Shown piece by piece: positions 1 through 64,000 of a stretch of 64,000 nt of DNA; positions within the stretch are counted from its first letter, which is position 1; every line of letters starts with the position of its first letter. A program made the position numbers and the translations under genes. Under the pieces are notes generated by a model. The model did not search any database. It had not been told where the DNA came from and worked only from the letters and a program-made list of their open reading frames with translations. The stretch comes from Streptomyces griseus (GTDB lineage Bacteria > Actinomycetota > Actinomycetes > Nanopelagicales > Nanopelagicaceae), in the NCBI GenBank assembly GCA_945884695.1, contig CAMCYO010000001.1:124001-188000 (forward strand), written 5' to 3'.

Positions 1-1077
1 CGTATTCCGCGATTTGATGATCGCGACGCCAATTTGCATGGCCTTTGGTCCAAAGTCGGAGGTGCTGTTGCACGTCGTCCTCGCCAGATTTGGATTGCCA
101 CTGCAACTGGTTTATTAATTCTGGCCGGTTTTGCCACGACCCTTCAGGCCGATGGTCTTTCTACCTCTCAATCATTTACTACCCGTCCCGAATCTGTCGT
201 TGGGCAGGAGCTCCTACTTAAGCATTTTCCTGGCGGACAAGGGCAACCAACAGAGGTAATTGTCAAAGAATCCCAAGTTCAGGCAGTTACAACTGCGCTC
301 TTAGAAGTTGAAGGTGTTTCCAGCGTTGATCCGATGCGCGTAGAGATTCCAATTCCTGGAGGGCCATTGCCGGAAGTAAAAGTTGTTGACGGGCTTGTAG
401 TTCTCAATGCGACTCTTAACCAAGCACCGGATTCAGTTGAAGCACGCAACTTAGTTCCTGCTATTCGTGAAGCGGTGCACGCGATTGATCCAGCAATTCT
501 CGTCGGAGGAGGAAGCGCGGTTTCCTTTGACGTCGATCAAGCCTCACGTCACGATAATCGTTTGATTATTCCTGTCGTGCTCATTTTGATTGGAATAATT
601 CTTTCACTGCTCTTGCGCTCACTGTTATCTGCGGTAATTTTGTTGGCAACAGTAGTTCTCTCATACTTTGCAACACTTGGTGTTTGCCAGCTGGTCTTCC
701 ATAATATTTTCCATTTCCCTGGAGCAGATACGTCATTCCCACTCTTTGCTTTTGTCTTCCTCGTCGCATTGGGTATTGATTACAACATCTTTCTCATGAC
801 GCGCGTGAGAGAAGAGAGTGCCAAGATTGGAACTCGTGCAGGTGTCATCAAGGGACTCACAGTTACAGGTGGCGTCATTACATCTGCCGGGATAGTCCTG
901 GCAGCGACATTTGCGGTGCTTGGAATTTTGCCACTGGTATTCTTGGCAGAACTTGGCTTTGCAGTGGGATTCGGAGTTCTGCTCGATACGATAATTGTTA
1001 GATCTCTCTTGGTTCCATCGCTAGTTCACGATATTGGTGGCAAGATTTGGTGGCCTTCAAAACTCCAGAATAAGTAG
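1..1077 (+). CDS. MmpL/RND-family membrane transporter, C-terminal part (5' end outside window)
   Basis: The reading frame is open to the first base of the window, so the gene begins upstream; a TTG at 34 is internal. The visible part has one membrane segment near the start (around IWIATATGLLILAGFA), a soluble loop of about 130 residues, then a cluster of hydrophobic segments. The motif ALGIDYNIFLMTRVREE matches the conserved GxDYxxFLxxRxxEE stretch of MMPL domains. This is the second half of a proton-driven exporter of lipids or drugs; the substrate cannot be told. It ends two bases before the convergent epimerase gene. Confidence 0.85.
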   Translation, partial: RIPRFDDRDANLHGLWSKVGGAVARRPRQIWIATATGLLILAGFATTLQADGLSTSQSFTTRPESVVGQELLLKHFPGGQGQPTEVIVKESQVQAVTTALLEVEGVSSVDPMRVEIPIPGGPLPEVKVVDGLVVLNATLNQAPDSVEARNLVPAIREAVHAIDPAILVGGGSAVSFDVDQASRHDNRLIIPVVLILIGIILSLLLRSLLSAVILLATVVLSYFATLGVCQLVFHNIFHFPGADTSFPLFAFVFLVALGIDYNIFLMTRVREESAKIGTRAGVIKGLTVTGGVITSAGIVLAATFAVLGILPLVFLAELGFAVGFGVLLDTIIVRSLLVPSLVHDIGGKIWWPSKLQNK

Positions 1078-1079
1078 AG

Positions 1080-1973
1080 TTAGCTTTGTGCGTCTACAAG
1101 GGCGCTAAGGGCACCACTTAAATGCGGGTAATCAAAGGTAAAACCAGAAGCGAGTAACCCTTCTGGTAGAACTTTTTTTGACCCAAGCATTTCATCAGAA
1201 AATCCACCAAATGCGATCTTCAAGGCAATAGCCGGGACAGGAAACAACGCAGGTCTGTGCATTGCACGAGCTAGGGCAGCAGTGAATTCTTGGTTTGTAG
1301 AGGGATTTGGCGTTGTCAGATTGATTGGGCCTGCAATGGGATTTTGCATTGCAAAAGTAATTGCACGGACAACGTCATGCAAAGTAATCCACGACCACCA
1401 TTGCTTGCCGGAACCAAGTTTTCCGCCTAAGCCAAATCTAAAGAGCGGAATCATCTTTCCTAGCGCTCCACCAGTTGGGTCAAGTACAAGTCCTGTACGC
1501 AATTTAACTGTGCGAATATCTCCAGCCAAGTCTGCCGCCGATTCCCATTCACGGCAAACGGCAGAGAGAAAATCATCTCCTGCTCTATCGTTTTCAGTTA
1601 CGGCGCGATTTCCAGTTTCTCCGTACCAGCCCATTGCACTTGCTGATATAAATACTTTTGGCTTTACAGTGGCCACGGCTTTTGCAATTGTGGTGGTTCC
1701 TAGTAAACGTGAATTGAGAATCTCTGCTCGGTATTTTTTTGTCCATCGTTTGTCACCCACACCAGCACCGGCTAAATGAATTACCGCATCGATGCCCTCA
1801 AGGGCTGACAAATCTACTGTTCCATCTTTTGGATTCCACGCTATTTCATCGGGTGCAACAGTTGAACGACGTACGAGCTTTTGAACGGTATGTCCTTCAG
1901 ACTTGAGATGTGCGACCAATGCGCCACCTATAAGGCCTGATGCGCCTGATACGGCAACTCGTTGTAATGGCAT
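1080..1973 (-). CDS. TIGR01777-type NAD(P)-dependent epimerase
   Basis: The 297-residue protein opens with a Rossmann nucleotide-binding loop (GASGLIGGALVAHL, residues about 9-22), carries SAMGWYGETGNRAV in the active-site region, and has the C-terminal region typical of TIGR01777/YfcH-like extended short-chain dehydrogenases. Its substrate is not known for the family. It is the last gene after lpdA and the E2 gene; its ATG overlaps the E2 stop by one base (TAATG), which suggests translational coupling. The same neighbour follows dlaT in mycobacteria (Rv2216). Confidence 0.85.
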   Translation of the reverse strand: MPLQRVAVSGASGLIGGALVAHLKSEGHTVQKLVRRSTVAPDEIAWNPKDGTVDLSALEGIDAVIHLAGAGVGDKRWTKKYRAEILNSRLLGTTTIAKAVATVKPKVFISASAMGWYGETGNRAVTENDRAGDDFLSAVCREWESAADLAGDIRTVKLRTGLVLDPTGGALGKMIPLFRFGLGGKLGSGKQWWSWITLHDVVRAITFAMQNPIAGPINLTTPNPSTNQEFTAALARAMHRPALFPVPAIALKIAFGGFSDEMLGSKKVLPEGLLASGFTFDYPHLSGALSALVDAQS

Positions 1974-3292
1974 TAAAGCCCTAAGTCCGCTTCGAACGCA
2001 CCTATCTCAAGGCGATCTTTCAAAGTCACTAAGAAGCGTGCAGCATCTGCGCCATCGACAACTCGATGATCATAAGAAAGTGCCAGGTAAACCATGGAGC
2101 GAATTGCAATAGTTTCTCCACCATCTGCACCTTTAACAACCATCGGTCTTTTCACGATGGAACCAAGACCCAAGATGGCAACCTGTGGCTGATTAATAAT
2201 GGGAGTATCAAAAAGAGCCCCACGACTTCCGGTATTAGTTAGCGTAAAGGTTCCACCACCTAATTCATCTGGTGTCACCTTATTGTCGCGAGTGCGTGCG
2301 GCTAAGTCTGCGATTTTACGTGCGAACCCACCCATGTTGAGATCTCCAGCATCGCGGATTACAGGAACCAATAAACCTCGCTCGGTATCGACGGCAATGC
2401 CTAAGTGCTCAGCAGAATGGTAAGTAATTTGATCACCTTCGACAGATGAATTAACAACGGGATGCTGTTTGAGAGCTTCGCACACTGCAACGGTAAAAAA
2501 TGGCAAGAATGAAAGTTTGACTCCCTCGCGTGCTTCGAAATTGGATTTAGCTTGATCCCGAAGGCGAGCAATTTTTGTTACATCGACTTCAACGACAGTG
2601 GTCAATTGCGCGCTGATATGTAGGGATTCGACCATGCGGGCTGCAATAACTTTACGAAGCCGAGACATTGTCACTGTTTGTCCGCGTAGAGGTGAAGTTG
2701 CAACTGGGGCTTGGGTGCGAGCAGGCGCGGCTGTTGGGGCTTGAGTGGCCGGTGCTGAGGTAGCAACTGGCTTTGCTAAAGCTTCAATATCTTCTTTACG
2801 AATTCGACCACCAACGCCAGTGCCGGTTACTTGACTAAGGTTTACGCCAAGTTCAGAGGCCAGTTTTCTCACGATAGGAGTTACATAAGCGTTATCGGTT
2901 TGCACTGATTCTTTAACCTGTGCTGGGGGAGTAAGGACAGGTGCAACGACTACTGGGGCGACTACTGCTGGTGCAACGACAGGAGCTGCAACGACAGGAG
3001 CTGCAACGACAGGAGCTGCAACGACAGGAGCTGGAGTAGAAGGTTTTGATGTAGCGCCATCGGCAATGATTGCCAGCTCTGCACCAACTGGAACAACTTG
3101 ATCCACTCCAACAACAATTTTTTGAAGGGTACCTGCAACAGGTGAGGGAATTTCTGTATCAACTTTGTCGGTAGAAACTTCTAGGAGTGGTTCATCGACT
3201 GCAACGGTGTCGCCCTCTGCCTTAAGCCAGCGAGTTACCGTTCCTTCGGTAACGCTTTCACCGAGGGCGGGCATCGTTACTGAAAAAGTCAT
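1973..3292 (-). CDS. dlaT: 2-oxoacid dehydrogenase E2 (dihydrolipoamide acyltransferase, DlaT/SucB type)
   Basis: The 439 residues form a single N-terminal lipoyl domain with the lipoyl lysine at K43 (STDKVDTE), an Ala/Pro/Val linker, an E3-binding domain at about 138-172, a second Ala/Pro linker, and a catalytic acyltransferase domain ending with [16 protein letters not shown], which carries the active-site histidine. It moves acyl groups from E1 to CoA. In actinobacteria the stand-alone E2 usually serves pyruvate dehydrogenase because the 2-oxoglutarate E2 is fused to E1, so DlaT is preferred over SucB as inference. A GAGGAG ribosome site lies 7 bases before the ATG. Only one lipoyl domain is present, and the first linker holds a 15-bp tandem repeat. 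Confidence 0.9.
2972..3031. repeat. 15-bp tandem repeat in the E2 linker (4 perfect copies)
   Basis: The unit TGCAACGACAGGAGC occurs four times without a mismatch. It encodes, on the minus strand, a repeated five-residue Ala/Pro/Val unit in the flexible arm that carries the lipoyl domain. Perfect in-frame copies point to recent slippage and predict length differences between strains. Confidence 0.95.
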
Positions 3293-3337
3293 TACATATC
3301 TCCTCTAGTAAGTGCAGTGGTAATTCTAAGTGGTATT

Positions 3338-4705
3338 TCAACCATGTGCATGTAGCGGTTTTCCAGCAAGGGCCATATGCGCCTCGCCCATAGCTTCAGA
3401 CAGGGTTGGGTGAGCGTGAATCAATGGAGCTACATCGGTAGCGCTTGCCTCCCAGTTGTATATCAACTGCGCTTCTGCAAGAAGTTCGCCAACGCGAGCA
3501 CCGACCATATGAATTCCAAGAACGGGCCCATTTTTTTCTGCTACTAATTTGATGGACCCAGAGGTTCCAAGAATCTGCGCTTTGCCATTTCCGGCTAAGT
3601 CGTAATTCAACTCGACCACATCGTGCCCACGCTCTTTTGCAACAGCGGTGGTCAATCCAACAGATGCAACTTCTGGATCTGAATAAGTGACACGTGGTAC
3701 TCCATCGTAATTAATTGGACGTGGATTAAGTCCAGCAATTTCCTCTGCAACGAGGATACCTTCACCGAATCCAACGTGAGCCAATTGGAGAGTTGGAATT
3801 AAATCGCCAACAGCCCAAATTCCAGGCACCGATGTTTGGCACTTTTCGTTAACGATTACGTACCCACGCTCCATTGTTACGCCTTGTTCTTCGTAACCTA
3901 AATTTGATGAAACAGGACCTCGACCAACAGCAACAAGAAGCACATCTGCTGTGAATTCCTTACCATTTTCTAAAGTAACAGTTACTGAATCGGCAGAAAC
4001 TTTTGCGGTCTTGAAACGGTCTCCAAGCTCAAAATTGATTCCACGTTTACGGAAAGCTCGTTCGAGCAACTTGCTCGAAGATTCATCTTCGAGAGCAACC
4101 AAGTGGGGGAGGGCTTCGATGATTGTTACCTCGGCACCAAATGATTTCCACACAGATGCAAACTCACAACCGATAACACCGCCACCTAAAACAATGACGC
4201 TCTTTGGCACATAGTCCAAGGCAGTTGCATGGTCACTTGTCATGATGCGCTTGCCGTCGATTTCCAATCCTGGCAAGGTGCGAGCGTATGAGCCAGTGGC
4301 CAGGACTACATTCTTACCAACATATTTTTCACCATTAACCTCGACAGTATTTTTTGCAACCAATTTTCCGTGTCCTTCAACAAATGTGATTCCCCGAGAT
4401 TTAACAAGACCTTGTAGACCTTTGAAAAGTTTTCCTACGACACCGTCTTTGTAAGTGTTAACCGCAGGCATATCCATGGAAAGGAACTGCGCATTGACGC
4501 CATAATGACTTGCTTCGCGTGAGTTATCGGCAATCTCGCCCGCATGCAGAAGGGCTTTAGTTGGGATGCAACCTCGGTGTAAACAAGTTCCGCCCAGTTT
4601 GTCGGATTCGATCAGTACAACTGATTTCCCCAGTTGCGCACTTCTGAGCGCACACGCGTATCCGCCACTTCCCCCACCTAAAATCACTAAATCAAACTCA
4701 GCCAC
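3338..4705 (-). CDS. lpdA: dihydrolipoamide dehydrogenase (E3)
   Basis: The 455-residue flavoenzyme reoxidises dihydrolipoamide with NAD. It has an N-terminal FAD-binding loop (GGGSGGYACA), the redox disulfide C41/C46 in GGTCLHRGCIPTK, a central NAD-binding loop (VLGGGVIGCEFA) and the C-terminal dimer motif HAHPTLSEAM with the catalytic His-Glu pair. The start is a GTG with AAAGG about 6 bases upstream. It lies 45 bases before the E2 gene in the same direction and should supply E3 to the 2-oxoacid dehydrogenase complexes. Confidence 0.95.
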   Translation of the reverse strand: MAEFDLVILGGGSGGYACALRSAQLGKSVVLIESDKLGGTCLHRGCIPTKALLHAGEIADNSREASHYGVNAQFLSMDMPAVNTYKDGVVGKLFKGLQGLVKSRGITFVEGHGKLVAKNTVEVNGEKYVGKNVVLATGSYARTLPGLEIDGKRIMTSDHATALDYVPKSVIVLGGGVIGCEFASVWKSFGAEVTIIEALPHLVALEDESSSKLLERAFRKRGINFELGDRFKTAKVSADSVTVTLENGKEFTADVLLVAVGRGPVSSNLGYEEQGVTMERGYVIVNEKCQTSVPGIWAVGDLIPTLQLAHVGFGEGILVAEEIAGLNPRPINYDGVPRVTYSDPEVASVGLTTAVAKERGHDVVELNYDLAGNGKAQILGTSGSIKLVAEKNGPVLGIHMVGARVGELLAEAQLIYNWEASATDVAPLIHAHPTLSEAMGEAHMALAGKPLHAHG

Positions 4706-4786
4706 GTTCTGCCTTTCTTTCGTAGGTACCTATCTTGTCAGCCTTGCGACGAATGTTAATAATGGGTTGCGCTCTAGATTTGTTGC

Positions 4787-6307
4787 TTAACTCACAGCTT
4801 CTTCTGCCAAGGTAATAAGCGAGCGAAGCGCGATTCCGGTTCCTCCAAATGGTGTGTATCCGTGGGCTATGCCTTCGTTGTAGGCCGGTCCTGCAATATC
4901 TAAATGTAACCAAGGCAGGTCTGCAGGAATAAAATCTTTGAGGAAAAGTCCAGCAACTAACATGCCTCCCATTCGTTCGCCGATATTTGCAAGATCGGCA
5001 ACAGGTGAATCCAGAGATGCCCTTAATTCTTCAGGAAGTGGCATAGGCCAGAATGCTTCGCCACTTAATTTCGTTGCTTTGAGAAAATCTGCGCGGAAAT
5101 CTTCATCATTTGTCATAACCGCACTCGTGCGCGTGCCAAGGGCAACTACTTGTGCTCCGGTAAGTGTTGCTACATCGATAATTCCATCCAGTTTCAGTTT
5201 GCCCTTATTCCCAATTTCAATTGCCTTCACTAAAGCATCTGCAAGTACTAAGCGACCTTCGGCGTCAGGATTGAGAACTTCAACGGTCTTGCCTCCATAA
5301 ATTGTAATAATGTCACTTGGCCTAGTTGCAGTGTCGCTAACCATATTTTCAGCAAGTGGAGCCCATACATCGATGGCAATCGGCAATTTTAGCGTTGCTA
5401 TTGCCATGATCGCAGCACACACTGCAGCTGCACCGCTCATATCCGATTTCATTGCCTCCATGCCGAGTGCTGGTTTAAGTGCCAAGCCACCGGAATCAAA
5501 AGTGATTCCTTTGCCAACAAAAGCAAATTTCTTTTTAACTTTCTTTGTAGTTCCAGTTGGCGTATATGAAATGTGAATCAAACGTGGGGGATTGGCTGAG
5601 CCTTGTCCTACTGCAGTGATTCCACCGAAACCTTGAGTACGCAATTGTTTTTCGTCCCATACGGAGACCTTTAGGCCAGCTTTAGCTCCCCCTGCCACAG
5701 TTATCGCTTTGCCAATAATCTCAACGAAGGTGCTTGGCGTTAGGTGACTTGGGGGCATGTTAATCAAATCGCGAACAAGTGTTGTGTATTGGCCAACGAC
5801 CATGGCTTTCTTGGCAATCTCAGAAGTTTTTGGTTTACGAGCAAGCAGTGAATGAACTGTTATATGTTCAATAGCCGATTTCTGTTCTGCTTTGCTCGCA
5901 CTTCGGAATTCGTGAAACAAATAAGAACCTAACGTTGCTCCCTCTGCAATTGCTCCCAATGATTCAAGATCTGGAGTTGGTAGGCAAAAGGTAACGCTTG
6001 CATTGCCAGCCAATGCGCGCGATGCCGATCCTGCTGCCCTTCGTAGAATTTCAGGTGCGTATTTCTTGGACTCAGCGCCAAGGCTGGTGAAAACCATAAG
6101 TCGGGTAGTACTTCCAGGAACTTTGAGGATTTCATCATTCTTGCCCGTTGCACCTAAATCTTTAAGGGCTTGAACAAGTGGTTTCTCATCGAGTGCTAAA
6201 TCTCCCGATTCGATTACGAAGGTGCCATTTTTCTTGATTGCAAAGCCAATAACCAAAACTTCGTTCCGTATGGCTCCATCATCTAATTCAATCGTGGGCA
6301 CGGCCAT
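4787..6307 (-). CDS. pepA: leucyl aminopeptidase (M17)
   Basis: The 506-residue cytosolic peptidase removes N-terminal residues from peptides using two metal ions. Visible metal and catalytic residues are K266 and D271 (GKGITFDSGG), K278, D289, and D348/E350 in NPDAEGRLVLADAL. AGGAG directly abuts the annotated ATG, so the GTG two codons further in (6301), which has 6-base spacing, may be the true start. It lies upstream of lpdA in the same direction and is divergent from gcvT, the same order as in mycobacteria (Rv2211c-Rv2215). Confidence 0.95.
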   Translation of the reverse strand: MAVPTIELDDGAIRNEVLVIGFAIKKNGTFVIESGDLALDEKPLVQALKDLGATGKNDEILKVPGSTTRLMVFTSLGAESKKYAPEILRRAAGSASRALAGNASVTFCLPTPDLESLGAIAEGATLGSYLFHEFRSASKAEQKSAIEHITVHSLLARKPKTSEIAKKAMVVGQYTTLVRDLINMPPSHLTPSTFVEIIGKAITVAGGAKAGLKVSVWDEKQLRTQGFGGITAVGQGSANPPRLIHISYTPTGTTKKVKKKFAFVGKGITFDSGGLALKPALGMEAMKSDMSGAAAVCAAIMAIATLKLPIAIDVWAPLAENMVSDTATRPSDIITIYGGKTVEVLNPDAEGRLVLADALVKAIEIGNKGKLKLDGIIDVATLTGAQVVALGTRTSAVMTNDEDFRADFLKATKLSGEAFWPMPLPEELRASLDSPVADLANIGERMGGMLVAGLFLKDFIPADLPWLHLDIAGPAYNEGIAHGYTPFGGTGIALRSLITLAEEAVS

Positions 6308-6362
6308 CTCCTATTACCAATTTCATATCCTGGATTACCTATCAGCACGACAGCCTAGGCGA

Positions 6363-6368
6363 TAGGTT
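6363..6368 (+). promoter_or_regulatory. -10 box for gcvT, leaderless arrangement
   Basis: TAGGTT followed by 7 bases and then the ATG at 6376. This is the TANNNT spacing seen in actinobacterial leaderless genes. No convincing -35 element is visible. Confidence 0.4.
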
Positions 6369-6375
6369 GTGAGAC

Positions 6376-7464
6376 ATGAAATGCTCCCCGCTCCACGAGC
6401 GCCATATCCAAGCACGGGCAAAGATGGCCGATTTCGGTGGATGGCTCATGCCCATTGATTACCCGGACACTGGCACCCTCGTTGAGCACACAGCTGTGCG
6501 CGAGCGGGTTGGCCTATTTGATGTTTCACATCTTGGTAAGGCATCAGTAACTGGGCCAGGTGCAACGCAATTCCTCAACAGCAGTTTTACCAACGATCTG
6601 ACTCGTATTGACGATGGCCAGGGGCAATACACAATGATGTGTGATGCCAATGGTGGAGTCGTTGATGACCTCATTGTTTATCGGCACAGCGCAGAAAATT
6701 ACTTCTTAGTACCGAATGCTTCGAATACGAGCGCAGTAGTGGATGCCTTGATTGCTACAGCTCCCACCGGAATTAAAATTGACAACTTGCATGAGAGTTA
6801 CGGAGTAATCGCACTGCAAGGACCGCAAACTTTATCTGTTCTAAAATTATTGGGCATTGCGCTCTCTTTGGATTACATGAGTTTTTGCACGGCAACAATT
6901 TCTGGGCATCAAGTTATACTGTGTCGCACTGGATATACCGGTGAATTTGGTGTTGAGATCTTGCCAACCTGGGATGCAACTAGAAATGTTTGGGATGCAA
7001 TCGTTGAGGCGATGAAGGGGTTTGATGGTGCTCTTTGTGGGCTAGGTGCCAGAGATACTTTGAGAACCGAGATGGGTTATCCACTTCACGGACATGAACT
7101 TTCTCTGAGCATAACTCCGGTACAAGCAGGAGCTCATTGGGCAGTGGGGTGGAAGAAGGGTCTTTTTACTGGTTCAGAAGTTTTACGAAAAGAGCGAGAA
7201 CTTGGTGCAATGAGGGTATTGCGTGCACTTTCATGTTTAGACCGTGGCATTCCACGTTCTGGGATGGATGTAAAGAATTCACAAGGTGAAGTTGTTGGCA
7301 CGGTAACGAGTGGAACTTTCTCTCCAACCCTCAAAGTTGGAATAGCCCTTGCCTTAGTTAAGCCATCAATTAATCTTGGTGAGCGCGTAACTATCGATAT
7401 TCGAGGCAAGGAATGTATTGCAGAAGTTATCTCTGCACCCTTTGTGCCTTCGCACGTTCGATAG
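6376..7464 (+). CDS. gcvT: glycine cleavage system T protein (aminomethyltransferase)
   Basis: The 362-residue protein transfers the one-carbon unit of glycine to tetrahydrofolate. It has the N-terminal HxxHxxxxAKMADFGGW region, GLFDVSHLGK, the central GYTGEFGVEI and a C-terminal beta-barrel region (SGTFSPTLKVGIALALV). No gcvH or gcvP is next to it. A TAGGTT box ends 7 bases before the ATG, so the mRNA may be leaderless. I saw no glycine riboswitch in the 68-base divergent spacer. Its last 38 bases overlap the convergent ECF S-component gene. Confidence 0.95.
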   Translation: MKCSPLHERHIQARAKMADFGGWLMPIDYPDTGTLVEHTAVRERVGLFDVSHLGKASVTGPGATQFLNSSFTNDLTRIDDGQGQYTMMCDANGGVVDDLIVYRHSAENYFLVPNASNTSAVVDALIATAPTGIKIDNLHESYGVIALQGPQTLSVLKLLGIALSLDYMSFCTATISGHQVILCRTGYTGEFGVEILPTWDATRNVWDAIVEAMKGFDGALCGLGARDTLRTEMGYPLHGHELSLSITPVQAGAHWAVGWKKGLFTGSEVLRKERELGAMRVLRALSCLDRGIPRSGMDVKNSQGEVVGTVTSGTFSPTLKVGIALALVKPSINLGERVTIDIRGKECIAEVISAPFVPSHVR

Positions 7465-8278
7465 TCTTATCAGCAAAATTTCCAAATTCAATCGGAGAAA
7501 CAAAGGCGGCTTTGCGGTAGGCCCTTCTTAACGAAAACAAGATTGCGGGTCCAGCAAAAATCGTTAAAGAAGATGTAAAGATTGCACGTGGAACATCCCA
7601 TGCCATTGAGGTTGCAAAATGAAATATGATGAATCGGTGCAAATTTTCGAAAACAGCACCTCCTGCGACATATGAAAGTTGCGTGTTGGAACCAAGTGCC
7701 CATGGCCAAAACTGCAGATCCATCAATGCTCCGAAGAGCATCGAGGCAAATATTGCATAAATAACAAGCACTACAATCTCACTTTTTCCACGCACTTGTC
7801 GACCAAATACGCGTTGAGGCAACGCTCCAGCTAAGAGACCGATCCAAGCGGCAGCAAACATTTGATAAGCAAGCCACGGACCAAAACCGCCTGTGATAAA
7901 TGCAGAAACAAAGAGAGCCAAAATTCCTAATACAAATCCAAATCCAGCTCCGAAAACTCGTGCACTGAGAATCAAAAGGAACCACATCGGTTCTATACCC
8001 GCAACACCTGCCCCGAGCGGGCGCAGAACTGATGCTACCCCTGCCAAAACTCCTAGCAGAGCAACTGACTTTGCATCCAACCTCTCATTACTGATTTCAA
8101 CTAAGAGGACAGCTAGCGCAACTGGTACAGCGCTCCATAAAAACCACTGCTGCACATTATTATCAGGTGAGGAAATAAAAAATGGCCAGAGAAATCCAAC
8201 GGCGCTTATGAATGTTGCTATCGCAAAAACCATTATTGAACGTCTACGGAAAACCATGATATTTGCGGTTGCGTTCAT
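7427..8278 (-). CDS. ECF transporter substrate-binding (S) membrane protein, probably cobalamin
   Basis: The 283-residue protein is almost entirely hydrophobic with about seven or more membrane segments and a basic C-terminal tail. It resembles the S components found with EcfA/EcfT in actinobacteria. Its ATG overlaps the ATPase stop as ATGA (8275-8278), so it is translated with that gene, and the whole operon starts behind a cobalamin riboswitch. The substrate call (cobalamin or a related corrinoid) rests on that riboswitch and is inference. The 3' end overlaps gcvT by 38 bases on the opposite strand. Confidence 0.75.
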   Translation of the reverse strand: MNATANIMVFRRRSIMVFAIATFISAVGFLWPFFISSPDNNVQQWFLWSAVPVALAVLLVEISNERLDAKSVALLGVLAGVASVLRPLGAGVAGIEPMWFLLILSARVFGAGFGFVLGILALFVSAFITGGFGPWLAYQMFAAAWIGLLAGALPQRVFGRQVRGKSEIVVLVIYAIFASMLFGALMDLQFWPWALGSNTQLSYVAGGAVFENLHRFIIFHFATSMAWDVPRAIFTSSLTIFAGPAILFSLRRAYRKAAFVSPIEFGNFADKTIERAKAQRVQR

Positions 8279-9885
8279 GGAGATTTAGCAATCCCTTGGA
8301 GAACATCTTTAACAGTGAGCCATGGCGCAGGTGCCATGATCTTGGCAATTTGAGGTGCAAAAGCGGGAGAGGAGAGCAGAACTTCTACTGTCGGGCCATC
8401 TGCCACTATTTCACCCTCTGATAGAAAAATTGTACGAGTAGCAACTTCGCCAACGAGTTCAACATCGTGAGTTGCAATGATTACCAATCGATTTTCTTTC
8501 TGGCAAATTTGGCGGATGATTGAGATGAGAGAAGCCTTTGCGCTGTAATCCAGACCCCTGGTTGGTTCATCCAGAATCAAAACCATGGGTTGCGCTGAGA
8601 GAACAACGCTAACCGCCAAACTCAAACGTTGCCCTTCAGAAAGATCTCGAGGATGGGTTATCGGCGATATCCCCGGAACCAATTGAGTGAGTAATGAAAA
8701 AGTCGTACCTTCCAGGACACCATTATCTTTATCAGCGCTCTGGCATTCTTGCGCAACACTTTGCTCATAGAGGAGATCACTTGGTTCTTGTGGAATGAAG
8801 CCGATAAGTGAAGTTCTATCACGCCCGACAAGTTCGAATGGATTGCGCTCCAATACCTGCACCTTTCCAGCATCAGGAGAGGTGATACCAACGAGAGTTT
8901 TAAGAAGCGTGGATTTACCTGCCCCATTCCTACCCATGATCGCAACAATTTCTCCTGGATAAAAATCTGCTGAGACATTGTTTAGCACGCGGTTCTGCCC
9001 ATAGTTAACTTTTATGCCATGAGTTTGGAGAATGGGTTTTGCAGTTTTTGACTCTGTTGTGGATCTAGTTTTTTTGATGATGGAACTTCGCAATGGTTCT
9101 GTCATTCGTCGCATCTCTCGAACAGTAAGTGCGATCTCTGGCATCTTGAGTGCACGGGCAAGGTGAACTATGGGTGGCGCAAGGTCGGATGTTTCCAAGA
9201 TCTTTTGTGGAAGCCCAATACTTGTAGAACCGTCAGATTGGATGTGAAGAATTCTGTCGGCAAATTGGATTACACGTTCCAATTTATGCTCTGCAATAAC
9301 AATAGTTAATGCAAGATCGTGCACAAGCCGATGAAGTATTGAAAGTACTTCCTCTGCTGCTATCGGATCCAATGCACTTGTAGGCTCATCGAGAACTAGA
9401 ACTTTTGGATGCATAACAAGAGCGCTGCCAATAGCAACCCTTTGTTGCTCGCCACCGCTAAGGGTGGAGATATTGCGATTGCGAAGTGGAGCCAAACTGA
9501 GCAGATCCAAGGTCTCCTCTACTCGCTTGCGCATGATTTCAGGTGACAAATTGAGGGCTTCCATTCCAAATGCTAATTCTTCCTCAACAGTGTCGGTAAC
9601 AAAGCCTTGTAACGGATTCTGGCCAACAATTCCGACGAGGTGAGCCAAGCCTCCAGGTTTAACTGTGCGCGTTGAAATTCCATTAACGCTGATATCTCCT
9701 GCCAATATTCCACCTGTGTGATGCGGTACTAGGCCGTTGATTAATCGCAGAAGTGAAGATTTTCCAATTCCCGTTGATCCGGTAACCAAAATAAGTTCAC
9801 CTTCATCAACACTAAAAGTTAGATCTTCCAGGACGGTGTGAAGAGAATTGGGATAGATGAGCGAAACTCCTGTGAAAGTAATCAT
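8275..9885 (-). CDS. ECF transporter ATPase with two fused ABC domains (EcfA1-EcfA2)
   Basis: The 536-residue protein contains two ABC modules. The first has Walker A GSTGIGKSS, signature LSGGEQQRV and Walker B VLVLDEPTSALD; the second has GRNGAGKST, LSEGQRLSLA and LILDEPTRGLD. Such fusions power ECF vitamin transporters. A longer frame extends to 10014, but the ATG at 9885 begins the usual MITFTGVSLIYP start and overlaps the EcfT stop as ATGA (9882-9885), so that start is chosen. Both ATP sites look intact. Confidence 0.93.
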   Translation of the reverse strand: MITFTGVSLIYPNSLHTVLEDLTFSVDEGELILVTGSTGIGKSSLLRLINGLVPHHTGGILAGDISVNGISTRTVKPGGLAHLVGIVGQNPLQGFVTDTVEEELAFGMEALNLSPEIMRKRVEETLDLLSLAPLRNRNISTLSGGEQQRVAIGSALVMHPKVLVLDEPTSALDPIAAEEVLSILHRLVHDLALTIVIAEHKLERVIQFADRILHIQSDGSTSIGLPQKILETSDLAPPIVHLARALKMPEIALTVREMRRMTEPLRSSIIKKTRSTTESKTAKPILQTHGIKVNYGQNRVLNNVSADFYPGEIVAIMGRNGAGKSTLLKTLVGITSPDAGKVQVLERNPFELVGRDRTSLIGFIPQEPSDLLYEQSVAQECQSADKDNGVLEGTTFSLLTQLVPGISPITHPRDLSEGQRLSLAVSVVLSAQPMVLILDEPTRGLDYSAKASLISIIRQICQKENRLVIIATHDVELVGEVATRTIFLSEGEIVADGPTVEVLLSSPAFAPQIAKIMAPAPWLTVKDVLQGIAKSP

Positions 9886-10697
9886 CTGGCTAGAGCCAAT
9901 TTCTTGGAGTATGTAAAAATAAATGGCGTAAAGAGCAATAGATATATCATCCAGGAAGGTGCAAATAACGAAATGAGACAGATTAAAGCAATGATGTATT
10001 CGGCCATTCGCCACGGTTGCTTGCGATAGCGCGAACGTTTGCGACTAAATCCATAACCACGCGAATCCATAGAAGCTGCTAAATTCAAAGCGCGTGCAAG
10101 AGATTCTTCGAGCAATGGGATTGCGATTCGCTTCCAGTTCCGTAAACTTTTGCTCGATTGACCGCGCAATTTTTGTGCTTGCGAGATTCGTACAACAGAT
10201 GATACGAACTGAGGAATAAGAGTGGTTGCGATAACAACAGCGACTCCGAATTCGTAGAACATCACAGGAATAGAGCGCAATACTCGATGAGGGCTAGTCA
10301 TTGAAGTCGCAACCCCAAAACATGCTATAACTCCAGCCATTACTAAAGCTTCATGGAAGGTCAGAGACAATCTTTCTGCAGTAACCGCGCCCCCTAGGTG
10401 AATTCCCGACATCCATGATGGAAAAGAGATTTGGGGGAGTGTAAATAGCGTTTGACCGGGGTAGGGAACCCCGATGAGAGTGGCAATCAATAAACGAAGA
10501 GCAATGATTAAGAGCCCTAATTTGAGCGAAACCCAGAAACTGCCAGCCCATGGGGAAGGGTTTACAGAAGTGAGAACGAGCAGGCTCATTCCGGCGATTG
10601 CAATTGGTGTTGTGATTATCGAGTCGGCTCTTGCGATATCTATGGCAAGAGAAATCGACCAGAGCCACCAAAGACCAGGATGAAGCTGCGTTAACAC
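9882..10697 (-). CDS. ecfT: ECF transporter transmembrane coupling protein (EcfT)
   Basis: The 271-residue protein has about five to six membrane segments and the cytoplasmic coupling-helix region with short Ala-Arg/Ser-Arg-Gly motifs (SLARALNLAASMDSRGYG) that contact the two ATPase domains. It starts with GTG at 10697, two bases after the stop of the preceding secreted-protein gene, and ends in an ATGA overlap with the ATPase gene. It is the scaffold of the predicted cobalamin importer. Confidence 0.88.
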   Translation of the reverse strand: MLTQLHPGLWWLWSISLAIDIARADSIITTPIAIAGMSLLVLTSVNPSPWAGSFWVSLKLGLLIIALRLLIATLIGVPYPGQTLFTLPQISFPSWMSGIHLGGAVTAERLSLTFHEALVMAGVIACFGVATSMTSPHRVLRSIPVMFYEFGVAVVIATTLIPQFVSSVVRISQAQKLRGQSSKSLRNWKRIAIPLLEESLARALNLAASMDSRGYGFSRKRSRYRKQPWRMAEYIIALICLISLFAPSWMIYLLLFTPFIFTYSKKLALAR

Positions 10698-10699
10698 AG

Positions 10700-11245
10700 C
10701 TACTTCTTCTGCTTAATGAGAAGAGATGGAGGAGTTGTTATCTCTGCGCCACATTCTTTAGCAGGGTAACCAGATAGTGCGCAAACAAATCCTGATGCGC
10801 TGGCGCGCACTTTGACGACTGCTTGAAGAATGTCAAAACCGATAGCTGATTTATCTACTACAACGCAAGTAGCAATAGTTCTTGGGCTTACTTCACCACG
10901 CGGGCGGAGCACGGTTCGTCCGAAATCAATAACAACGCCGATACGTTTCTTATTTTCACCGGCAAATTTTGTTGTTGCGCAGAGTTTGGCAAAACTCGGA
11001 GTGATGCGAGGGGCTTGCGCATCGACAATCGCATCGCTACTGAATGTGAAGACCCAACCCTCGACTGAGCCGTCGGGCACAATTGTTGTGGGACCTGTCA
11101 TAGCACTTATCCAAGGAGTTGATCCAGTTGGAGATTGAAAATAGCCCCAATAGCGATATCCCTTATCGGCGGCAAATGCTGGAGTCATAAATAGAGCGGG
11201 TATCGCAAATATCGCTAGCAGTATTGCTATGAAAAACTTTTTCAT
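10700..11245 (-). CDS. SCO2322-family secreted protein of the cobalamin-type ECF operon
   Basis: The 181-residue protein has a signal peptide (basic start, hydrophobic stretch, cleavage near PAFAADKG) and then the GYRYWGYF opening that I recognise from the actinobacterial SCO2322 family, whose genes sit beside ECF transporters. Three later cysteines could form disulfides. The biochemical role is unknown; its place as first gene behind the riboswitch suggests a part in corrinoid capture outside the membrane. Its ribosome site is inside a hairpin (11250-11275). Confidence 0.75.
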   Translation of the reverse strand: MKKFFIAILLAIFAIPALFMTPAFAADKGYRYWGYFQSPTGSTPWISAMTGPTTIVPDGSVEGWVFTFSSDAIVDAQAPRITPSFAKLCATTKFAGENKKRIGVVIDFGRTVLRPRGEVSPRTIATCVVVDKSAIGFDILQAVVKVRASASGFVCALSGYPAKECGAEITTPPSLLIKQKK

Positions 11246-11249
11246 CTGG

Positions 11250-11275
11250 GTGAGTCCCTTCTAAGGGAGCCTCAC
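11250..11275 (-). promoter_or_regulatory. ribosome-site-sequestering hairpin below the cobalamin riboswitch
   Basis: On the minus strand GTGAG-GC-TCCCTT pairs with AAGGGA-CTCAC. The AAGGGA arm is the only good ribosome-binding site and ends 9 bases before the ATG at 11245. No U-run follows, so translational rather than terminator control is the better reading. Confidence 0.65.
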
Positions 11276-11284
11276 AGGGCGGAC

Positions 11285-11480
11285 CATCGATCAATGTGCG
11301 TAAATATCACCACACAATTCTTTGGACGAACGCCCCGCAAACCTCGACGGGTGTTGTAGTTCGTGCCCTTACTCAGGTAATCCGACTTAGCAGTTTTTAG
11401 CTGCTTTACGGTTGCGGGTCAGCGCCGGATTCTCACCGGACTTCCCCTGAATGCAAAGGACTATTAAGTTGTAGGCGTAG
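11285..11480 (-). promoter_or_regulatory. cobalamin (AdoCbl) riboswitch
   Basis: Read on the minus strand the region holds the cobalamin aptamer core: GGGGAAGTCCGGTGAGAATCC, GGCGCTGACCCGCAACCGT, then a short AGCAG/CTGCT hairpin and a GTCGGAT-ACCTG stretch. These match the conserved core of B12 riboswitches. It fills most of the 314-base gap 11246-11559 and precedes the minus-strand ECF operon, not the plus-strand aldo/keto reductase. When corrinoid binds, the downstream hairpin is expected to shut off translation. Outer limits are approximate. Confidence 0.92.
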
Positions 11481-11559
11481 AGAACCACAGGTCTGTAGAG
11501 TTAGCAACAGGGCGCGCAGATTTCGTTGTCAAGATTGATTTTCGAGGGAGTTTCCAAAT

Positions 11560-12561
11560 ATGGAGTACCGCCGTTTAGGTAGCACTGGCATGTATGTATC
11601 CGAAATCTCTTATGGCAACTGGATTACTCATGGCTCTCAAGTTGAACAAGCCAGTGCTCTAGCTTGCGTAAGAGCCGCCATCGATGTCGGCATCACAACC
11701 TTTGACACTGCAGATGTTTATGCCAAAACCAAAGCCGAAACCATTTTGGGTAAAGCGCTCAAGGGTGTTCGCCGAGAATCATATGAACTCTTCACGAAGG
11801 TTTATTGGCCAACAGGAGATGGAAAAAATGATCGTGGCTTATCACGCAAACATATTATGGAATCATGTAATGCATCGCTCAAGCGTTTAAATACCGATCA
11901 TATTGATCTCTATCAGGCACATCGTTTTGACTATGAAACTCCGCTTGAAGAAACCCTTGGCGCATTTGATGACCTTATTCGCGCTGGGAAAGTGCATTAC
12001 ATCGGTACATCAGAATGGCGGGCCAGTGAAATTGCTGCAGCTCTTAAGATTCAAGATCAGCGCGGTTACAACCGATTCATTTCAAACCAACCGCAATATT
12101 CGATGCTGTGGCGAGTAATCGAGGCCGAAGTGGTTCCGCTTTCAATTCGCGAAGGCATTGGGCAAGTTGTTTTCTCACCTATCGCACAAGGTGTTTTAAC
12201 TGGGAAATATAAGACAGGCAAGCGCCCGCCAGTTGGTTCGCGTGCCACCGACAGGAAAAATGGCGCAAATATGATCTCCCGATGGATGAGGCCAGAGGTA
12301 CTCAATACTGTGGAACATCTCAGGCCAATTGCCCAAAAAGCTGGATTGACTATGGCCCAACTTGCAGTTGCTTGGGTATTGCAAAATCCTAGTGTTTCTA
12401 GCGCCATAATCGGTGCAACAAAGCCAGCTCAAGTTAAAGAGAATGCAAAAGCATCGGGAGTGAAGCTATCGCCGGAAGTAATGCAAGGCATCAATAGAGT
12501 TTTGGGGATGTTGCCTGAAACAGATCCTGAAAAGAATGTCAGCCCAAATCCGCGTCCGTAA
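11560..12561 (+). CDS. aldo/keto reductase (Kv-beta/YghZ-like)
   Basis: The 333-residue TIM-barrel oxidoreductase shows the catalytic tetrad of the family: Asp and Tyr in FDTADVYAKTKAE, Lys in ELFTKVYWP and His in DLYQAHRFD. The C-terminal NADPH-binding region includes SSAIIGATKPAQV. GAGGGAG lies 9 bases before the ATG. The closest relatives by motif are the Kv-beta-like/YghZ reductases acting on aldehydes; the actual substrate is not evident. It stands alone between the divergent riboswitch operon and the convergent DUF3043 gene. Confidence 0.92.
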   Translation: MEYRRLGSTGMYVSEISYGNWITHGSQVEQASALACVRAAIDVGITTFDTADVYAKTKAETILGKALKGVRRESYELFTKVYWPTGDGKNDRGLSRKHIMESCNASLKRLNTDHIDLYQAHRFDYETPLEETLGAFDDLIRAGKVHYIGTSEWRASEIAAALKIQDQRGYNRFISNQPQYSMLWRVIEAEVVPLSIREGIGQVVFSPIAQGVLTGKYKTGKRPPVGSRATDRKNGANMISRWMRPEVLNTVEHLRPIAQKAGLTMAQLAVAWVLQNPSVSSAIIGATKPAQVKENAKASGVKLSPEVMQGINRVLGMLPETDPEKNVSPNPRP

Positions 12562-12570
12562 AAACTTGAA

Positions 12571-13131
12571 TTAGGAGAGTTTATCTCCCGGTTTTTTCTG
12601 TGGTCTTGGCGCGCGCATTCTACGAATCATGGTCGATCTTGACCATGCGTAGAAACCTAGGCCCTTAGCAGATTCATTTGGAAATCTTTCGGCAACTTCC
12701 TTCTTGATTCGACGACTTAAAACAAATCCTTCAATGATTGCCACAATGAAAAGTATCGGTGGCAAGTTGACAATATATTTCGCCAGTGGCGCAACATTTG
12801 AGAGTAAAACAATTACTAGGAGCCCAGGGAGCAAAAATTCTGCAACCGAACGACGGGTATCAACGAAATCTCTCACGAATCGTCTAGCTGCTCCACGATC
12901 CCTTGGTGTTAAGGCGTTTTCATCACCGCGCATAAATGCTTCGCGAGATTCTCTGCGAGAACTTCTTTGTAGTTCTTTCTGTTTGCGACGTTCTTCTTTA
13001 TTGGTTGCAGGTGCCATCGAGTTAACGACCAATTTTGCTTGGGCATCTTTGCGCTTTGGCGTGGCTTTGCCTTTGACGGCAGGAGTTTTGGCGGCTGTTT
13101 TCCTTGGCTTCTTCTTAGGAGTTGTGCTCAT
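12571..13131 (-). CDS. DUF3043 membrane protein
   Basis: The 186-residue protein has a basic Lys/Ala/Pro-rich N-terminus (about 40 residues), the actinobacterial DUF3043 core MRGDENALTPRDRGAARRFVRDFVDTRRSVAEF, two adjacent membrane segments (LLPGLLVIVLLSNV and NLPPILFIVAIIEGFVL) and a short basic tail. No function is known. The ATG at 13131 follows a TATAGT box by 7 bases, pointing to a leaderless message. Confidence 0.88.
   Translation of the reverse strand: MSTTPKKKPRKTAAKTPAVKGKATPKRKDAQAKLVVNSMAPATNKEERRKQKELQRSSRRESREAFMRGDENALTPRDRGAARRFVRDFVDTRRSVAEFLLPGLLVIVLLSNVAPLAKYIVNLPPILFIVAIIEGFVLSRRIKKEVAERFPNESAKGLGFYAWSRSTMIRRMRAPRPQKKPGDKLS
12574..12597 (+). terminator. possible weak intrinsic terminator after the aldo/keto reductase
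   Basis: GGAGA and TCTCC form a 5-bp stem followed, four bases later, by six T residues. It overlaps the last codons of the convergent DUF3043 gene. The stem is short, so this is tentative. Confidence 0.3.
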
Positions 13132-13138
13132 GGGGCCG

Positions 13139-13144
13139 ACTATA
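13139..13144 (-). promoter_or_regulatory. -10 box for the DUF3043 gene, leaderless arrangement
   Basis: On the minus strand TATAGT is followed by 7 bases and the ATG at 13131; there is no purine-rich ribosome site in between. Confidence 0.45.
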
Positions 13145-13170
13145 GATGGGGAAAGTGGGTTAGTGCCAGA

Positions 13171-14313
13171 TTAAGCCAGGGCGAGCATCTGTTCTAAGGC
13201 AATTTTTGAAAAATGTGCGGTTTTCTCATCTACCTTTATTTGATTAACAAGATGATTGGCTACGAGGGATTCCATTGCCCATACAAGGTGGGGGAGATCG
13301 ATTCGGTTCATGGTGGAGCAGTAGCAAACAGTTTTATCAAGAAAAACAATCTGCTTATCTTGGTGATTATTGGCCAAGCGCTGAACAAGATTGAGTTCTG
13401 TTCCTATGGCCCATGCCGAACCAGATGGGGCCTTTTCAATCGTTCGGATGATCATTTCTGTAGAGCCCACCACGTCAGCGCTTGAAACAACCTCGTGTTG
13501 ACATTCCGGATGAACCAGTACTTTGACTCCAGGGATTCTCTTCCTTACTTCATGGACGGTGTCTATTGTGAATCTTCCATGAACTGAACAGTGTCCACGC
13601 CATAAAATAACTTTTGCATTCCGAATTTGATCAGGAGTTAATCCTCCCATTGGCTTCCAGGGATTCCACAAAACGCAATCCCCAAGTGTGAGGCCAAGTG
13701 ACAGTACTGCGGTATTTCTACCCAAATGCTGGTCAGGTAGGAAGAGAATTTTCTCACCTTTGCTGAGCGCCCATTGCATTGATCGTGCCGCGTTTGATGA
13801 TGTACAAACAGTTCCACCATTTGCACCAGTAAAACTCTTAATTGCAGCAGAGGAATTCATATACGTCACAGGTATCGTTTTATTAGCAACACCTAATTCA
13901 GTAAGTGCATCCCAACAAGTCGCAACTTGTTGGGCAGATGCCATATCTGCCATAGAACAACCAGCAGCAAGGTCTGGAAGAATTACTTTCTGATCTTTTG
14001 TTGTGAGAATATCTGCACTCTCTGCCATAAAATGGACTCCACAGAAAATTACATATTCCGCATCTGGTCGCTTAGCTGCCTCTTGTGCAAGTTTGAATGA
14101 ATCACCTGTGACATCGGCAAAATCAATGACTTCATCGCGTTGGTAGTGGTGGCCAAGTATGAGTGCGCGCGCACCTAGAGCTTCACGTGCGACACGAGCC
14201 CGTTGCTTTAGATGGGGGTCACTTGCTGGAGGAAGTTGCCCATCGCATGAGACGCCACGCTGGCTGGCAAGGTCAGAACCTGCCCCAAGAAGTAATAGAT
14301 CACTCAATGCCAT
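13171..14313 (-). CDS. nadA: quinolinate synthase
   Basis: The 380-residue iron-sulfur enzyme condenses iminoaspartate with dihydroxyacetone phosphate in NAD synthesis. It has GHHYQRDEVIDFADVTGDSF at residues 54-73 and three conserved cysteines expected to hold the 4Fe-4S cluster: C119 in GCSMADM, one in GGTVCTSSNAA, and one in VCYCSTMNRI. nadB and nadC are not adjacent. A TAGGCT box lies one base before the ATG; if it is the -10 element, a leaderless start at the TTG at 14307 would fit better, so the exact start is uncertain. Confidence 0.95.
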   Translation of the reverse strand: MALSDLLLLGAGSDLASQRGVSCDGQLPPASDPHLKQRARVAREALGARALILGHHYQRDEVIDFADVTGDSFKLAQEAAKRPDAEYVIFCGVHFMAESADILTTKDQKVILPDLAAGCSMADMASAQQVATCWDALTELGVANKTIPVTYMNSSAAIKSFTGANGGTVCTSSNAARSMQWALSKGEKILFLPDQHLGRNTAVLSLGLTLGDCVLWNPWKPMGGLTPDQIRNAKVILWRGHCSVHGRFTIDTVHEVRKRIPGVKVLVHPECQHEVVSSADVVGSTEMIIRTIEKAPSGSAWAIGTELNLVQRLANNHQDKQIVFLDKTVCYCSTMNRIDLPHLVWAMESLVANHLVNQIKVDEKTAHFSKIALEQMLALA

Positions 14314-14416
14314 GAGCCTATTGTGGCGCCTTCTTTAAGTTTCTGCGAGTAGGCTTTGCGGATAGTGATGTGAAGAACATCCAAGAAAAGCGTTAATGCG
14401 GAGAGAGAGATCGACT

Positions 14417-14773
14417 ATGAGTGCAGAGACAACAATCACCCCAGTTATAACGGGAGTTAAATTAACCGATGTAGCAGCAACCAAAGTTGCCTCGCTATTG
14501 GCCCAAGAAGACCGTGATGATCTTGTACTGCGTGTCGCAGTTCAACCTGGTGGTTGCTCTGGTTTGCGTTATCAGCTCTATTTCGATGACCGCAATCAAG
14601 ACGGCGACATAACTTATGCTTTTGGTAGCGTCAAAGTTGTCATCGACAAGATGAGCGATCCGTATTTGTCGGGTGCCTCCATTGATTTTGTTGACACTAT
14701 TGAAAAACAGGGATTTACTATCGATAATCCCAACGCAGGCAGTTCATGCGCCTGCGGTGATTCTTTTAGCTAA
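14417..14773 (+). CDS. erpA: A-type iron-sulfur carrier (ErpA/HesB-IscA family)
   Basis: The 118-residue protein delivers iron-sulfur clusters to target enzymes. The three ligand cysteines are present: C47 in GGCSGLRYQL and C111/C113 in GSSCACGDSF. The start at 14417 (MSAETTI) is chosen because GAGAG precedes it; an in-frame ATG at 14396 would only add seven basic residues. It sits upstream of the PfkB kinase, the same grouping as Rv2204c/Rv2202c in mycobacteria, and next to the cluster-requiring nadA. Confidence 0.92.
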   Translation: MSAETTITPVITGVKLTDVAATKVASLLAQEDRDDLVLRVAVQPGGCSGLRYQLYFDDRNQDGDITYAFGSVKVVIDKMSDPYLSGASIDFVDTIEKQGFTIDNPNAGSSCACGDSFS

Positions 14774-14830
14774 GAATTTCTCACGAAATTCAACGTCGCA
14801 ACGGTTATTAGGTAAGTTCATTACGCACTT

Positions 14831-15823
14831 ATGAGAATTGGCGTCGCAGGATCCGTCGGACGTGACCATCTCATGACTTTTCCGGGAAAATTCACCGATT
14901 CACTTGTTGCGGGTTCGTTAGAAAAAGTCTCTCTTTCATTCTTAGTCGATGCTCTAGATATCCGCCGCGGTGGGTGTGCTGCAAATATCGCATTCGGTAT
15001 GGGAGTTTTAGGGCTAAACCCAATTTTGATCGCCGCAGTGGGTAGGGATTTTGCAGATTACCAAACATGGCTTTCGCGTCATGGTGTTGACACATCTCAT
15101 GTTCTGGTTTCAGAAACACTTCATACCGCTTTGTATATGGTTACAACCGATACCGAACTAAATCAGATCGCTTCGTTTTTTCCTGGCGCAATGAGCGAGG
15201 CTAGAAATATTGAACTCCAACCAATTATGGAAAAAACGGGGATTTTGGATTTAATTGTTATTTCACCTGATGATCCAGAAGCGATGTTGCGACACAGCGA
15301 AATTGCGCGCAAACAAGGAATAGCTTTTGCAGCGGACCCATCACAGCAGATGGCGCGAATGGATGGTGAAGAGATTAAGCGTCTCATAGTAGGAGCCAAG
15401 TATCTGTTTCTTAATGAGTACGAGCTTGCTCTAGCAATCCAAAAAACGGGTTGGACCGATGCCCAAATTCTTGATTGTGTTGATGTCCGAATTGTTACTT
15501 TGGGTTCTGATGGATCTAAGGTTGAACAGAAAGGGGTTGCACCAATTTTTGTAGGAGTCGCTCAAGAAAAGGCGAAAATAGATCCAACAGGTGTCGGCGA
15601 CTCGTATCGTTCGGGATTTATTGCTGGTTTAGCGTGGGGCCTTGATTATGAAAGGTGCGCCCAGATGGGTTCAATGCTTGCCACCTACGTAATTGAAACA
15701 AAAGGAACCCAGGAGTACAGATTTACAAGAGATGAGTTCTTAGAACGGTTTGAGTTGGCCTTTGGTGTAATTGCTGCAAAGGATCTTAGGGAGCACCTCG
15801 TACACTTTGGCTTTGACTCTTAA
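14831..15823 (+). CDS. PfkB-family kinase, adenosine-kinase-like (AdoK/CbhK type)
   Basis: The 330-residue sugar/nucleoside kinase has the N-terminal PfkB substrate region GGCAANIAFGMGVLG followed by AAVGRDFADY, and the C-terminal catalytic motif DPTGVGDSYRSGF with the general-base aspartate. The best-known relative in this genomic position is mycobacterial AdoK (Rv2202c), near ctaC, so adenosine phosphorylation is a reasonable inference, though sugar kinases of the same family cannot be excluded. Confidence 0.85.
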   Translation: MRIGVAGSVGRDHLMTFPGKFTDSLVAGSLEKVSLSFLVDALDIRRGGCAANIAFGMGVLGLNPILIAAVGRDFADYQTWLSRHGVDTSHVLVSETLHTALYMVTTDTELNQIASFFPGAMSEARNIELQPIMEKTGILDLIVISPDDPEAMLRHSEIARKQGIAFAADPSQQMARMDGEEIKRLIVGAKYLFLNEYELALAIQKTGWTDAQILDCVDVRIVTLGSDGSKVEQKGVAPIFVGVAQEKAKIDPTGVGDSYRSGFIAGLAWGLDYERCAQMGSMLATYVIETKGTQEYRFTRDEFLERFELAFGVIAAKDLREHLVHFGFDS

Positions 15824-15834
15824 AAAGATTGCAT

Positions 15835-16920
15835 TTATCTACTGCGAAGTGTGAGTACATTTCTTTGAATTGATTGGATAAGCGATTCAACTTGGGGTTC
15901 TTCTATGCCTGGATGCAAAGTTATGCGCACATTTCCATGCGTAGGTAAGCCCATTGCAGCGAGCACATGGCTAGGGCGGAGATTGTCCGCACTGCAGGCC
16001 GAACCAGAATCAACACTAATACCGTCGACCTCGAGTGCTCGGAGTAATTCCTCACCTTCAACATCTTCAAATGAGGCTGAAATCAAATGATCCATGGATT
16101 CATCAAGATTGCCAGCGATAAAACTGCGTTCTATTGCAGAGAATGATTTGCGAATATGAATATTAAAATTTCGCAAACGCTCTGATTGAACTGCATATTC
16201 TTTGCTCCATTCTTCCAGAGCAACGGCACTGGCAAGCAACAATGGGAGTGAAACTGAGTTAGGCGTTCTCTCTGTTCCAATGTGAGGAAGCGGATTTTTC
16301 CATCTCGCTGATTTATTGATTATGACAACTCCAACCCCTGCAGGACCTTGCCATGTTGGAGCGCTAAAGGCAGCAGAACTCCAACGAGTGGGAAGCGGAA
16401 GAGTGGGTAGCGCCTGCGTGTAATCGCAGGCAATTTGAAATTCCTGAGATGCTTCAACGAGTTTTTCAACATCCTGAATAACGCCAGTTTCACCGTTAGC
16501 GACCTGAAGGGCGAATACACCTTGTGAGTTTTTAGAAGTTGCTAGGAGCTCTTGGATGGAAATCTGGCCATCTGCATCAACTGGTATTTGACTCACCAAA
16601 TCCCAATTTTGGGCAACTGCATACACTTCTTTTCTATCAATAGCTGAATGTATGAGGCGTTGTCCATCTTGCAATAAGCCTTGCACTGCAAAAAAAGTAG
16701 CAAGTGCAGGCTCTCCGATAATTTCTATATCGGTAACATCCACGTGGAAATGTTCTGCCAATGAGGAGAGGGCTTCATGGCGCAATATGGCGGTTTTAGC
16801 GCTTTGGTGTCCCAATTTGCGAGGGTCGTGCCAGCCTTGTTCCATGGCCGCAAGGAGTGTTTGGCGGGCCTTGAGATGCATCGGAGCATCAGTCCGAAAA
16901 TTATTTGTGATAGGAACCAC
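15835..16920 (-). CDS. cysteine-desulfurase-like class V aminotransferase fold, catalytic lysine missing
   Basis: The 361-residue protein aligns along its length with NifS/IscS-type cysteine desulfurases: NGETG (142-146), D166 and Q169 that contact the PLP ring, QGPAGVGVVI (191-200) and the cysteine loop SGSACSADNLRPSH with C309. However, the residues that should read His-Lys before this glycine loop are P188-T189, and the PLP-stacking Glu-His-Ser region reads D95-R96-K97. Without the Schiff-base lysine normal PLP chemistry is not expected. The frame is intact, so this is a conserved-looking pseudoenzyme rather than a broken gene. Start is GTG, divergent from ctaC. Confidence 0.75.
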   Translation of the reverse strand: MVPITNNFRTDAPMHLKARQTLLAAMEQGWHDPRKLGHQSAKTAILRHEALSSLAEHFHVDVTDIEIIGEPALATFFAVQGLLQDGQRLIHSAIDRKEVYAVAQNWDLVSQIPVDADGQISIQELLATSKNSQGVFALQVANGETGVIQDVEKLVEASQEFQIACDYTQALPTLPLPTRWSSAAFSAPTWQGPAGVGVVIINKSARWKNPLPHIGTERTPNSVSLPLLLASAVALEEWSKEYAVQSERLRNFNIHIRKSFSAIERSFIAGNLDESMDHLISASFEDVEGEELLRALEVDGISVDSGSACSADNLRPSHVLAAMGLPTHGNVRITLHPGIEEPQVESLIQSIQRNVLTLRSR

Positions 16921-16966
16921 CCGTGGAAGGTTACTCGCTCCTGCTCGTTATGACTAAATAGGGCAC

Positions 16967-16972
16967 TATCAT
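16967..16972 (+). promoter_or_regulatory. -10 box for ctaC, leaderless arrangement
   Basis: TATCAT followed by 7 bases and the ATG at 16980; no ribosome site lies in between. Confidence 0.4.
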
Positions 16973-16979
16973 TTAGCCT

Positions 16980-17741
16980 ATGCCGTCAAGGATTCGCTTC
17001 AAGAAACGCGCGCTTTTGCCTCTACTAGCGCTGATCACCCCCGGCCTTTTTTTATTGACAGGATGTTCCAAAGTATCAAATCTGGGCTTTCCTGAAAAGG
17101 TAACAAGCGTTAACGATTTGTCCTTACCGCTATGGCAGGGTGCGTGGATTGCTGCCGGAATTGTCGGCATATTTACCGCAGGTTTAATCGCATGGGTTGC
17201 AATTTTCCACCGTAAGAAGAATGAGGAATTTCCTAAACAGAGTCAGTATAATATCCCCGTTGAGTTGGCCTATACCATTATTCCACTAGTCATAGTTGCT
17301 GTTCTCTTTGGCTATACGGCAATCATTGAAGATAAAATTGTGAAGCAAGATCCGACAACAGTTATGCATGATATTTCTGTCGAAGGAATTCAATGGTCAT
17401 GGCAATTTGCATATCCCGAAGCTGGAGCGAATGCGATTGTTACTGGCACTCCAGACAAGCCACCAGTTCTAGTTATCCCACAAGGCGAACGAGTCCGATT
17501 TACATTAACCTCGAACGATGTGGATCACGGATTCTGGATACCAGCTTTTATGATTCAAATGCAGAACCTTCCTGGCGTAACGAATTATCTTGAATTTACG
17601 GCTAACAAACTGGGTGAATATCCTGGGCGTTGCAATATGTTGTGCGGCCGAGACCACACACGAATGCTTTTTACAGCCAAAGTTGTGACACCGACTGACT
17701 ATCAAAGGTATCTAGCCCAACTTAAGGTGGCACAATCATGA
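16980..17741 (+). CDS. ctaC: cytochrome c oxidase subunit II (CuA subunit)
   Basis: The 253-residue lipoprotein has a lipobox (LLTGC, C29), two membrane helices (about 55-76 and 96-117) and a CuA cupredoxin domain. CuA ligands H183, C218, C222, H226 and M229 are present. The residue between the two cysteines that is normally glutamate (backbone CuA ligand whose side chain also binds the Mg ion) is M220. The gene ends in an ATGA overlap with ctaD. It takes electrons from the bc1 complex at the outer membrane face. Confidence 0.95.
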
Positions 17742-19396
17742 CAACGCTGGCCCAGCCTCCGCGCGTAATTCGCCAATCAAATTCTTACACAGAACCAAAT
17801 AAGGGCAGATTGTTTGTTAAATGGATTACCTCGACAGATCACAAGACCATTGGTTACCTTTACTTGATTACCTCATTCACCTGGTTTCTAATAGCCGGTA
17901 TTTTGGCTCTATTTATGCGAGCAGAACTCACATCACCGGGTTTGCAGTTCTGGAGCAGTGAGCAGTATAACCAAATGTTTACAATGCACGGAACGATTAT
18001 GTTATTGATGTTTGCTACTCCACTTTTTGTAGGATTCGCAAATGTGATTATGCCGCTGCAAATAGGTGCAGCCGATGTTGCTTTCCCAAGATTAAATATG
18101 CTTTCCTATTGGCTTTATCTTTTTGGTGGAACAATGGCTTTCGGAGGTTTTTTAAGCCCAGGTGGAGCAGCATCATTTGGATGGACGGCCTACGCACCAC
18201 TTTCTAATTCACAATTCTCTCCAGGAATTGGTGGAGACCTGTGGGTTATTGGTCTGGCATTGAGTGGTCTTGGGACAATTCTTTCTGGCGTAAATTTCAT
18301 AACAACTATTTTTACTATGCGAGCACCCGGTATGACCATGTTCCGTATGTCAATATTTTCTTGGAATATTTTATTAACCTCGGTCTTGGTATTGCTCGCC
18401 TTTCCTCCACTAGCAGCAGCGCTTTTTGGGCTTGAATCAGATCGCTTATTTGGTTCTCACATATTCGACGCAGCAAATGGGGGAGCAATGCTCTGGCAGC
18501 ATCTCTTCTGGTTCTTCGGGCACCCTGAAGTTTATATTTTAGCCCTTCCATTTTTTGGAATCGCTACAGAGATTCTGCCCGTCTTTAGTCGCAAACCAAT
18601 ATTTGGGTATAAGGGCCTAATAGCTGCAACAATTGCCATTGCTGCGCTCTCTGTCTCAGTATGGGCACATCACCTCTTTGCAACCGGTCAAGTACTTTTA
18701 CCGTTCTTCTCCTTCATGACGTTCCTAATTGGAGTACCTACCGGTGTGAAGTTCTTCAACTGGATCGGCACGATGTGGCGAGGCTCAGTCACATTCGAGA
18801 CCCCGATGTTGTGGACCGTTGGATTTCTTATCACTTTTCTTTTTGGTGGATTAACGGGAATTATTTTGGCTTCACCGCCACTTGATTTTGCAGTCTCGGC
18901 TTCCTATTTTGTTGTGGCTCATTTCCATTATGTGCTTTTTGGAACAGTGGTCTTTGCAATGTATGCCGGTTTCTATTTCTGGTGGCCAAAGATGACTGGC
19001 AAAATGCTCAACGAGCGCCTAGGTAAGATTCACTTCTGGCTCACTTTCATTGGTTTTCACATGACATTTCTTATTCAACATTGGTTAGGTATTAAGGGAT
19101 TCCCTCGCAGGTATTCGGATTATTTGCCCTCCGATGGATTTACATTTATGAATCAAGTTTCAACTGTAGGTTCTGTCATTTTGGCGATTTCATTGATTCC
19201 CTTTTTCGTCAACCTCTGGATTACCCGCCTAACGGAACCGGTTGGAGTCGATGATCCTTGGGGTTATGGTTCATCTCTTGAGTGGGCGACTTCGTGTCCG
19301 CCACCACGACATAATTTCACTTCGATGCCTCGCATCATGAGCGAGCGTCCAGCATTTGATCTCCATCATCCACATATTAAGACTGAAGGTCACTAA
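17738..19396 (+). CDS. ctaD: cytochrome c oxidase subunit I (aa3 type)
   Basis: The 552-residue, twelve-helix subunit carries haem a, haem a3 and CuB. Ligands and proton-path residues are visible: H84, H262 with cross-linked Y266 (GHPEVYI), H311/H312, H395, H397, D113 and N120 of the D path, E264, and K338 of the K path. The universal HDT triplet before [10 protein letters not shown] reads S387-A388-S389, so the His and Asp that bind the Mg ion are absent. The C-terminus [23 protein letters not shown] is typical of actinobacteria. TAATG overlap leads into ctaF. Confidence 0.97.
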
Positions 19397-19797
19397 TGAA
19401 AGTTAATTGGCGTCTATTTTTTGGCTTTGGAATTCTTTATGTCATTCTTGCAGTTGTGTATTGGAAACTGGGTGGCGAGGCCGTTGGAATCACGGCTATG
19501 GGACTCAGTGGCGGGCTAGCAGCTTTGATTGGGTATTACTTGTGGTTTGTAGGGAAAAGAACTGGCGGGATTTTGCCCGAGGATTCAGATGAAGCCGAAA
19601 TTGCAGATGGTGCTGGTGAACTCGGTTTTTATAGTCCGCATTCCTGGTGGCCACTTCCTGTTGCGCTATCAACATGCGCAGCTGGAATGGGCTTGATTAT
19701 CGGATGGTGGCTCACGGTTATTGCTGTTGGAGCACTCATTATCAGCGTCATTGGTTTTGTTACTGAATATGAGAAACCTTCAAACTCCGCTCACTAG
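19396..19797 (+). CDS. ctaF: actinobacterial cytochrome c oxidase subunit IV
   Basis: The 133-residue protein has four hydrophobic segments in two pairs separated by an acidic loop (PEDSDEAEIADGAGELGFYSPHSWWP), the pattern of the small actinobacterial oxidase subunit IV. It starts one base inside the ctaD stop and completes the ctaC-ctaD-ctaF operon. It is a structural subunit of the bc1-aa3 supercomplex with no cofactor. Confidence 0.88.
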   Translation: MKVNWRLFFGFGILYVILAVVYWKLGGEAVGITAMGLSGGLAALIGYYLWFVGKRTGGILPEDSDEAEIADGAGELGFYSPHSWWPLPVALSTCAAGMGLIIGWWLTVIAVGALIISVIGFVTEYEKPSNSAH

Positions 19798-19833
19798 TTC
19801 GTACTATTTTTCTGTCTACAACTACTTGATGAA

Positions 19834-21387
19834 TTAACCAATAATCTTTTCGGAACCGACTAGGACGCCAACACATGAGTGTTCATTTGCAGGGTCTGCT
19901 GAAACCACAGTGACAATTCCACCCGCTGTTGTCATTGTGACTGTTGCCCCAGAAATATTCTTAACATTCTTATTCAAGCAGAAGTTCTGTACGGTGATCT
20001 GAGATTCGCTCGCGCCTTTAACGCTCCAGGTTAATAGGCGATTTGGTGAACCGCCCGTCGGAGGCCCTCCTGAGACAGATGTAATTACATACGAGTTACT
20101 AAATCGTTTAGCAAAAATTATCGCCCCACCGCCTCTGGCATCAAAGCCACCCATTGCAAAGAGTTCGGTGCCATCGGCTAAATCTAAGCGTTCTGGATCT
20201 CCCGCTTGTGGATATGTAATCGCCTCACCATATGTAGTGCCGTCACCAATCCTTGTCTCTACACCTCTACCGCTAGGCCACATCCATTCAACTTTTCCTG
20301 ATTTATTCATATAGATAGTTGGGTTGGTGGCGACATCGATAGTGCCGCCATAGGATCTACTTTGTACCGGAGTCCAGGTTTTTCCATCAGGAGATGTCGC
20401 AACGCATGCCCAGCGTGCGAAATTAGTGCCAGTATTGCCAATACCAAAGCCTTGAGCATGCAATAGCCAAGTGCCATCGGCCAGTTTCACAATAGCTGGA
20501 TCACCGAGCGGACCAAATGCAACGCCTGCTGTGGTTAAGCATTTATTTACATCTAACCCTGCAACAGAAATTTCAGTAAAGGTTAGTCCATCAGAAGATT
20601 CTGCGTAGTACATGTAATCTTTTCCAGGCGAATGAGACCAGCCCCATGCTTGGTATCCACCACCGGTTTTTGGTAAGACTTCAACAGGAGATGTGACTTG
20701 CATCCGCACGCCGGACTCAATTGTCCAGGTTTTCCCTGCATCTTTAGAGATTGCCGAGTGAATAAAATTATCAAAGCCTGTAAGATTTCCTCCTGAATCA
20801 TTACCATTTTTAAAATAAACTCGGATATCTCCGCTTGGGGTTTGTACTAGAGTGGCATCTGCAACATTCCCTAATCCATTTCCACTATTTATAACACTCA
20901 AGTATGCCCATGTTGTTGTAACCAATGATTGTGTGGTTGTTCCAAAGCCAGCAGAAGTGTTGCCGCTGGCTGAAGTAACAGGCTCCCATTTGAAATTAAT
21001 ACACGAAATAAATCCATTACCAAGAGGTACTGTTTCTCCATTTGTTGCGCAGGGGTTTCCTGGCATGGGTGGACCTTGTGGAACTTTGGGTTTTTTTGGA
21101 CTTTGATTTGAAGCAGATGCATCACCTTGGGAGGCTTCGTTCTTGGATTGTGAAGGCGATGGTTGAGGTTTTGGCGTTATCGTGGGTTTTGGCGCAACAA
21201 CTGCCTTCTTCCAGAGAAGTTTCGAACCACTCTTAGTGCATATAACCATGATTGGTCCAGATTTGGCACTAGCTCCAACTTTGGTGCACTTTGTTCCTGG
21301 GGCATTAGAAGCAGCCGAACTTGCAGGAATGCTTGTTCCAAAGAGAATAAGTGATGTTGCAATAAGTGCGATCTGAGTGGGTTTCAC
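19834..21387 (-). CDS. secreted protein with Asp-box (sialidase-like) propeller repeats
   Basis: The 517-residue protein has a signal peptide (cleavage near SSAAS), a Cys-pair module ending SGSKLLWKK, a Pro/Ser/Gln-rich linker (about residues 70-110), a second Cys module (NPCATNGETV...FISCINFKWEP) and a large beta-rich part with at least three Asp-boxes (SKDAGKTW, SSDGLTF, SPDGKTW). This is the layout of sialidase or GH43-like five- or six-bladed propellers. I cannot identify catalytic residues, so a binding or glycan-acting role is open. It sits alone between ctaF and qcrB, inside an otherwise conserved respiratory block. Confidence 0.75.
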   Translation of the reverse strand: MKPTQIALIATSLILFGTSIPASSAASNAPGTKCTKVGASAKSGPIMVICTKSGSKLLWKKAVVAPKPTITPKPQPSPSQSKNEASQGDASASNQSPKKPKVPQGPPMPGNPCATNGETVPLGNGFISCINFKWEPVTSASGNTSAGFGTTTQSLVTTTWAYLSVINSGNGLGNVADATLVQTPSGDIRVYFKNGNDSGGNLTGFDNFIHSAISKDAGKTWTIESGVRMQVTSPVEVLPKTGGGYQAWGWSHSPGKDYMYYAESSDGLTFTEISVAGLDVNKCLTTAGVAFGPLGDPAIVKLADGTWLLHAQGFGIGNTGTNFARWACVATSPDGKTWTPVQSRSYGGTIDVATNPTIYMNKSGKVEWMWPSGRGVETRIGDGTTYGEAITYPQAGDPERLDLADGTELFAMGGFDARGGGAIIFAKRFSNSYVITSVSGGPPTGGSPNRLLTWSVKGASESQITVQNFCLNKNVKNISGATVTMTTAGGIVTVVSADPANEHSCVGVLVGSEKIIG

Positions 21388-21455
21388 CTGCGAAATATTA
21401 CACTGATTGAGCTTAATTCCTAGGAATCACCCCTGGTATTTCCTTTTTGAAGATC

Positions 21456-21489
21456 AATTAGTCAAGCACAATTAGTCAAGCACAATTAG
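21456..21489. repeat. 14-bp direct repeat at the end of qcrB (2.4 copies)
   Basis: AATTAGTCAAGCAC occurs twice in a row (21456-21469 and 21470-21483) followed by AATTAG. The partial copy covers the qcrB stop codon, so the duplication lies just in the 3' untranslated region. Confidence 0.9.
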
Positions 21490-23072
21490 TGGTGTTCAAT
21501 CGCCTTAAGGTCTTCGCCATCTGGCTTTGCAACCTGTTCAACGGTGGCAACACTCATTCGTCGAAGTATTCGATTCTTCAATCCACCTGGGCGACGAACA
21601 CCATGAGAGTCATGGGAGTTCAATTCAAGAGCTGGTGGTTGTTCATGTTGCGTTAGAATCCAAGCCTTCTCAGCAGAGAGGGGCTCATGAACTTCTACAA
21701 ACTCTCCGTGAGGCAAGAGAAGTAGTCGGCCCGTTTCAGTTCCGTGCAGAACGAGATCACGATCGGCGCGTTGCAGCGAAAGACAAAGACGCTTAGTGAT
21801 CACAAAAGCAATTGGTGGTAGAACCAATACTCCAATTCTACTGAACCACATTATTTGATTAATTGTTAAAGAAAAATGCGTAGCAATGATGTCGTTACCG
21901 CCATTAATTAAGGTAACAAGAATAAATGTCAAGGACATCACGCCAATTGCAGTGCGGTTAGGAGCATTGCGTGGTCGATCTAGCAAGTGATGCTCGCGTT
22001 TATCTCCGGTCATCCAACTTTCAAGAAATGGGTAGAGGGCCATACCGGTGAAGAGAATTCCAGGCACAATTAATCCTGGAATCAAAATATTCCAAGAAAT
22101 TGTGTGGCCAAAAGCATGTGTTTCTAGTGGAGGCGCCATACGCACTAAACCATCGAGCCAACCCATATACCAATCGGGTTGTGAACCTGCCGAAATTTGG
22201 GCAGGAGTGTAAGGACCATAGAGCCAAATGGGGTTAATGGAAGCGACCGCAGAAAGAAATGCAGTTACACCAAATACGACAAAGAAGAATCCTCCAGCTT
22301 TAGCCATATAAACCGGCATCAATGGATAACCGACAACATTTTTCTCAGTTCGTCCTGGTCCAGGAAATTGTGTGTGTTTCTGGTACCACACGAGCATTAA
22401 GTGCACAGTTATAAGGGCCAGAAAGATTCCTGGAAGGAGGAGAACATGGACTGTAAATATGCGAGGAATGAAAGCTTCCCCAGGAAATGCCCCACCAAAA
22501 GCGAAGAATGATAAATAGGTTCCTACTACCGGTATTGCCTGCAGAATTGCTTCAGCGATGCGAACTCCTGTGCCTGATAGAAGGTCATCAGGGAGTGAGT
22601 ATCCGAGGAAGCCTTCAACGATTCCTAAAGTGACAAGGCCTACACCGATTAACCAGTTAAATTCACGAGGCTTACGAAATGCACCTGTGAAGAAAACGCG
22701 GAGTAAATGAGCAACAATTGCAACCATAAATAGAAGAGCTGCCCAGTGATGAATTTGGCGCATCAGCAAGCCACCACGAATATCAAATGAGATATGAAGC
22801 GTAGATGCGTAAGCAGCTGACATCTTGACGCCACTGAGAGGTTGGTAATCACCTTCGTAGAGAACTTCGCGCTGAGATGGATCAAACCAGAAGGTGAGAA
22901 AGGTTCCTGAAAGCAACAAAATTATGAATGAATAGAGTGCGACTTCACCGAGCATAAATGACCAGTGATCAGGAAATACTTTAGTGAGGTTTTTCTTCAT
23001 CCATGCAGCAGCGCCTGTGCGCTCATCTACATAGTTAGCAACATTTCCAAGGGCTCTCTCACTTGCGGTCAT
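21486..23072 (-). CDS. qcrB: cytochrome bc1 complex cytochrome b subunit
   Basis: The 528-residue subunit carries the two b haems and both quinone sites. Histidine-bearing helices are seen in RQIHHWAALLFMVAIVAHLL and FTVHVLLLPGIFLALITVHL, and the Qo-site motif is QPDW (PDW, as usual in actinobacteria). A C-terminal soluble extension of about 100 residues ends IEHH. The start at 23072 (MTASERAL) is chosen because it makes an ATGA overlap with the qcrA stop; a longer frame adds only five residues. Confidence 0.95.
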   Translation of the reverse strand: MTASERALGNVANYVDERTGAAAWMKKNLTKVFPDHWSFMLGEVALYSFIILLLSGTFLTFWFDPSQREVLYEGDYQPLSGVKMSAAYASTLHISFDIRGGLLMRQIHHWAALLFMVAIVAHLLRVFFTGAFRKPREFNWLIGVGLVTLGIVEGFLGYSLPDDLLSGTGVRIAEAILQAIPVVGTYLSFFAFGGAFPGEAFIPRIFTVHVLLLPGIFLALITVHLMLVWYQKHTQFPGPGRTEKNVVGYPLMPVYMAKAGGFFFVVFGVTAFLSAVASINPIWLYGPYTPAQISAGSQPDWYMGWLDGLVRMAPPLETHAFGHTISWNILIPGLIVPGILFTGMALYPFLESWMTGDKREHHLLDRPRNAPNRTAIGVMSLTFILVTLINGGNDIIATHFSLTINQIMWFSRIGVLVLPPIAFVITKRLCLSLQRADRDLVLHGTETGRLLLLPHGEFVEVHEPLSAEKAWILTQHEQPPALELNSHDSHGVRRPGGLKNRILRRMSVATVEQVAKPDGEDLKAIEHH

Positions 23073-24058
23073 GATGAACGCTCCCAAAAACTAGGTCCAA
23101 CGGGTTCAGTAAATGGTTGTTGTGCAATCAAATAACCTTCATCGTCAACAGTTATTGCTAACTGAGGTAGCGGACGAGCAGAAGGGCCAAAAATTACTTT
23201 TGCAGCTTGTGGAACATCGAATGTTGATTGATGACATGGGCAGAGTAGGTGCTTAGTTTGTTGTTCATAGAGAGCCACAGCGCAACCCATATGTGAACAA
23301 ATTTTTGAAAATGCAATTATTCCTTCATGAGTCCATGAAAGGCGCTCAGGTGATAAACGAAACTCTTCTGGTCTTAAACGAATGAGTAATACTGCATCTT
23401 TAGCGATGCTATTGAGTGTGCGCCGAACTCCTGCACCCAATTCAGGAAGTACTTGCGCAACAGCGCCGACTTCGAGATCGGAGGCCTTAATAGGACGATC
23501 ACCTGGATCTGTTAGGAGTCGTACTCCTTTTGCCCAACTAGTTGTTTCCAATTGTTTTTCAGGCAGTGGTCCAAGATCTCTAAGCAGAAGCAAGGGGGAT
23601 AGTCCGACTAGACCAAGTGAGAGTCCAAGAGTGCGTTTGATGAGTGAGCGACGACCTAGACCGGCAGCAGCAGCTCGCTCCTTAACAGTTGCTACAAAGT
23701 CATCGCGTTCATCCTTTGGAGATCGCAATTCATGGCGATGTGCAATTACTTCGCTATCTGGCATGAGCTGTTTAGCCCAATGAATCGCACCAAGACCGAT
23801 GAATAACATAGAAAATGTAAGACCAAGTCCAAGCATGAGTTGGTGGGTATTTGTAGAACCTAGAAGAGGAACAAAGACAAAACTTGTAATCGGAATGAAA
23901 ATATAGGCATAGATAAAGAGAATTGTTCCCAATGCCGAGAGTACAAAGTAAAGGGCAACTTGGCGCTCTGCTTTTTTCTCGGCAACAGGATCGGTATCAG
24001 TTCTGCGATGCTGATGTACAGGAAGTCCTGGATCAGAAAGATCGATTTCGTGTGACAT
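23069..24058 (-). CDS. qcrA: cytochrome bc1 complex Rieske iron-sulfur subunit
   Basis: The 329-residue protein has about three membrane segments in the N-terminal half, as in actinobacterial QcrA, and a C-terminal Rieske domain with CSHMGC and CPCHQS supplying two Cys and two His to the 2Fe-2S cluster. A twin-Arg-like GRRSLIKRTLGLSLGLVGLS region precedes the last helix, consistent with Tat-assisted insertion. It lies 3 bases after qcrC and overlaps qcrB. Confidence 0.95.
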   Translation of the reverse strand: MSHEIDLSDPGLPVHQHRRTDTDPVAEKKAERQVALYFVLSALGTILFIYAYIFIPITSFVFVPLLGSTNTHQLMLGLGLTFSMLFIGLGAIHWAKQLMPDSEVIAHRHELRSPKDERDDFVATVKERAAAAGLGRRSLIKRTLGLSLGLVGLSPLLLLRDLGPLPEKQLETTSWAKGVRLLTDPGDRPIKASDLEVGAVAQVLPELGAGVRRTLNSIAKDAVLLIRLRPEEFRLSPERLSWTHEGIIAFSKICSHMGCAVALYEQQTKHLLCPCHQSTFDVPQAAKVIFGPSARPLPQLAITVDDEGYLIAQQPFTEPVGPSFWERSS

Positions 24059-24061
24059 GTC

Positions 24062-24853
24062 CTATCTCGCTTTCGTCGTCAACCAGACTGCAATACCAAT
24101 CAGCAGTCCAATTCCAAGTGTCCAAATGAGTAAACCCTCTGTTACCGGCCCTACCCGACCAAGTGCTGCTCCGCCTAAGGCTGGTTCAACTTCTGCAGCT
24201 TTAAGAAATTTAATGATGGATAGTTTTTCATGGGGAGTAATAATTTTGTCTGAAAACACCGGCATTGATTGTGGGCCGACAACCATTGCTTCATACATCG
24301 TGACTGCATCAACTCCCATAAGCGTTGGTGCATATTTTCCCTCACTTAGCGCACCACCTTGACCAGCAAAGTTATGACACATGGCGCAGTTAGATCTAAA
24401 AAGCTCTCCGCCTTCGGCAGTGTTGCCATCGCGCTCGTACATCAATAATTCAGCGCCTGGAATTGCAGGACCAGGGGCAAGAGATGCCACATATTCTGCA
24501 AGGGCGGCAACTTGTTCTGGGGTGTAGATCGGTGTTTTGCGCATTGCTTGCACAGTCATATCAGCCATTGGCATACGTCCTGTGCCAACTTGGAAATCTA
24601 CCGAAGCAGCTCCTACGCCGATGAGAGAAGGCGCGATGGAACCCCCTTCTAAGTTAAGACCGTGACATGAAGAGCAACCTTTTAGAAAGATCTGACGTCC
24701 AGCATCGATTGCAGTAGTTCTAGAAAAAGTGGCTGTTGATTTCTGCGTGCTTGCACTTGCCACGGAAAATGAAGTTCCGATAATTAAAAGAGCGAAAGAA
24801 AGTAATAAGGGTCCTGCATATCGGTGTTTACGGTATCGAGATAAGCGCTTCAC
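24062..24853 (-). CDS. qcrC: cytochrome bc1 complex di-haem cytochrome c subunit
   Basis: The 263-residue protein has an N-terminal membrane anchor/signal, two c-type haem sites (CSSCH and CAMCH) in duplicated cytochrome c domains, and a C-terminal membrane helix (LLIWTLGIGLLIGIAVWL). The two-haem form is characteristic of actinobacteria, where it replaces soluble cytochrome c between bc1 and aa3. The start is GTG, 15 bases after ctaE. Confidence 0.95.
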   Translation of the reverse strand: MKRLSRYRKHRYAGPLLLSFALLIIGTSFSVASASTQKSTATFSRTTAIDAGRQIFLKGCSSCHGLNLEGGSIAPSLIGVGAASVDFQVGTGRMPMADMTVQAMRKTPIYTPEQVAALAEYVASLAPGPAIPGAELLMYERDGNTAEGGELFRSNCAMCHNFAGQGGALSEGKYAPTLMGVDAVTMYEAMVVGPQSMPVFSDKIITPHEKLSIIKFLKAAEVEPALGGAALGRVGPVTEGLLIWTLGIGLLIGIAVWLTTKAR

Positions 24854-24868
24854 GTTTTACGTTTCCCC

Positions 24869-25495
24869 TTATTTGATCAAGTAAATGGCAGAGAAGAGAG
24901 CGATCCAGACAACATCCACAAAGTGCCAGTAGTAAGAAACTACGATCGCTGTTGTTGCTTGGCTATGGGTAAACCTGCGCGCTTTTTTCACACGGAAGAG
25001 GACTATCAAGAATGCGATCAAACCGCCGGTCACGTGTAGTCCGTGGAATCCTGTCGTGATGTAAAAAACAGAGCCGTACGCATTAGAGGAAATGCTCAAT
25101 CCCTCGTGAACCAATTTGAAGTATTCAAAGATTTGTCCGCCCACGAAGAAAGCGCCCATCAAGAAGGTTAAGAAAAACCATTCCATCATTCCCCATTTAG
25201 AGAATGTGAGAATAGAAGCAGATCGCTTAAATTGGAAACGCTCTGCAGCAAATACGCCAAACTGACATGTAACCGATGAAAGAACTAGAACTGTGGTGTT
25301 AACTGAAGCAAATGGGATGTTCAACATCTCGGTGGATTTAAGCCAGATGCCCGGGCCCTGCACTGCGCGGGTTGTGAAATACATTGCAAAGAGGGCCGCG
25401 AAAAACATCAGTTCACTCGATAGCCAGACAATGGTTCCAACGGCCACAAGGTTGGGCCTATTAATTTTAGGTGAGGCTAGGGTGGCGCTGGACAT
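24869..25495 (-). CDS. ctaE: cytochrome c oxidase subunit III
   Basis: The 208-residue protein has five hydrophobic segments typical of the shorter actinobacterial subunit III, with [17 protein letters not shown] and the C-terminal [22 protein letters not shown] frame reaching 25588 exists, but the ATG at 25495 (MSSATLAS) gives the normal N-terminus. It leads the ctaE-qcrC-qcrA-qcrB operon and is divergent from the receiver-like gene. Confidence 0.94.
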
Positions 25496-25637
25496 AGGGC
25501 AGATTATTCCCGTATTCGGCGCAGAGTGGTAACTCCAAAGGCCTCTATATTCGGCGCGCCATGAAGGATTCGAGGTGAAACGGGTCACTTAGATTCTGCA
25601 ATATTTGCCCATCGCCACGAAAACTCTCGTGAGAGAT

Positions 25638-25643
25638 TACACT
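25638..25643 (+). promoter_or_regulatory. -10 box for the receiver-like gene, leaderless arrangement
   Basis: TACACT followed by 7 bases and the ATG at 25651, without a ribosome site. Confidence 0.35.
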
Positions 25644-25650
25644 TCAGCCC

Positions 25651-26073
25651 ATGATCCAGCGACCAATAAATATTGTGGTGTATTCACATGACAGTTCGGT
25701 TCGCCAGAGCGTAATTGCTGGACTTGGTAAGCAAGTGGCAACAGATTTGCCAGTCCACCAGATTCATGAATTTGCAACAGGTAAAGCTCTTCGATTATTT
25801 ATCGATCGCAAAGGTCAAGATGGAAATCTCAGAGCAGATCTTTTCATCCTGGATGGTGAAGCGGTACCAGAAGGCGGAATGGGTATTTCCCGCCAACTCA
25901 AAGATGAAGTTTTTGAGTGCCCGCCGGTATTGCTCCTGACTGCACGTGCTGATGATGCTTGGCTTGCAACATGGTCTAGGGCTGAATCTTTCGTGATGCA
26001 TCCGATCGACCCATTCACACTTGCGTCAACGGTGGCATCGCTTCTGCGCGCACGATCTCTCACTGTTGCTTAA
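25651..26073 (+). CDS. stand-alone receiver-like protein with altered phosphorylation site
   Basis: The 140-residue protein has the size and pattern of a CheY-like receiver domain without an output domain: acidic residue D14, candidate phospho-acceptor D68 (LFILDGEA) and T97 (LLLTAR). The near-invariant lysine before the proline reads H117 (VMHP), so phosphorylation-dependent switching may be lost. It starts divergently from ctaE and lies 9 bases before trpD. The role is unknown; the position next to respiratory genes is shared by other actinobacteria. Confidence 0.7.
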   Translation: MIQRPINIVVYSHDSSVRQSVIAGLGKQVATDLPVHQIHEFATGKALRLFIDRKGQDGNLRADLFILDGEAVPEGGMGISRQLKDEVFECPPVLLLTARADDAWLATWSRAESFVMHPIDPFTLASTVASLLRARSLTVA

Positions 26074-26082
26074 TCCGCTCTT

Positions 26083-27132
26083 ATGGCCAAACTTCCTAGC
26101 TGGCCAGAGATATTACTTTTACTTTATGCAAAAGTAGATCTATCCCAGGAGCAAGCCCTATGGGCAATGAACGAGATCCTAAATAGCAGGGCAAGTATAG
26201 AAAATATAAAGGCATTTCTGCTTGCCTTAAAGAAAAAGGGTGAATCAGCGCACGAAGTAGATTCTTTTGTCGCGCAGATGATCGCGCAGTGCGCGCCCAT
26301 AAACATTACAGAACGAGCTGTAGACACCGTTGGCACTGGCGGCGATGGTGCGCACACAATCAACATCTCCACCACCGCTGCAATTATCGCGGCAGCCGCT
26401 GGTGCTCGCGTTGTAAAACATGGCAATAGAGCTGCTTCATCCAAATCAGGTTCAGCTGATCTATTAGAAGCTTTAGGAATTGCAATTACCTTAGATGGCG
26501 TAGGTGTTGCCAGGTGCGTTGAAGAAATCGGCATTGGTTTTTGCTTTGCCCCAATTTTCCATCCATCGATGCGCTTTGCAGCCCCTGCTCGTAAAGAACT
26601 AGGAGTGCCAACGATATTTAACATTCTGGGGCCCCTTGCCAATCCTGCACAACCCAAAGCAATGGCAGTAGGAGTAGCAAACGCTGGCGTGCATCACTTA
26701 ATGGCTCAGGTCTTGGCAGATCGAGGTGTTGAAGGTTTTGTCTTTAGAGGCGATGACGGGCTAGATGAAATTACTTTGGGTACAACAACAACTGTACTCA
26801 CAATCTCTGGTGGAAATATTTCGAAATCTTCATTAGATCCTTTAGATTTCGCAATTGATCGGGCCCCTGTATCAGCACTCGTTGGGGGAGAGGCGAAAGA
26901 GAATGCCGAAATCACTCGATCAATCTTTGCTGGTGAACGCGGAGCCCCAAGGGATGCCGTTGTGTTAAATGCAGCAGCAGCTATTGCTGCGTATAAAGGC
27001 GCAATGCACTTATCCCTTAACGAAAGAATTGAAGATGGAGTAGAGGAAGCAATTGAAGCTATTGATAGCGGTAAAGCAACCCATTTACTTAATCAATGGG
27101 TGGCTTTGTCCCAACAGATTTTGGTCTCTTAA
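26083..27132 (+). CDS. trpD: anthranilate phosphoribosyltransferase
   Basis: The 349-residue enzyme joins anthranilate to PRPP in tryptophan synthesis. The PRPP-binding loop DTVGTGGDGAHTINIST and the anthranilate region VKHGNRAASSKSGSADLLEALG are intact, followed by HPSMRFAAPARKELGVPTIFNILGPLANPA. No other trp gene is nearby, as is usual for the trpD copy next to ctaE in actinobacteria. The 3' end overlaps the convergent exonuclease gene by 44 bases. Confidence 0.96.
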   Translation: MAKLPSWPEILLLLYAKVDLSQEQALWAMNEILNSRASIENIKAFLLALKKKGESAHEVDSFVAQMIAQCAPINITERAVDTVGTGGDGAHTINISTTAAIIAAAAGARVVKHGNRAASSKSGSADLLEALGIAITLDGVGVARCVEEIGIGFCFAPIFHPSMRFAAPARKELGVPTIFNILGPLANPAQPKAMAVGVANAGVHHLMAQVLADRGVEGFVFRGDDGLDEITLGTTTTVLTISGGNISKSSLDPLDFAIDRAPVSALVGGEAKENAEITRSIFAGERGAPRDAVVLNAAAAIAAYKGAMHLSLNERIEDGVEEAIEAIDSGKATHLLNQWVALSQQILVS

Positions 27133-27730
27133 ATTTCATAGTCTGTGCAAGGGTGTTTACTCCGTGAGAGCCTAAGCGATCAAAGAGCCCATGTAATACA
27201 TCTACTGTGGCCCGAGCATCATCAAGTGCTCTGTGATTGGGCGTAACATTTGTATTGAAAAATTGAGCAAGGGTACCAAGTTTGCAGTTAGCTACTTCGT
27301 CATAACTCAATACTTGGCGGGCCAATCGAACGGTATCTATAACAAGAAAGTCAGGCCAATCGTTATTGGTGGCGATCGCTGCCGATTTCAAAAATCCCAT
27401 ATCAAAGGGTGAATTATGTGCAACAAGAACCGTTTTTAGCGGGTCTCCTAAGAACATCAAGAAATCTGGAAAGATCTTATGAATGCTTGGGGCATCGCTG
27501 AGCATGGCATCGCTGATTCCTGTAAGCGAGGTAATAAATTCAGGAAGCAAATGTCCAGGATTAATAAATGTTCTAAATTCTTCAATAACGGCCCCACCTT
27601 GAACTTTGACAGCGCCAATTTCTGTGATGCCCACAGTTGTTGATGGTTGCCCACCGGAAGTCTCTAAATCAAGAACTACAAAGGTCGTCTCATAAAGAGT
27701 TCTTGTATCCGCGTTTGTGGTGGCTTTCAT
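27089..27730 (-). CDS. DnaQ-like 3'-5' exonuclease
   Basis: The 213-residue protein has the three exonuclease motifs of the DEDDh group: ExoI FVVLDLETSGG, ExoII LVAHNSPFDMGFL and ExoIII NHRALDDARATVDVL. It resembles the epsilon subunit exonuclease domain and actinobacterial polymerase-associated exonucleases. The ATG at 27730 is preferred over a TTG two codons upstream because TAATCT ends 6 bases before it (leaderless arrangement). Confidence 0.9.
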   Translation of the reverse strand: MKATTNADTRTLYETTFVVLDLETSGGQPSTTVGITEIGAVKVQGGAVIEEFRTFINPGHLLPEFITSLTGISDAMLSDAPSIHKIFPDFLMFLGDPLKTVLVAHNSPFDMGFLKSAAIATNNDWPDFLVIDTVRLARQVLSYDEVANCKLGTLAQFFNTNVTPNHRALDDARATVDVLHGLFDRLGSHGVNTLAQTMKFKRPKSVGTKPPID

Positions 27731-27736
27731 AGGCAA

Positions 27737-27742
27737 AGATTA
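27737..27742 (-). promoter_or_regulatory. -10 box for the exonuclease gene, leaderless arrangement
   Basis: On the minus strand TAATCT is followed by 6 bases and the ATG at 27730. Confidence 0.35.
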
Positions 27743-27774
27743 GGCGACAGCACAGACATAAGATGGTTGAAATA

Positions 27775-28686
27775 TCACGTGCTTGTTGCAGATGTTTGAT
27801 CTTTGCTTCGAGCAGATAACGCCCACAGCACGCACCCAACAACTCCCAGAGCTGTCACAAGAGTTAGGAATGTGACGCTCTCATGAAGAAGCAACACCGC
27901 CCAACCTAAAGTAAAGAGCGTTTGAAGTTGTTGCACTTGTGAACCACGAGCAGTCCCGGCATCTCGCAAGCCTCGATACCAAGCAAAAAAGCCCAGATAC
28001 ATAGATGAAATACCAATCATGAAAAGACCAAACACTCCATGAAATGTCACGGGATGGCTTTCATGAGTGCGTAACCAAATGATCGCACTGCTCACTATGC
28101 AGATAGGTAGCGTGTAGATAACTGCCCAAGAAATTACTTGCCACCCCGGCATGATCTTTGTCAGCTCAGCTCCTTCTACATAACAATAGGAAGAGGCAAG
28201 GACTGCAATAAGTGTTAACACATCTGCGCTGAGATTGGCATGGAGATCTCCACCACGAGTCATAGCAAAGAGCACCAACATTGCAGTTCCGCATAAGGAG
28301 GCAAGCCAGAATTGCAGTGGCACATGTTTTCCTGTTTTGAATACCGCCATGATGGCTGTAACCAAAGGCATGATTGATGCAATAACGGCAACGTGGGTTG
28401 CTGTGGTTTTCTGAAGTGCTAACGCGATAAAGATGGGCCACCCAAAGACTGCGCCAATTGCAGTAAAAATCATGGGCTTTACATACTCACGTGGAACACG
28501 GGGAATTTTGAGATAAGCAAATACCGGAATAGCAACACAACAGGCAATGATCGGACGAGCAGTTGCCGTGAGAAATGGATCAAAACTTTCAAGTGCCCAC
28601 TTGGTCATTGGAAGAGATAGTGAAAAGAGAAAGACCCCAAGGAGTGCAAAGAGAAGTCCGCTTCGCTCTTTACCGCTGAGATGCAT
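27775..28686 (-). CDS. EamA/DMT-family transporter
   Basis: The 303-residue protein has ten hydrophobic segments in two five-helix halves, the layout of EamA drug/metabolite exporters; the C-terminal half contains YLGFFAWYRGLRDAGTARGSQVQQLQTLFTL. The substrate is unknown. A TTG at 28710 gives eight more residues, but the ATG at 28686 follows TATATT by 6 bases and is preferred. Convergence or coupling with neighbours is absent; the tRNA-Val gene lies upstream in the same direction. Confidence 0.85.
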   Translation of the reverse strand: MHLSGKERSGLLFALLGVFLFSLSLPMTKWALESFDPFLTATARPIIACCVAIPVFAYLKIPRVPREYVKPMIFTAIGAVFGWPIFIALALQKTTATHVAVIASIMPLVTAIMAVFKTGKHVPLQFWLASLCGTAMLVLFAMTRGGDLHANLSADVLTLIAVLASSYCYVEGAELTKIMPGWQVISWAVIYTLPICIVSSAIIWLRTHESHPVTFHGVFGLFMIGISSMYLGFFAWYRGLRDAGTARGSQVQQLQTLFTLGWAVLLLHESVTFLTLVTALGVVGCVLWALSARSKDQTSATST

Positions 28687-28692
28687 AGTGGC

Positions 28693-28698
28693 AATATA
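28693..28698 (-). promoter_or_regulatory. -10 box for the EamA transporter gene, leaderless arrangement
   Basis: On the minus strand TATATT is followed by 6 bases and the ATG at 28686; neither possible start has a ribosome site. Confidence 0.4.
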
Positions 28699-28736
28699 AC
28701 TTAAACTCAAGGTTTAGCATCTTAAACTATTTACAG

Positions 28737-28808
28737 TGGACCGTACTGGGATCGAACCAGTGACCCCCACAATGTCAATGTGGTGCTCTACCGCTGAGCC
28801 AACGATCC
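28737..28808 (-). tRNA. tRNA-Val (GAC)
   Basis: A full 72-nt cloverleaf can be drawn: acceptor GGATCGT/ACGGTCC, D arm GCTC/GAGC, anticodon stem CCACA/TGTGG with loop TTGACAT giving anticodon GAC, and T arm ACTGG-TTCGATC-CCAGT. Discriminator is A; CCA is not encoded. Confidence 0.97.
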
Positions 28809-28846
28809 TTGCGTTTGAAATCATACCTTACGAATTTGTCGGGTAA

Positions 28847-29191
28847 TTAGCGACCGAAATCATCTTCGATACGCTCAATATCATCCTCTCCAAAGTATGT
28901 TCCTGTTTGCACTTCGATGACAATGACGTCGATTGTGCCGATGTTACTTATGCGATGAAGATCGCCTATCGCAATGTTGATACTTGTACCTGGTTGATGG
29001 GTGGTAGTCACACCATTGAGAGTTATTTCTGCGCTACCTTGCACTATGTACCAATGCTCTGCACGTTTTGTGTGACGTTGGTATGAAAACCTTTTGCCGG
29101 GATTAATCCATAAACATTTAACTTTATAGGTGGCGCTTTCTTGCAAGACTTCATAGCGACCCCATGGTCGGTCTGATTTCTCTAGCGCCAT
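28847..29191 (-). CDS. cupin, mannose-6-phosphate isomerase type II C-terminal-like
   Basis: The 114-residue protein is a single cupin domain with the features of the C-terminal isomerase part of bifunctional PMI-GMP enzymes: RPWGRYEVL, KRFSYQRHTKRAEHWYIVQGSAEI with metal-binding His and Glu, and GDLHRISNIG. It probably isomerises mannose-6-phosphate and fructose-6-phosphate, which would feed the mannose-using PimA route seen later in this window (inference). It lies between tRNA-Cys and tRNA-Val on the same strand. Confidence 0.88.
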   Translation of the reverse strand: MALEKSDRPWGRYEVLQESATYKVKCLWINPGKRFSYQRHTKRAEHWYIVQGSAEITLNGVTTTHQPGTSINIAIGDLHRISNIGTIDVIVIEVQTGTYFGEDDIERIEDDFGR

Positions 29192-29259
29192 GCGATACCC
29201 ATCTTGTTCGCTCTTGTGAATCTATCTGTGGCACATCATAAATAGATTTGTTGTAATAG

Positions 29260-29333
29260 TGGAGGTCGGGACGGGATTTGAACCCGTGTAGCAGGATTTG
29301 CAGTCCTGAGCCTCGCCTCTCGGCCACCCGACC
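29260..29333 (-). tRNA. tRNA-Cys (GCA)
   Basis: Acceptor GGTCGGG/CCCGACC, anticodon stem CAGGA/TCCTG around CTGCAAA (anticodon GCA), T arm with GGTTCAAATCC. Discriminator U is followed by an encoded CCA. Confidence 0.97.
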
Positions 29334-29377
29334 TTGGTGTGGTTCAGTTCTGTTGCAGAGCAACTCTGAACGATCAG

Positions 29378-29450
29378 AGCGGACGACGGGACTCGAACCC
29401 GCGACATCCACCTTGGCAAGGTGGTGCGCTACCAACTGCGCTACGTCCGC
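29378..29450 (-). tRNA. tRNA-Gly (GCC)
   Basis: Acceptor GCGGACG/CGTCCGC, anticodon stem CCACC/GGTGG around TTGCCAA (anticodon GCC), T arm GCGGG-TTCGAGT-CCCGT. Discriminator U; CCA is not encoded. A TAGATT box about 29 bases upstream on the minus strand may be its -10 element. Confidence 0.97.
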
Positions 29451-29514
29451 ACACAGTTTTACCTTTGTGCTGGGGCGAAATCTATCGTAGGCAGGTCGGA
29501 TGCGCCAAAGCACG

Positions 29515-29540
29515 CCGTAGAACGGTAATCGCTCTACGGT
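29515..29540 (+). promoter_or_regulatory. pabB -10 box (leaderless) overlapped by an inverted repeat
   Basis: TACGGT (29535-29540) is followed by 6 bases and the GTG at 29547. CCGTAGA at 29515-29521 and TCTACGG at 29533-29539 form a perfect 7-bp inverted repeat with an 11-base spacer whose right arm covers the -10 box, so a repressor site is possible. Confidence 0.4.
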
Positions 29541-29546
29541 TACTGC

Positions 29547-30575
29547 GTGGAAACTGCGCAATTTAACGTTAACGAACCCTTCTTTTGGATGGGCGGTCGT
29601 TTGGCATATGGATTAGACGAAATCAGTACTGATCCTGCAGATTTAGATAAACCAGGTTTTTGGGCAGTCACATCTACCTTTGAAGGTGAATGGATGTGTG
29701 CCAGGTTTTCTCACGTTATTGATTCTGCTTTTCCAGACTTTGAAAATGAATGGGAAACGCCTGCTGGTAAGTGGAGTACTTCACAATCCGAAGCGGAATA
29801 CATAGATGTTGTGAAGCAGATACAAAAAAAGATTTCTTTAGGATGGGTGTACCAAGTGAATGCGTGCAGAGAGCTTGCGATTCCAATCGAACTTGGTAGA
29901 TCGCTAGTACCTTTGATGCTCAAACTTTTAGTAAAAAATCCAGCGCCCTATGCCAGTTATTTGCAACTTCCGGGTGTCTCCATTGCTTCAGCTTCACCGG
30001 AATTATTGCTTAAGAGAAATGGCTCGCACGTTCTCTCTGCCCCTATCAAGGGAACGATGGCGCCAACTGCAACCCCTGTTGAATTTAGTGTTAAGGACCA
30101 AGCAGAAAACGTGATGATTGTTGATTTAATTCGTAATGATTTAGGTCGAGTCTGTATTCCGGGAAGTGTCGATGTACCCAGGCTTCTTGCTACAGAAGAA
30201 CATCCTGGCGTGACGCATTTGGTCTCTGATGTTTCTGGACATTTGCTACCTGGCATTTCATGGCTCCAGATAAGCGATGCGTTGATGCCACCGGGATCAG
30301 TAAGTGGTGCTCCTAAATCCTCTGCCGTAGAAACAATAGCTGCGCTAGAGAAAGCAGATCGTGGACCCTACTGCGGAGCTCTCGGCTGGTCGCAAGGTTC
30401 TGATGCCCTCTTATCTGTTGCGATCAGAATTTTTTGGAGTAACAACGACGGCGTACTCAGATTTGGAACGGGTGCTGGGATTACATGGGGCAGTGATGCG
30501 CACTCTGAATGGGAAGAAACTCAACTGAAAGCATCAAGGCTGGTCGGCATTGCTGGTGGTGATTTTGATCGATGA
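29547..30575 (+). CDS. pabB: aminodeoxychorismate synthase component I
   Basis: The 342-residue chorismate-binding enzyme makes aminodeoxychorismate for folate. It has the GWVYQVNACREL region, the PIKGT motif whose lysine distinguishes PabB from anthranilate synthase (PIAGT), the NVMIVDLIRNDLGRVC helix and MPPGSVSGAPKSSAVETI. It lacks a long N-terminal region and has no amidotransferase domain; a separate PabA/TrpG is needed. An ATGA overlap joins it to pabC. Confidence 0.93.
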   Translation: METAQFNVNEPFFWMGGRLAYGLDEISTDPADLDKPGFWAVTSTFEGEWMCARFSHVIDSAFPDFENEWETPAGKWSTSQSEAEYIDVVKQIQKKISLGWVYQVNACRELAIPIELGRSLVPLMLKLLVKNPAPYASYLQLPGVSIASASPELLLKRNGSHVLSAPIKGTMAPTATPVEFSVKDQAENVMIVDLIRNDLGRVCIPGSVDVPRLLATEEHPGVTHLVSDVSGHLLPGISWLQISDALMPPGSVSGAPKSSAVETIAALEKADRGPYCGALGWSQGSDALLSVAIRIFWSNNDGVLRFGTGAGITWGSDAHSEWEETQLKASRLVGIAGGDFDR

Positions 30576-31276
30576 GTAATTTTCCTGATGGTGAGGGATT
30601 TTTTGAAACAATTCAAACGCACGAGAAGCGCGCAATAGCACTTAGCACTCACCTTGCAAGAGCTCGCTCATCAGCGTTGCGTTTAGGCGTCGTTCTTCCA
30701 AACGATGCAGAGATAAGTGTCTTGGTATCGAAGGCGCTCCGTTCAGGTTTACCAACTGAGTATGGCCGTTTAAGAATTGTTTTTTCAATGCAAGGTCAAG
30801 TTGAGGTCACTCATGACATATATGAAATGTGGAGTACTCCTGCAAAAGTTTGCTTTGTTACCGATCCCATCAAACAAGATCCACACACCATCGGCATCAA
30901 AGCTTTGCCTTACACTGCACATCTGGATTTATTAGCTACAGCTCGGAAACAGGAATGCGATGAAGTAATCCGAATCGATAACAAGGGCCATGTGAGTGAA
31001 GGCGCTGTATCTAATGTTGTATTTCGGATTAAGGGCCAATGGCTGACCCCTGCATTATCGAGTGGATGTTTGCCAGGAATTGTGCGCGCAACATGTATTG
31101 CACACCTTGGCGTTCAAGAGGCAGTGTTGCTACAGCAAGATATTGAGCAGGCGGATGCGGGATTCTTATTGTCTAGTTTAAAGTTGGCTCAGCCGATTTC
31201 TCATATAGGGGATCGAAGACTTGAAATTGTTTGGGAGTTCGCAGAGCAAGTGAGCAAATGTATGGCAGAGCTTTAG
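30572..31276 (+). CDS. pabC: aminodeoxychorismate lyase (class IV PLP enzyme)
   Basis: The 234-residue fold-type IV PLP protein has the family landmarks: the lysine-bearing GIKALPYTAHLDLL, the ECDEVIRIDNKGHVSEGAVSNVVFR segment and SGCLPGIVRA. Coupled to pabB by ATGA, it is expected to release pyruvate from aminodeoxychorismate to give 4-aminobenzoate. A D-amino acid or branched-chain aminotransferase is the alternative within the family, but the operon partner argues for PabC. Confidence 0.88.
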   Translation: MSNFPDGEGFFETIQTHEKRAIALSTHLARARSSALRLGVVLPNDAEISVLVSKALRSGLPTEYGRLRIVFSMQGQVEVTHDIYEMWSTPAKVCFVTDPIKQDPHTIGIKALPYTAHLDLLATARKQECDEVIRIDNKGHVSEGAVSNVVFRIKGQWLTPALSSGCLPGIVRATCIAHLGVQEAVLLQQDIEQADAGFLLSSLKLAQPISHIGDRRLEIVWEFAEQVSKCMAEL

Positions 31277-31277
31277 G

Positions 31278-31283
31278 TAGGCT
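31278..31283 (+). promoter_or_regulatory. -10 box for thrS, leaderless arrangement
   Basis: TAGGCT followed by 6 bases and the ATG at 31290, right behind the pabC stop. Confidence 0.35.
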
Positions 31284-31289
31284 GAGCCC

Positions 31290-33278
31290 ATGTCGCAGAT
31301 ATCGGTAACCGTAAACGGTGTGAAGACAACCGTCGAGGCAGATGCGCGCCCCACCCATATTTTTGCTGAATCCAAAGAAATTGTCGTTTGCAAAATCAAT
31401 GGCGAATTACGAGATCTATGGAGTGATTTAGCAGATGGCGATGTCCTTGAAAGTATTTCCATTTCTTCACCTGAAGGACTTTCTGTTTTGCGTCACTCAT
31501 GTGCTCACGTTTTGGCCCAAGCAGTTCAACAAGTATTTCCTGGTACTCGTTTAGGAATTGGCCCACCTATCACGGATGGTTTCTATTACGACTTCGATCC
31601 AGAGAAGCCATTTACTCCTGAAGATTTAACCAAACTTGAATCTTCGATGAAGAAGATTATTAAGGATGGTCAACGCTTTAAGCGCCGGGTTGTTACCCAA
31701 AGTGAAGCACTTGCAGAACTTGCCAAGGAGCCATACAAATGTGAGCTCGTTAGTCTCAAAGGCGATGCGGGGGATGAAAGTAGCGTTGAGGTTGGCGGAG
31801 CAGAGCTCACCATTTATGACAATTTAGGACGCGATGGTCAGAGTGTGTGGGGAGATTTATGTAGAGGTCCACACTTGCCATCGACGAAAATTATTCCTGC
31901 ATTTAAGTTGATGCGCACTGCAGGTGCTTACTGGCGGGGCTCTGAAAAGAATCCAATGTTGCAACGCATTTATGGAACAGCGTGGCCGAGCACTGAAGAG
32001 CTTGATGCCTACCTTGCCTACTTAGTTGAAGCAGAAAAACGCGATCATAGAAAACTTGGCGCAGAGTTGGATTTGTTTTCTTTCCCTGAAGAGATTGGTT
32101 CCGGTTTAGCGGTATTTCATCCCAAGGGAGGAATCATCAGGCGCGCGATGGAGGATTATTCGCGAAAGCGTCATGAAGAAGAAGGGTACGAATTCGTCTA
32201 TTCACCACACATTACCAAGGCTGCGCTCTTTGAAAAATCAGGACACTTAGAGTGGTACGCCGAGGGCATGTATCCACCAATGATTTTGGATGAAGAGCTC
32301 CATGCCGATGGAACTGTGCGCCGTGCTGGTCAGCAGTACTACATGAAACCTATGAACTGCCCGTTTCACAATCTTATTTACAGTTCCAGAGGCCGTTCAT
32401 ACCGAGAATTACCATTGCGTTTATTTGAATTCGGAACTGTATATCGTTACGAAAAATCTGGCGTTTTGCATGGCATCACGAGGGCTCGTGGATTTACTCA
32501 GGATGATGCGCACATCTATTGCACGCCAGACCAAATGCTTGGAGAGCTAGATAGCTTGCTGACTTTCGTCCTTAACCTTTTACGCGATTACGGGCTTACA
32601 GATTTTTACCTAGAACTTTCTACTCGAAACGAATCTAAATTTGTTGGGGGAGACGCTGAATGGGAAGCGGCAACCACAGCGCTTCGCCAGGCTGCGGAGA
32701 AACAAAACCTTGAATTAGTTCTTGACCCAGGTGGCGCTGCATTTTATGGTCCAAAAGTTTCGGTCCAAGCAAAAGATGCCATTGGTCGCACATGGCAGAT
32801 GTCCACTATTCAAGTGGATTTCCAATTGCCCGAGCGCTTTGATCTTGAATATGTTGGCAACGATGGAACACGCCAACGCCCAGTGATGATTCACCGAGCT
32901 CTTTTTGGTTCTATTGAAAGATTTTTTGGTGTATTAACTGAGCACTATGCAGGTGCATTCCCACCATGGCTAGCACCTGTACAAGCAATTGGAATCCCTG
33001 TTGCTGAAGCTTTCACGCCATATCTTGAAGAAGTAGTTGCAGAACTTAAACGTGCTGGCATTAGGGCAGAAATAGACGCCTCAGATGATCGCATGCAGAA
33101 AAAGGTTCGAAACGCGCAGATCCAAAAGGTTCCTTACATGATTATCGCAGGCGAAGAAGATCAAGCAGCAAAAGCGGTTTCTTTCCGTTATCGCAATGGT
33201 GATCAAAAGAATCAAATACCGATTGCAGAAGCGATTGCAGAGATCAAGAAGTGCGTGCAAGAACGCATACAAATCTAG
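31290..33278 (+). CDS. thrS: threonyl-tRNA synthetase
   Basis: The 662-residue class II synthetase has an N-terminal TGS domain, the second editing-type domain with HSCAHVL and CRGPHLP, the catalytic core with [13 protein letters not shown] and [19 protein letters not shown] (motif 2), and a C-terminal anticodon-binding domain. It is complete and of usual length. The HIT gene begins two bases after its stop, the standard actinobacterial order at the head of the PIM cluster. Confidence 0.97.
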
Positions 33279-33280
33279 TT

Positions 33281-33808
33281 ATGGACGCAGAAATAAATGG
33301 TGCAGGTATGCCCGATGGTTGGCAAAGACTCTGGGCGCCTCATCGTCTTGAATATTTACGTGGAGAAAATCGTCCGCTCCCTAAGAACGATATCCAATGT
33401 CCTTTCTGTAGCATTCCTTCCTTGAGCGATGAAGAGGGTTTAGTTGTTGCACGAGCAAAGCTCACCTACGTTGTTATGAATTTATACCCCTATAACCCAG
33501 GACATCTGCTTGTCTGCGCTTATAGACACGTTGCAGATTTAACAGATTTAACAGTTGATGAGAGAAATGAAATCTCTGCTCAAACTGCTCATGCAATGAA
33601 AACGCTACGCAAGGTGTCTAGCCCTGTGGGTTTTAATTTAGGCATGAATCAAGGTGAAGTATCTGGTGCCGGCATTGCAGATCATATTCACCAGCACATT
33701 GTGCCTCGCTGGACTGGTGATGCCAATTTCATGCCAATCGTTGGTAAGACGAAGGTATTGCCACAATTGCTCGAACAAACTCGGAAAGATTTAATCGCTG
33801 CTTGGTAG
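33281..33808 (+). CDS. HIT-family nucleotide hydrolase/transferase
   Basis: The 175-residue protein has the histidine triad HIHQHIV near the C-terminus and an N-terminal CPFC pair that may bind zinc. The actinobacterial relative between thrS and pgsA (Rv2613c) is an AP4A phosphorylase, which is the likely activity. The start at 33281 (MDAEINGAG) is chosen; an in-frame start at 33251 would lie inside thrS. The last 18 bases overlap the convergent gene. Confidence 0.9.
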   Translation: MDAEINGAGMPDGWQRLWAPHRLEYLRGENRPLPKNDIQCPFCSIPSLSDEEGLVVARAKLTYVVMNLYPYNPGHLLVCAYRHVADLTDLTVDERNEISAQTAHAMKTLRKVSSPVGFNLGMNQGEVSGAGIADHIHQHIVPRWTGDANFMPIVGKTKVLPQLLEQTRKDLIAAW

Positions 33809-34417
33809 GTTTTGTGAAATTTGCATAAGTAAATTATTAACTAAATCCACACCGATATTTTTCTCAATCGAGACTGGAATTGTAGGAAAAACTAAGCCGG
33901 CACTAAAGGCATCATCGCCCATTAATTCTCTATTACTCAAAAACTCTTTGCGAAATTCACTGACTAATGTTTCATGTTCGGGTTCACAGTGACGTTGGAC
34001 AGGTGGCGTAGTTGTGTAGTCATTAATCATCAAATCATCCAGTGAAATCAGTGCACATGCTCTCCCCGCATCATCATGGAGAACAAGATAGGGAGTGGTG
34101 GTTTGGTCTAGAACTCTATTTGCAAGAAGTACTGCATCATCAAAGTCGCCTTCACTTGTATCAAAATCGGTCACGATAATAATGCGAGGAGTCATGGCGT
34201 CATCAAGGGCTTCCCACTGCGCGATCGTGTGTGCATCGATACCTGTGTTGGGATTGATAACAAATAGAGCAACATCGCAATGAGATTGGGCATCCCCGGG
34301 ATATTGCGCAGCAAACAATTGCGCAATCTGCTTGGGATACGCGCTTTCATGCCCAAAAACGTGGATGCTGAGGTTGCCTTTTCGGGCCTCATTCGCGTTC
34401 AAACTAGGCGTAACCAT
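33791..34417 (-). CDS. degenerate EF-G-like G-domain protein without a P-loop
   Basis: The 208-residue protein matches, by eye, the second half of the G domain of actinobacterial EF-G2-like GTPases: CDVALFVINPNTGIDAHTIAQWEAL (48-71), PRIIIVTDFD (77-86), LANRVLD, YLVLHDDAGRACALISL and a tail of the form EPEHETLVSEFRKEFL. Where the P-loop should be it reads FGHESAYPKQIAQLF (21-35), lacking the glycine/lysine/threonine pattern; the stretch holding switch I and II is deleted and the NKxD-type lysine reads D83. GTP binding looks impossible. No other domains of EF-G follow. I infer a repurposed remnant; the function is unknown. It is divergent from pgsA. Confidence 0.6.
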   Translation of the reverse strand: MVTPSLNANEARKGNLSIHVFGHESAYPKQIAQLFAAQYPGDAQSHCDVALFVINPNTGIDAHTIAQWEALDDAMTPRIIIVTDFDTSEGDFDDAVLLANRVLDQTTTPYLVLHDDAGRACALISLDDLMINDYTTTPPVQRHCEPEHETLVSEFRKEFLSNRELMGDDAFSAGLVFPTIPVSIEKNIGVDLVNNLLMQISQNLPSSD

Positions 34418-34423
34418 TGGCTC

Positions 34424-34429
34424 AGCCTA
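34424..34429 (-). promoter_or_regulatory. -10 box for the EF-G-like gene, leaderless arrangement
   Basis: On the minus strand TAGGCT is followed by 6 bases and the ATG at 34417. It shares two bases with the opposing pgsA -10 box. Confidence 0.45.
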
Positions 34430-34433
34430 CGAT
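34428..34433 (+). promoter_or_regulatory. -10 box for pgsA, leaderless arrangement
   Basis: TACGAT followed by 7 bases and the ATG at 34441. It overlaps the -10 box of the divergent gene by two bases. Confidence 0.45.
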
Positions 34434-34440
34434 GTGACCA

Positions 34441-35040
34441 ATGATTAGTTCATTTCTTAAGCCTTCGATAACGCGCGTCATAACCCCAGCGGCTAAGGGG
34501 GCTCTCAGAGTTGGCCTCACACCGGATACGGTTACGGTAATTGGTGCTGTCGGAGTTATTTTCTCTGCCCTTTATTTCTATCCTTTGGGTAAATACTTTT
34601 TAGGGACAATCATTATTTGTGTTTGCGCACTGAGTGATCTTTTTGATGGAACCATGGCCCGCATATCTGCAAAAGGCGCCAGCAAATGGGGGAGTTTTCT
34701 CGATTCAACAATAGACCGAATGGCTGATGCATCCATTTTTATCGGATTGACTCTGAGTTTAGCTAGAGAAAATGATTCGCTTTTGCCCGTAGTTCTACTT
34801 GCATTGGTTACAGGGATTTTGATTCCCTATATTCGCGCTAAAGCTGAATCTCTCAACATCGCATGTTCTGGTGGTATAGCAGAGCGCACTGAGCGCGTTG
34901 TTATTGCCCTAACCGCCATTGGACTCGAAGGCCTAGGCGTTCCTTTTGCCCTGCCTGTAGGCATGTGGATTTTATGTATCTTGGGGGTAGTGACCGTCGT
35001 TCAACGAGTGGTGATCGTAAGGAATTCAACGAAACGATGA
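34441..35040 (+). CDS. pgsA: phosphatidylinositol phosphate synthase (CDP-alcohol phosphatidyltransferase)
   Basis: The 199-residue membrane enzyme has about six helices and the complete CDP-alcohol phosphotransferase motif in FDGTMARISAKGASKWGSFLDSTIDR (D-G-x2-A-R-x8-G-x3-D-x3-D). In actinobacteria the copy at this position makes phosphatidylinositol phosphate from CDP-diacylglycerol and inositol phosphate, the lipid on which PatA and PimA act. It overlaps patA as ATGA (35037-35040). Confidence 0.9.
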   Translation: MISSFLKPSITRVITPAAKGALRVGLTPDTVTVIGAVGVIFSALYFYPLGKYFLGTIIICVCALSDLFDGTMARISAKGASKWGSFLDSTIDRMADASIFIGLTLSLARENDSLLPVVLLALVTGILIPYIRAKAESLNIACSGGIAERTERVVIALTAIGLEGLGVPFALPVGMWILCILGVVTVVQRVVIVRNSTKR

Positions 35041-35939
35041 GCGCTGTGTTCTTAGAAAAAGTAAGTGCTAAAGCTTATTTTATTGCTTGGGCAATTGTCA
35101 GGTGGCTACCAGAACGTTTTGCATACTCCCTGTTCTATTTTGGTGCTCGCATCCTTGCAAGGAGAAAACCCAAAAGTGTTCGTAGGTTGGGCTCTAATCT
35201 GGCGATGGTTGTTGGATCCAAAACAGAATCTGAAATGGATATTCTCCTACTTAAAGCCCTTAATTCATATATGCGTTATTGGTGTGACACATTTAGATTT
35301 CCCGATTGGTCAAAAGAGCGCATTAGCAAAACGGTAACCGTGCGTAATGAACACTTATTGATGGATGCAATTAAGGCAGGAACCGGAGTAATCGTTTCAC
35401 TGCCTCATGCAGGTAATTGGGATCATGCAGGTGCTTACTTTTGCGGTAAAGGTGTGCCACTTGTCACCGTGGCAGAGCGTTTGAAACCAGAAGCACTTTT
35501 TCTCAAATTTCTCGAATATCGCCAATCTATTGGCATGGAAGTACTAGCACTTGATGGACGCTCGTTAGCCACCTTGGCTCAAAGATTGCGATCTGGGGCT
35601 CTGATTGCACTTGTGGCAGATAGAGATTTATCTCGCAATGGAATTACCGTGGATTTTTTTGGAGCACCTGCTCGTATGCCTGCAGGGCCCGCATTGCTTG
35701 CAATCAATACTGGTGCACCACTCATCACCGCATTTGTTTCGTACACAGATTCAGGAATTCATATAGATTTCAATCCAATTGCGGTGCCTTCGGTTGGTAG
35801 TAAAGATGAGAAGATTTCCTTAATGGTGCAAGAGTGTGCAAATAGCTTTGCCGAAGGTATCGCGCGTGCTCCCCACGATTGGCATATGTTGCAACGCATC
35901 TGGGTGGATGCAGATTTTCTAGAGCGTGAAAATGCCTAA
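35037..35939 (+). CDS. patA: phosphatidylinositol mannoside acyltransferase
   Basis: The 300-residue protein belongs to the LpxL/HtrB acyltransferase family with the catalytic HAGNWD (H-x4-D) motif and an N-terminal membrane-associated helix. Its position between pgsA and pimA identifies it as PatA, which acylates the mannose of PIM1. A frame starting at 34965 exists, but the ATG at 35037 overlaps the pgsA stop and gives the normal start MSAVFLEK. Confidence 0.92.
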   Translation: MSAVFLEKVSAKAYFIAWAIVRWLPERFAYSLFYFGARILARRKPKSVRRLGSNLAMVVGSKTESEMDILLLKALNSYMRYWCDTFRFPDWSKERISKTVTVRNEHLLMDAIKAGTGVIVSLPHAGNWDHAGAYFCGKGVPLVTVAERLKPEALFLKFLEYRQSIGMEVLALDGRSLATLAQRLRSGALIALVADRDLSRNGITVDFFGAPARMPAGPALLAINTGAPLITAFVSYTDSGIHIDFNPIAVPSVGSKDEKISLMVQECANSFAEGIARAPHDWHMLQRIWVDADFLERENA

Positions 35940-37119
35940 CCTAAAAAAACTTAAAATTGGCCTTGTCTGTCCCTATGGTTGGGATGCACCGGGTGGGGTT
36001 CAAAATCATGTTCGTGATCTCGCCGAATATTTGATCGAGCATGGTCATAGGGTTTCGGTTCTAGCACCGACTGCCAATGAAGAGATTTTGCCCGATTATG
36101 TTGTGAGCGCAGGAAAGCCCATAGCTATTCCTTACAACGGGGCTGTTGCACGCGTCCTCTTTGGGCCCATTGCATTTTCCCGAGTACGCCAGTGGATCGC
36201 ACAAGGTGAGTTCGATGTTCTCCACTTGCACGAACCCGCTATCCCTTCAATTTCACTTCTTGCTTGTTGGGCAGCAGAGGGGCCGATGGTCGGAACTTTT
36301 CACGCGGCAGCTAAAAGACAGAAGGTAATTTTTGCCATTGGCCCAATTCTCGAGCCAGTAATTGAAAAACTCTCCGTGCGTATCGCGGTTAGTGAAGCAT
36401 CTCGGTTAACACTCACTGAACATTTAGATACCGATGCCATTGTGATTCCCAACGGCGTTTATGCCGAGCGATTTAGAAATGGTAGCGCGCAAGAACAATG
36501 GAGTGGGGAGACAATCGGATTTATTGGTCGTTTCGAAGAGCCTAGGAAAGGACTTTCAGTTCTGCTCGAAGCCCTGCCTATCGTTGCTCGTTTTGTTCCC
36601 AATGTTCGCGTATTGGTTGCAGGACCTGGCGACACAGAAGAAATCTATAAAAATATTCATCCGCAACTCCGTAGTCGTATTTCGTTCCTTGGCAGGTTAA
36701 CTGAAGAAGATAAGGCTGATTTTCTCAGTTCCGTTTCAGTTTATGTGGCTCCTAATACTGGGGGAGAATCATTTGGAATAATTTTGGCAGAAGCAATGGC
36801 GGCAGGTGCTCCAGTGATTGCAAGTGATATCCCTGCATTCGTTTCTTTATTGGGTGAAGGCAGATACGGCTCGCTATTTGCAACTGAAGATAGCGCAGAT
36901 TTAGCAAAGAAGATTATCGATTTACTGCGAGATGATCCGACACGCAAGCGTTTATCAGTTGCTGCGCAAGAGAGATCAAAATTTTTTGATTGGGATACAG
37001 TTGCAGAGCAGATTTTCTCAGTATATGAAATGGCAATGGTTGGTAGTGGCACGGTTGGTTTGGCATCTGATTCGCGTTCGTGGGGCCGACTACTGGGGAG
37101 AGAAGGAGAGAGTTCATGA
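35926..37119 (+). CDS. pimA: phosphatidylinositol alpha-mannosyltransferase (GT4)
   Basis: The 397-residue GT-B glycosyltransferase adds the first mannose from GDP-mannose to phosphatidylinositol. It has the PimA N-terminal loop PYGWDAPGGVQNHVRDLAEYL, the GFIGRFEEPRKGLSVLLEAL nucleotide-side start of the second domain and GGESFGIILAEAMAAGAPVIASD (EX7E motif). The GTG at 35926 or ATG at 35932 may be the start; both overlap the end of patA. The stop overlaps the next gene as ATGA. Confidence 0.94.
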   Translation: MKMPNLKKLKIGLVCPYGWDAPGGVQNHVRDLAEYLIEHGHRVSVLAPTANEEILPDYVVSAGKPIAIPYNGAVARVLFGPIAFSRVRQWIAQGEFDVLHLHEPAIPSISLLACWAAEGPMVGTFHAAAKRQKVIFAIGPILEPVIEKLSVRIAVSEASRLTLTEHLDTDAIVIPNGVYAERFRNGSAQEQWSGETIGFIGRFEEPRKGLSVLLEALPIVARFVPNVRVLVAGPGDTEEIYKNIHPQLRSRISFLGRLTEEDKADFLSSVSVYVAPNTGGESFGIILAEAMAAGAPVIASDIPAFVSLLGEGRYGSLFATEDSADLAKKIIDLLRDDPTRKRLSVAAQERSKFFDWDTVAEQIFSVYEMAMVGSGTVGLASDSRSWGRLLGREGESS

Positions 37120-37619
37120 AAACAGGATTAGTTTTTGGACTTATTATTTTGTTCTCATTGTGGTATCTGACATTTTCTGCAACCAGACTCGATCGTTTAC
37201 ATCATCGCGTGGAAACCAGTTGGGCCAATCTTGATAGCCTTTTGCAACGTAGAGCAGCCATTGCTTTAGAGTTAGCTCGAAGCCAAGCCGCAGATCCAGC
37301 ATCCTCTCTACTTCTTACCCATGCTGCATATTTGGCCAGAGAAGCACAGATTGAAGATCGCTCTGATGCTGAAAGTGGATTATCAGGAGCGTTAGGGTTG
37401 TTGCAAAATGATTTAACTATGAATGTTGTTCCTGCCGAACAATCTCTCCTTAGGGAACTTTCTAATCTGACTGAAAAGATTCGCGTAGGAATTGCTATAC
37501 ATGTTGAAGCGGTAAATCGAACCCGAGATGTTCGCAAAAAACTTATCTTTAAATTCTTTCGTCTGGCGGGAAACGCACCTCTGCCCGTTATTTATGAATT
37601 TGAAAATGATGTTCTCTAA
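37116..37619 (+). CDS. small membrane protein, N-terminal part of Rv2609c-like proteins (LemA-like)
   Basis: The 167-residue protein has one N-terminal membrane helix (GLVFGLIILFSLWYLTF) followed by a helical region TRLDRLHHRVETSWANLDSLLQRRAAIALELARS, which resembles LemA-type helices and the front half of the protein that follows pimA in other actinobacteria. Those relatives often carry a Nudix domain at the C-terminus; none is present here. AGAAGGAGAG gives a strong ribosome site, and the ATG overlaps the pimA stop. Function unknown. Confidence 0.7.
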   Translation: MKTGLVFGLIILFSLWYLTFSATRLDRLHHRVETSWANLDSLLQRRAAIALELARSQAADPASSLLLTHAAYLAREAQIEDRSDAESGLSGALGLLQNDLTMNVVPAEQSLLRELSNLTEKIRVGIAIHVEAVNRTRDVRKKLIFKFFRLAGNAPLPVIYEFENDVL

Positions 37620-38631
37620 GAGAGTTCACCTTCCTTTCCTAGCGGTATTGGTTCTAGTTCTGTCAGGATGCTCTGCTGTAACCGAGCTTTCCCCAATACA
37701 AAATCAAAAACCAATTGAAGTGAATTCTATTAGCGGCCATGAGGGCGGGAATGGTCCCGTGTTGGTAGTTAAAATTGACGACACTCCGGAAGCTCATCCA
37801 CAAATTGGTTTAGAGGATGCCGATTGTGTCTACATAGAACAAGTTGAAGGTGGACTTACGCGCTTAGCCGCAGTTTTTTCATCCCGCATCCCTGAACTGA
37901 TTGGACCAATTCGTAGTGCTCGTATTAGCGATATCGATTTACTTGCACAGTATGGCAAGGTTGCCTTTGCTTATAGTGGAGCTCAATCCAAATTGTTGCC
38001 AGTTATCGCTTCGAGTGGAATGCTGGATCTTGGCGCACAACACGAATCACCGTTGATCTATACAAGAGATGCAACTCGTAGCGCTCCGGTGGATATGGTA
38101 TTGCGTGCGCAAGATCTGATGGAGAAATTGAAATCGCAAAGAGCAGATATTGCGAATGCGAAAGAGATGGGCTGGGAGTTCAGCGACGAGCCATTGGGTG
38201 GTAAAAAGATTTCCAGCGTCACAATGAATTGGCCGGCCAATTCCTATTCTGCTATTTGGTCAGAACAAGAATCACGTTGGCTATTGAACTATCACGGAGT
38301 AGAAAATGTGAGCGCTTCAGGTCTCATACTTGGACCAACGACTTTGGTCATTCAAGTAGTGTCAATTATCGATTCCACCTATCGCGATAAAATGGGCGGG
38401 ATCACTCCACTTTCTATTACCGTGGGTTCTGGTCAGGGTTTTGTACTTCGTGATGGAAAGGCATTTCGCGCCCGATGGATTCGCCCTAATGCTCAAGAAC
38501 AAACGAGGTGGACATTAGAGGATGGCAATCCATTACCTTTTGCGCCGGGGCAAATTTGGGTTGCACTGGTGGCCTCTGCGCCTGATTTCACCTATCCGGC
38601 AGTGTCTGCAAGTCCGTCTGCGACAAAGTAG
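37606..38631 (+). CDS. DUF3048 (YerB-like) lipoprotein
   Basis: The 341-residue protein starts with a lipoprotein signal (LVLVLSGCSAV) and matches the DUF3048 pattern: VLVVKIDDTPEAHPQIGLEDADCVYIEQVEGGLTRLAAVFSS, IGPIRSARISDIDLL, and C-terminal SGQGFVLRDGKAFRARWIR. The family is extracellular and of unknown function. The start at 37606 (or the next ATG at 37609) overlaps the previous gene by 14 bases and places the signal peptide correctly; the upstream frame does not. Confidence 0.88.
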   Translation: MMFSKRVHLPFLAVLVLVLSGCSAVTELSPIQNQKPIEVNSISGHEGGNGPVLVVKIDDTPEAHPQIGLEDADCVYIEQVEGGLTRLAAVFSSRIPELIGPIRSARISDIDLLAQYGKVAFAYSGAQSKLLPVIASSGMLDLGAQHESPLIYTRDATRSAPVDMVLRAQDLMEKLKSQRADIANAKEMGWEFSDEPLGGKKISSVTMNWPANSYSAIWSEQESRWLLNYHGVENVSASGLILGPTTLVIQVVSIIDSTYRDKMGGITPLSITVGSGQGFVLRDGKAFRARWIRPNAQEQTRWTLEDGNPLPFAPGQIWVALVASAPDFTYPAVSASPSATK

Positions 38632-38685
38632 TATGAACCCCTGAGTTGGATTTTATCCCGAATTGTGAAAGTTTGAGGAGCTGTA

Positions 38686-39573
38686 ATGGCTGAGTTAAAA
38701 GGCACCGCCAGAGTAAAACGCGGAATGGCTGAGATGCTTAAAGGTGGCGTCATCATGGATGTTGTTAACGCCGAGCAAGCAAAGATCGCCGAAGATGCTG
38801 GCGCTGTTGCGGTGATGGCTCTGGAGCGCGTTCCTGCAGATATTCGCGCGCAAGGTGGCGTTGCTCGTATGTCAGATCCTGACATGATTGAAAAAATAAA
38901 GGCTGCGGTGTCTATTCCCGTTATGGCTAAGGCTCGCATTGGACATTTTGTAGAGGCGCAAATTTTGCAGAGTTTGGGCGTTGATTACATTGATGAATCT
39001 GAAGTATTAACTCCAGCAGATTACAAAAATCATATTGATAAGTGGAACTTCACTGTGCCATTTGTGTGTGGAGCAACTAATTTAGGTGAGGCACTTCGTC
39101 GCATTAACGAGGGTGCGGCTATGATTCGCTCTAAAGGCGAGGCCGGCACGGGAGATGTTTCCAACGCTGTAACTCATATGCGAGAAATTGGTGGCGAGAT
39201 TCGACGTCTAACATCTATGCGCGAAGATGAACTCTATGTTGTTGCAAAAGAGATGCAGGCACCTTTCGAATTGGTAAAAGAAGTTGCTCAAAATGGGAAA
39301 TTACCAGTTGTGCTCTTTACAGCTGGTGGCATAGCAACTCCGGCAGATGCTGCAATGATGATGCATATGGGTGCCGATGGAGTATTTATCGGTTCAGGCA
39401 TTTTCAAATCAGGAGATCCTGCACGTCGCGCCGCAGCATGCGTGAAGGCGACAACATTTTTTGACGATCCCAAGGTTATTGCCGATGCCTCACGTGGGTT
39501 AGGGGATGCAATGGTAGGAATTAACGTTGCAGATATTCCTGTGCCACATCGCCTAGCCGAGCGCGGTTGGTAA
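38686..39573 (+). CDS. pdxS: pyridoxal 5'-phosphate synthase, synthase subunit
   Basis: The 295-residue TIM-barrel enzyme builds PLP from ribose-5-phosphate, glyceraldehyde-3-phosphate and ammonia. The very conserved [35 protein letters not shown] and [15 protein letters not shown] segments are present. GAGGAG lies 5 bases before the ATG. It is 11 bases upstream of pdxT, which supplies ammonia. Confidence 0.97.
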
Positions 39574-39584
39574 CGTAATTCGCA

Positions 39585-40193
39585 ATGAAGGTCGGAGTTC
39601 TTGCCTTACAAGGTGATGTTCGCGAACATATAAAAGCGCTTGGAGAATGTGGAGTTCATCCCTTTCCTGTTAGGCGTGCATCTGAAATCGAAAAAGTAGA
39701 TGCGCTCATACTTCCGGGGGGTGAGTCCACAACTATCGCACTTCTTGCTCAAAGTTTTGGTCTCTTTGAGTTGATTAAGACACGCATAGATCAGGGATTG
39801 CCTGTCTATGGATCATGTGCTGGAATGATTTTGTTGGCCGATCGCGTACTTGATGCAACCAAGGATCAAAAAACTTTCGGTGGCATAGACATCACGGTTC
39901 GTCGCAATGCTTTTGGACGCCAAGTAGATTCCTTTGAAAGTAATCTCACGGTTTCGGGTATTACTGCACCAGCCATGAAAGCACTCTTTATTCGCGCACC
40001 GTGGGTTGAATCAGTTGGAGTTGGCGTCGAAGTTTTAGCCAGCGTGAAATCTGCAGATGGATTGAGCCATCCAGTGGCTGTGCGCCAAGGTTCGCTCTTA
40101 GCTACCTCTTTTCATCCAGAACTGACTGGAGATAATCGCATACATCGATATTTTGTAGAGCAGGTGTGTAAGGCCGAGAAATCCATCAAGTAA
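39585..40193 (+). CDS. pdxT: pyridoxal 5'-phosphate synthase, glutaminase subunit
   Basis: The 202-residue class I amidotransferase shows ALQGDVREH, the oxyanion-hole loop LPGGESTTIALL, the nucleophile cysteine in YGSCAGMILLA and the His-Glu pair in SFHPEL. It releases ammonia for PdxS. Order pdxS-pdxT-yebC-ruvC is the usual actinobacterial one. Confidence 0.96.
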   Translation: MKVGVLALQGDVREHIKALGECGVHPFPVRRASEIEKVDALILPGGESTTIALLAQSFGLFELIKTRIDQGLPVYGSCAGMILLADRVLDATKDQKTFGGIDITVRRNAFGRQVDSFESNLTVSGITAPAMKALFIRAPWVESVGVGVEVLASVKSADGLSHPVAVRQGSLLATSFHPELTGDNRIHRYFVEQVCKAEKSIK

Positions 40194-40248
40194 AGTAAAC
40201 CAGTGCGTCTAGAGGGAGCTAGCAGAAGTTCTACCAGAGGCAAGAGTT

Positions 40249-40279
40249 GGAGTTAAAAAAAACTCCATTGAGGCGGAGT
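40249..40279 (+). promoter_or_regulatory. possible two-state hairpin over the yebC ribosome site
   Basis: GGAGTT (40249-40254) can pair with AACTCC (40261-40266); alternatively ACTCC (40262-40266) can pair with GGAGT (40275-40279), which contains the GGAG ribosome site 5 bases before the ATG. The two pairings exclude each other. Confidence 0.35.
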
Positions 40280-40283
40280 AAAA

Positions 40284-41036
40284 ATGTCAGGCCATTCTAA
40301 ATGGGCAACAACAAAGCATAAGAAGGCGATTATCGATTCTCGTCGAGCTAAATCTTTTGCTAAATACATTAAGGCCATTGAAGTTGCCTCCAGAAATGGC
40401 GGGCCAGATATGGCCGGTAACCCAACACTTTTTGATGCAGTTGCAAAAGCTAAAAAGAATTCGATGCCTGCTGACAATATCGAACGTGCAATTAAGAGAG
40501 GTGCTGGGCTCGAATCAGGTGGCGCTGATTGGCAGACAATTATGTATGAAGGTTATGGTCCAGATGGTGTGGCTATTTTGATTGAATGTTTATCTGATAA
40601 TCGAAATCGCGCAGCAGGTGAAGTGCGGCTGGCGGTCACACGAAACGGTGGCAGAATGGGCGATCCTGGTTCTGTTTCTTACCTCTTCAGTCGAAAAGGC
40701 GTTGTGCTTGTTTCGCAATCTTCCTCTGTTACCGAAGAGAGGATTTTAGAAGCGGTCCTAGAAGCCGGCGCAGAAGAAGTGAACGATTTAGGTGATTCTT
40801 TCGAAGTTGTTTGCGAACCAAGTGATTTAGTTGCGGTTCGTACTGCGCTACAAAGTGCTGGCATTGAATATGACTCGGCAGAATCTCCATTCTTGCCTTC
40901 GATGTCTGTGCCTCTTGATATACAAGGGGCTCAGAAGGTAATCGCACTTATAGAAGCCATTGAAGAATTGGATGATGTACAGAACGTTTATGGCAATTTT
41001 GATATCTCAGATGAGGTTATGGCGAGCCTGGGTTGA
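40284..41036 (+). CDS. yebC: YebC/PmpR (TACO1) family protein
   Basis: The 250-residue protein begins with the diagnostic [25 protein letters not shown] and continues with [15 protein letters not shown] and [14 protein letters not shown]. The family has been described both as DNA-binding regulators and as translation factors that help ribosomes through proline stretches. It precedes ruvC as in most actinobacteria. Confidence 0.95.
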
Positions 41037-41060
41037 TTCGCTCTGGGGCCAAACTAGGCT
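41033..41060 (+). promoter_or_regulatory. promoter upstream of ruvC
   Basis: TTGATT (41033-41038), a 16-base spacer and TAGGCT (41055-41060). Transcription would start about 7 bases on, at the ATG at 41068. Confidence 0.45.
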
Positions 41061-41067
41061 TGCCAGT

Positions 41068-41103
41068 ATGAAGAAACGGCTCTCTAATCCATGCGCGTCC
41101 TAG
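41068..41103 (+). CDS. possible leaderless 11-codon leader ORF overlapping the ruvC start
   Basis: ATG at 41068 lies exactly 7 bases after the TAGGCT box and opens the peptide [11 protein letters not shown], whose TAG stop (41101-41103) lies inside ruvC. Terminating ribosomes could restart at the ruvC ATG (41091), which has no good ribosome site of its own. Coding by this frame is unproven. Confidence 0.3.
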
Positions 41104-41630
41104 GAGTTGATCCAGGTTTAACGCGCTGTGGTGTCGGAGTTATTGAAGGCACCGTGGGATCTGCAATTTCCTTGATTGGTGTGGGCGTCATTCTTACCTC
41201 CTCTGATAGTCCATTGGAGCAACGTTTGTTATCTCTAGAGATTCAATTGCAAGAGTGGATCAATCAATATAACCCTGATGTGATTGCAGTAGAGCGCGTT
41301 TTCTCACAGCACAATGTGCGCACCGTTATGGGTACTGCCCAAGCTGCTGGTATTGCTCTATTAATTGCTGCCAAATCTTCGATACCCGTTGTCATGCACA
41401 CACCCAGCGAAGTAAAAGCCGCAGTTTCAGGAATGGGTCGAGCAAATAAGAAACAAGTTGCTGAGATGGTTCGAAGAATTCTCAATTTGGATGAGATTCC
41501 AAAGCCAGTTGATAGTACTGATGCCCTTGCATTGGCCATCTGTCATTTATGGCGAGGGAAGAGTTCGGATCGGCTTAGCACTGCAGTTGCAAAAGAAAAG
41601 TTGCGACTCGAACAATTGCGCGCTCGATGA
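41091..41630 (+). CDS. ruvC: crossover junction endodeoxyribonuclease
   Basis: The 179-residue resolvase cuts Holliday junctions together with RuvAB. It starts [15 protein letters not shown] with the first catalytic aspartate, has the [18 protein letters not shown] segment with the acidic glutamate, and ends with the [14 protein letters not shown] acidic pair. It overlaps ruvA as ATGA (41627-41630). Confidence 0.96.
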
Positions 41631-42232
41631 TTGCATCGCTCACTGGCCAGGTGCGCGCCATTGCAACCGATCGTGTTGTCGTTGATGTCAATGGAGTTGG
41701 CTATTCCATCAATATCACACCATCGACAAGTACGGGTTTGAATCTAGGAGCCGAAGTTTCTCTCTTCACGGCACTAGTTATTCGTGAAGATTCAATGACC
41801 CTATTTGGGTTTCTTGATGAGCAATCACGAATTCTCTTTGAACTGGTGCAGACTGTCTCTGGAATTGGTCCCAAGGTTGCTTTATCCATACTTTCAGTTC
41901 TTTCGCCGACGGATTTAGCTATTGCTGTAGCACAAGAAAGTGTGGCCAGTATTGAACGAGTGCCAGGAATCGGACGCAAGGGCGCTCAACGGTTGATATT
42001 AGAACTCAAAGGCAAATTGAGCGATCTCTCTCCTGTAGGTGAGAAAGTAAAACATCAACCACCGTGGCGTGAGGATTTAGTTTCAGCTCTCATGGGCCTG
42101 GGTTATTCAGCAAAACAAGCCGATAGCGCAGTATCGAAAGTTGCCTCTGACATCGCAACAACCGGTTCTGATCCTGCAACTTTTGAATTGAGCGAACTTC
42201 TGCGTTCAGCTCTGCAAAGTGGTGGTCGTTAA
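41627..42232 (+). CDS. ruvA: Holliday junction branch migration protein RuvA
   Basis: The 201-residue protein has the N-terminal OB-fold ([26 protein letters not shown]), two helix-hairpin-helix motifs ([13 protein letters not shown] and [16 protein letters not shown]) and the C-terminal RuvB-contact domain ([18 protein letters not shown]). It grips the four-way junction. The stop overlaps the ruvB ATG (TAATG). Confidence 0.96.
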
Positions 42233-43281
42233 TGGAAGAGCAAAATCAGCGTCTGGTAACCCCTTTAGGACATAGCGATGAATCTGCCGCAGAATTGGCG
42301 CTTCGACCAAAAGCTTTGTCAGAATTTATTGGTCAACATCGAGTCCGAGAACAAATTGATGTCTTGCTTTCGGCCGCGCGTGCAAGAAATTCTTCAGCTG
42401 ATCACATGCTTCTATCGGGACCTCCTGGCCTTGGTAAGACAACACTGGCATTAATTTTGGCCAGTGAGATGCAAGCACCAATTCGTATTTCGAGCGGTCC
42501 TGCAATCACGCACGCTGGTGATTTAGCTGCAATTCTTTCATCCCTTGTTGAAGGCGAAATCTTATTTCTTGACGAAATTCATCGATTACCAAGGCCTGCA
42601 GAAGAGCTCTTGTATTTAGCCATGGAAGATTTTCGAGTTGATGTTGTTGTGGGCAAAGGCCCTGGCGCAACTGCTATTCCACTGACACTTCCACATTTTA
42701 CCTTAGTTGGGGCAACAACTCGTGCTGGATTGTTGCCAGGACCTCTCCGTGATCGTTTTGGTTTTACTGCGCATTTGGATTTTTATGACGTTGATGAGAT
42801 TGCTCAAGTTCTGGAACGCAGTGCAGCGTTACTTAAGTTGGAGATAGAAGCTCAAGCAATCGCTGAAATTGCTGGCAGATCTCGCGGGACGCCACGTATT
42901 GCAAATCGCTTACTACGTCGAGTTCGAGATTATGCCCAAGTTCGCGGGGGAACCACGTTAACCCATGATGACGCAACAGCGGCTTTAACAATGTATGAAG
43001 TAGATGAAATGGGCCTTGATCGTTTAGATCGCAGTGTTCTTTTAGCCCTTGTTGAACGATTTAATGGGGGGCCAGTGGGTCTATCAACCCTTGCTATCGC
43101 AGTAGGAGAAGAAGTAGAAACGGTGGAAGCAGTAGCTGAGCCATTCTTGGTCAGAAATGGATTTATGGTCAGAACTCCACGAGGCCGTATGGCCACAGCT
43201 CAAGGATTTCTCCATGTTGGCCATCCCGCCCCGCTTGGCGCAAATTCAACGCTTTTCGACACATCAGCCGAAGATGCCTAG
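42232..43281 (+). CDS. ruvB: Holliday junction branch migration ATPase RuvB
   Basis: The 349-residue AAA+ motor has Walker [12 protein letters not shown], Walker [10 protein letters not shown], sensor [18 protein letters not shown] and a C-terminal winged-helix domain. It completes the ruvCAB operon. Confidence 0.97.
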
Positions 43282-43292
43282 ACTCTCTACCC

Positions 43293-44837
43293 ATGTCTAC
43301 TTCATCTTCTCCTCGATCAGTTAAGAGCGCCTCAAAGTCAGGTCGCAATCTGGCGATTATGGCTTTGGTTCTACTGGCACTCCTTGGCGCAGTTCTTATT
43401 CAAGGCGCAACTACAGTCCGCTTAGGCTTAGATCTTCGCGGAGGAACGAGCGTGACATTGCAACCGCGCATTGCACCAGGCGAAGATGGAAAAGTGAGTA
43501 ATGCAGCAATTGATCAAGCAGTTTCGATTATTCGCCAACGCGTCAACTCTCTGGGCGTAGCCGAGAGTGAAGTCACAGCCCAAGGCAGTGGCGTCAATCG
43601 CCAAATTGTTATCTCCGTTCCTGGCGACACAGGCCGTCGTGTGGTGGATTTAGTTGGTCAAACTGCCGAACTGCGTTTTCGTCAAGTTTTACTTTCTGGC
43701 GCTCCAACACCTGTTAATCCCTCGGATACAGCAACTGTTGAAGCGATCACTGCAGCTGGACTATCTGCAGAGGTTGGCAACAAGTACGTATCCCTTGATT
43801 GCACACAAGAAGTTAATCGCCAAGGTACTGGCTCCGATGTTGCAACTGATTCAATCGTTGCATGCGACCGTTCCGGCGGAAGTAAATACATTCTTGCGGG
43901 AGCTGAGGTTCTTGGGCGTCAAGTTTCTAAAGCGAGTGCGGCAATCAATCAAACATCAGGTAGCGGTTGGTACGTACTCTTAAACTTCGATAACGAGGGC
44001 ACAAAAGCTTTTGCTGATTTAACAACTCGTGTAACTAAGTTGACGCCTCCCTTGAATGAGGTTGCAATTGTTCTTGATGGATTAGTCGTCTCTGCTCCAC
44101 GCATCAATGAACCGATCACAGCTGGAAATGCGCAGATTACCGGAAGTTTTGGCCAAGCAGAGGCCGAAGATTTAGCTAACGTTTTAAAATATGGAGCGTT
44201 GCCACTAGCCTTTGATCGCGGAGAAGTTCAGCAAATCTCTCCAACCCTTGGCGCGGATCAATTGCAAGCTGGATTACTAGCAGGTTTCATAGGCCTGGGT
44301 CTGGTGCTTCTCTATTCATTGCTCTATTACCGTGGTCTTGGATTAGTTTCAGTAGCTTCATTGATCGTTGCTGGAGCACTTGCCTACCTATCGATTTTGC
44401 TTTTAGGAAAATGGATCGGTTTCACTCTTACACTGGCAGGAATTGCTGGTGTAATCGTTGCAATCGGCATTACTGCTGACTCATTCATTGTTTATTTTGA
44501 ACGCGTCCGAGATGAAGTTCGAGAAGGCAGATCTCTTCGCTCTGCTGTAGAAACAGGTTGGGTTCGTGCTCGACGCACAATCATTGTGGCTGACTTTGTA
44601 TCCATCATCGCTTCAGCGTTGCTGTATTTGTTAGCAGTGGGCGGCGTACGAGGTTTTGCATTCACCCTGGGTTTAACAACTCTTATAGATCTCTTTGTTG
44701 TATTTATCTTTACAAAACCAATCCTTACAATCTTGGCTAAGTTGAACTTCTATAGTTCAGGTCATACCCTTTCTGGCGTTTCGAGTAAGAGTTTAGGCGT
44801 TCTCACGACGCCCACGACTTCCGAGAAAGGGGAATAG
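43293..44837 (+). CDS. secD: protein translocase subunit SecD
   Basis: The 514-residue RND-type subunit has an N-terminal helix, the GLDLRGGTSVTLQ motif (D1), a large extracytoplasmic P1 region and a C-terminal five-helix block with GIAGVIVAIGITADSFIVYFERVRDE. It uses the proton gradient to pull secreted proteins outward. A TAGACT box lies 8 bases before the ATG. secF starts 2 bases after the stop. Confidence 0.96.
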   Translation: MSTSSSPRSVKSASKSGRNLAIMALVLLALLGAVLIQGATTVRLGLDLRGGTSVTLQPRIAPGEDGKVSNAAIDQAVSIIRQRVNSLGVAESEVTAQGSGVNRQIVISVPGDTGRRVVDLVGQTAELRFRQVLLSGAPTPVNPSDTATVEAITAAGLSAEVGNKYVSLDCTQEVNRQGTGSDVATDSIVACDRSGGSKYILAGAEVLGRQVSKASAAINQTSGSGWYVLLNFDNEGTKAFADLTTRVTKLTPPLNEVAIVLDGLVVSAPRINEPITAGNAQITGSFGQAEAEDLANVLKYGALPLAFDRGEVQQISPTLGADQLQAGLLAGFIGLGLVLLYSLLYYRGLGLVSVASLIVAGALAYLSILLLGKWIGFTLTLAGIAGVIVAIGITADSFIVYFERVRDEVREGRSLRSAVETGWVRARRTIIVADFVSIIASALLYLLAVGGVRGFAFTLGLTTLIDLFVVFIFTKPILTILAKLNFYSSGHTLSGVSSKSLGVLTTPTTSEKGE

Positions 44838-44839
44838 CC

Positions 44840-45886
44840 ATGAGTAAACTTTCCGGTTTGGGAGGACGTCTTTATCGTGGTGATACCTCAATAGATTTCA
44901 TTGGCAAACGTCGACGTTGGTATGCATTTTCAGGTCTGCTTATTATTGCCTCCGCAATTGCGCTATCGCTTCAAGGCTTGCATCTAGGTATTGAATTCAA
45001 GGGTGGTTCTTCTTACACCGTCACCAAGACGGGAATTTCCATTGAGGATGCCCGTAGTGCGGTTGATTCTACATCTATCCCTGGCGAAGTAATCGTGCAA
45101 AAAGTTGGCACAAATAAAGTGCGGGTTCAAACAGGTTCGCTTTCGGTTGAGCAATCCAATGCAGTTCAGGATGCGTTAGCTACAAAATTTAGCGTAACAA
45201 CAGATGTAATCGATACCCAGATTGTTGGTCCTTCATGGGGTAAAGAGATTACGCGCAAGGCCCTATACGGACTCTTCGCATTCCTTATTGTGGTCCTTCT
45301 CTATTTGGCGATGGCATTTGAACCAAAAATGGCAGCGGCTGCAATTTTGGCAGTAATCCACGACGTTTTCATAACAGTTGGAATTTACGCACTGGTCGGT
45401 TTCGACGTTACGCCCGCAACGGTAATTGGTTTCCTAACCATTTTAGGTTACTCGCTATACGACACTGTCGTTGTTTTCGATAAAGTTCGCGAGAACACGC
45501 GAACCATCACAAGCACATCGAAAATGACATATTCACAAGCTGCAAACCTTGCAGTCAATCAGACACTTGTCCGTTCATTTAATACATCATTGATTGCCCT
45601 GATGCCTGTGGGATCTATTCTCTTCGTCGGTGCAGGATTACTGGGTGCTGGAACGCTCAAGGATCTCTCTTTAGCTCTTTTCATTGGGCTTGCTACTGGT
45701 ACATATTCTTCAATTTTTATTGCAACCCCAATACTTGCTGTATTGAGAGAACGCGAGCCAGCAATGAAAGCCCTAGCCAAAAGGGTTAATTCCCGTTCTG
45801 GCGCAACAACAACTCCTGTGGTTGCAGTTGTAGATTCAGGCAAGCGCGGACCACGTAATCAACCCAAGCGCAAAACCCGTCGATAA
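44840..45886 (+). CDS. secF: protein translocase subunit SecF
   Basis: The 348-residue partner of SecD has GIEFKGGSSYTV in its first loop and the six-helix RND core with GYSLYDTVVVFDKVRENTR. It ends in a basic tail. The order ruvCAB-secDF-rsh is standard for actinobacteria. Confidence 0.96.
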   Translation: MSKLSGLGGRLYRGDTSIDFIGKRRRWYAFSGLLIIASAIALSLQGLHLGIEFKGGSSYTVTKTGISIEDARSAVDSTSIPGEVIVQKVGTNKVRVQTGSLSVEQSNAVQDALATKFSVTTDVIDTQIVGPSWGKEITRKALYGLFAFLIVVLLYLAMAFEPKMAAAAILAVIHDVFITVGIYALVGFDVTPATVIGFLTILGYSLYDTVVVFDKVRENTRTITSTSKMTYSQAANLAVNQTLVRSFNTSLIALMPVGSILFVGAGLLGAGTLKDLSLALFIGLATGTYSSIFIATPILAVLREREPAMKALAKRVNSRSGATTTPVVAVVDSGKRGPRNQPKRKTRR

Positions 45887-45906
45887 GGGTTTTACTGCAC
45901 CTGAAG

Positions 45907-45912
45907 TAGGCT
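45907..45912 (+). promoter_or_regulatory. -10 box for rsh, leaderless arrangement
   Basis: TAGGCT followed by 7 bases and the GTG at 45920; no ribosome site in between. Confidence 0.45.
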
Positions 45913-45919
45913 TACTAGC

Positions 45920-48085
45920 GTGAACGCATTAATCGAGCCAGTTTTATTAGCGCTAAAAGAACATCATCCGAGCGCGAATTTAGATGCACTTGAATTGGCC
46001 TTCGAAGTTGCTAAGAACGCACATGCTGGACAATTGCGAAAATCTGGCGATGCATATATAACCCATCCTGTTGCAGTTGCCGAGATTCTTGCAAAACTCG
46101 GGTTGAATTCCGAAGCCCTCGTGGCTGCTCTCTTGCATGACACGGTTGAAGACACTAGTTATTCACTCGCGAAATTGCGTAAAGATTTCGGTGATGAGGT
46201 TGCAAATCTTGTCGATGGAGTAACAAAGTTGGACAAACTCTCCTACGGACCAACTGCCGAAGCTGAAACTGTTCGTAAAATGATTGTTGCAATGTCACGA
46301 GATATCCGAGTTTTAGTTATTAAATTGGCAGATCGATTACATAATGCGCGCACATGGCAATTTGTTGAGCCAGAAAGTGCTGAGCGAAAAGCGAGGGAAA
46401 CTTTAGATATATACGCACCCCTTGCTCATAGATTAGGCATGAACGCTCTTAAATGGGAATTAGAGGATTTGTCTTTTGCTGTTTTGGAACCTAAAAAATT
46501 CGAAGAGATTGCGCGGTTGGTAGCCGAGCGTTCTCCTTCGCGGGAAGCGTTGAGCGAAGAAGTCATTAGAACGGTTCAGGCTGATCTCACAGTTGATGGC
46601 ATCGTTGCAACTGTTACCGGAAGACAGAAGCATTTTTATAGCGTCTATCAAAAGATGGTTGTACGTGGTCGCGATTTCAATGATATTTATGACTTGGTGG
46701 GAATTCGTGTTCTTGTTCAGGATGTTCGCGATTGTTATGCGGTTTTGGGGGCGATTCATGCCAGGTGGAGTCCTGTACCAGGACGCTTTAAGGATTACAT
46801 CGCAATGCCCAAGTTCAATTTGTATCAGTCTTTACACACAACGGTGATTGGACCAAATGGCAAGGCAATTGAAATTCAAATTAGAACCTTTGACATGCAT
46901 TCGCGCGCTGAATTTGGTATCGCTGCGCATTGGAAATACAAAGAGGATAGCGAGAGCCAGAGTGCACCCGAAATGCTCTGGCTACGCCAATTGCACGAGT
47001 GGCAGAAGGAGACTGAAGATCCCAGTGAATTCTTAGAGGCTCTTCGATTCGATTTAGGAACCCCAGAAGTCTTTGTTTTTACACCAAAGGGAAACGTGAT
47101 CGCTCTCCCAGGAGGTTCTACGCCTGTCGATTTTGCATACGCAGTTCATACTGAAGTGGGTAATAGATGCGTAGGAGCAAAAGTAAACGGGCGCTTGATT
47201 CCGCTTGAATCTGCCTTGAGTAATGGCGATGTCGTAGATGTAGTTACTAATAAGGCAGATACAGCAAGCCCAAGTCGAGATTGGCTAAATTTTGTTAAGA
47301 GTCCACGCGCTAGATCCAAGATTAAAGCGTGGTTTAGTAAGGAACGTCGCGAAGAGGCCATCGATGCCGGACGCGAATCAATTGCTCGCCAGATGCGCAA
47401 AGCTGGGTTGCCTCTGCAGAAGATATTTGCAGGCCATTCATTATTAGAACTTGCTCACGATTTACATTATCCCGACATTACGGCATTGTATGCAGCCGTT
47501 GGTGATGGACATGTATCAGCGCCATCGATTATTGAAAAACTCATTGCAACAATGAGTGCAGAAGATTCACACCCTGTACAGACGATGGAAAGTTCCACGA
47601 TTGCATCGAGTTCGACTATTGCACGTCGTTCAAGTAGCGCCATTGAAGTGGCCGGTATTGATGATGTTTTGGTCAAACTTGCCAGATGCTGCACGCCAGT
47701 GCCGGGGGATGAAATCATTGGATTTATTACAAGGGGCAGTGGCGTATCTGTACATAGAGCCGATTGTGTCAATGCGGGCGACCTTCAGATGCATCAAAGT
47801 GATCGAATCGTTGGAGTCACATGGCTAAGTGGCGCCGCAAGTGTTTTCTTGGTCAATATCCAAGTTGAGGCCTTAGATAGGTCTCGACTCTTATCCGATG
47901 TGACTCGCACACTTTCTGATCAGCAAGTAAATATTTTGAGCGCGTCAGTGAGTACAACAAAAGACCGCACTGCAATATCGCGCTTTACATTCGAGATGGC
48001 CGATGCCACGCATTTGGATGCGGTTCTGGCAGCAGTCAGACATATTGAAGGCGTTTACGATGTATACCGAACAACTAATAACTAA
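45920..48085 (+). CDS. rel: bifunctional (p)ppGpp synthetase/hydrolase (RelA/SpoT homologue)
   Basis: The 721-residue protein has an N-terminal HD hydrolase domain ([20 protein letters not shown]), a synthetase domain with [36 protein letters not shown], then TGS ([31 protein letters not shown]), a Cys-rich helical region ([20 protein letters not shown]) and a C-terminal ACT domain. Both active sites look intact, so it should make and degrade the stringent-response alarmone. The message is probably leaderless. It is convergent with the DUF349 gene. Confidence 0.96.
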
Positions 48086-48098
48086 GAAGATTTAGTTA
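48079..48098. terminator. AT-rich hairpin between convergent rsh and DUF349 genes
   Basis: TAACTAA and TTAGTTA form a perfect 7-bp stem with a 6-base loop that includes both stop codons. It could act as a weak bidirectional 3'-end structure; no strong U-run follows on either strand. Confidence 0.3.
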
Positions 48099-49387
48099 GC
48101 GAACTCATCCAAACCCTTAACGGCATCTGCTAACCACTGTTTACGTGCAATGACAGCTTCGCGTGCTTGGCTGGCTTTCTTGGTATTGCCAGCGGCTTCT
48201 GCTTTTTTTGCCTGTAGTTCGTAGTTGGCAACGGCCTCTTCGAGCTGGCGCACAACATCGCTGGCTCTAGATTTTGCGACGGGGTCAGTTTTTCTCCACT
48301 GCACTTCTTGCGCAGATTTGATAGCGGTTTCAACTGCGCTAAAGCGGGAATCAAGTGCTGAACGTTTTTCTCTCTGCGTCATACCAATTTTGTCCCATTG
48401 GCGTGCGAATTCTCTAAATGCTTTTGAAGCCTGCTCAACATTTGTTATTGGCAAAAGCGCCTCTACTTGAGCGATGAGAACTTCACGTTTTTCTAGGTTT
48501 GCCTTCATTGAGCCTTCGCGTTTTTCAAGGTCGGCATTCTTTGCTGCAAAGAATTGATCTTGGGCGGCTTTGAAGCGAGTCCACAATTTCGCATCCTCAT
48601 TCTTCTTGCCTCGGCCGGAGGCTTTCCATAAATCCATTAGCGCCTTAAAACGACGAGCAGTTGCTACCCAATCTTTGGAGGTGGCTAGTGATTCACCTTC
48701 AGTTACCAGAGCGATTTTTGCTTGCGCAACTAGATTTTGAGCAGCATCTAATGTTGCAAAATGTGTTCGGCGACGTTTATCAAATTTGTTCCGTGCTGAT
48801 GAAAATTTCTTCCACATCTCCGCATCGGTTTTCTTATCTAGACGAGGTGCAACTTTCCACTCATCTAGCAGGACCTTGAGTCGATCACCTGTTGTTTTCC
48901 AACTTTCAGAAAGAGCTAGTGATTGCGCTTCGGTGACAATTTTATCTTTGATTGCCAGAGCTTCTTCGCGTTGGGCTGCTTTGGCGGTCTTTTCGGCAAG
49001 TTTTTTCGCCTCGTATGCGCCACGACCATCCTCGATTGCTGGAATGATTTGTTCTACTGCAGTGGCAAGGGCCTCTAAATTGCCAACACCGTTTAGTTCC
49101 TTAACATGTGTACGTAGACGATTGACTGCAATAGTTGCATCCTGTGGAACCATTGCTCCGCTTCTAACACGAGCTGCTAAGAGCGCAACTTCGGAGGCTA
49201 AGGCTTCAAATTTTCGAACAAAATAAGCGAGTGCTTCCTCAGGACTTTTGCCTGGATATGAACCGACTGCCTTTTCACCTTCGCTCGTTCTTACATAAAC
49301 GGTTCCGTCTTCGCCAACACGACCAAAATTTGCTGGATCGCCTATGAGGGCTGCTGCGGCTGATTGATTAGGTGATATCTCGTTCAT
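48092..49387 (-). CDS. DUF349 repeat protein
   Basis: The 431-residue protein is highly helical and charged, with at least three DUF349 units recognisable by repeated Trp-K-x-phi-F-R/A patterns (DRLKVLLDEWKVAPRL, RRFKALMDLWKASGR, KAFREFARQWDKIG). The N-terminal 60 residues (FGRVGEDGTVYVRTSEGEKAVGSYPGKSPEEALAYFVRKFE) are typical of the actinobacterial form. Function is unknown. AAAGGA precedes the ATG. Confidence 0.9.
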   Translation of the reverse strand: MNEISPNQSAAAALIGDPANFGRVGEDGTVYVRTSEGEKAVGSYPGKSPEEALAYFVRKFEALASEVALLAARVRSGAMVPQDATIAVNRLRTHVKELNGVGNLEALATAVEQIIPAIEDGRGAYEAKKLAEKTAKAAQREEALAIKDKIVTEAQSLALSESWKTTGDRLKVLLDEWKVAPRLDKKTDAEMWKKFSSARNKFDKRRRTHFATLDAAQNLVAQAKIALVTEGESLATSKDWVATARRFKALMDLWKASGRGKKNEDAKLWTRFKAAQDQFFAAKNADLEKREGSMKANLEKREVLIAQVEALLPITNVEQASKAFREFARQWDKIGMTQREKRSALDSRFSAVETAIKSAQEVQWRKTDPVAKSRASDVVRQLEEAVANYELQAKKAEAAGNTKKASQAREAVIARKQWLADAVKGLDEFAN

Positions 49388-49537
49388 GGTGGGTCCTTTC
49401 AGCGCGTGAGGTCCTTAGACCCTCGCTATAGAAATGCGTTAGCCGAATTTCATCGGCCGTGAAGGTACGAGATGGTAATTGGTGCGAGGGTAAAAGGTAC
49501 CCTGTCCACCTGCAACTGTGGAAATGGAGGGATTTGC

Positions 49538-50200
49538 GTGCTTGTTTTATCCTTTCCAGCCCCTGCTTTTGGAACCAACTGTTGGATTATCTCCCCAGGG
49601 GTAGGGCAAGAATGCGTGATTTTTGATCCCGGAATGCCAGATGTTAGCGACGAAGTTTCTGCATTGATCAAAAGCAATGGATTAAAGCCTGTGGCTGTGG
49701 TGGCAACGCATGGACATCTTGACCATACCTTCTCCATTGCCCCGATTGCTGATGGGTACCAAATCCCTGCCTATATTCATAGTGAGGATCGAACCTTGCT
49801 CGCTCATCCTGAAAAGGCGTTGAGTCCAGCATTCAGTGCGACATTGGGGCAAAGCGTCTTTATTGAGCCCAAGGATGTACGAGAATTGCGCAATGAAGCG
49901 ACGATTGAAATTTTGGGAATGAGTATTACCGCCATTCATGCACCCGGGCACACTCGAGGCTCTTTGATTTTCACTATAGGACAAGAATTATTGATCAGTG
50001 GGGATGTTCTCTTCGCTGGTTCTATTGGTCGCACCGATCTTCCTACTGGCTCTGCAGAAGATATGGAAATTACGTTGAAGAAAAAGATTTGGCCACTATC
50101 CGATGATTTTCGCGTATTACCGGGTCACGGCGATGAAACAACTATAAAACATGAGCGTCGCACCAACCCTTATCTTAAAAACATGGGCTCGATGAGATGA
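49538..50200 (+). CDS. metallo-beta-lactamase-fold hydrolase (glyoxalase II-like)
   Basis: The 220-residue protein has the metal-binding HGHLDH motif, APGHTRGSLIFTI, SGDVLFAGSIGRTD and a C-terminal LPGHGDETTIKHER, which place it with glyoxalase II-like thioester hydrolases. The substrate is unknown. The start at GTG 49538 is chosen because GGAGGG lies 6 bases upstream; the frame from 49472 would add an unlikely Cys-rich lead. Its stop overlaps hisS as ATGA, the usual actinobacterial pairing. Confidence 0.88.
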   Translation: MLVLSFPAPAFGTNCWIISPGVGQECVIFDPGMPDVSDEVSALIKSNGLKPVAVVATHGHLDHTFSIAPIADGYQIPAYIHSEDRTLLAHPEKALSPAFSATLGQSVFIEPKDVRELRNEATIEILGMSITAIHAPGHTRGSLIFTIGQELLISGDVLFAGSIGRTDLPTGSAEDMEITLKKKIWPLSDDFRVLPGHGDETTIKHERRTNPYLKNMGSMR

Positions 50201-51459
50201 AATTTCAATCACCTAAGGGCGTCAGCGAATATTTCCCGCCTAGATCCAGCGCCTTTGAATTTGTCCGAGATCGGCTGCTTGCACCAATCAAGAACGCGGG
50301 TTATCAACTTTTGGAGCTTCCTGTTTTTGAAGATACGGGACTCTTTACTCGTGGGGTTGGTGAATCCACCGATGTTGTGAGTAAAGAGATGTATACATTT
50401 GAAGATAGAGGTGGGCGCTCGATTACTTTGCGCCCCGAAGGAACTGTCGGAGCTCTGCGCTCTGTCATCGAACATGGATTGGACCGGATAGGTCTACCCG
50501 TCAAAGTATTTTATTGCGGGCCTTTTTTTAGAGCAGAGCGACCACAGGCCGGTCGCTATCGTCAATTCTATTCTGTAGGTATCGAAGCGATCGGTTCAGA
50601 TGATCCGGCACTTGATGCAGAAGTTATTGCATTAGCCTACGAAGGTTTTCATGGAATAGGTTTACGCAAATTTCGTCTTGAGATCACGTCACTAGGAGAT
50701 GCACAGTCGCGTGAGGCTCATCGAGTCGATTTGCTTACCTATATCGATTCATTAGAACTAGATGAAGCAACGCGCATAAGAGCTGGTATAAATCCATTGA
50801 GACTATTTGATGACAAACGCCCGGAAATATCATCTCTCATGGCTCAAGCACCTCGCTTGTTGGATTACTTGTCTGCGCAATCTTCTGATCACTTTACGAA
50901 AGTGCAAGGGTATTTATCAGCGATGGGAATTGCTTACATAATCAATCCATTGATGGTGCGTGGTTTGGATTATTACACAGGGACTACCTTTGAATTTGTT
51001 CACGAAGATTTGGGTGCGCAATCTGGCATTGGGGGAGGAGGTCGGTATGACGGCCTCATGGAGAGTATTGGAGGTCAAAATATTTCTGGAATTGGTTTTG
51101 GTTTAGGTATAGATCGCGCCCTCCTTGCAGCTGAGGCTGAAGGAATATTGGACTCAATGGATTCTTCACCCACTCTCTATCTGATTCCACTCGGAGAAAG
51201 GGCTAAAACTGCTTCGCTCAAGTTGGCCCATGATTTGCGCAATGGCGCAATCAGTGTGGAAGTAGCAATGGGTGATAAAGCTCTTAAGAGCGCTATGAAA
51301 TCAGCTGATAAGAGTGGGGCAATATTTAGTGTAGTTCTCGGTGAAACCGAACTTGAAAGTGGAGAAATTGAATTAAAGGAGATGAGCACTGGTAAAGCAA
51401 CTTCAGTTAGCCTTAACTCCTTGGTCGCAACATTGCAATCTCGAGCGTTAAAGAAATAG
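50197..51459 (+). CDS. hisS: histidyl-tRNA synthetase
   Basis: The 420-residue class II synthetase shows VSKEMYTFEDRGGRSITLRPEGT, motif 2 FFRAERPQAGRYRQFYSVGIEAIGSDDP, the histidine-specific VRGLDYYTGTTFE and a C-terminal anticodon domain. It overlaps the hydrolase stop and lies 12 bases before aspS. Confidence 0.97.
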   Translation: MKFQSPKGVSEYFPPRSSAFEFVRDRLLAPIKNAGYQLLELPVFEDTGLFTRGVGESTDVVSKEMYTFEDRGGRSITLRPEGTVGALRSVIEHGLDRIGLPVKVFYCGPFFRAERPQAGRYRQFYSVGIEAIGSDDPALDAEVIALAYEGFHGIGLRKFRLEITSLGDAQSREAHRVDLLTYIDSLELDEATRIRAGINPLRLFDDKRPEISSLMAQAPRLLDYLSAQSSDHFTKVQGYLSAMGIAYIINPLMVRGLDYYTGTTFEFVHEDLGAQSGIGGGGRYDGLMESIGGQNISGIGFGLGIDRALLAAEAEGILDSMDSSPTLYLIPLGERAKTASLKLAHDLRNGAISVEVAMGDKALKSAMKSADKSGAIFSVVLGETELESGEIELKEMSTGKATSVSLNSLVATLQSRALKK

Positions 51460-51471
51460 GTGGAGAAAATG

Positions 51472-53214
51472 ATGAGAACTCACGGAGCGGGTAACTTGCG
51501 CGCCACACATGTAGGCGCACACGTTACTTTGGCCGGTTGGGTATCAAGGCGTCGAGATCATGGTGGAGTTGCCTTCATTGATTTACGAGATTCTACTGGT
51601 TCAGTACAGGTTGTTATCCGTGATGAAAAATTGGCAGGTTCGTTAAGAGCTGAGTGGTGCTTAAAAATCGTGGGCGAGGTTGTTTTGCGACCGGATGGCA
51701 ATTCAAATTCAGCGATTCCCACAGGTGAAATCGAAGTAATGGGCGATGACATTGTGGTTCTTAGCGAATCATCTGCACTTCCTTTTCCTGTTGATAGTGG
51801 TGATGATGCTGAGATAAATGAAGAAGTTCGATTGCGATATCGCTATCTTGATTTGCGCAGAGAGAAGCCTGCTCGAAATTTGAGGATGAGAGCGAAAGTT
51901 ACAGCGCTCATCAGGCAAGTCATGGATCAACAAGAATTCCTTGATATCGAAACTCCTTATTTGACCCGTTCAACACCTGAAGGCGCGCGTGATTTCCTTG
52001 TTCCGGTTCGGTTGCAACCCGGTAGTTGGTATGCCCTTCCTCAATCGCCACAGCTGTTTAAGCAATTGTTGATGGTTGCTGGTATGGAGAAGTATTATCA
52101 AATCGCCAGATGTTTCCGTGATGAAGATTTCCGAGCCGATCGCCAACCTGAGTTCACACAGCTTGATATTGAAATGTCATTTATCGGTCAAGAAGATATT
52201 CTTACTGTTGCCGAAACGATTGTTCAGAAAGTATGGAAAGAAGTTGTCGATTTCGATATCTCGCTACCAATCCCCAGAATGACATATGCAGATGCGATGG
52301 CGCGTTTTGGCAGTGATAAACCGGATCTACGCTTCACCTACGAATTAACTAATCTGACCAAATTCTTTGCGCAGACAGCGTTCAGAGTATTTCAAGCACC
52401 TTATGTGGGAAGTGTGGTTATGCCAGGCGGTGCTACATCGCCACGACGCGAATTGGATGCTTGGCAAGATTGGGCTAAAGCTCGCGGAGCCAAGGGTTTG
52501 GCCTATGTACTCGTTCAAGATGATGGGACTTTGGGAGGGCCAGTTGCAAAGAATCTATCTGCAACTGAATTGGCATCCCTTGCTAACGTTGCGGGAGCTA
52601 AACCAGGAGATGCGATTTTCTTTGCAGCAGGTGAAGTGAGTGCTAGTCAGAATTTATTAGGAGCGGTTCGTCTTGAAATTGGTAAGCGATGTAACCTCAT
52701 TGATGCAAAGGCATGGAAGTTTCTTTGGGTTGTTGATGCACCCATGTTTGAGCCCACAGATGCTGGCGGTTGGACTGCAGTTCACCATCCTTTCACTGGA
52801 CCAAAACCAGAGTTTGCGAAATCATTTGTTGACGACCCGGCCAGTGCATTGGCTTATGCATATGACATTGTTTTAAACGGAACCGAACTCGGTGGCGGTT
52901 CAATAAGAATTCATGACCGGGTTATGCAGAAACAAGTTTTTGACGTTATCGGACTAAGCGATGAAGAAGCGATGAGTAAGTTTGGATTCTTGCTAGAGGC
53001 CTTTAATTACGGTCCACCTCCGCATGGAGGCATTGCTTTAGGTCTTGATCGTGTGTGCGCACTATTGAGTGGCTCTGACTCGATTCGCGAAGTCATTGCA
53101 TTCCCCAAAACTGCCAGCGGAGGAGATCCACTCACTGGTGCGCCAACTCCTATTACGCCAGCACAACGTAGAGAGACCGGTATTGATACGCCAACAGCAA
53201 AGGTGGAGAGATAG
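51472..53214 (+). CDS. aspS: aspartyl-tRNA synthetase
   Basis: The 580-residue enzyme has the N-terminal OB anticodon domain ([26 protein letters not shown]), motif 2 [18 protein letters not shown], the bacterial GAD insertion and motif 3 [21 protein letters not shown] sits 6 bases before the ATG at 51472, which is chosen over GTG 51460 and ATG 51469. Whether it also charges tRNA-Asn cannot be judged from sequence alone. Confidence 0.96.
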
Positions 53215-53272
53215 GTGTTAGCACTTGTTCAGGTACTCTTCACACATACTTTAAGCGCAGAAAGGCACTGAT

Positions 53273-53635
53273 ATGGGACCTGGCGGAATAGCAACAATTA
53301 TCGCTGCTTGTTCATTATTGGTTATTGCATTTGCGGTGAGTTACGCGGTGATTCGTTTTGGGCGATTAATTGATGAAGCTAAACTTTCCTTGAAAACTAT
53401 GACAGATGAAGCCACTCCTTTAATCGAGGAAGTGACAACCACTGTCACCCTCGTTAACGGTCCTCTTCAATCTCTCAATAAGATCAGCAAGAATGCAGAA
53501 GAGATTAGTACCAAGGTAAACGATATTGCGACATCTTTTTTAGATAAAGGCGGTCCTGCCCTTAAAGCTGTCGGAGTATTGATGAGCGCAGCTCAAATGA
53601 CGAAATCTCGTCGACGTAAAAAGAAGTCAGAATAA
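53273..53635 (+). CDS. DUF948 membrane-anchored protein
   Basis: The 120-residue protein has one N-terminal membrane helix (IATIIAACSLLVIAFAVSYAVI), a long helical region with DEATPLIEEVTTTV and KISKNAEEISTKVNDIA, and a basic tail. This is the DUF948 form found next to alaS in actinobacteria. Function unknown. AAAGG precedes the ATG. Confidence 0.85.
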   Translation: MGPGGIATIIAACSLLVIAFAVSYAVIRFGRLIDEAKLSLKTMTDEATPLIEEVTTTVTLVNGPLQSLNKISKNAEEISTKVNDIATSFLDKGGPALKAVGVLMSAAQMTKSRRRKKKSE

Positions 53636-53644
53636 TCCCGCGCT

Positions 53645-56317
53645 GTGGAATCCGCTGAAGTACGTTCGCGTTGGCTCAATTTCTTTGAATCAGGAAATAG
53701 TTTAGGACTCAATCACACAGTTGTACCCTCTGCCTCTTTGATTGCCGATGATCCCAATTTATTGCTAGTAAATGCCGGTATGGTCCCATTCAAACCATTT
53801 TTTCTAGGTGAGGTGACACCTCCCTATAAGAGAGCAACATCTGTTCAAAAATGTGTTCGAACTCTTGATATCGACGAGGTTGGTAAAACAACCCGCCACG
53901 CATCGTTTTTCCAAATGTGCGGAAATTTTTCTTTCGGCGATTATTTCAAAGAGGGCGCAATTGCACTCGCGTGGGAACTTCTTACTCGACCTTTATCTGA
54001 TGGCGGCTACGGCTTTCCTGAGGAGAAGTTATGGGTAACTGTCTATCTTGATGATGATGAAGCGGCAGATATATGGCATAAACAAATCGGTGTGCCTAAA
54101 GAGCGCATACAGCGTCGAGGAATGGCCGATAATTTTTGGTCCATGGGCGTACCTGGTCCATGCGGTCCGTGTTCGGAAATTTATTACGATCGCGGTCCTG
54201 TTTACGGTAAAGAAGGAGGCCCGATCGCAGATGAGGATCGGTATCTTGAAGTATGGAATTTGGTCTTCATGCAGAACGAGCGAGGAGAAGGCGGCGGTAA
54301 AGATGCTTTTCCGATTCTAGGTGAATTGCCAGCGAAAAGTATTGATACGGGATTGGGGTTGGAACGTACAGCTGCTCTTTTGCAGGGCGTAGAAAATATC
54401 TATGAGATCGATACAACCAAACAAATCCTCGATAGAGCTAGCCAACTCAATGGAACCAAATACGGTTCTGACCCTAAATCTGATGTCCTATTACGCGTTA
54501 TTGCCGACCATGCACGAACATCTGCAATGCTGATAGGAGATGGAGTTACACCTGGAAATGAGGGTCGTGGTTATGTTTTGCGCCGAATGATGCGTCGAAC
54601 TATTCGTAACATGCGTCTTTTAGGATCACATGATCCAGTCATCTCTGATTTAATCAAAGCTTCAATTAATGCAATGAGTCCGCAGTATCCTGAACTTAAG
54701 ACCGATAGTGCCAGAATCCTGTCAGTGAGTGTTTCCGAAGAAGAAACATTCTTGCAAACTCTCAAAAGCGGTACTCAAATATTCGATAATGCAAGCGCAC
54801 AGATCAAGAAAGAAAAAGGCACCACGCTTCAAGGTGCAGACATTTTCAAACTTCATGACACCTATGGTTTTCCATTCGATCTGACTTTGGAGATGGCCCA
54901 AGAACAAGGTTTGCGTGTTGACGAAGATGGTTTCCGACGTCTCATGAAGGAACAGCGCGATCGTGCAAAAGCGGATTCAAAGGCAAAGAAGAGTGGTCAT
55001 ACAGATTTGACGCAATATAAGAAAATTGCAGATGAGACTGGAGCCAACGAATTTATAGGGTACACAGAACAATCAGCAGAGGTTCTTCTTAATGGAATTC
55101 TTGTCGATGGAGAAAGAAGTGCTTCTGCAAAAGCCGGGGATGACGTTGAACTCGTACTGAATCGCACTCCTTTTTATGCTGAAGGTGGTGGACAACTAGC
55201 CGATGGGGGTTTCATTACCTTTCACGATGGTTCAGTGGTTGAGATTGAAGATGTTCAGACACCGGTACCAGGAATTTTTGTACATAGAGGACGAGTTACA
55301 AAAGGTGCAATTAATCAAGGAGCGTCAGCTCTAGCAGCCATTGATGTCGAACGTAGAAGCGCGATTTCTCGAGCTCATACTGCAACTCATATGGTGCATA
55401 AAGCTTTTCGTGAAATCCTTGGCGAGACAGCTACTCAAGCTGGATCTGAAAATTCCCCAGGTCGTTTTAGGTTTGACTTCCCTGCCACGAGTGCAGTACC
55501 CACCTCTACCCTTAACGATGTAGAAGAGCGCGTGAACTCTCTTTTACTTGATGACTTAGAAGTGAACTCCGCTGTGATGTCCCAGGGTGAGGCTAAGAAG
55601 ATTGGCGCGATGGCACTCTTTGGTGAAAAATACGGAGACGTTGTAAGAGTCGTCAGCGTAGGAGATTGGGCGCGCGAACTTTGTGGAGGAACGCATGTTC
55701 TCCGTTCTGGGCAGTTAGGTATTGTTAAATTGTTAGGAGAATCTTCAATCGGTGCTGGAGTAAGACGGGTGGAAGCACTAGTTGGAGTAGATGCTTATCG
55801 CTTCTTGGCGCGCGAACATGTATTACTTAATTCCTTAACGCATATTATTAAGGGTGCTCGTACGGATGAACTTCCTGAGAGAATTTCAGATTTGATAGAG
55901 AAGATGCGCGATATCGAAAAGGAACTAGGTGCATTTCGTTCAACTCAGGCGCTGTCGCAAGTTGGAGCACTTGCTGCAACTGCTCGTGAGATAAAGGGTG
56001 TCAATGTAATCACATCGCAAGTGGCAGATAATGTTTCAGGCGATGATTTACGGGTAATGGCACTGGATTTGCGTAAGCGTTGGGCCCAAAGTGTCGTGGC
56101 CCTGGTAAGTGTCGTAAGCGGTAAACCCATCCTCGTGGTGGCTGTTAGCGACGGAGCAAGGTCACAAGGATTCAAAGCTGGAGCCCTAGTGAAGTTAGGG
56201 TCTGCGATTTTGGGCGGTGGCGGTGGCGGTAAGGATGATTTCGCGCAAGGTGGAGGTACTGATGGATCAAAGATTGAGGCAATGTTGACCGCTCTTTCAG
56301 AATCTATTGCAGGATAG
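53645..56317 (+). CDS. alaS: alanyl-tRNA synthetase
   Basis: The 890-residue enzyme has the class II core starting [41 protein letters not shown], the editing domain with HTATHMVH and CGGTH zinc-binding motifs, and the C-terminal glycine-rich region [15 protein letters not shown]. It is complete. The start is GTG at 53645. ruvX follows after 5 bases. Confidence 0.97.
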
Positions 56318-56322
56318 ATATT

Positions 56323-56757
56323 TTGCGAAAGGGGCGCCGTTTAGCTTTTGATTTCGGCGATGTCCGAATCGGTGTTGCTGTTAGTGACGTTGAGGCAATT
56401 TTAGCAAGTGCGGTAACAACTCTTGCGGCCCAAGATATAAAGCTTTGGGAGCATGTGGCACTATTAATAGATGAGTATGAACCAATAGAAATTTATGTAG
56501 GCAATCCTTTGCATTTATCGGGGGCCCAAAGTGTGTCTGCAGATAAGGCACGAGAATTTGCCGAGAAGTTGGAAAGAACATTTGGCCTGCCAACTGCGAT
56601 GATTGATGAGCGATTATCAACTGTTGCGGCACAAATGGATATGCGCTCTTCGGGAAAAAAGAGTAAAGAGATGAAGGATTCGATTGATCAGGTAGCTGCA
56701 GTCTCGATTTTAGAGCAAGGAATGAACATTGAACGCAATCGCGATCGGTTGACCTAG
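56323..56757 (+). CDS. ruvX: RuvX/YqgF-family RNase H-fold nuclease
   Basis: The 144-residue protein has the LAFDFGDVRIGVAVSD start with the catalytic aspartate, VGNPLHLSGAQS and MIDERLSTVAAQ. Relatives process pre-16S rRNA and act on Holliday junctions. The start is TTG. The mltG gene begins one base after its stop, as is typical. Confidence 0.93.
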   Translation: MRKGRRLAFDFGDVRIGVAVSDVEAILASAVTTLAAQDIKLWEHVALLIDEYEPIEIYVGNPLHLSGAQSVSADKAREFAEKLERTFGLPTAMIDERLSTVAAQMDMRSSGKKSKEMKDSIDQVAAVSILEQGMNIERNRDRLT

Positions 56758-56758
56758 G

Positions 56759-57784
56759 GTGAAAAATAGGCCACTTCTGCCACTTTTTCTGGCTTTGCTT
56801 TTCATCGCTTTACTTACTGCAGGCATCCATGAAATTCGCGTCAATGTAGCCTCTGCACCTGATTATGTAAAAGAGAGTACGAGCGAAGAAGTACTTATTG
56901 ATATTGCCCCAGGTGCAACAGGCAGCGATATTGCAAATATGCTTTTCAACAATGGAGTTGTAAAGTCATCTGAATCTTTTTTCCGAATAGCAGTAGGTGA
57001 TTCTCGTTCCGGATCAATTGCCCCAGGTGTTCATCGCCTTCAAATGAAAATATCAGCACGCCAAGCGCTCGTTCAACTTTTGGATTCGGCACGTATTCCC
57101 GGTTTGGTGGTTGTTAAGGAGGGGGTATGGAGAAGCGAAGTTTTCGCGCAACTTTTGAAGGCAGGTTTTAATGCAGTCGAACTCAAAAAATCCCTACCTC
57201 TTTTGCTGCTTCCGAAAGGGTTTTCCGGCAGGGAGGGCATCTTCTTTCCAGCGCACTACAGTTTCCCATCTGGAACTTTGGAACTTGGCGCGCTACAAAG
57301 CATGGTTGATCGTTTCACAACTGAAATTTCTTCAACAGGACTTTTAGCTGGCGCAGATGGTTTCTCTCCCATGCAATTATTGACTATAGCCTCACTCATT
57401 CAAGCCGAAGGTGACGAAATAGACTTTCCGAAAATTTCCCAGGTTATTAGAAACAGACTCAAGGTTGGCATGCCCTTACAACTAGATACCACTATCCATT
57501 TCGTTAAAGGTACTCGAGGAGAAATATTTCTTAGCACTCAATCTACAAAATTAAACTCTCCCTACAACACCTATATGCATTACGGTTTACCACCAGGGCC
57601 AATTGGTAGTCCTGGACGAGCGGCCATGGAGGCATCGATGAATCCAACAGCGGGGGATTGGATCTTTTTCATCACTGTTAAACCAGGTGACACCCGCTTT
57701 ACCGCATCCAACGATGAATTTCTCAGATGGAAAAAAGAGTACGAAATCAATTTACGTGCTGGATTATTTGGCAAGAGCCCATGA
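56759..57784 (+). CDS. mltG: endolytic murein transglycosylase MltG
   Basis: The 341-residue protein has an N-terminal membrane helix, a LysM-like region (IAPGATGSDIANMLFNNGVV) and the YceG catalytic domain with ASLIQAEGDEIDFPKISQVIRNRLKVGMPLQLDTT and LNSPYNTYMHYGLPPGPIGSPG. The glutamate of QAEG is the expected catalytic acid. It cuts nascent glycan strands. The stop overlaps the aroE ATG (ATGA). Confidence 0.95.
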   Translation: MKNRPLLPLFLALLFIALLTAGIHEIRVNVASAPDYVKESTSEEVLIDIAPGATGSDIANMLFNNGVVKSSESFFRIAVGDSRSGSIAPGVHRLQMKISARQALVQLLDSARIPGLVVVKEGVWRSEVFAQLLKAGFNAVELKKSLPLLLLPKGFSGREGIFFPAHYSFPSGTLELGALQSMVDRFTTEISSTGLLAGADGFSPMQLLTIASLIQAEGDEIDFPKISQVIRNRLKVGMPLQLDTTIHFVKGTRGEIFLSTQSTKLNSPYNTYMHYGLPPGPIGSPGRAAMEASMNPTAGDWIFFITVKPGDTRFTASNDEFLRWKKEYEINLRAGLFGKSP

Positions 57785-58587
57785 TTCGTTGCGCAGTATT
57801 AGGTTCACCGATTTCTCATTCTCTTTCTCCTGCCCTACATCGTTGCGCTTACAAAGAACTTGGCATAAACGGTGAGTATTCGGCAATTGATGTAGGCGCT
57901 GGGAAATTACATGATTTCATCGATACCTGCGATGAATCCTGGACTGGATTTTCACTCACCATGCCTCTCAAAGAGGAAGCGATAGCACTTTGCACATCTT
58001 CAAGCGATTTAGCGAAGCGAATCAACTCAGCGAACACACTAATTCGGGCAGGACAAGGGTGGAGTGCCACAACGACGGATGTACCCGGATTTGTAGATGC
58101 ACTTTCATCATCTGGTTTTAGCGATGTGCAATCAATTGCCATCTTGGGTTCCGGCGCAACCGCGCGATCTGCAGTTGCTGCATTTGATAGACCAGATACT
58201 TCTATAACAGTGCTCCATCGTTCATCCTCGCGCGAGCTTGCAATACGCGCATCAGCGCTTCATGCGCATATTAATTTTTTACGATGGGGGTCACCACTTC
58301 CAGCGGTCGATCTTTTAATTAACACCACTCCCTCTGGTGTTGCCGATGAATATGCTGGACAGGTTGATGAACAAGTGGCAACCCTGTTCTTTGAGGTTCT
58401 CTATAACCCATGGCCAACCAAACTCTTGCAGACTTGGCGTATGCATGGGGGAGAGAGCTTAGATGGCTTAGATTTATTGGTTCACCAGGCACTGCACCAG
58501 TTAGATCTTATGACTGGATCTGTTGTTGATCATAAAACTCTCTGGCCAATTCTTCGCAAAGCCGGGCTTGAGGCGCTCAAAAAGTAG
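57781..58587 (+). CDS. aroE: shikimate dehydrogenase
   Basis: The 268-residue enzyme reduces 3-dehydroshikimate. Substrate residues are seen in GSPISHSLSPALHRCAY, the catalytic lysine in MPLKEEA and the aspartate in TTDVPGFVDAL; the cofactor loop reads ILGSGATARSAV. The ATG at 57781 is chosen because it overlaps the mltG stop; a frame from 57727 lies inside mltG. Confidence 0.94.
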   Translation: MIRCAVLGSPISHSLSPALHRCAYKELGINGEYSAIDVGAGKLHDFIDTCDESWTGFSLTMPLKEEAIALCTSSSDLAKRINSANTLIRAGQGWSATTTDVPGFVDALSSSGFSDVQSIAILGSGATARSAVAAFDRPDTSITVLHRSSSRELAIRASALHAHINFLRWGSPLPAVDLLINTTPSGVADEYAGQVDEQVATLFFEVLYNPWPTKLLQTWRMHGGESLDGLDLLVHQALHQLDLMTGSVVDHKTLWPILRKAGLEALKK

Positions 58588-58638
58588 TCCACAATAATTG
58601 TAGTGGGTGATACTTAGAGGAGGCATTTACTACAGTAT

Positions 58639-59106
58639 TTGAGAGTGGATTCATTAACAGCTCTGCAACTAATCGCGTTATCTGTCGTTGGGATTCCTCT
58701 ATCTTTGAAAGATATTCGCGATCACAAAATCTATAATCGGGATTTGTTGTCATGTAGTGTGGCAATCCTTCCAATGACAATCTTCACACAAATCTGTGCA
58801 AATCATTATTGGAGGCTAGGTCAATCATTTCTTTATACCCTTGGATTTTCACTCATCCTTTTTTCAATCGCATCTTTTAAGTCAGCACCTGTAGGTATGG
58901 GGGATGTAAAACTTCTCGTTCTCGTATCCTTTGCACTCTCGTTGTATTCTCTCAACCAGTATCAAAATTGGCTCTTATGGGTAATGGTTGTCGGTTCAAT
59001 CATCGCAATATTCCATACCGTGAGATGGCACACGATGGGGACAAGGATTGCCTTTGCTCCAGCTGTCTTTGTTGGGACTTTGGCATATTTAGCAACGAGA
59101 AAGTAG
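58639..59106 (+). CDS. A24-type prepilin peptidase domain protein
   Basis: The 155-residue membrane protein has about five helices and the aspartic protease pair of A24 peptidases: the first Asp in [15 protein letters not shown] and the second in GMGDVK (GxGDxK). It lacks the N-terminal methyltransferase part of PilD. The start is TTG at 58639 or GTG at 58645; AGAGGAGG lies 15 bases upstream, further than normal. No pilin gene is in the window. Confidence 0.8.
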
Positions 59107-59128
59107 TCTCATCTGTCACAATAGGAAC

Positions 59129-60310
59129 ATGCGTTGGCTTACTGCTGGAGAGTCACATGGCCAGGCTCTCTCTGCAATCATTGAAGGCATTCCTGCATCT
59201 GTGCAGATACATACGGCTGATATTGATGAACATTTACGTAGACGTCGGTTAGGAGTTGGTAGAGGAGCCCGTCAGAATTTTGAAGCAGACAAAATTACAA
59301 TTTTAGGTGGAATTCGTTTTGGTTTAACTCAAGGTGGACCCATTTCCATTCAAGTAGCTAACTCCGAATGGCCAAAATGGGAGACCGTTATGTCAGCAGA
59401 CCCAGTTGATCCTGCAATTCTTGAAGGCTTAGCAAGAAACGCTGCGTTAACTAGACCTCGCCCTGGCCATGCTGATTTAGTGGGCATGCAAAAATATAAT
59501 CTCGATGATGCTCGAGCAATTTTGGAAAGAGCTAGCGCTCGTGAAACTGCTGCCCGTGTTGCATTAGGTGCAGTCGCTCGTGCTTTCTTACAACAAAGTG
59601 TGGGCATAACTATCTTGAGTCATGTTCTCTCGATTGGTAAAGCGTGCGTAAACGAAGATGCAGTTTTACCCTCCAAAGGGGATATGTCTGTTATAGATGC
59701 GGACCCTGTTCGTTGTGCGGACCCTACGGCGAGTGCGAAAATGGTTGCCGAAATCGAATCCGCTCATGTAGATGGTGACACCTTAGGTGGGGTTATTGAA
59801 GTTTTAGCTTTTGATCTACCGCCTGGGTTAGGTTCACATGTGCATGCAGAGCGTAGATTGGATGCGAAATTAGCTGGAGCCATGATGAGCATTCAGGCGA
59901 TTAAGGGTGTTGAAATTGGAGATGGGTTTTTATCTGCACGGCGCAGAGGTTCGATAGCACATGATGAAATAGAACATGGACCTCATGGGCAGATCCGACG
60001 TAGAACTGATCGTGCAGGCGGAACAGAAGGCGGTATGTCTAATGGTGAAGTTCTTCGCGTGCGCGTGGCGATGAAACCAATTTCAACAATTCCCAAAGCT
60101 CTTGACACCATTGATCTTGCAACCGGTCTACCTGCTAAAGCGATTAATCAACGCTCTGATGTGTGTGCAGTTCCTGCAGCAGGTGTTGTTGCAGAGGCAA
60201 TGGCTGCTCTTGTTTTAGCTGAAGTTGTACTGGAGAAATTTGGTGGAGATAGTCTGTCGGAGACAAAGCGAAATTTTGAGTCCTACATGAAGAACTTGCG
60301 TTTTTCTTGA
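59129..60310 (+). CDS. aroC: chorismate synthase
   Basis: The 393-residue flavin-dependent enzyme makes chorismate. Conserved signatures include [68 protein letters not shown] and [20 protein letters not shown]. It precedes aroK by one base. Confidence 0.97.
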
Positions 60311-60311
60311 A

Positions 60312-60824
60312 ATGCCTATCTCGATAGTTTTGATCGGACCACCTGGCGCTGGAAAAACAAGTGTGGGTAAAGCTGTGGCAAAAGCCACCTCATCTTCCTT
60401 TTCTGACACTGATAACTTAATTGAAATGGAAATTGGTAAGAGTATCGCAGAGATTTTTGTCGATGATGGAGAGGAATTCTTTCGCGCCGTTGAGGAGAGA
60501 ATCTGTTTAGAAGCGCTCAGGAATGGCGACGGGGTTCTTTCACTTGGTGGCGGAGCACCCTTATCAATCAATGTTCAAAATGAACTACAGGAATCGGGTG
60601 TTCATGTTGTTTTTCTCGATGTTTCTTTAGCGGTAGCGGCTCCGCGAATTGGTTTTAATCGAGACCGACCATTGCTGTTGAATAATCCCAGGCAGCAGTG
60701 GCAAATCTTGATGGATAAACGGCGTCCTGTATATGAGCGCCTTGCAACTTCGATTATTGAAGTAGACCAAAGTTCAGTGTCCTCTCTCTGCAAGAGAATC
60801 GTCTTGAAAGTTGGTGCCCAGTGA
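60312..60824 (+). CDS. aroK: shikimate kinase
   Basis: The 170-residue kinase has Walker A GPPGAGKTSVG, the shikimate-binding DTDNLIE and FFRAVEE, GGGAPL and the lid NRDRPLL. It overlaps aroB (TGATG). Confidence 0.95.
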   Translation: MPISIVLIGPPGAGKTSVGKAVAKATSSSFSDTDNLIEMEIGKSIAEIFVDDGEEFFRAVEERICLEALRNGDGVLSLGGGAPLSINVQNELQESGVHVVFLDVSLAVAAPRIGFNRDRPLLLNNPRQQWQILMDKRRPVYERLATSIIEVDQSSVSSLCKRIVLKVGAQ

Positions 60825-61876
60825 TGCGCCTTGAAGTACGAGCTGAAAGAACTTACACAGTGAAGGTGCATTGTGATTGGTTAACCGAACTTGCGCCTTA
60901 TCTACGAGATCGTTCGCGTGTAGCCGTTGTTGCATCTCAATCAATATGTACCCAGGTGCGCGCTCTCTTGCCTAAGAATTTGGGGGTTTCTTTGCTAGAG
61001 ATCCCTGATGGCGAAGAGGGTAAATCACTGCTGACGCTAGAGGCACTTTGGAATAGTTTTGCAAAAGCTGGCCTAACGCGTAATGATCTCATTGTCGCAA
61101 TTGGCGGAGGAGCAACAACTGATGTAGTTGGCTTTGCAGCGAGTACCTGGTTACGAGGTCTTGATTGGATTGCGGTGCCTACGACTCTTGCAGGCATGGT
61201 TGACGCATCTGTGGGTGGAAAAACAGGTATGAATTCATCGGCCGGAAAAAATTTAATCGGCGCTTTCCATTCACCAATTGAGGTTCTTGCCGATCTATCT
61301 TGGCTCCAGACTCTCTCTGATCGGGATTTCAGCGCAGGTTTGGCGGAAGTTATAAAATGCGGTTTCATTTCCGATCCTGACATATTGACTCTTGTTACAA
61401 GCAATTCCCTTGCTGATCTACGCGGCTCTGATGATGTAACAACGCAGCTGATAGCTCGCTCTGTGAAAGTAAAATCGGATGTAGTTTCTGCAGATTTCAA
61501 GGAAAGTTTTGCTCGTGAAATTCTCAATTATGGCCACACGTTGGGGCATGCCATCGAATTGCATAGCGGTTTCACTTTGCGACATGGGGAGGCAGTGGCT
61601 ATCGGAATGGTTTACGTTGCAGAGCTCTCCGCAAGTCGTGGCTTAATTTCTAAGGAATTGGTTGGGCAACATAGAAGGATTTTGCAGTCTTACGGACTTC
61701 CCACCACATACAAGAAATCTGCTTGGCCGCAACTCTTGGCCTCTATGGCCCTTGATAAAAAAGCGCGCGGTAGCGCAATTCGCTTTGTCGCATTAACTGG
61801 TATTGGATCAACCACGCGATTGGAAGACCTTAATGAAGACGAGTTACTGGGCGCTTATGAGAGAATATCGGTATGA
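60824..61876 (+). CDS. aroB: 3-dehydroquinate synthase
   Basis: The 350-residue enzyme converts DAHP to dehydroquinate. It shows IPDGEEGKSLLTLEALW, the NAD loop GGGATTDVVGFAAS, SVGGKTGMNSSAGKNLIGAFHSP and the metal-site histidines in NYGHTLGHAIE and RHGEAVAIGM. A GTG one codon upstream (60821) is an alternative start. ATGA overlap leads into aroQ. Confidence 0.95.
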   Translation: MRLEVRAERTYTVKVHCDWLTELAPYLRDRSRVAVVASQSICTQVRALLPKNLGVSLLEIPDGEEGKSLLTLEALWNSFAKAGLTRNDLIVAIGGGATTDVVGFAASTWLRGLDWIAVPTTLAGMVDASVGGKTGMNSSAGKNLIGAFHSPIEVLADLSWLQTLSDRDFSAGLAEVIKCGFISDPDILTLVTSNSLADLRGSDDVTTQLIARSVKVKSDVVSADFKESFAREILNYGHTLGHAIELHSGFTLRHGEAVAIGMVYVAELSASRGLISKELVGQHRRILQSYGLPTTYKKSAWPQLLASMALDKKARGSAIRFVALTGIGSTTRLEDLNEDELLGAYERISV

Positions 61877-62307
61877 AAATTCTGATCATTAACGGGCCGA
61901 ATTTGGCGCGTTTAGATATTCGAGATTCTACTATTTATGGAAACCTCAGTTACACAGATTTAGTGGCTCTTATCCAGGCGGGTGCTAAAACCGAAGGTTT
62001 CGAAATTGATATCCGTCAAAGTAATGAAGAGGCAGAAATCATTGGTTGGTTGCATGAAGCTGCTGACGCGCATTTGCCGGTGATAATTAATCCTGCTGCT
62101 TTTACGCATTATTCCTATGCGATACGAGATGCCGCAGAATTGCTTAAAGCACCTCTTATTGAGGTACATCTTTCCAATCCAATGGCTCGAGAAGAGTTTC
62201 GACATACCTCGGTAATTTCTGGCATTGCAAAAGGAACAATTACTGGGTTTGGCCCAGGTTCATACTTGCTCGCCTTGCGTGCCATGCGCAATTTGCTGGG
62301 TAAATAA
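61873..62307 (+). CDS. aroQ: 3-dehydroquinate dehydratase, type II
   Basis: The 144-residue enzyme has NGPNLARLDIRDSTIYGNLSY with the catalytic tyrosine, RQSNEEAEIIGWLHEA, INPAAFTHYSYAIRDA with the catalytic histidine and EVHLSNPMAREEFRHTSVIS. It closes the aroCKBQ run. The GPNL motif is followed by Ala rather than the usual Asn. Confidence 0.93.
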   Translation: MKILIINGPNLARLDIRDSTIYGNLSYTDLVALIQAGAKTEGFEIDIRQSNEEAEIIGWLHEAADAHLPVIINPAAFTHYSYAIRDAAELLKAPLIEVHLSNPMAREEFRHTSVISGIAKGTITGFGPGSYLLALRAMRNLLGK

Positions 62308-62379
62308 CTCTTCGACTACAGGTATCCTTGCTCCAGGTAATACATTCAAAGATGAATCTAAAGAAGGATTGGAACGACT

Positions 62380-62940
62380 GTGGCTACAACTAATGATCTT
62401 AAAAATGGCATGACCTTAGATATCGAGAAACAACTCTGGAATGTTGTTGAATTCCAGCATGTGAAACCAGGCAAAGGTCCTGCCTTTGTTCGTACAAAAT
62501 TGAAATCGGTCATGACCGGCAAGGTAATTGATAGAACTTTTAACGCTGGAATTAAGATTGATGTTGCTATTTTGGAAAAGCGCGAGATGCAATATCTGTA
62601 TCGCGATGGCGACGATTTTGTTTTTATGGATCTGAAAACCTATGATCAAACCTCTATTTCGTCTCAAACTGTTGGAGAGGCTTCAAACTATATGTTGGAA
62701 AATACTGATGCAATCGTTGCCGTTCATGAAGGCAATCCTTTGTATATTGAATTGGCGGCATCAGTTCCGTTAACGATTACATATACTGAACCAGGCTTGC
62801 AGGGAGATCGCTCATCTGGAGGAACTAAGCCAGCAACCTTGGAGACCGGCATTGAAATCCAAGTCCCACTATTTATCAAACAGGATGAGAAGGTATTGGT
62901 CGATACCCGAGATGGTTCCTATCTCGGTCGCGCGAACTAG
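62380..62940 (+). CDS. efp: translation elongation factor P
   Basis: The 186-residue, three-domain factor relieves ribosome stalling at proline runs. The tip loop reads KPGKGPAF with a lysine at the functional position, and the domain III signature [30 protein letters not shown] is present. The start is GTG. It overlaps nusB by one base (TAGTG). Confidence 0.96.
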
Positions 62941-63362
62941 TGTCGGCTAGAACGAAGGCTCGTAAGGCGGCGTTGGATATTCTTTTTGAATCAGATATTC
63001 GTGGGAGTTCCAGCATCGAACTTTTAGCCCAGCGTCTTGAGCAAGAAACTGGTCAGGAGTCACCTCCGGTTCGTGAGTTCACGCAGGAACTCATTCTGGG
63101 AATCGACGCCCATCGACGTAAAATTGATGAGTTGATAGCAACATATGCACAAGGTTGGGATATGGATCGTCTGCCGACAGTTGATAGGAATGTTCTGCGT
63201 TTGGCGATCTATGAGATCTTATGGTCTCCAGATGTGCCAGATGCAGTAGCTATTGACGAAGCGTTAACTATGGTCAAGGAACTTTCAACTGATGAATCCG
63301 GAGCTTATGTTCATGGCGTTTTGGGGCGTGTTAGTGCAATAAAGGAAGATTTAAGCTTGTAG
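62940..63362 (+). CDS. nusB: transcription antitermination factor NusB
   Basis: The 140-residue helical protein has ARTKARKAALDILFESDIRG, WDMDRLPTVDRNVLRLAIYEIL and ELSTDESGAYVHGVLGRV. It binds boxA RNA with S10 in rRNA antitermination. It is coupled to efp and overlaps the convergent bldD-like gene by 12 bases. Confidence 0.95.
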   Translation: MSARTKARKAALDILFESDIRGSSSIELLAQRLEQETGQESPPVREFTQELILGIDAHRRKIDELIATYAQGWDMDRLPTVDRNVLRLAIYEILWSPDVPDAVAIDEALTMVKELSTDESGAYVHGVLGRVSAIKEDLSL

Positions 63363-63854
63363 AAGGTATCTCTCTCTTAGTAGATGGTTTCTCACTTCAT
63401 CAGATGAAGAATGGTTCAGGAGAGCCAACATTTCAAGGTCGCTTTTTCTAATACTTAGTACTTCGCCGTTCCAGTCGCAACGTTGCGCAATAATCCATGT
63501 TGTGAAGTTTTTAAATACCTCGGCCTCTTGTGGAGCGCTTTGAAGAGCGCGGAGATCAAGAATTATTCTCTCCGTTGATCGGTTTTCCCTAACTGTCTTT
63601 GGATTTTCTTGACTTTTAAAGAGATGATCAAAGGGGACGTCGAAAAAGGTGGTGAGTTGGATCGCTCGTTTGATGCTTAAAGTCCTATCGCACCTCTCAT
63701 ATGAACCTAAGACAACGGCTTTGATAACCCCTTTGGAGGCGATTTCAACATCTGCCAAACTCCATCCCTTTGCCTGTCGAATCTGCCGTAAACGTAGAGC
63801 AATATCTTCTGGAGTTGGCTGCTGAAAGAGATTCTGTGGCCCATGTATATTCAT
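63351..63854 (-). CDS. bldD: BldD-like transcription regulator with c-di-GMP motif
   Basis: The 167-residue protein has an N-terminal XRE-type helix-turn-helix (IALRLRQIRQAKGWSLADVEIAS...GSYERCDR, about 18-57) and a C-terminal domain. The latter contains R125-x-D127, eight residues, then R136-x-x-D139, the spacing of the c-di-GMP-binding signature of Streptomyces BldD. It is convergent with nusB and divergent from the next gene. TAACCT lies 6 bases before its ATG, so the message is probably leaderless. Confidence 0.88.
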   Translation of the reverse strand: MNIHGPQNLFQQPTPEDIALRLRQIRQAKGWSLADVEIASKGVIKAVVLGSYERCDRTLSIKRAIQLTTFFDVPFDHLFKSQENPKTVRENRSTERIILDLRALQSAPQEAEVFKNFTTWIIAQRCDWNGEVLSIRKSDLEMLALLNHSSSDEVRNHLLRERYLLQA

Positions 63855-63860
63855 AAGGGC

Positions 63861-63866
63861 AGGTTA
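63861..63866 (-). promoter_or_regulatory. -10 box for the bldD-like gene, leaderless arrangement
   Basis: On the minus strand TAACCT is followed by 6 bases and the ATG at 63854. Confidence 0.35.
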
Positions 63867-63913
63867 AGGTGAAATATGAATCGGAAGAATACTTTTCCAC
63901 AGAGGTTGCAACT

Positions 63914-63932
63914 TCAGAAAATCACTTTCTGA
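63914..63932. promoter_or_regulatory. perfect inverted repeat in the bldD-pyrR spacer
   Basis: TCAGAAA, five bases, TTTCTGA. It lies just upstream of a TATGCT (63936-63941) that may be the -10 of the plus-strand gene, a typical operator position. It does not fit the published TNAC-N5-GTNA type BldD box. Confidence 0.4.
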
Positions 63933-63962
63933 TGATATGCTCACGCAGATTTCCTTTAAAGA

Positions 63963-63990
63963 CCCGTCCTGCGAGGCGGGGAAGGAGGCT
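63963..63990 (+). promoter_or_regulatory. PyrR-binding RNA hairpin overlapping the ribosome site
   Basis: CCCG and CGGG pair around TCCTGCGAGG, which matches the PyrR-binding loop consensus (UCCNGNGAGG). The AAGGAGG ribosome site starts two bases after the stem, so bound PyrR would block translation of the gene that starts at 63993. In actinobacteria pyrR with this element lies downstream of the divergent bldD. Confidence 0.75.
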
Positions 63991-63992
63991 TT

Positions 63993-64000
63993 ATGAGCGT
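63993..64000 (+). CDS. pyrR: start of the next gene, probably pyrR (truncated by window end)
   Basis: Only ATG AGC and two bases are inside the window. The preceding AAGGAGG and PyrR-type hairpin, and the position divergent from bldD, make pyrR the best guess. Nothing in the coding sequence itself can be checked here. Confidence 0.5.

Follow-up and report, generated by a model that had tools for sequence, protein, structure and literature searches.

The window analysed here, a 64,000-nucleotide stretch of DNA with a GC content of 46%, comes from a genome of 1.48 Mb whose named relatives (Ca. Planktophila, Ca. Nanopelagicus, IMCC25003 and AAA027-J17) belong to the acI lineage, Ca. Nanopelagicaceae. 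It contains an open reading frame of 361 codons, beginning with GTG at position 16920, whose product has the fold of the cysteine desulfurases IscS and NifS but lacks the lysine that binds pyridoxal phosphate (PLP), and is referred to below as the pseudo-desulfurase. The features of the locus are collected in Table 1.

Table 1. Features of the pseudo-desulfurase locus (positions in the window)
Feature	Position	Strand	Basis
nadA (quinolinate synthase), in conserved locus	13171..14313	-	
erpA, A-type Fe-S carrier, in conserved locus	14396..14773	+	
pfkB-type sugar/nucleoside kinase, convergent neighbour, in conserved locus	14831..15823	+	
11-bp gap where relatives have tusA	15824..15834	.	
Lysine-less IscS/NifS-fold protein (pseudo-desulfurase)	15835..16920	-	ORF, alignment, AlphaFold model, structure match
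Cys loop SGSACSADNLRPS with C309 (15994-15996), persulfide cysteine (IscS C328)	15970..16008	-	orthologue alignment
P188-T189 replacing PLP-bearing His-Lys (IscS H205-K206)	16354..16359	-	1p3w alignment; codons CCA ACA
D166, Asp pairing with PLP pyridine nitrogen (IscS D180), retained	16423..16425	-	97% in lysine-less set
D95-R96-K97 replacing PLP-stacking Glu-His-Ser (IscS H104)	16630..16638	-	alignment
Divergent intergenic region, 59 bp, pseudo-desulfurase to ctaC	16921..16979	.	
ctaC (cytochrome oxidase subunit II), divergent neighbour	16980..17741	+	
ctaD (cytochrome oxidase subunit I)	17738..19396	+	synteny

The genes are arranged in the conserved order nadA-erpA-pfkB-(pseudo-desulfurase)-ctaC-ctaD-ctaF, and the nadA-erpA-pfkB-ctaC framework is common to the acI family and other Actinomycete families. 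The pseudo-desulfurase gene is divergent from ctaC, and a ctaC/ctaD lies on the opposite strand at 77 of the 80 lysine-less loci inside the acI family and at all 14 outside it. A first, sequence-only reading of this DNA had placed the gene beside erpA and an oxidase operon; ctaC does adjoin it, whereas erpA is two genes away, past the pfkB-type kinase, and on the other strand. A promoter scan of the divergent intergenic region found no consensus promoter and nothing above chance.

The class V aminotransferase fold that characterizes the group I desulfurases (IscS/NifS) is readily recognized in the 361-residue protein, which matches PF00266 at 63.3 bits (cut-off 21.5). Its best sequence matches in the PDB are group I desulfurases, including E. 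coli IscS (1p3w, E 7e-23) and Archaeoglobus fulgidus IscS (4eb5, E 2e-22). All of the NCBIfam equivalog models for desulfurases nevertheless score it far below their cut-offs (113.5 against 530.75 bits for NifS and 84.8 against 643.2 bits for IscS). An AlphaFold2 model based on 27 family sequences (pLDDT 90, pTM 0.87) has the A. fulgidus IscS-IscU complex as its top Foldseek match. Alignment of the model by VIA-align to Nfs1, A. fulgidus IscS and E. coli IscS gives practically tied Z scores of 40.6-42 over about 350 residues, with an rmsd to the group I desulfurases of 1.9-2.0 Å over the full length. E. coli IscS (seen with TusA in PDB 3lvj) and human Nfs1 share both the complete fold and the Cys loop, but they are active PLP enzymes and are only about 21-22% identical to the pseudo-desulfurase. 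The main segment of low confidence in the model is the Cys loop itself (residues 308-315, pLDDT <50), as expected for a mobile loop, and the loop is probably mobile here too.

Column numbers below are those of E. coli IscS and TusA, and for IscS the numbering of the motifs is consistent with the alignment to 1p3w. That alignment pairs FSGHKIYGPKG of IscS with FSAPTWQGPAG, placing Thr189 (codon at 16354-16356) in the column of the Schiff-base lysine, K206. The absence of the PLP lysine from an otherwise intact frame, which was the central claim of the sequence-only reading, is therefore borne out, and the alignment likewise confirms what that reading had said of the altered stacking triad, the retained PLP-ring contacts Asp166 and Gln169, and the loop around Cys309. 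The stacking histidine is replaced by Arg96. Of the phosphate-binding positions, T76 and H205 have been lost (to Ala72 and Pro188, respectively) and S203 is retained as Ser186. Cys309, within the motif SGSACS, occupies the place of the persulfide cysteine in the mobile loop; the sole other cysteine, Cys165, is not conserved. Lacking both the Schiff-base lysine and the stacking histidine, the protein is, as judged from its sequence, not an IscS, although it may well function like the hand-over half of one.

Comparison with orthologues was made from fetched loci, 80 in the family and 77 outside it, which do not constitute a random sample. The lysine is absent from all 80 distinct acI orthologues, its column being occupied by Ser in 62, Ala in 13, Thr in four and Leu in one; an identical loss in 80 distinct sequences, which are diverse (mean identity 41%), rules out chance or sequencing error. 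What is fixed in the family is the absence of lysine, not the Pro-Thr pair that the sequence-only reading had stressed: this pair is private to the window species, and the closest relatives have Ala-Ser and Ser-Thr. Among orthologues at the same locus in other Actinomycetes, 63 of the 77 retain the lysine. The sequence-only reading had named orthologues with the lysine as grounds for refuting its proposal; they do exist, but outside the family, where they represent the ancestral state, and they restore no lysine to the protein here. Five metagenome-assembled genomes titled 'Bifidobacterium breve' (L068, L069, L072, L097 and L117) carry the Nanopelagicaceae locus and cluster inside the family in the tree, and their titles look wrong.

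The residues that accompany the change emerge from a comparison of 94 lysine-less with 63 lysine-bearing orthologues. The H104 column is His in 100% of the lysine-bearing set and in 10% of the lysine-less set, 87% of which have Arg or Lys. At the T76 column, Thr in 98% of lysine-bearing sequences gives way to scattered residues, and at S203, Ser in 98% gives way to Asp in 72%. The Asp of the D180 column (D166 of the window protein) is present in 100% of the lysine-bearing and 97% of the lysine-less set, and N142 and E144 are, like it, almost invariant; the Gln seen here as Gln169 is kept in just 5% of the lysine-less set and does not characterize the group. By comparison, every one of the 156 orthologues whose sequence spans the position has the loop cysteine, including 93 of 93 without the lysine, and Gly325, Ser326 and Ser336 (IscS columns) are 100% conserved in both sets. 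Since these loop residues are constant while the cofactor-site columns have changed, the alignments indicate that the Cys loop is the fixed point of the protein and that the cofactor cradle has been dismantled. The constancy of the cysteine supports the earlier emphasis on this remaining residue; judged by sequence, the protein may be a scaffold, an acceptor or a PLP-free enzyme. Displacement of the catalytic lysine by one column, suggested by FDAKSW in some relatives with Lys at the H205 position, was rejected, since no more than 15% of the lysine-less sequences have Lys there. The only candidate for an alternative conserved lysine is K35, the sole one widely kept in the acI family (90%), and it lies off the Schiff-base position.

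Pairwise dN/dS values for the gene (Nei-Gojobori), read with the caveat that dS is saturated in distant pairs, fall between 0.05 and 0.12, which is about twice the values of neighbouring genes but far below 1, and thus rules out a plain pseudogene. The gene is present in 92 of 112 acI family genomes of at least 90% completeness. All 20 that are without it come from one genus, and three of these are single-contig genomes. On these figures the gene is evidently maintained under purifying selection and not needed universally, in agreement with the proposal that it is kept for something other than ordinary desulfuration. The genus concerned (g16), in which G112, G138, G226 and 17 others are without the pseudo-desulfurase and congeners retain it, offers a natural functional comparison. 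One family copy (G344:C45:9311-10363) has an internal TAA stop, and could be a fresh pseudogene or an assembly error.

The number of times that the lysine was lost was recounted on a carefully built tree of 51 sequences, from which the motif columns and the longest rows were omitted, because a quick first tree had missed a better-scoring topology. In the better tree the acI family joins the lysine-less families f33, f40 and f45 and Demequina, and some of the losses may therefore be common to several lineages. Parsimony gives seven changes of lysine state (bootstrap range 7-8), at least four of which are forced by well-supported branches. A single clade of all lysine-less rows is rejected by the AU test (p-AU 0.0036), ruling out one ancient loss common to every lysine-less lineage. 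The clearest independent case is a change from Lys to His within Nocardioides (strain AX2bis). The tree thus points to several losses of the lysine in Actinomycetes from a lysine-bearing ancestral state. The Nocardioides sp. AX2bis gene (L136, 2959-4077) appears to have lost its lysine recently, in a genus that is otherwise lysine-bearing, and still has TusA adjacent to it.

That ancestral state is represented by the ctaC-linked desulfurase of other Actinomycetes, which shares the locus (pfkB, erpA and nadA) and the Cys loop with the window protein at 30-36% identity. It differs in that it mostly keeps the SAHK motif, the stacking His and the phosphate-binding Thr, and in that TusA is often present as a C-terminal fusion or as the next gene. 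Divergence from ctaC alongside pfkB, erpA and nadA, which marks the ctaC-linked desulfurase/TusA unit, is found here; TusA is not. None was detected in the window's genome, and the pseudo-desulfurase gene, which carries no TusA fusion, ends 11 bp from pfkB. Elsewhere in the acI family, tusA lies directly downstream at 42 of the 75 loci with room to see, and all 42 keep the CP motif that is the site of TusA's sulfur-carrying cysteine. Where sampled family genomes have TusA, it is at the pseudo-desulfurase locus in 26 of 26. The family has lost tusA repeatedly (seven changes), in the window's own clade among others. The Cys loop is invariant also in TusA-less members, so that its role would not depend on TusA alone; with TusA missing from 33 of the 75 loci while the cysteine stays, TusA as the sole partner is ruled out. 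One genome, G031, carries two copies of the pseudo-desulfurase/tusA pair. A second conserved TusA cysteine (AWC), kept in most lysine-bearing lineages, has been replaced by Ala or Ser in almost the whole family (for example L012, L015 and L025) and likewise in the lysine-less f40 and f45 (L178-L180), a change that may accompany loss of the lysine.

The sequence-only reading had advised looking for a second, intact desulfurase elsewhere in the genome, and there are two: a SufS in a suf cluster that includes SufU and an IscS followed directly by mnmA. Both are paralogues of the pseudo-desulfurase from the same superfamily, but they keep the lysine and sit in the suf and mnmA clusters. Ordinary sulfur mobilization is therefore already covered in this organism.

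The reading that we favour, tentatively and at somewhat less than an even chance, is that the protein is a PLP-free pseudo-desulfurase whose Cys loop acts as a sulfur acceptor or relay, derived from a ctaC-linked, TusA-associated cysteine desulfurase. The ancestral enzyme would have lost its Schiff-base lysine and stacking histidine while keeping the mobile Cys loop, the phosphate cup also having gone in the acI family at large. The resulting protein would no longer free sulfur from cysteine. Instead, SufS, the MnmA-linked IscS or a small persulfide would donate sulfane sulfur to Cys309, which would carry it as a persulfide. The docking surface would then deliver it to TusA in genomes that have this protein, and to a different acceptor in those that, like the window's genome, have lost it. 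The divergent position next to ctaC is a hint that the sulfur may serve a need linked to respiration. Against the relay may be set the evolutionary rate, roughly double that of the neighbours, the loss of the gene from one part of the family, and the missing TusA, which counts against TusA as the only acceptor. Furthermore, what the conserved cysteine shows is that the thiol matters; its conservation would be no different if it bound a metal or a cluster in place of carrying a persulfide.

This last point leads to the best placed of the alternatives, an Fe-S assembly helper in which Cys309 ligates a [2Fe-2S] cluster together with a scaffold such as SufU or ErpA. A precedent exists: A. fulgidus IscS is reported to have Asp in place of the same lysine, to be without desulfurase activity as a consequence, and to provide a cysteine ligand to the cluster on IscU, and Methanosarcina acetivorans IscS1, also without the lysine, perhaps acts in the same manner (PMC7585200). 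These archaeal proteins (for A. fulgidus, PDB 4eb5, 4eb7 and 4hvk, and the D199K mutant 4r5f) share with ours the IscS/NifS fold, the replaced lysine and the retained Cys loop, and the lysine-less A. fulgidus IscS is the nearest precedent for the pseudo-desulfurase. The Foldseek result and the presence in the conserved locus of erpA and of nadA, which encodes an Fe-S enzyme, are in keeping with such a role. The archaeal proteins act with IscU, however, whereas the ctaC-linked locus has no iscU or other NifU_N gene (the genome's only NifU_N protein is the SufU adjoining SufS), and the companion gene in relatives is tusA, which encodes a sulfur carrier and not a scaffold. In the pseudo-desulfurase, moreover, the stacking His has also disappeared, and the lysine was lost within the Actinomycetes, from orthologues that possessed it. 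We regard the helper role as unlikely, though it is the main rival of the relay.

The near invariance of D166, N142 and E144, and the recurrence of Asp at S203 and of Arg or Lys at H104, would also suit a remade pocket that holds PLP or PMP non-covalently, or some other ligand, and catalyses a different reaction. This is improbable given that phosphate-binding T76 and H205 are replaced, that S203 is mostly Asp and that K35 does not occupy the Schiff-base position. In fold-type I enzymes, which are dimers, the two subunits share their active sites, and serine palmitoyltransferase has a lysine-less subunit, which provides a model for a non-catalytic partner; with two active paralogues in the genome, the pseudo-desulfurase could in principle form a mixed dimer that regulates or stabilizes SufS or the MnmA-linked IscS. 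A subunit of this kind would have no need of the Cys loop as its most conserved part, and the paralogues are unlinked, even the nearer one sharing just about 31% identity with it where the two align, making this similarly improbable. Least probable is a functionless relic drifting towards deletion in streamlined genomes, which would accord with the gene's faster evolution, its loss from 20 of 112 family genomes, all of one genus, and the repeated loss of tusA, but not with the low dN/dS, the unbroken reading frames, or a Cys loop and particular motifs that stay conserved, the loop without exception, in a diverse family of small genomes.

Returning to the sulfur relay, acI strains cannot reduce sulfate by the assimilatory route and depend on reduced sulfur (PMC5301498). 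Rerouted sulfur transfer plausibly fits this dependence, as context and not as proof. The more far-reaching proposal is that PLP-free sulfur carriers have arisen several times from one ctaC-linked desulfurase by giving up the cofactor lysine and retaining just the Cys loop with its docking surface, and act as pure persulfide relays for sulfur supply or for assembly of the respiratory chain; this is a possibility that we regard as doubtful. The tusA companion in many relatives and the recurrent loss of the PLP lysine elsewhere among actinobacterial families take the matter beyond the single gene first noted, and the open-licence literature yielded nothing relevant on TusA with an actinobacterial desulfurase or on lysine-less desulfurases in acI. 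The locus points to a sulfur-transfer unit beside cytochrome oxidase in Actinomycetes that has apparently gone unstudied. Since annotation of cysteine desulfurases usually relies on fold alone, the pseudo-desulfurase genes of these bacteria, which are among the most abundant in fresh water, are probably misannotated as active enzymes. Repeated loss of the lysine, with the cysteine always kept, amounts to a natural experiment that parts the release of sulfur from its hand-over and makes it directly testable whether the Cys loop has a function of its own.
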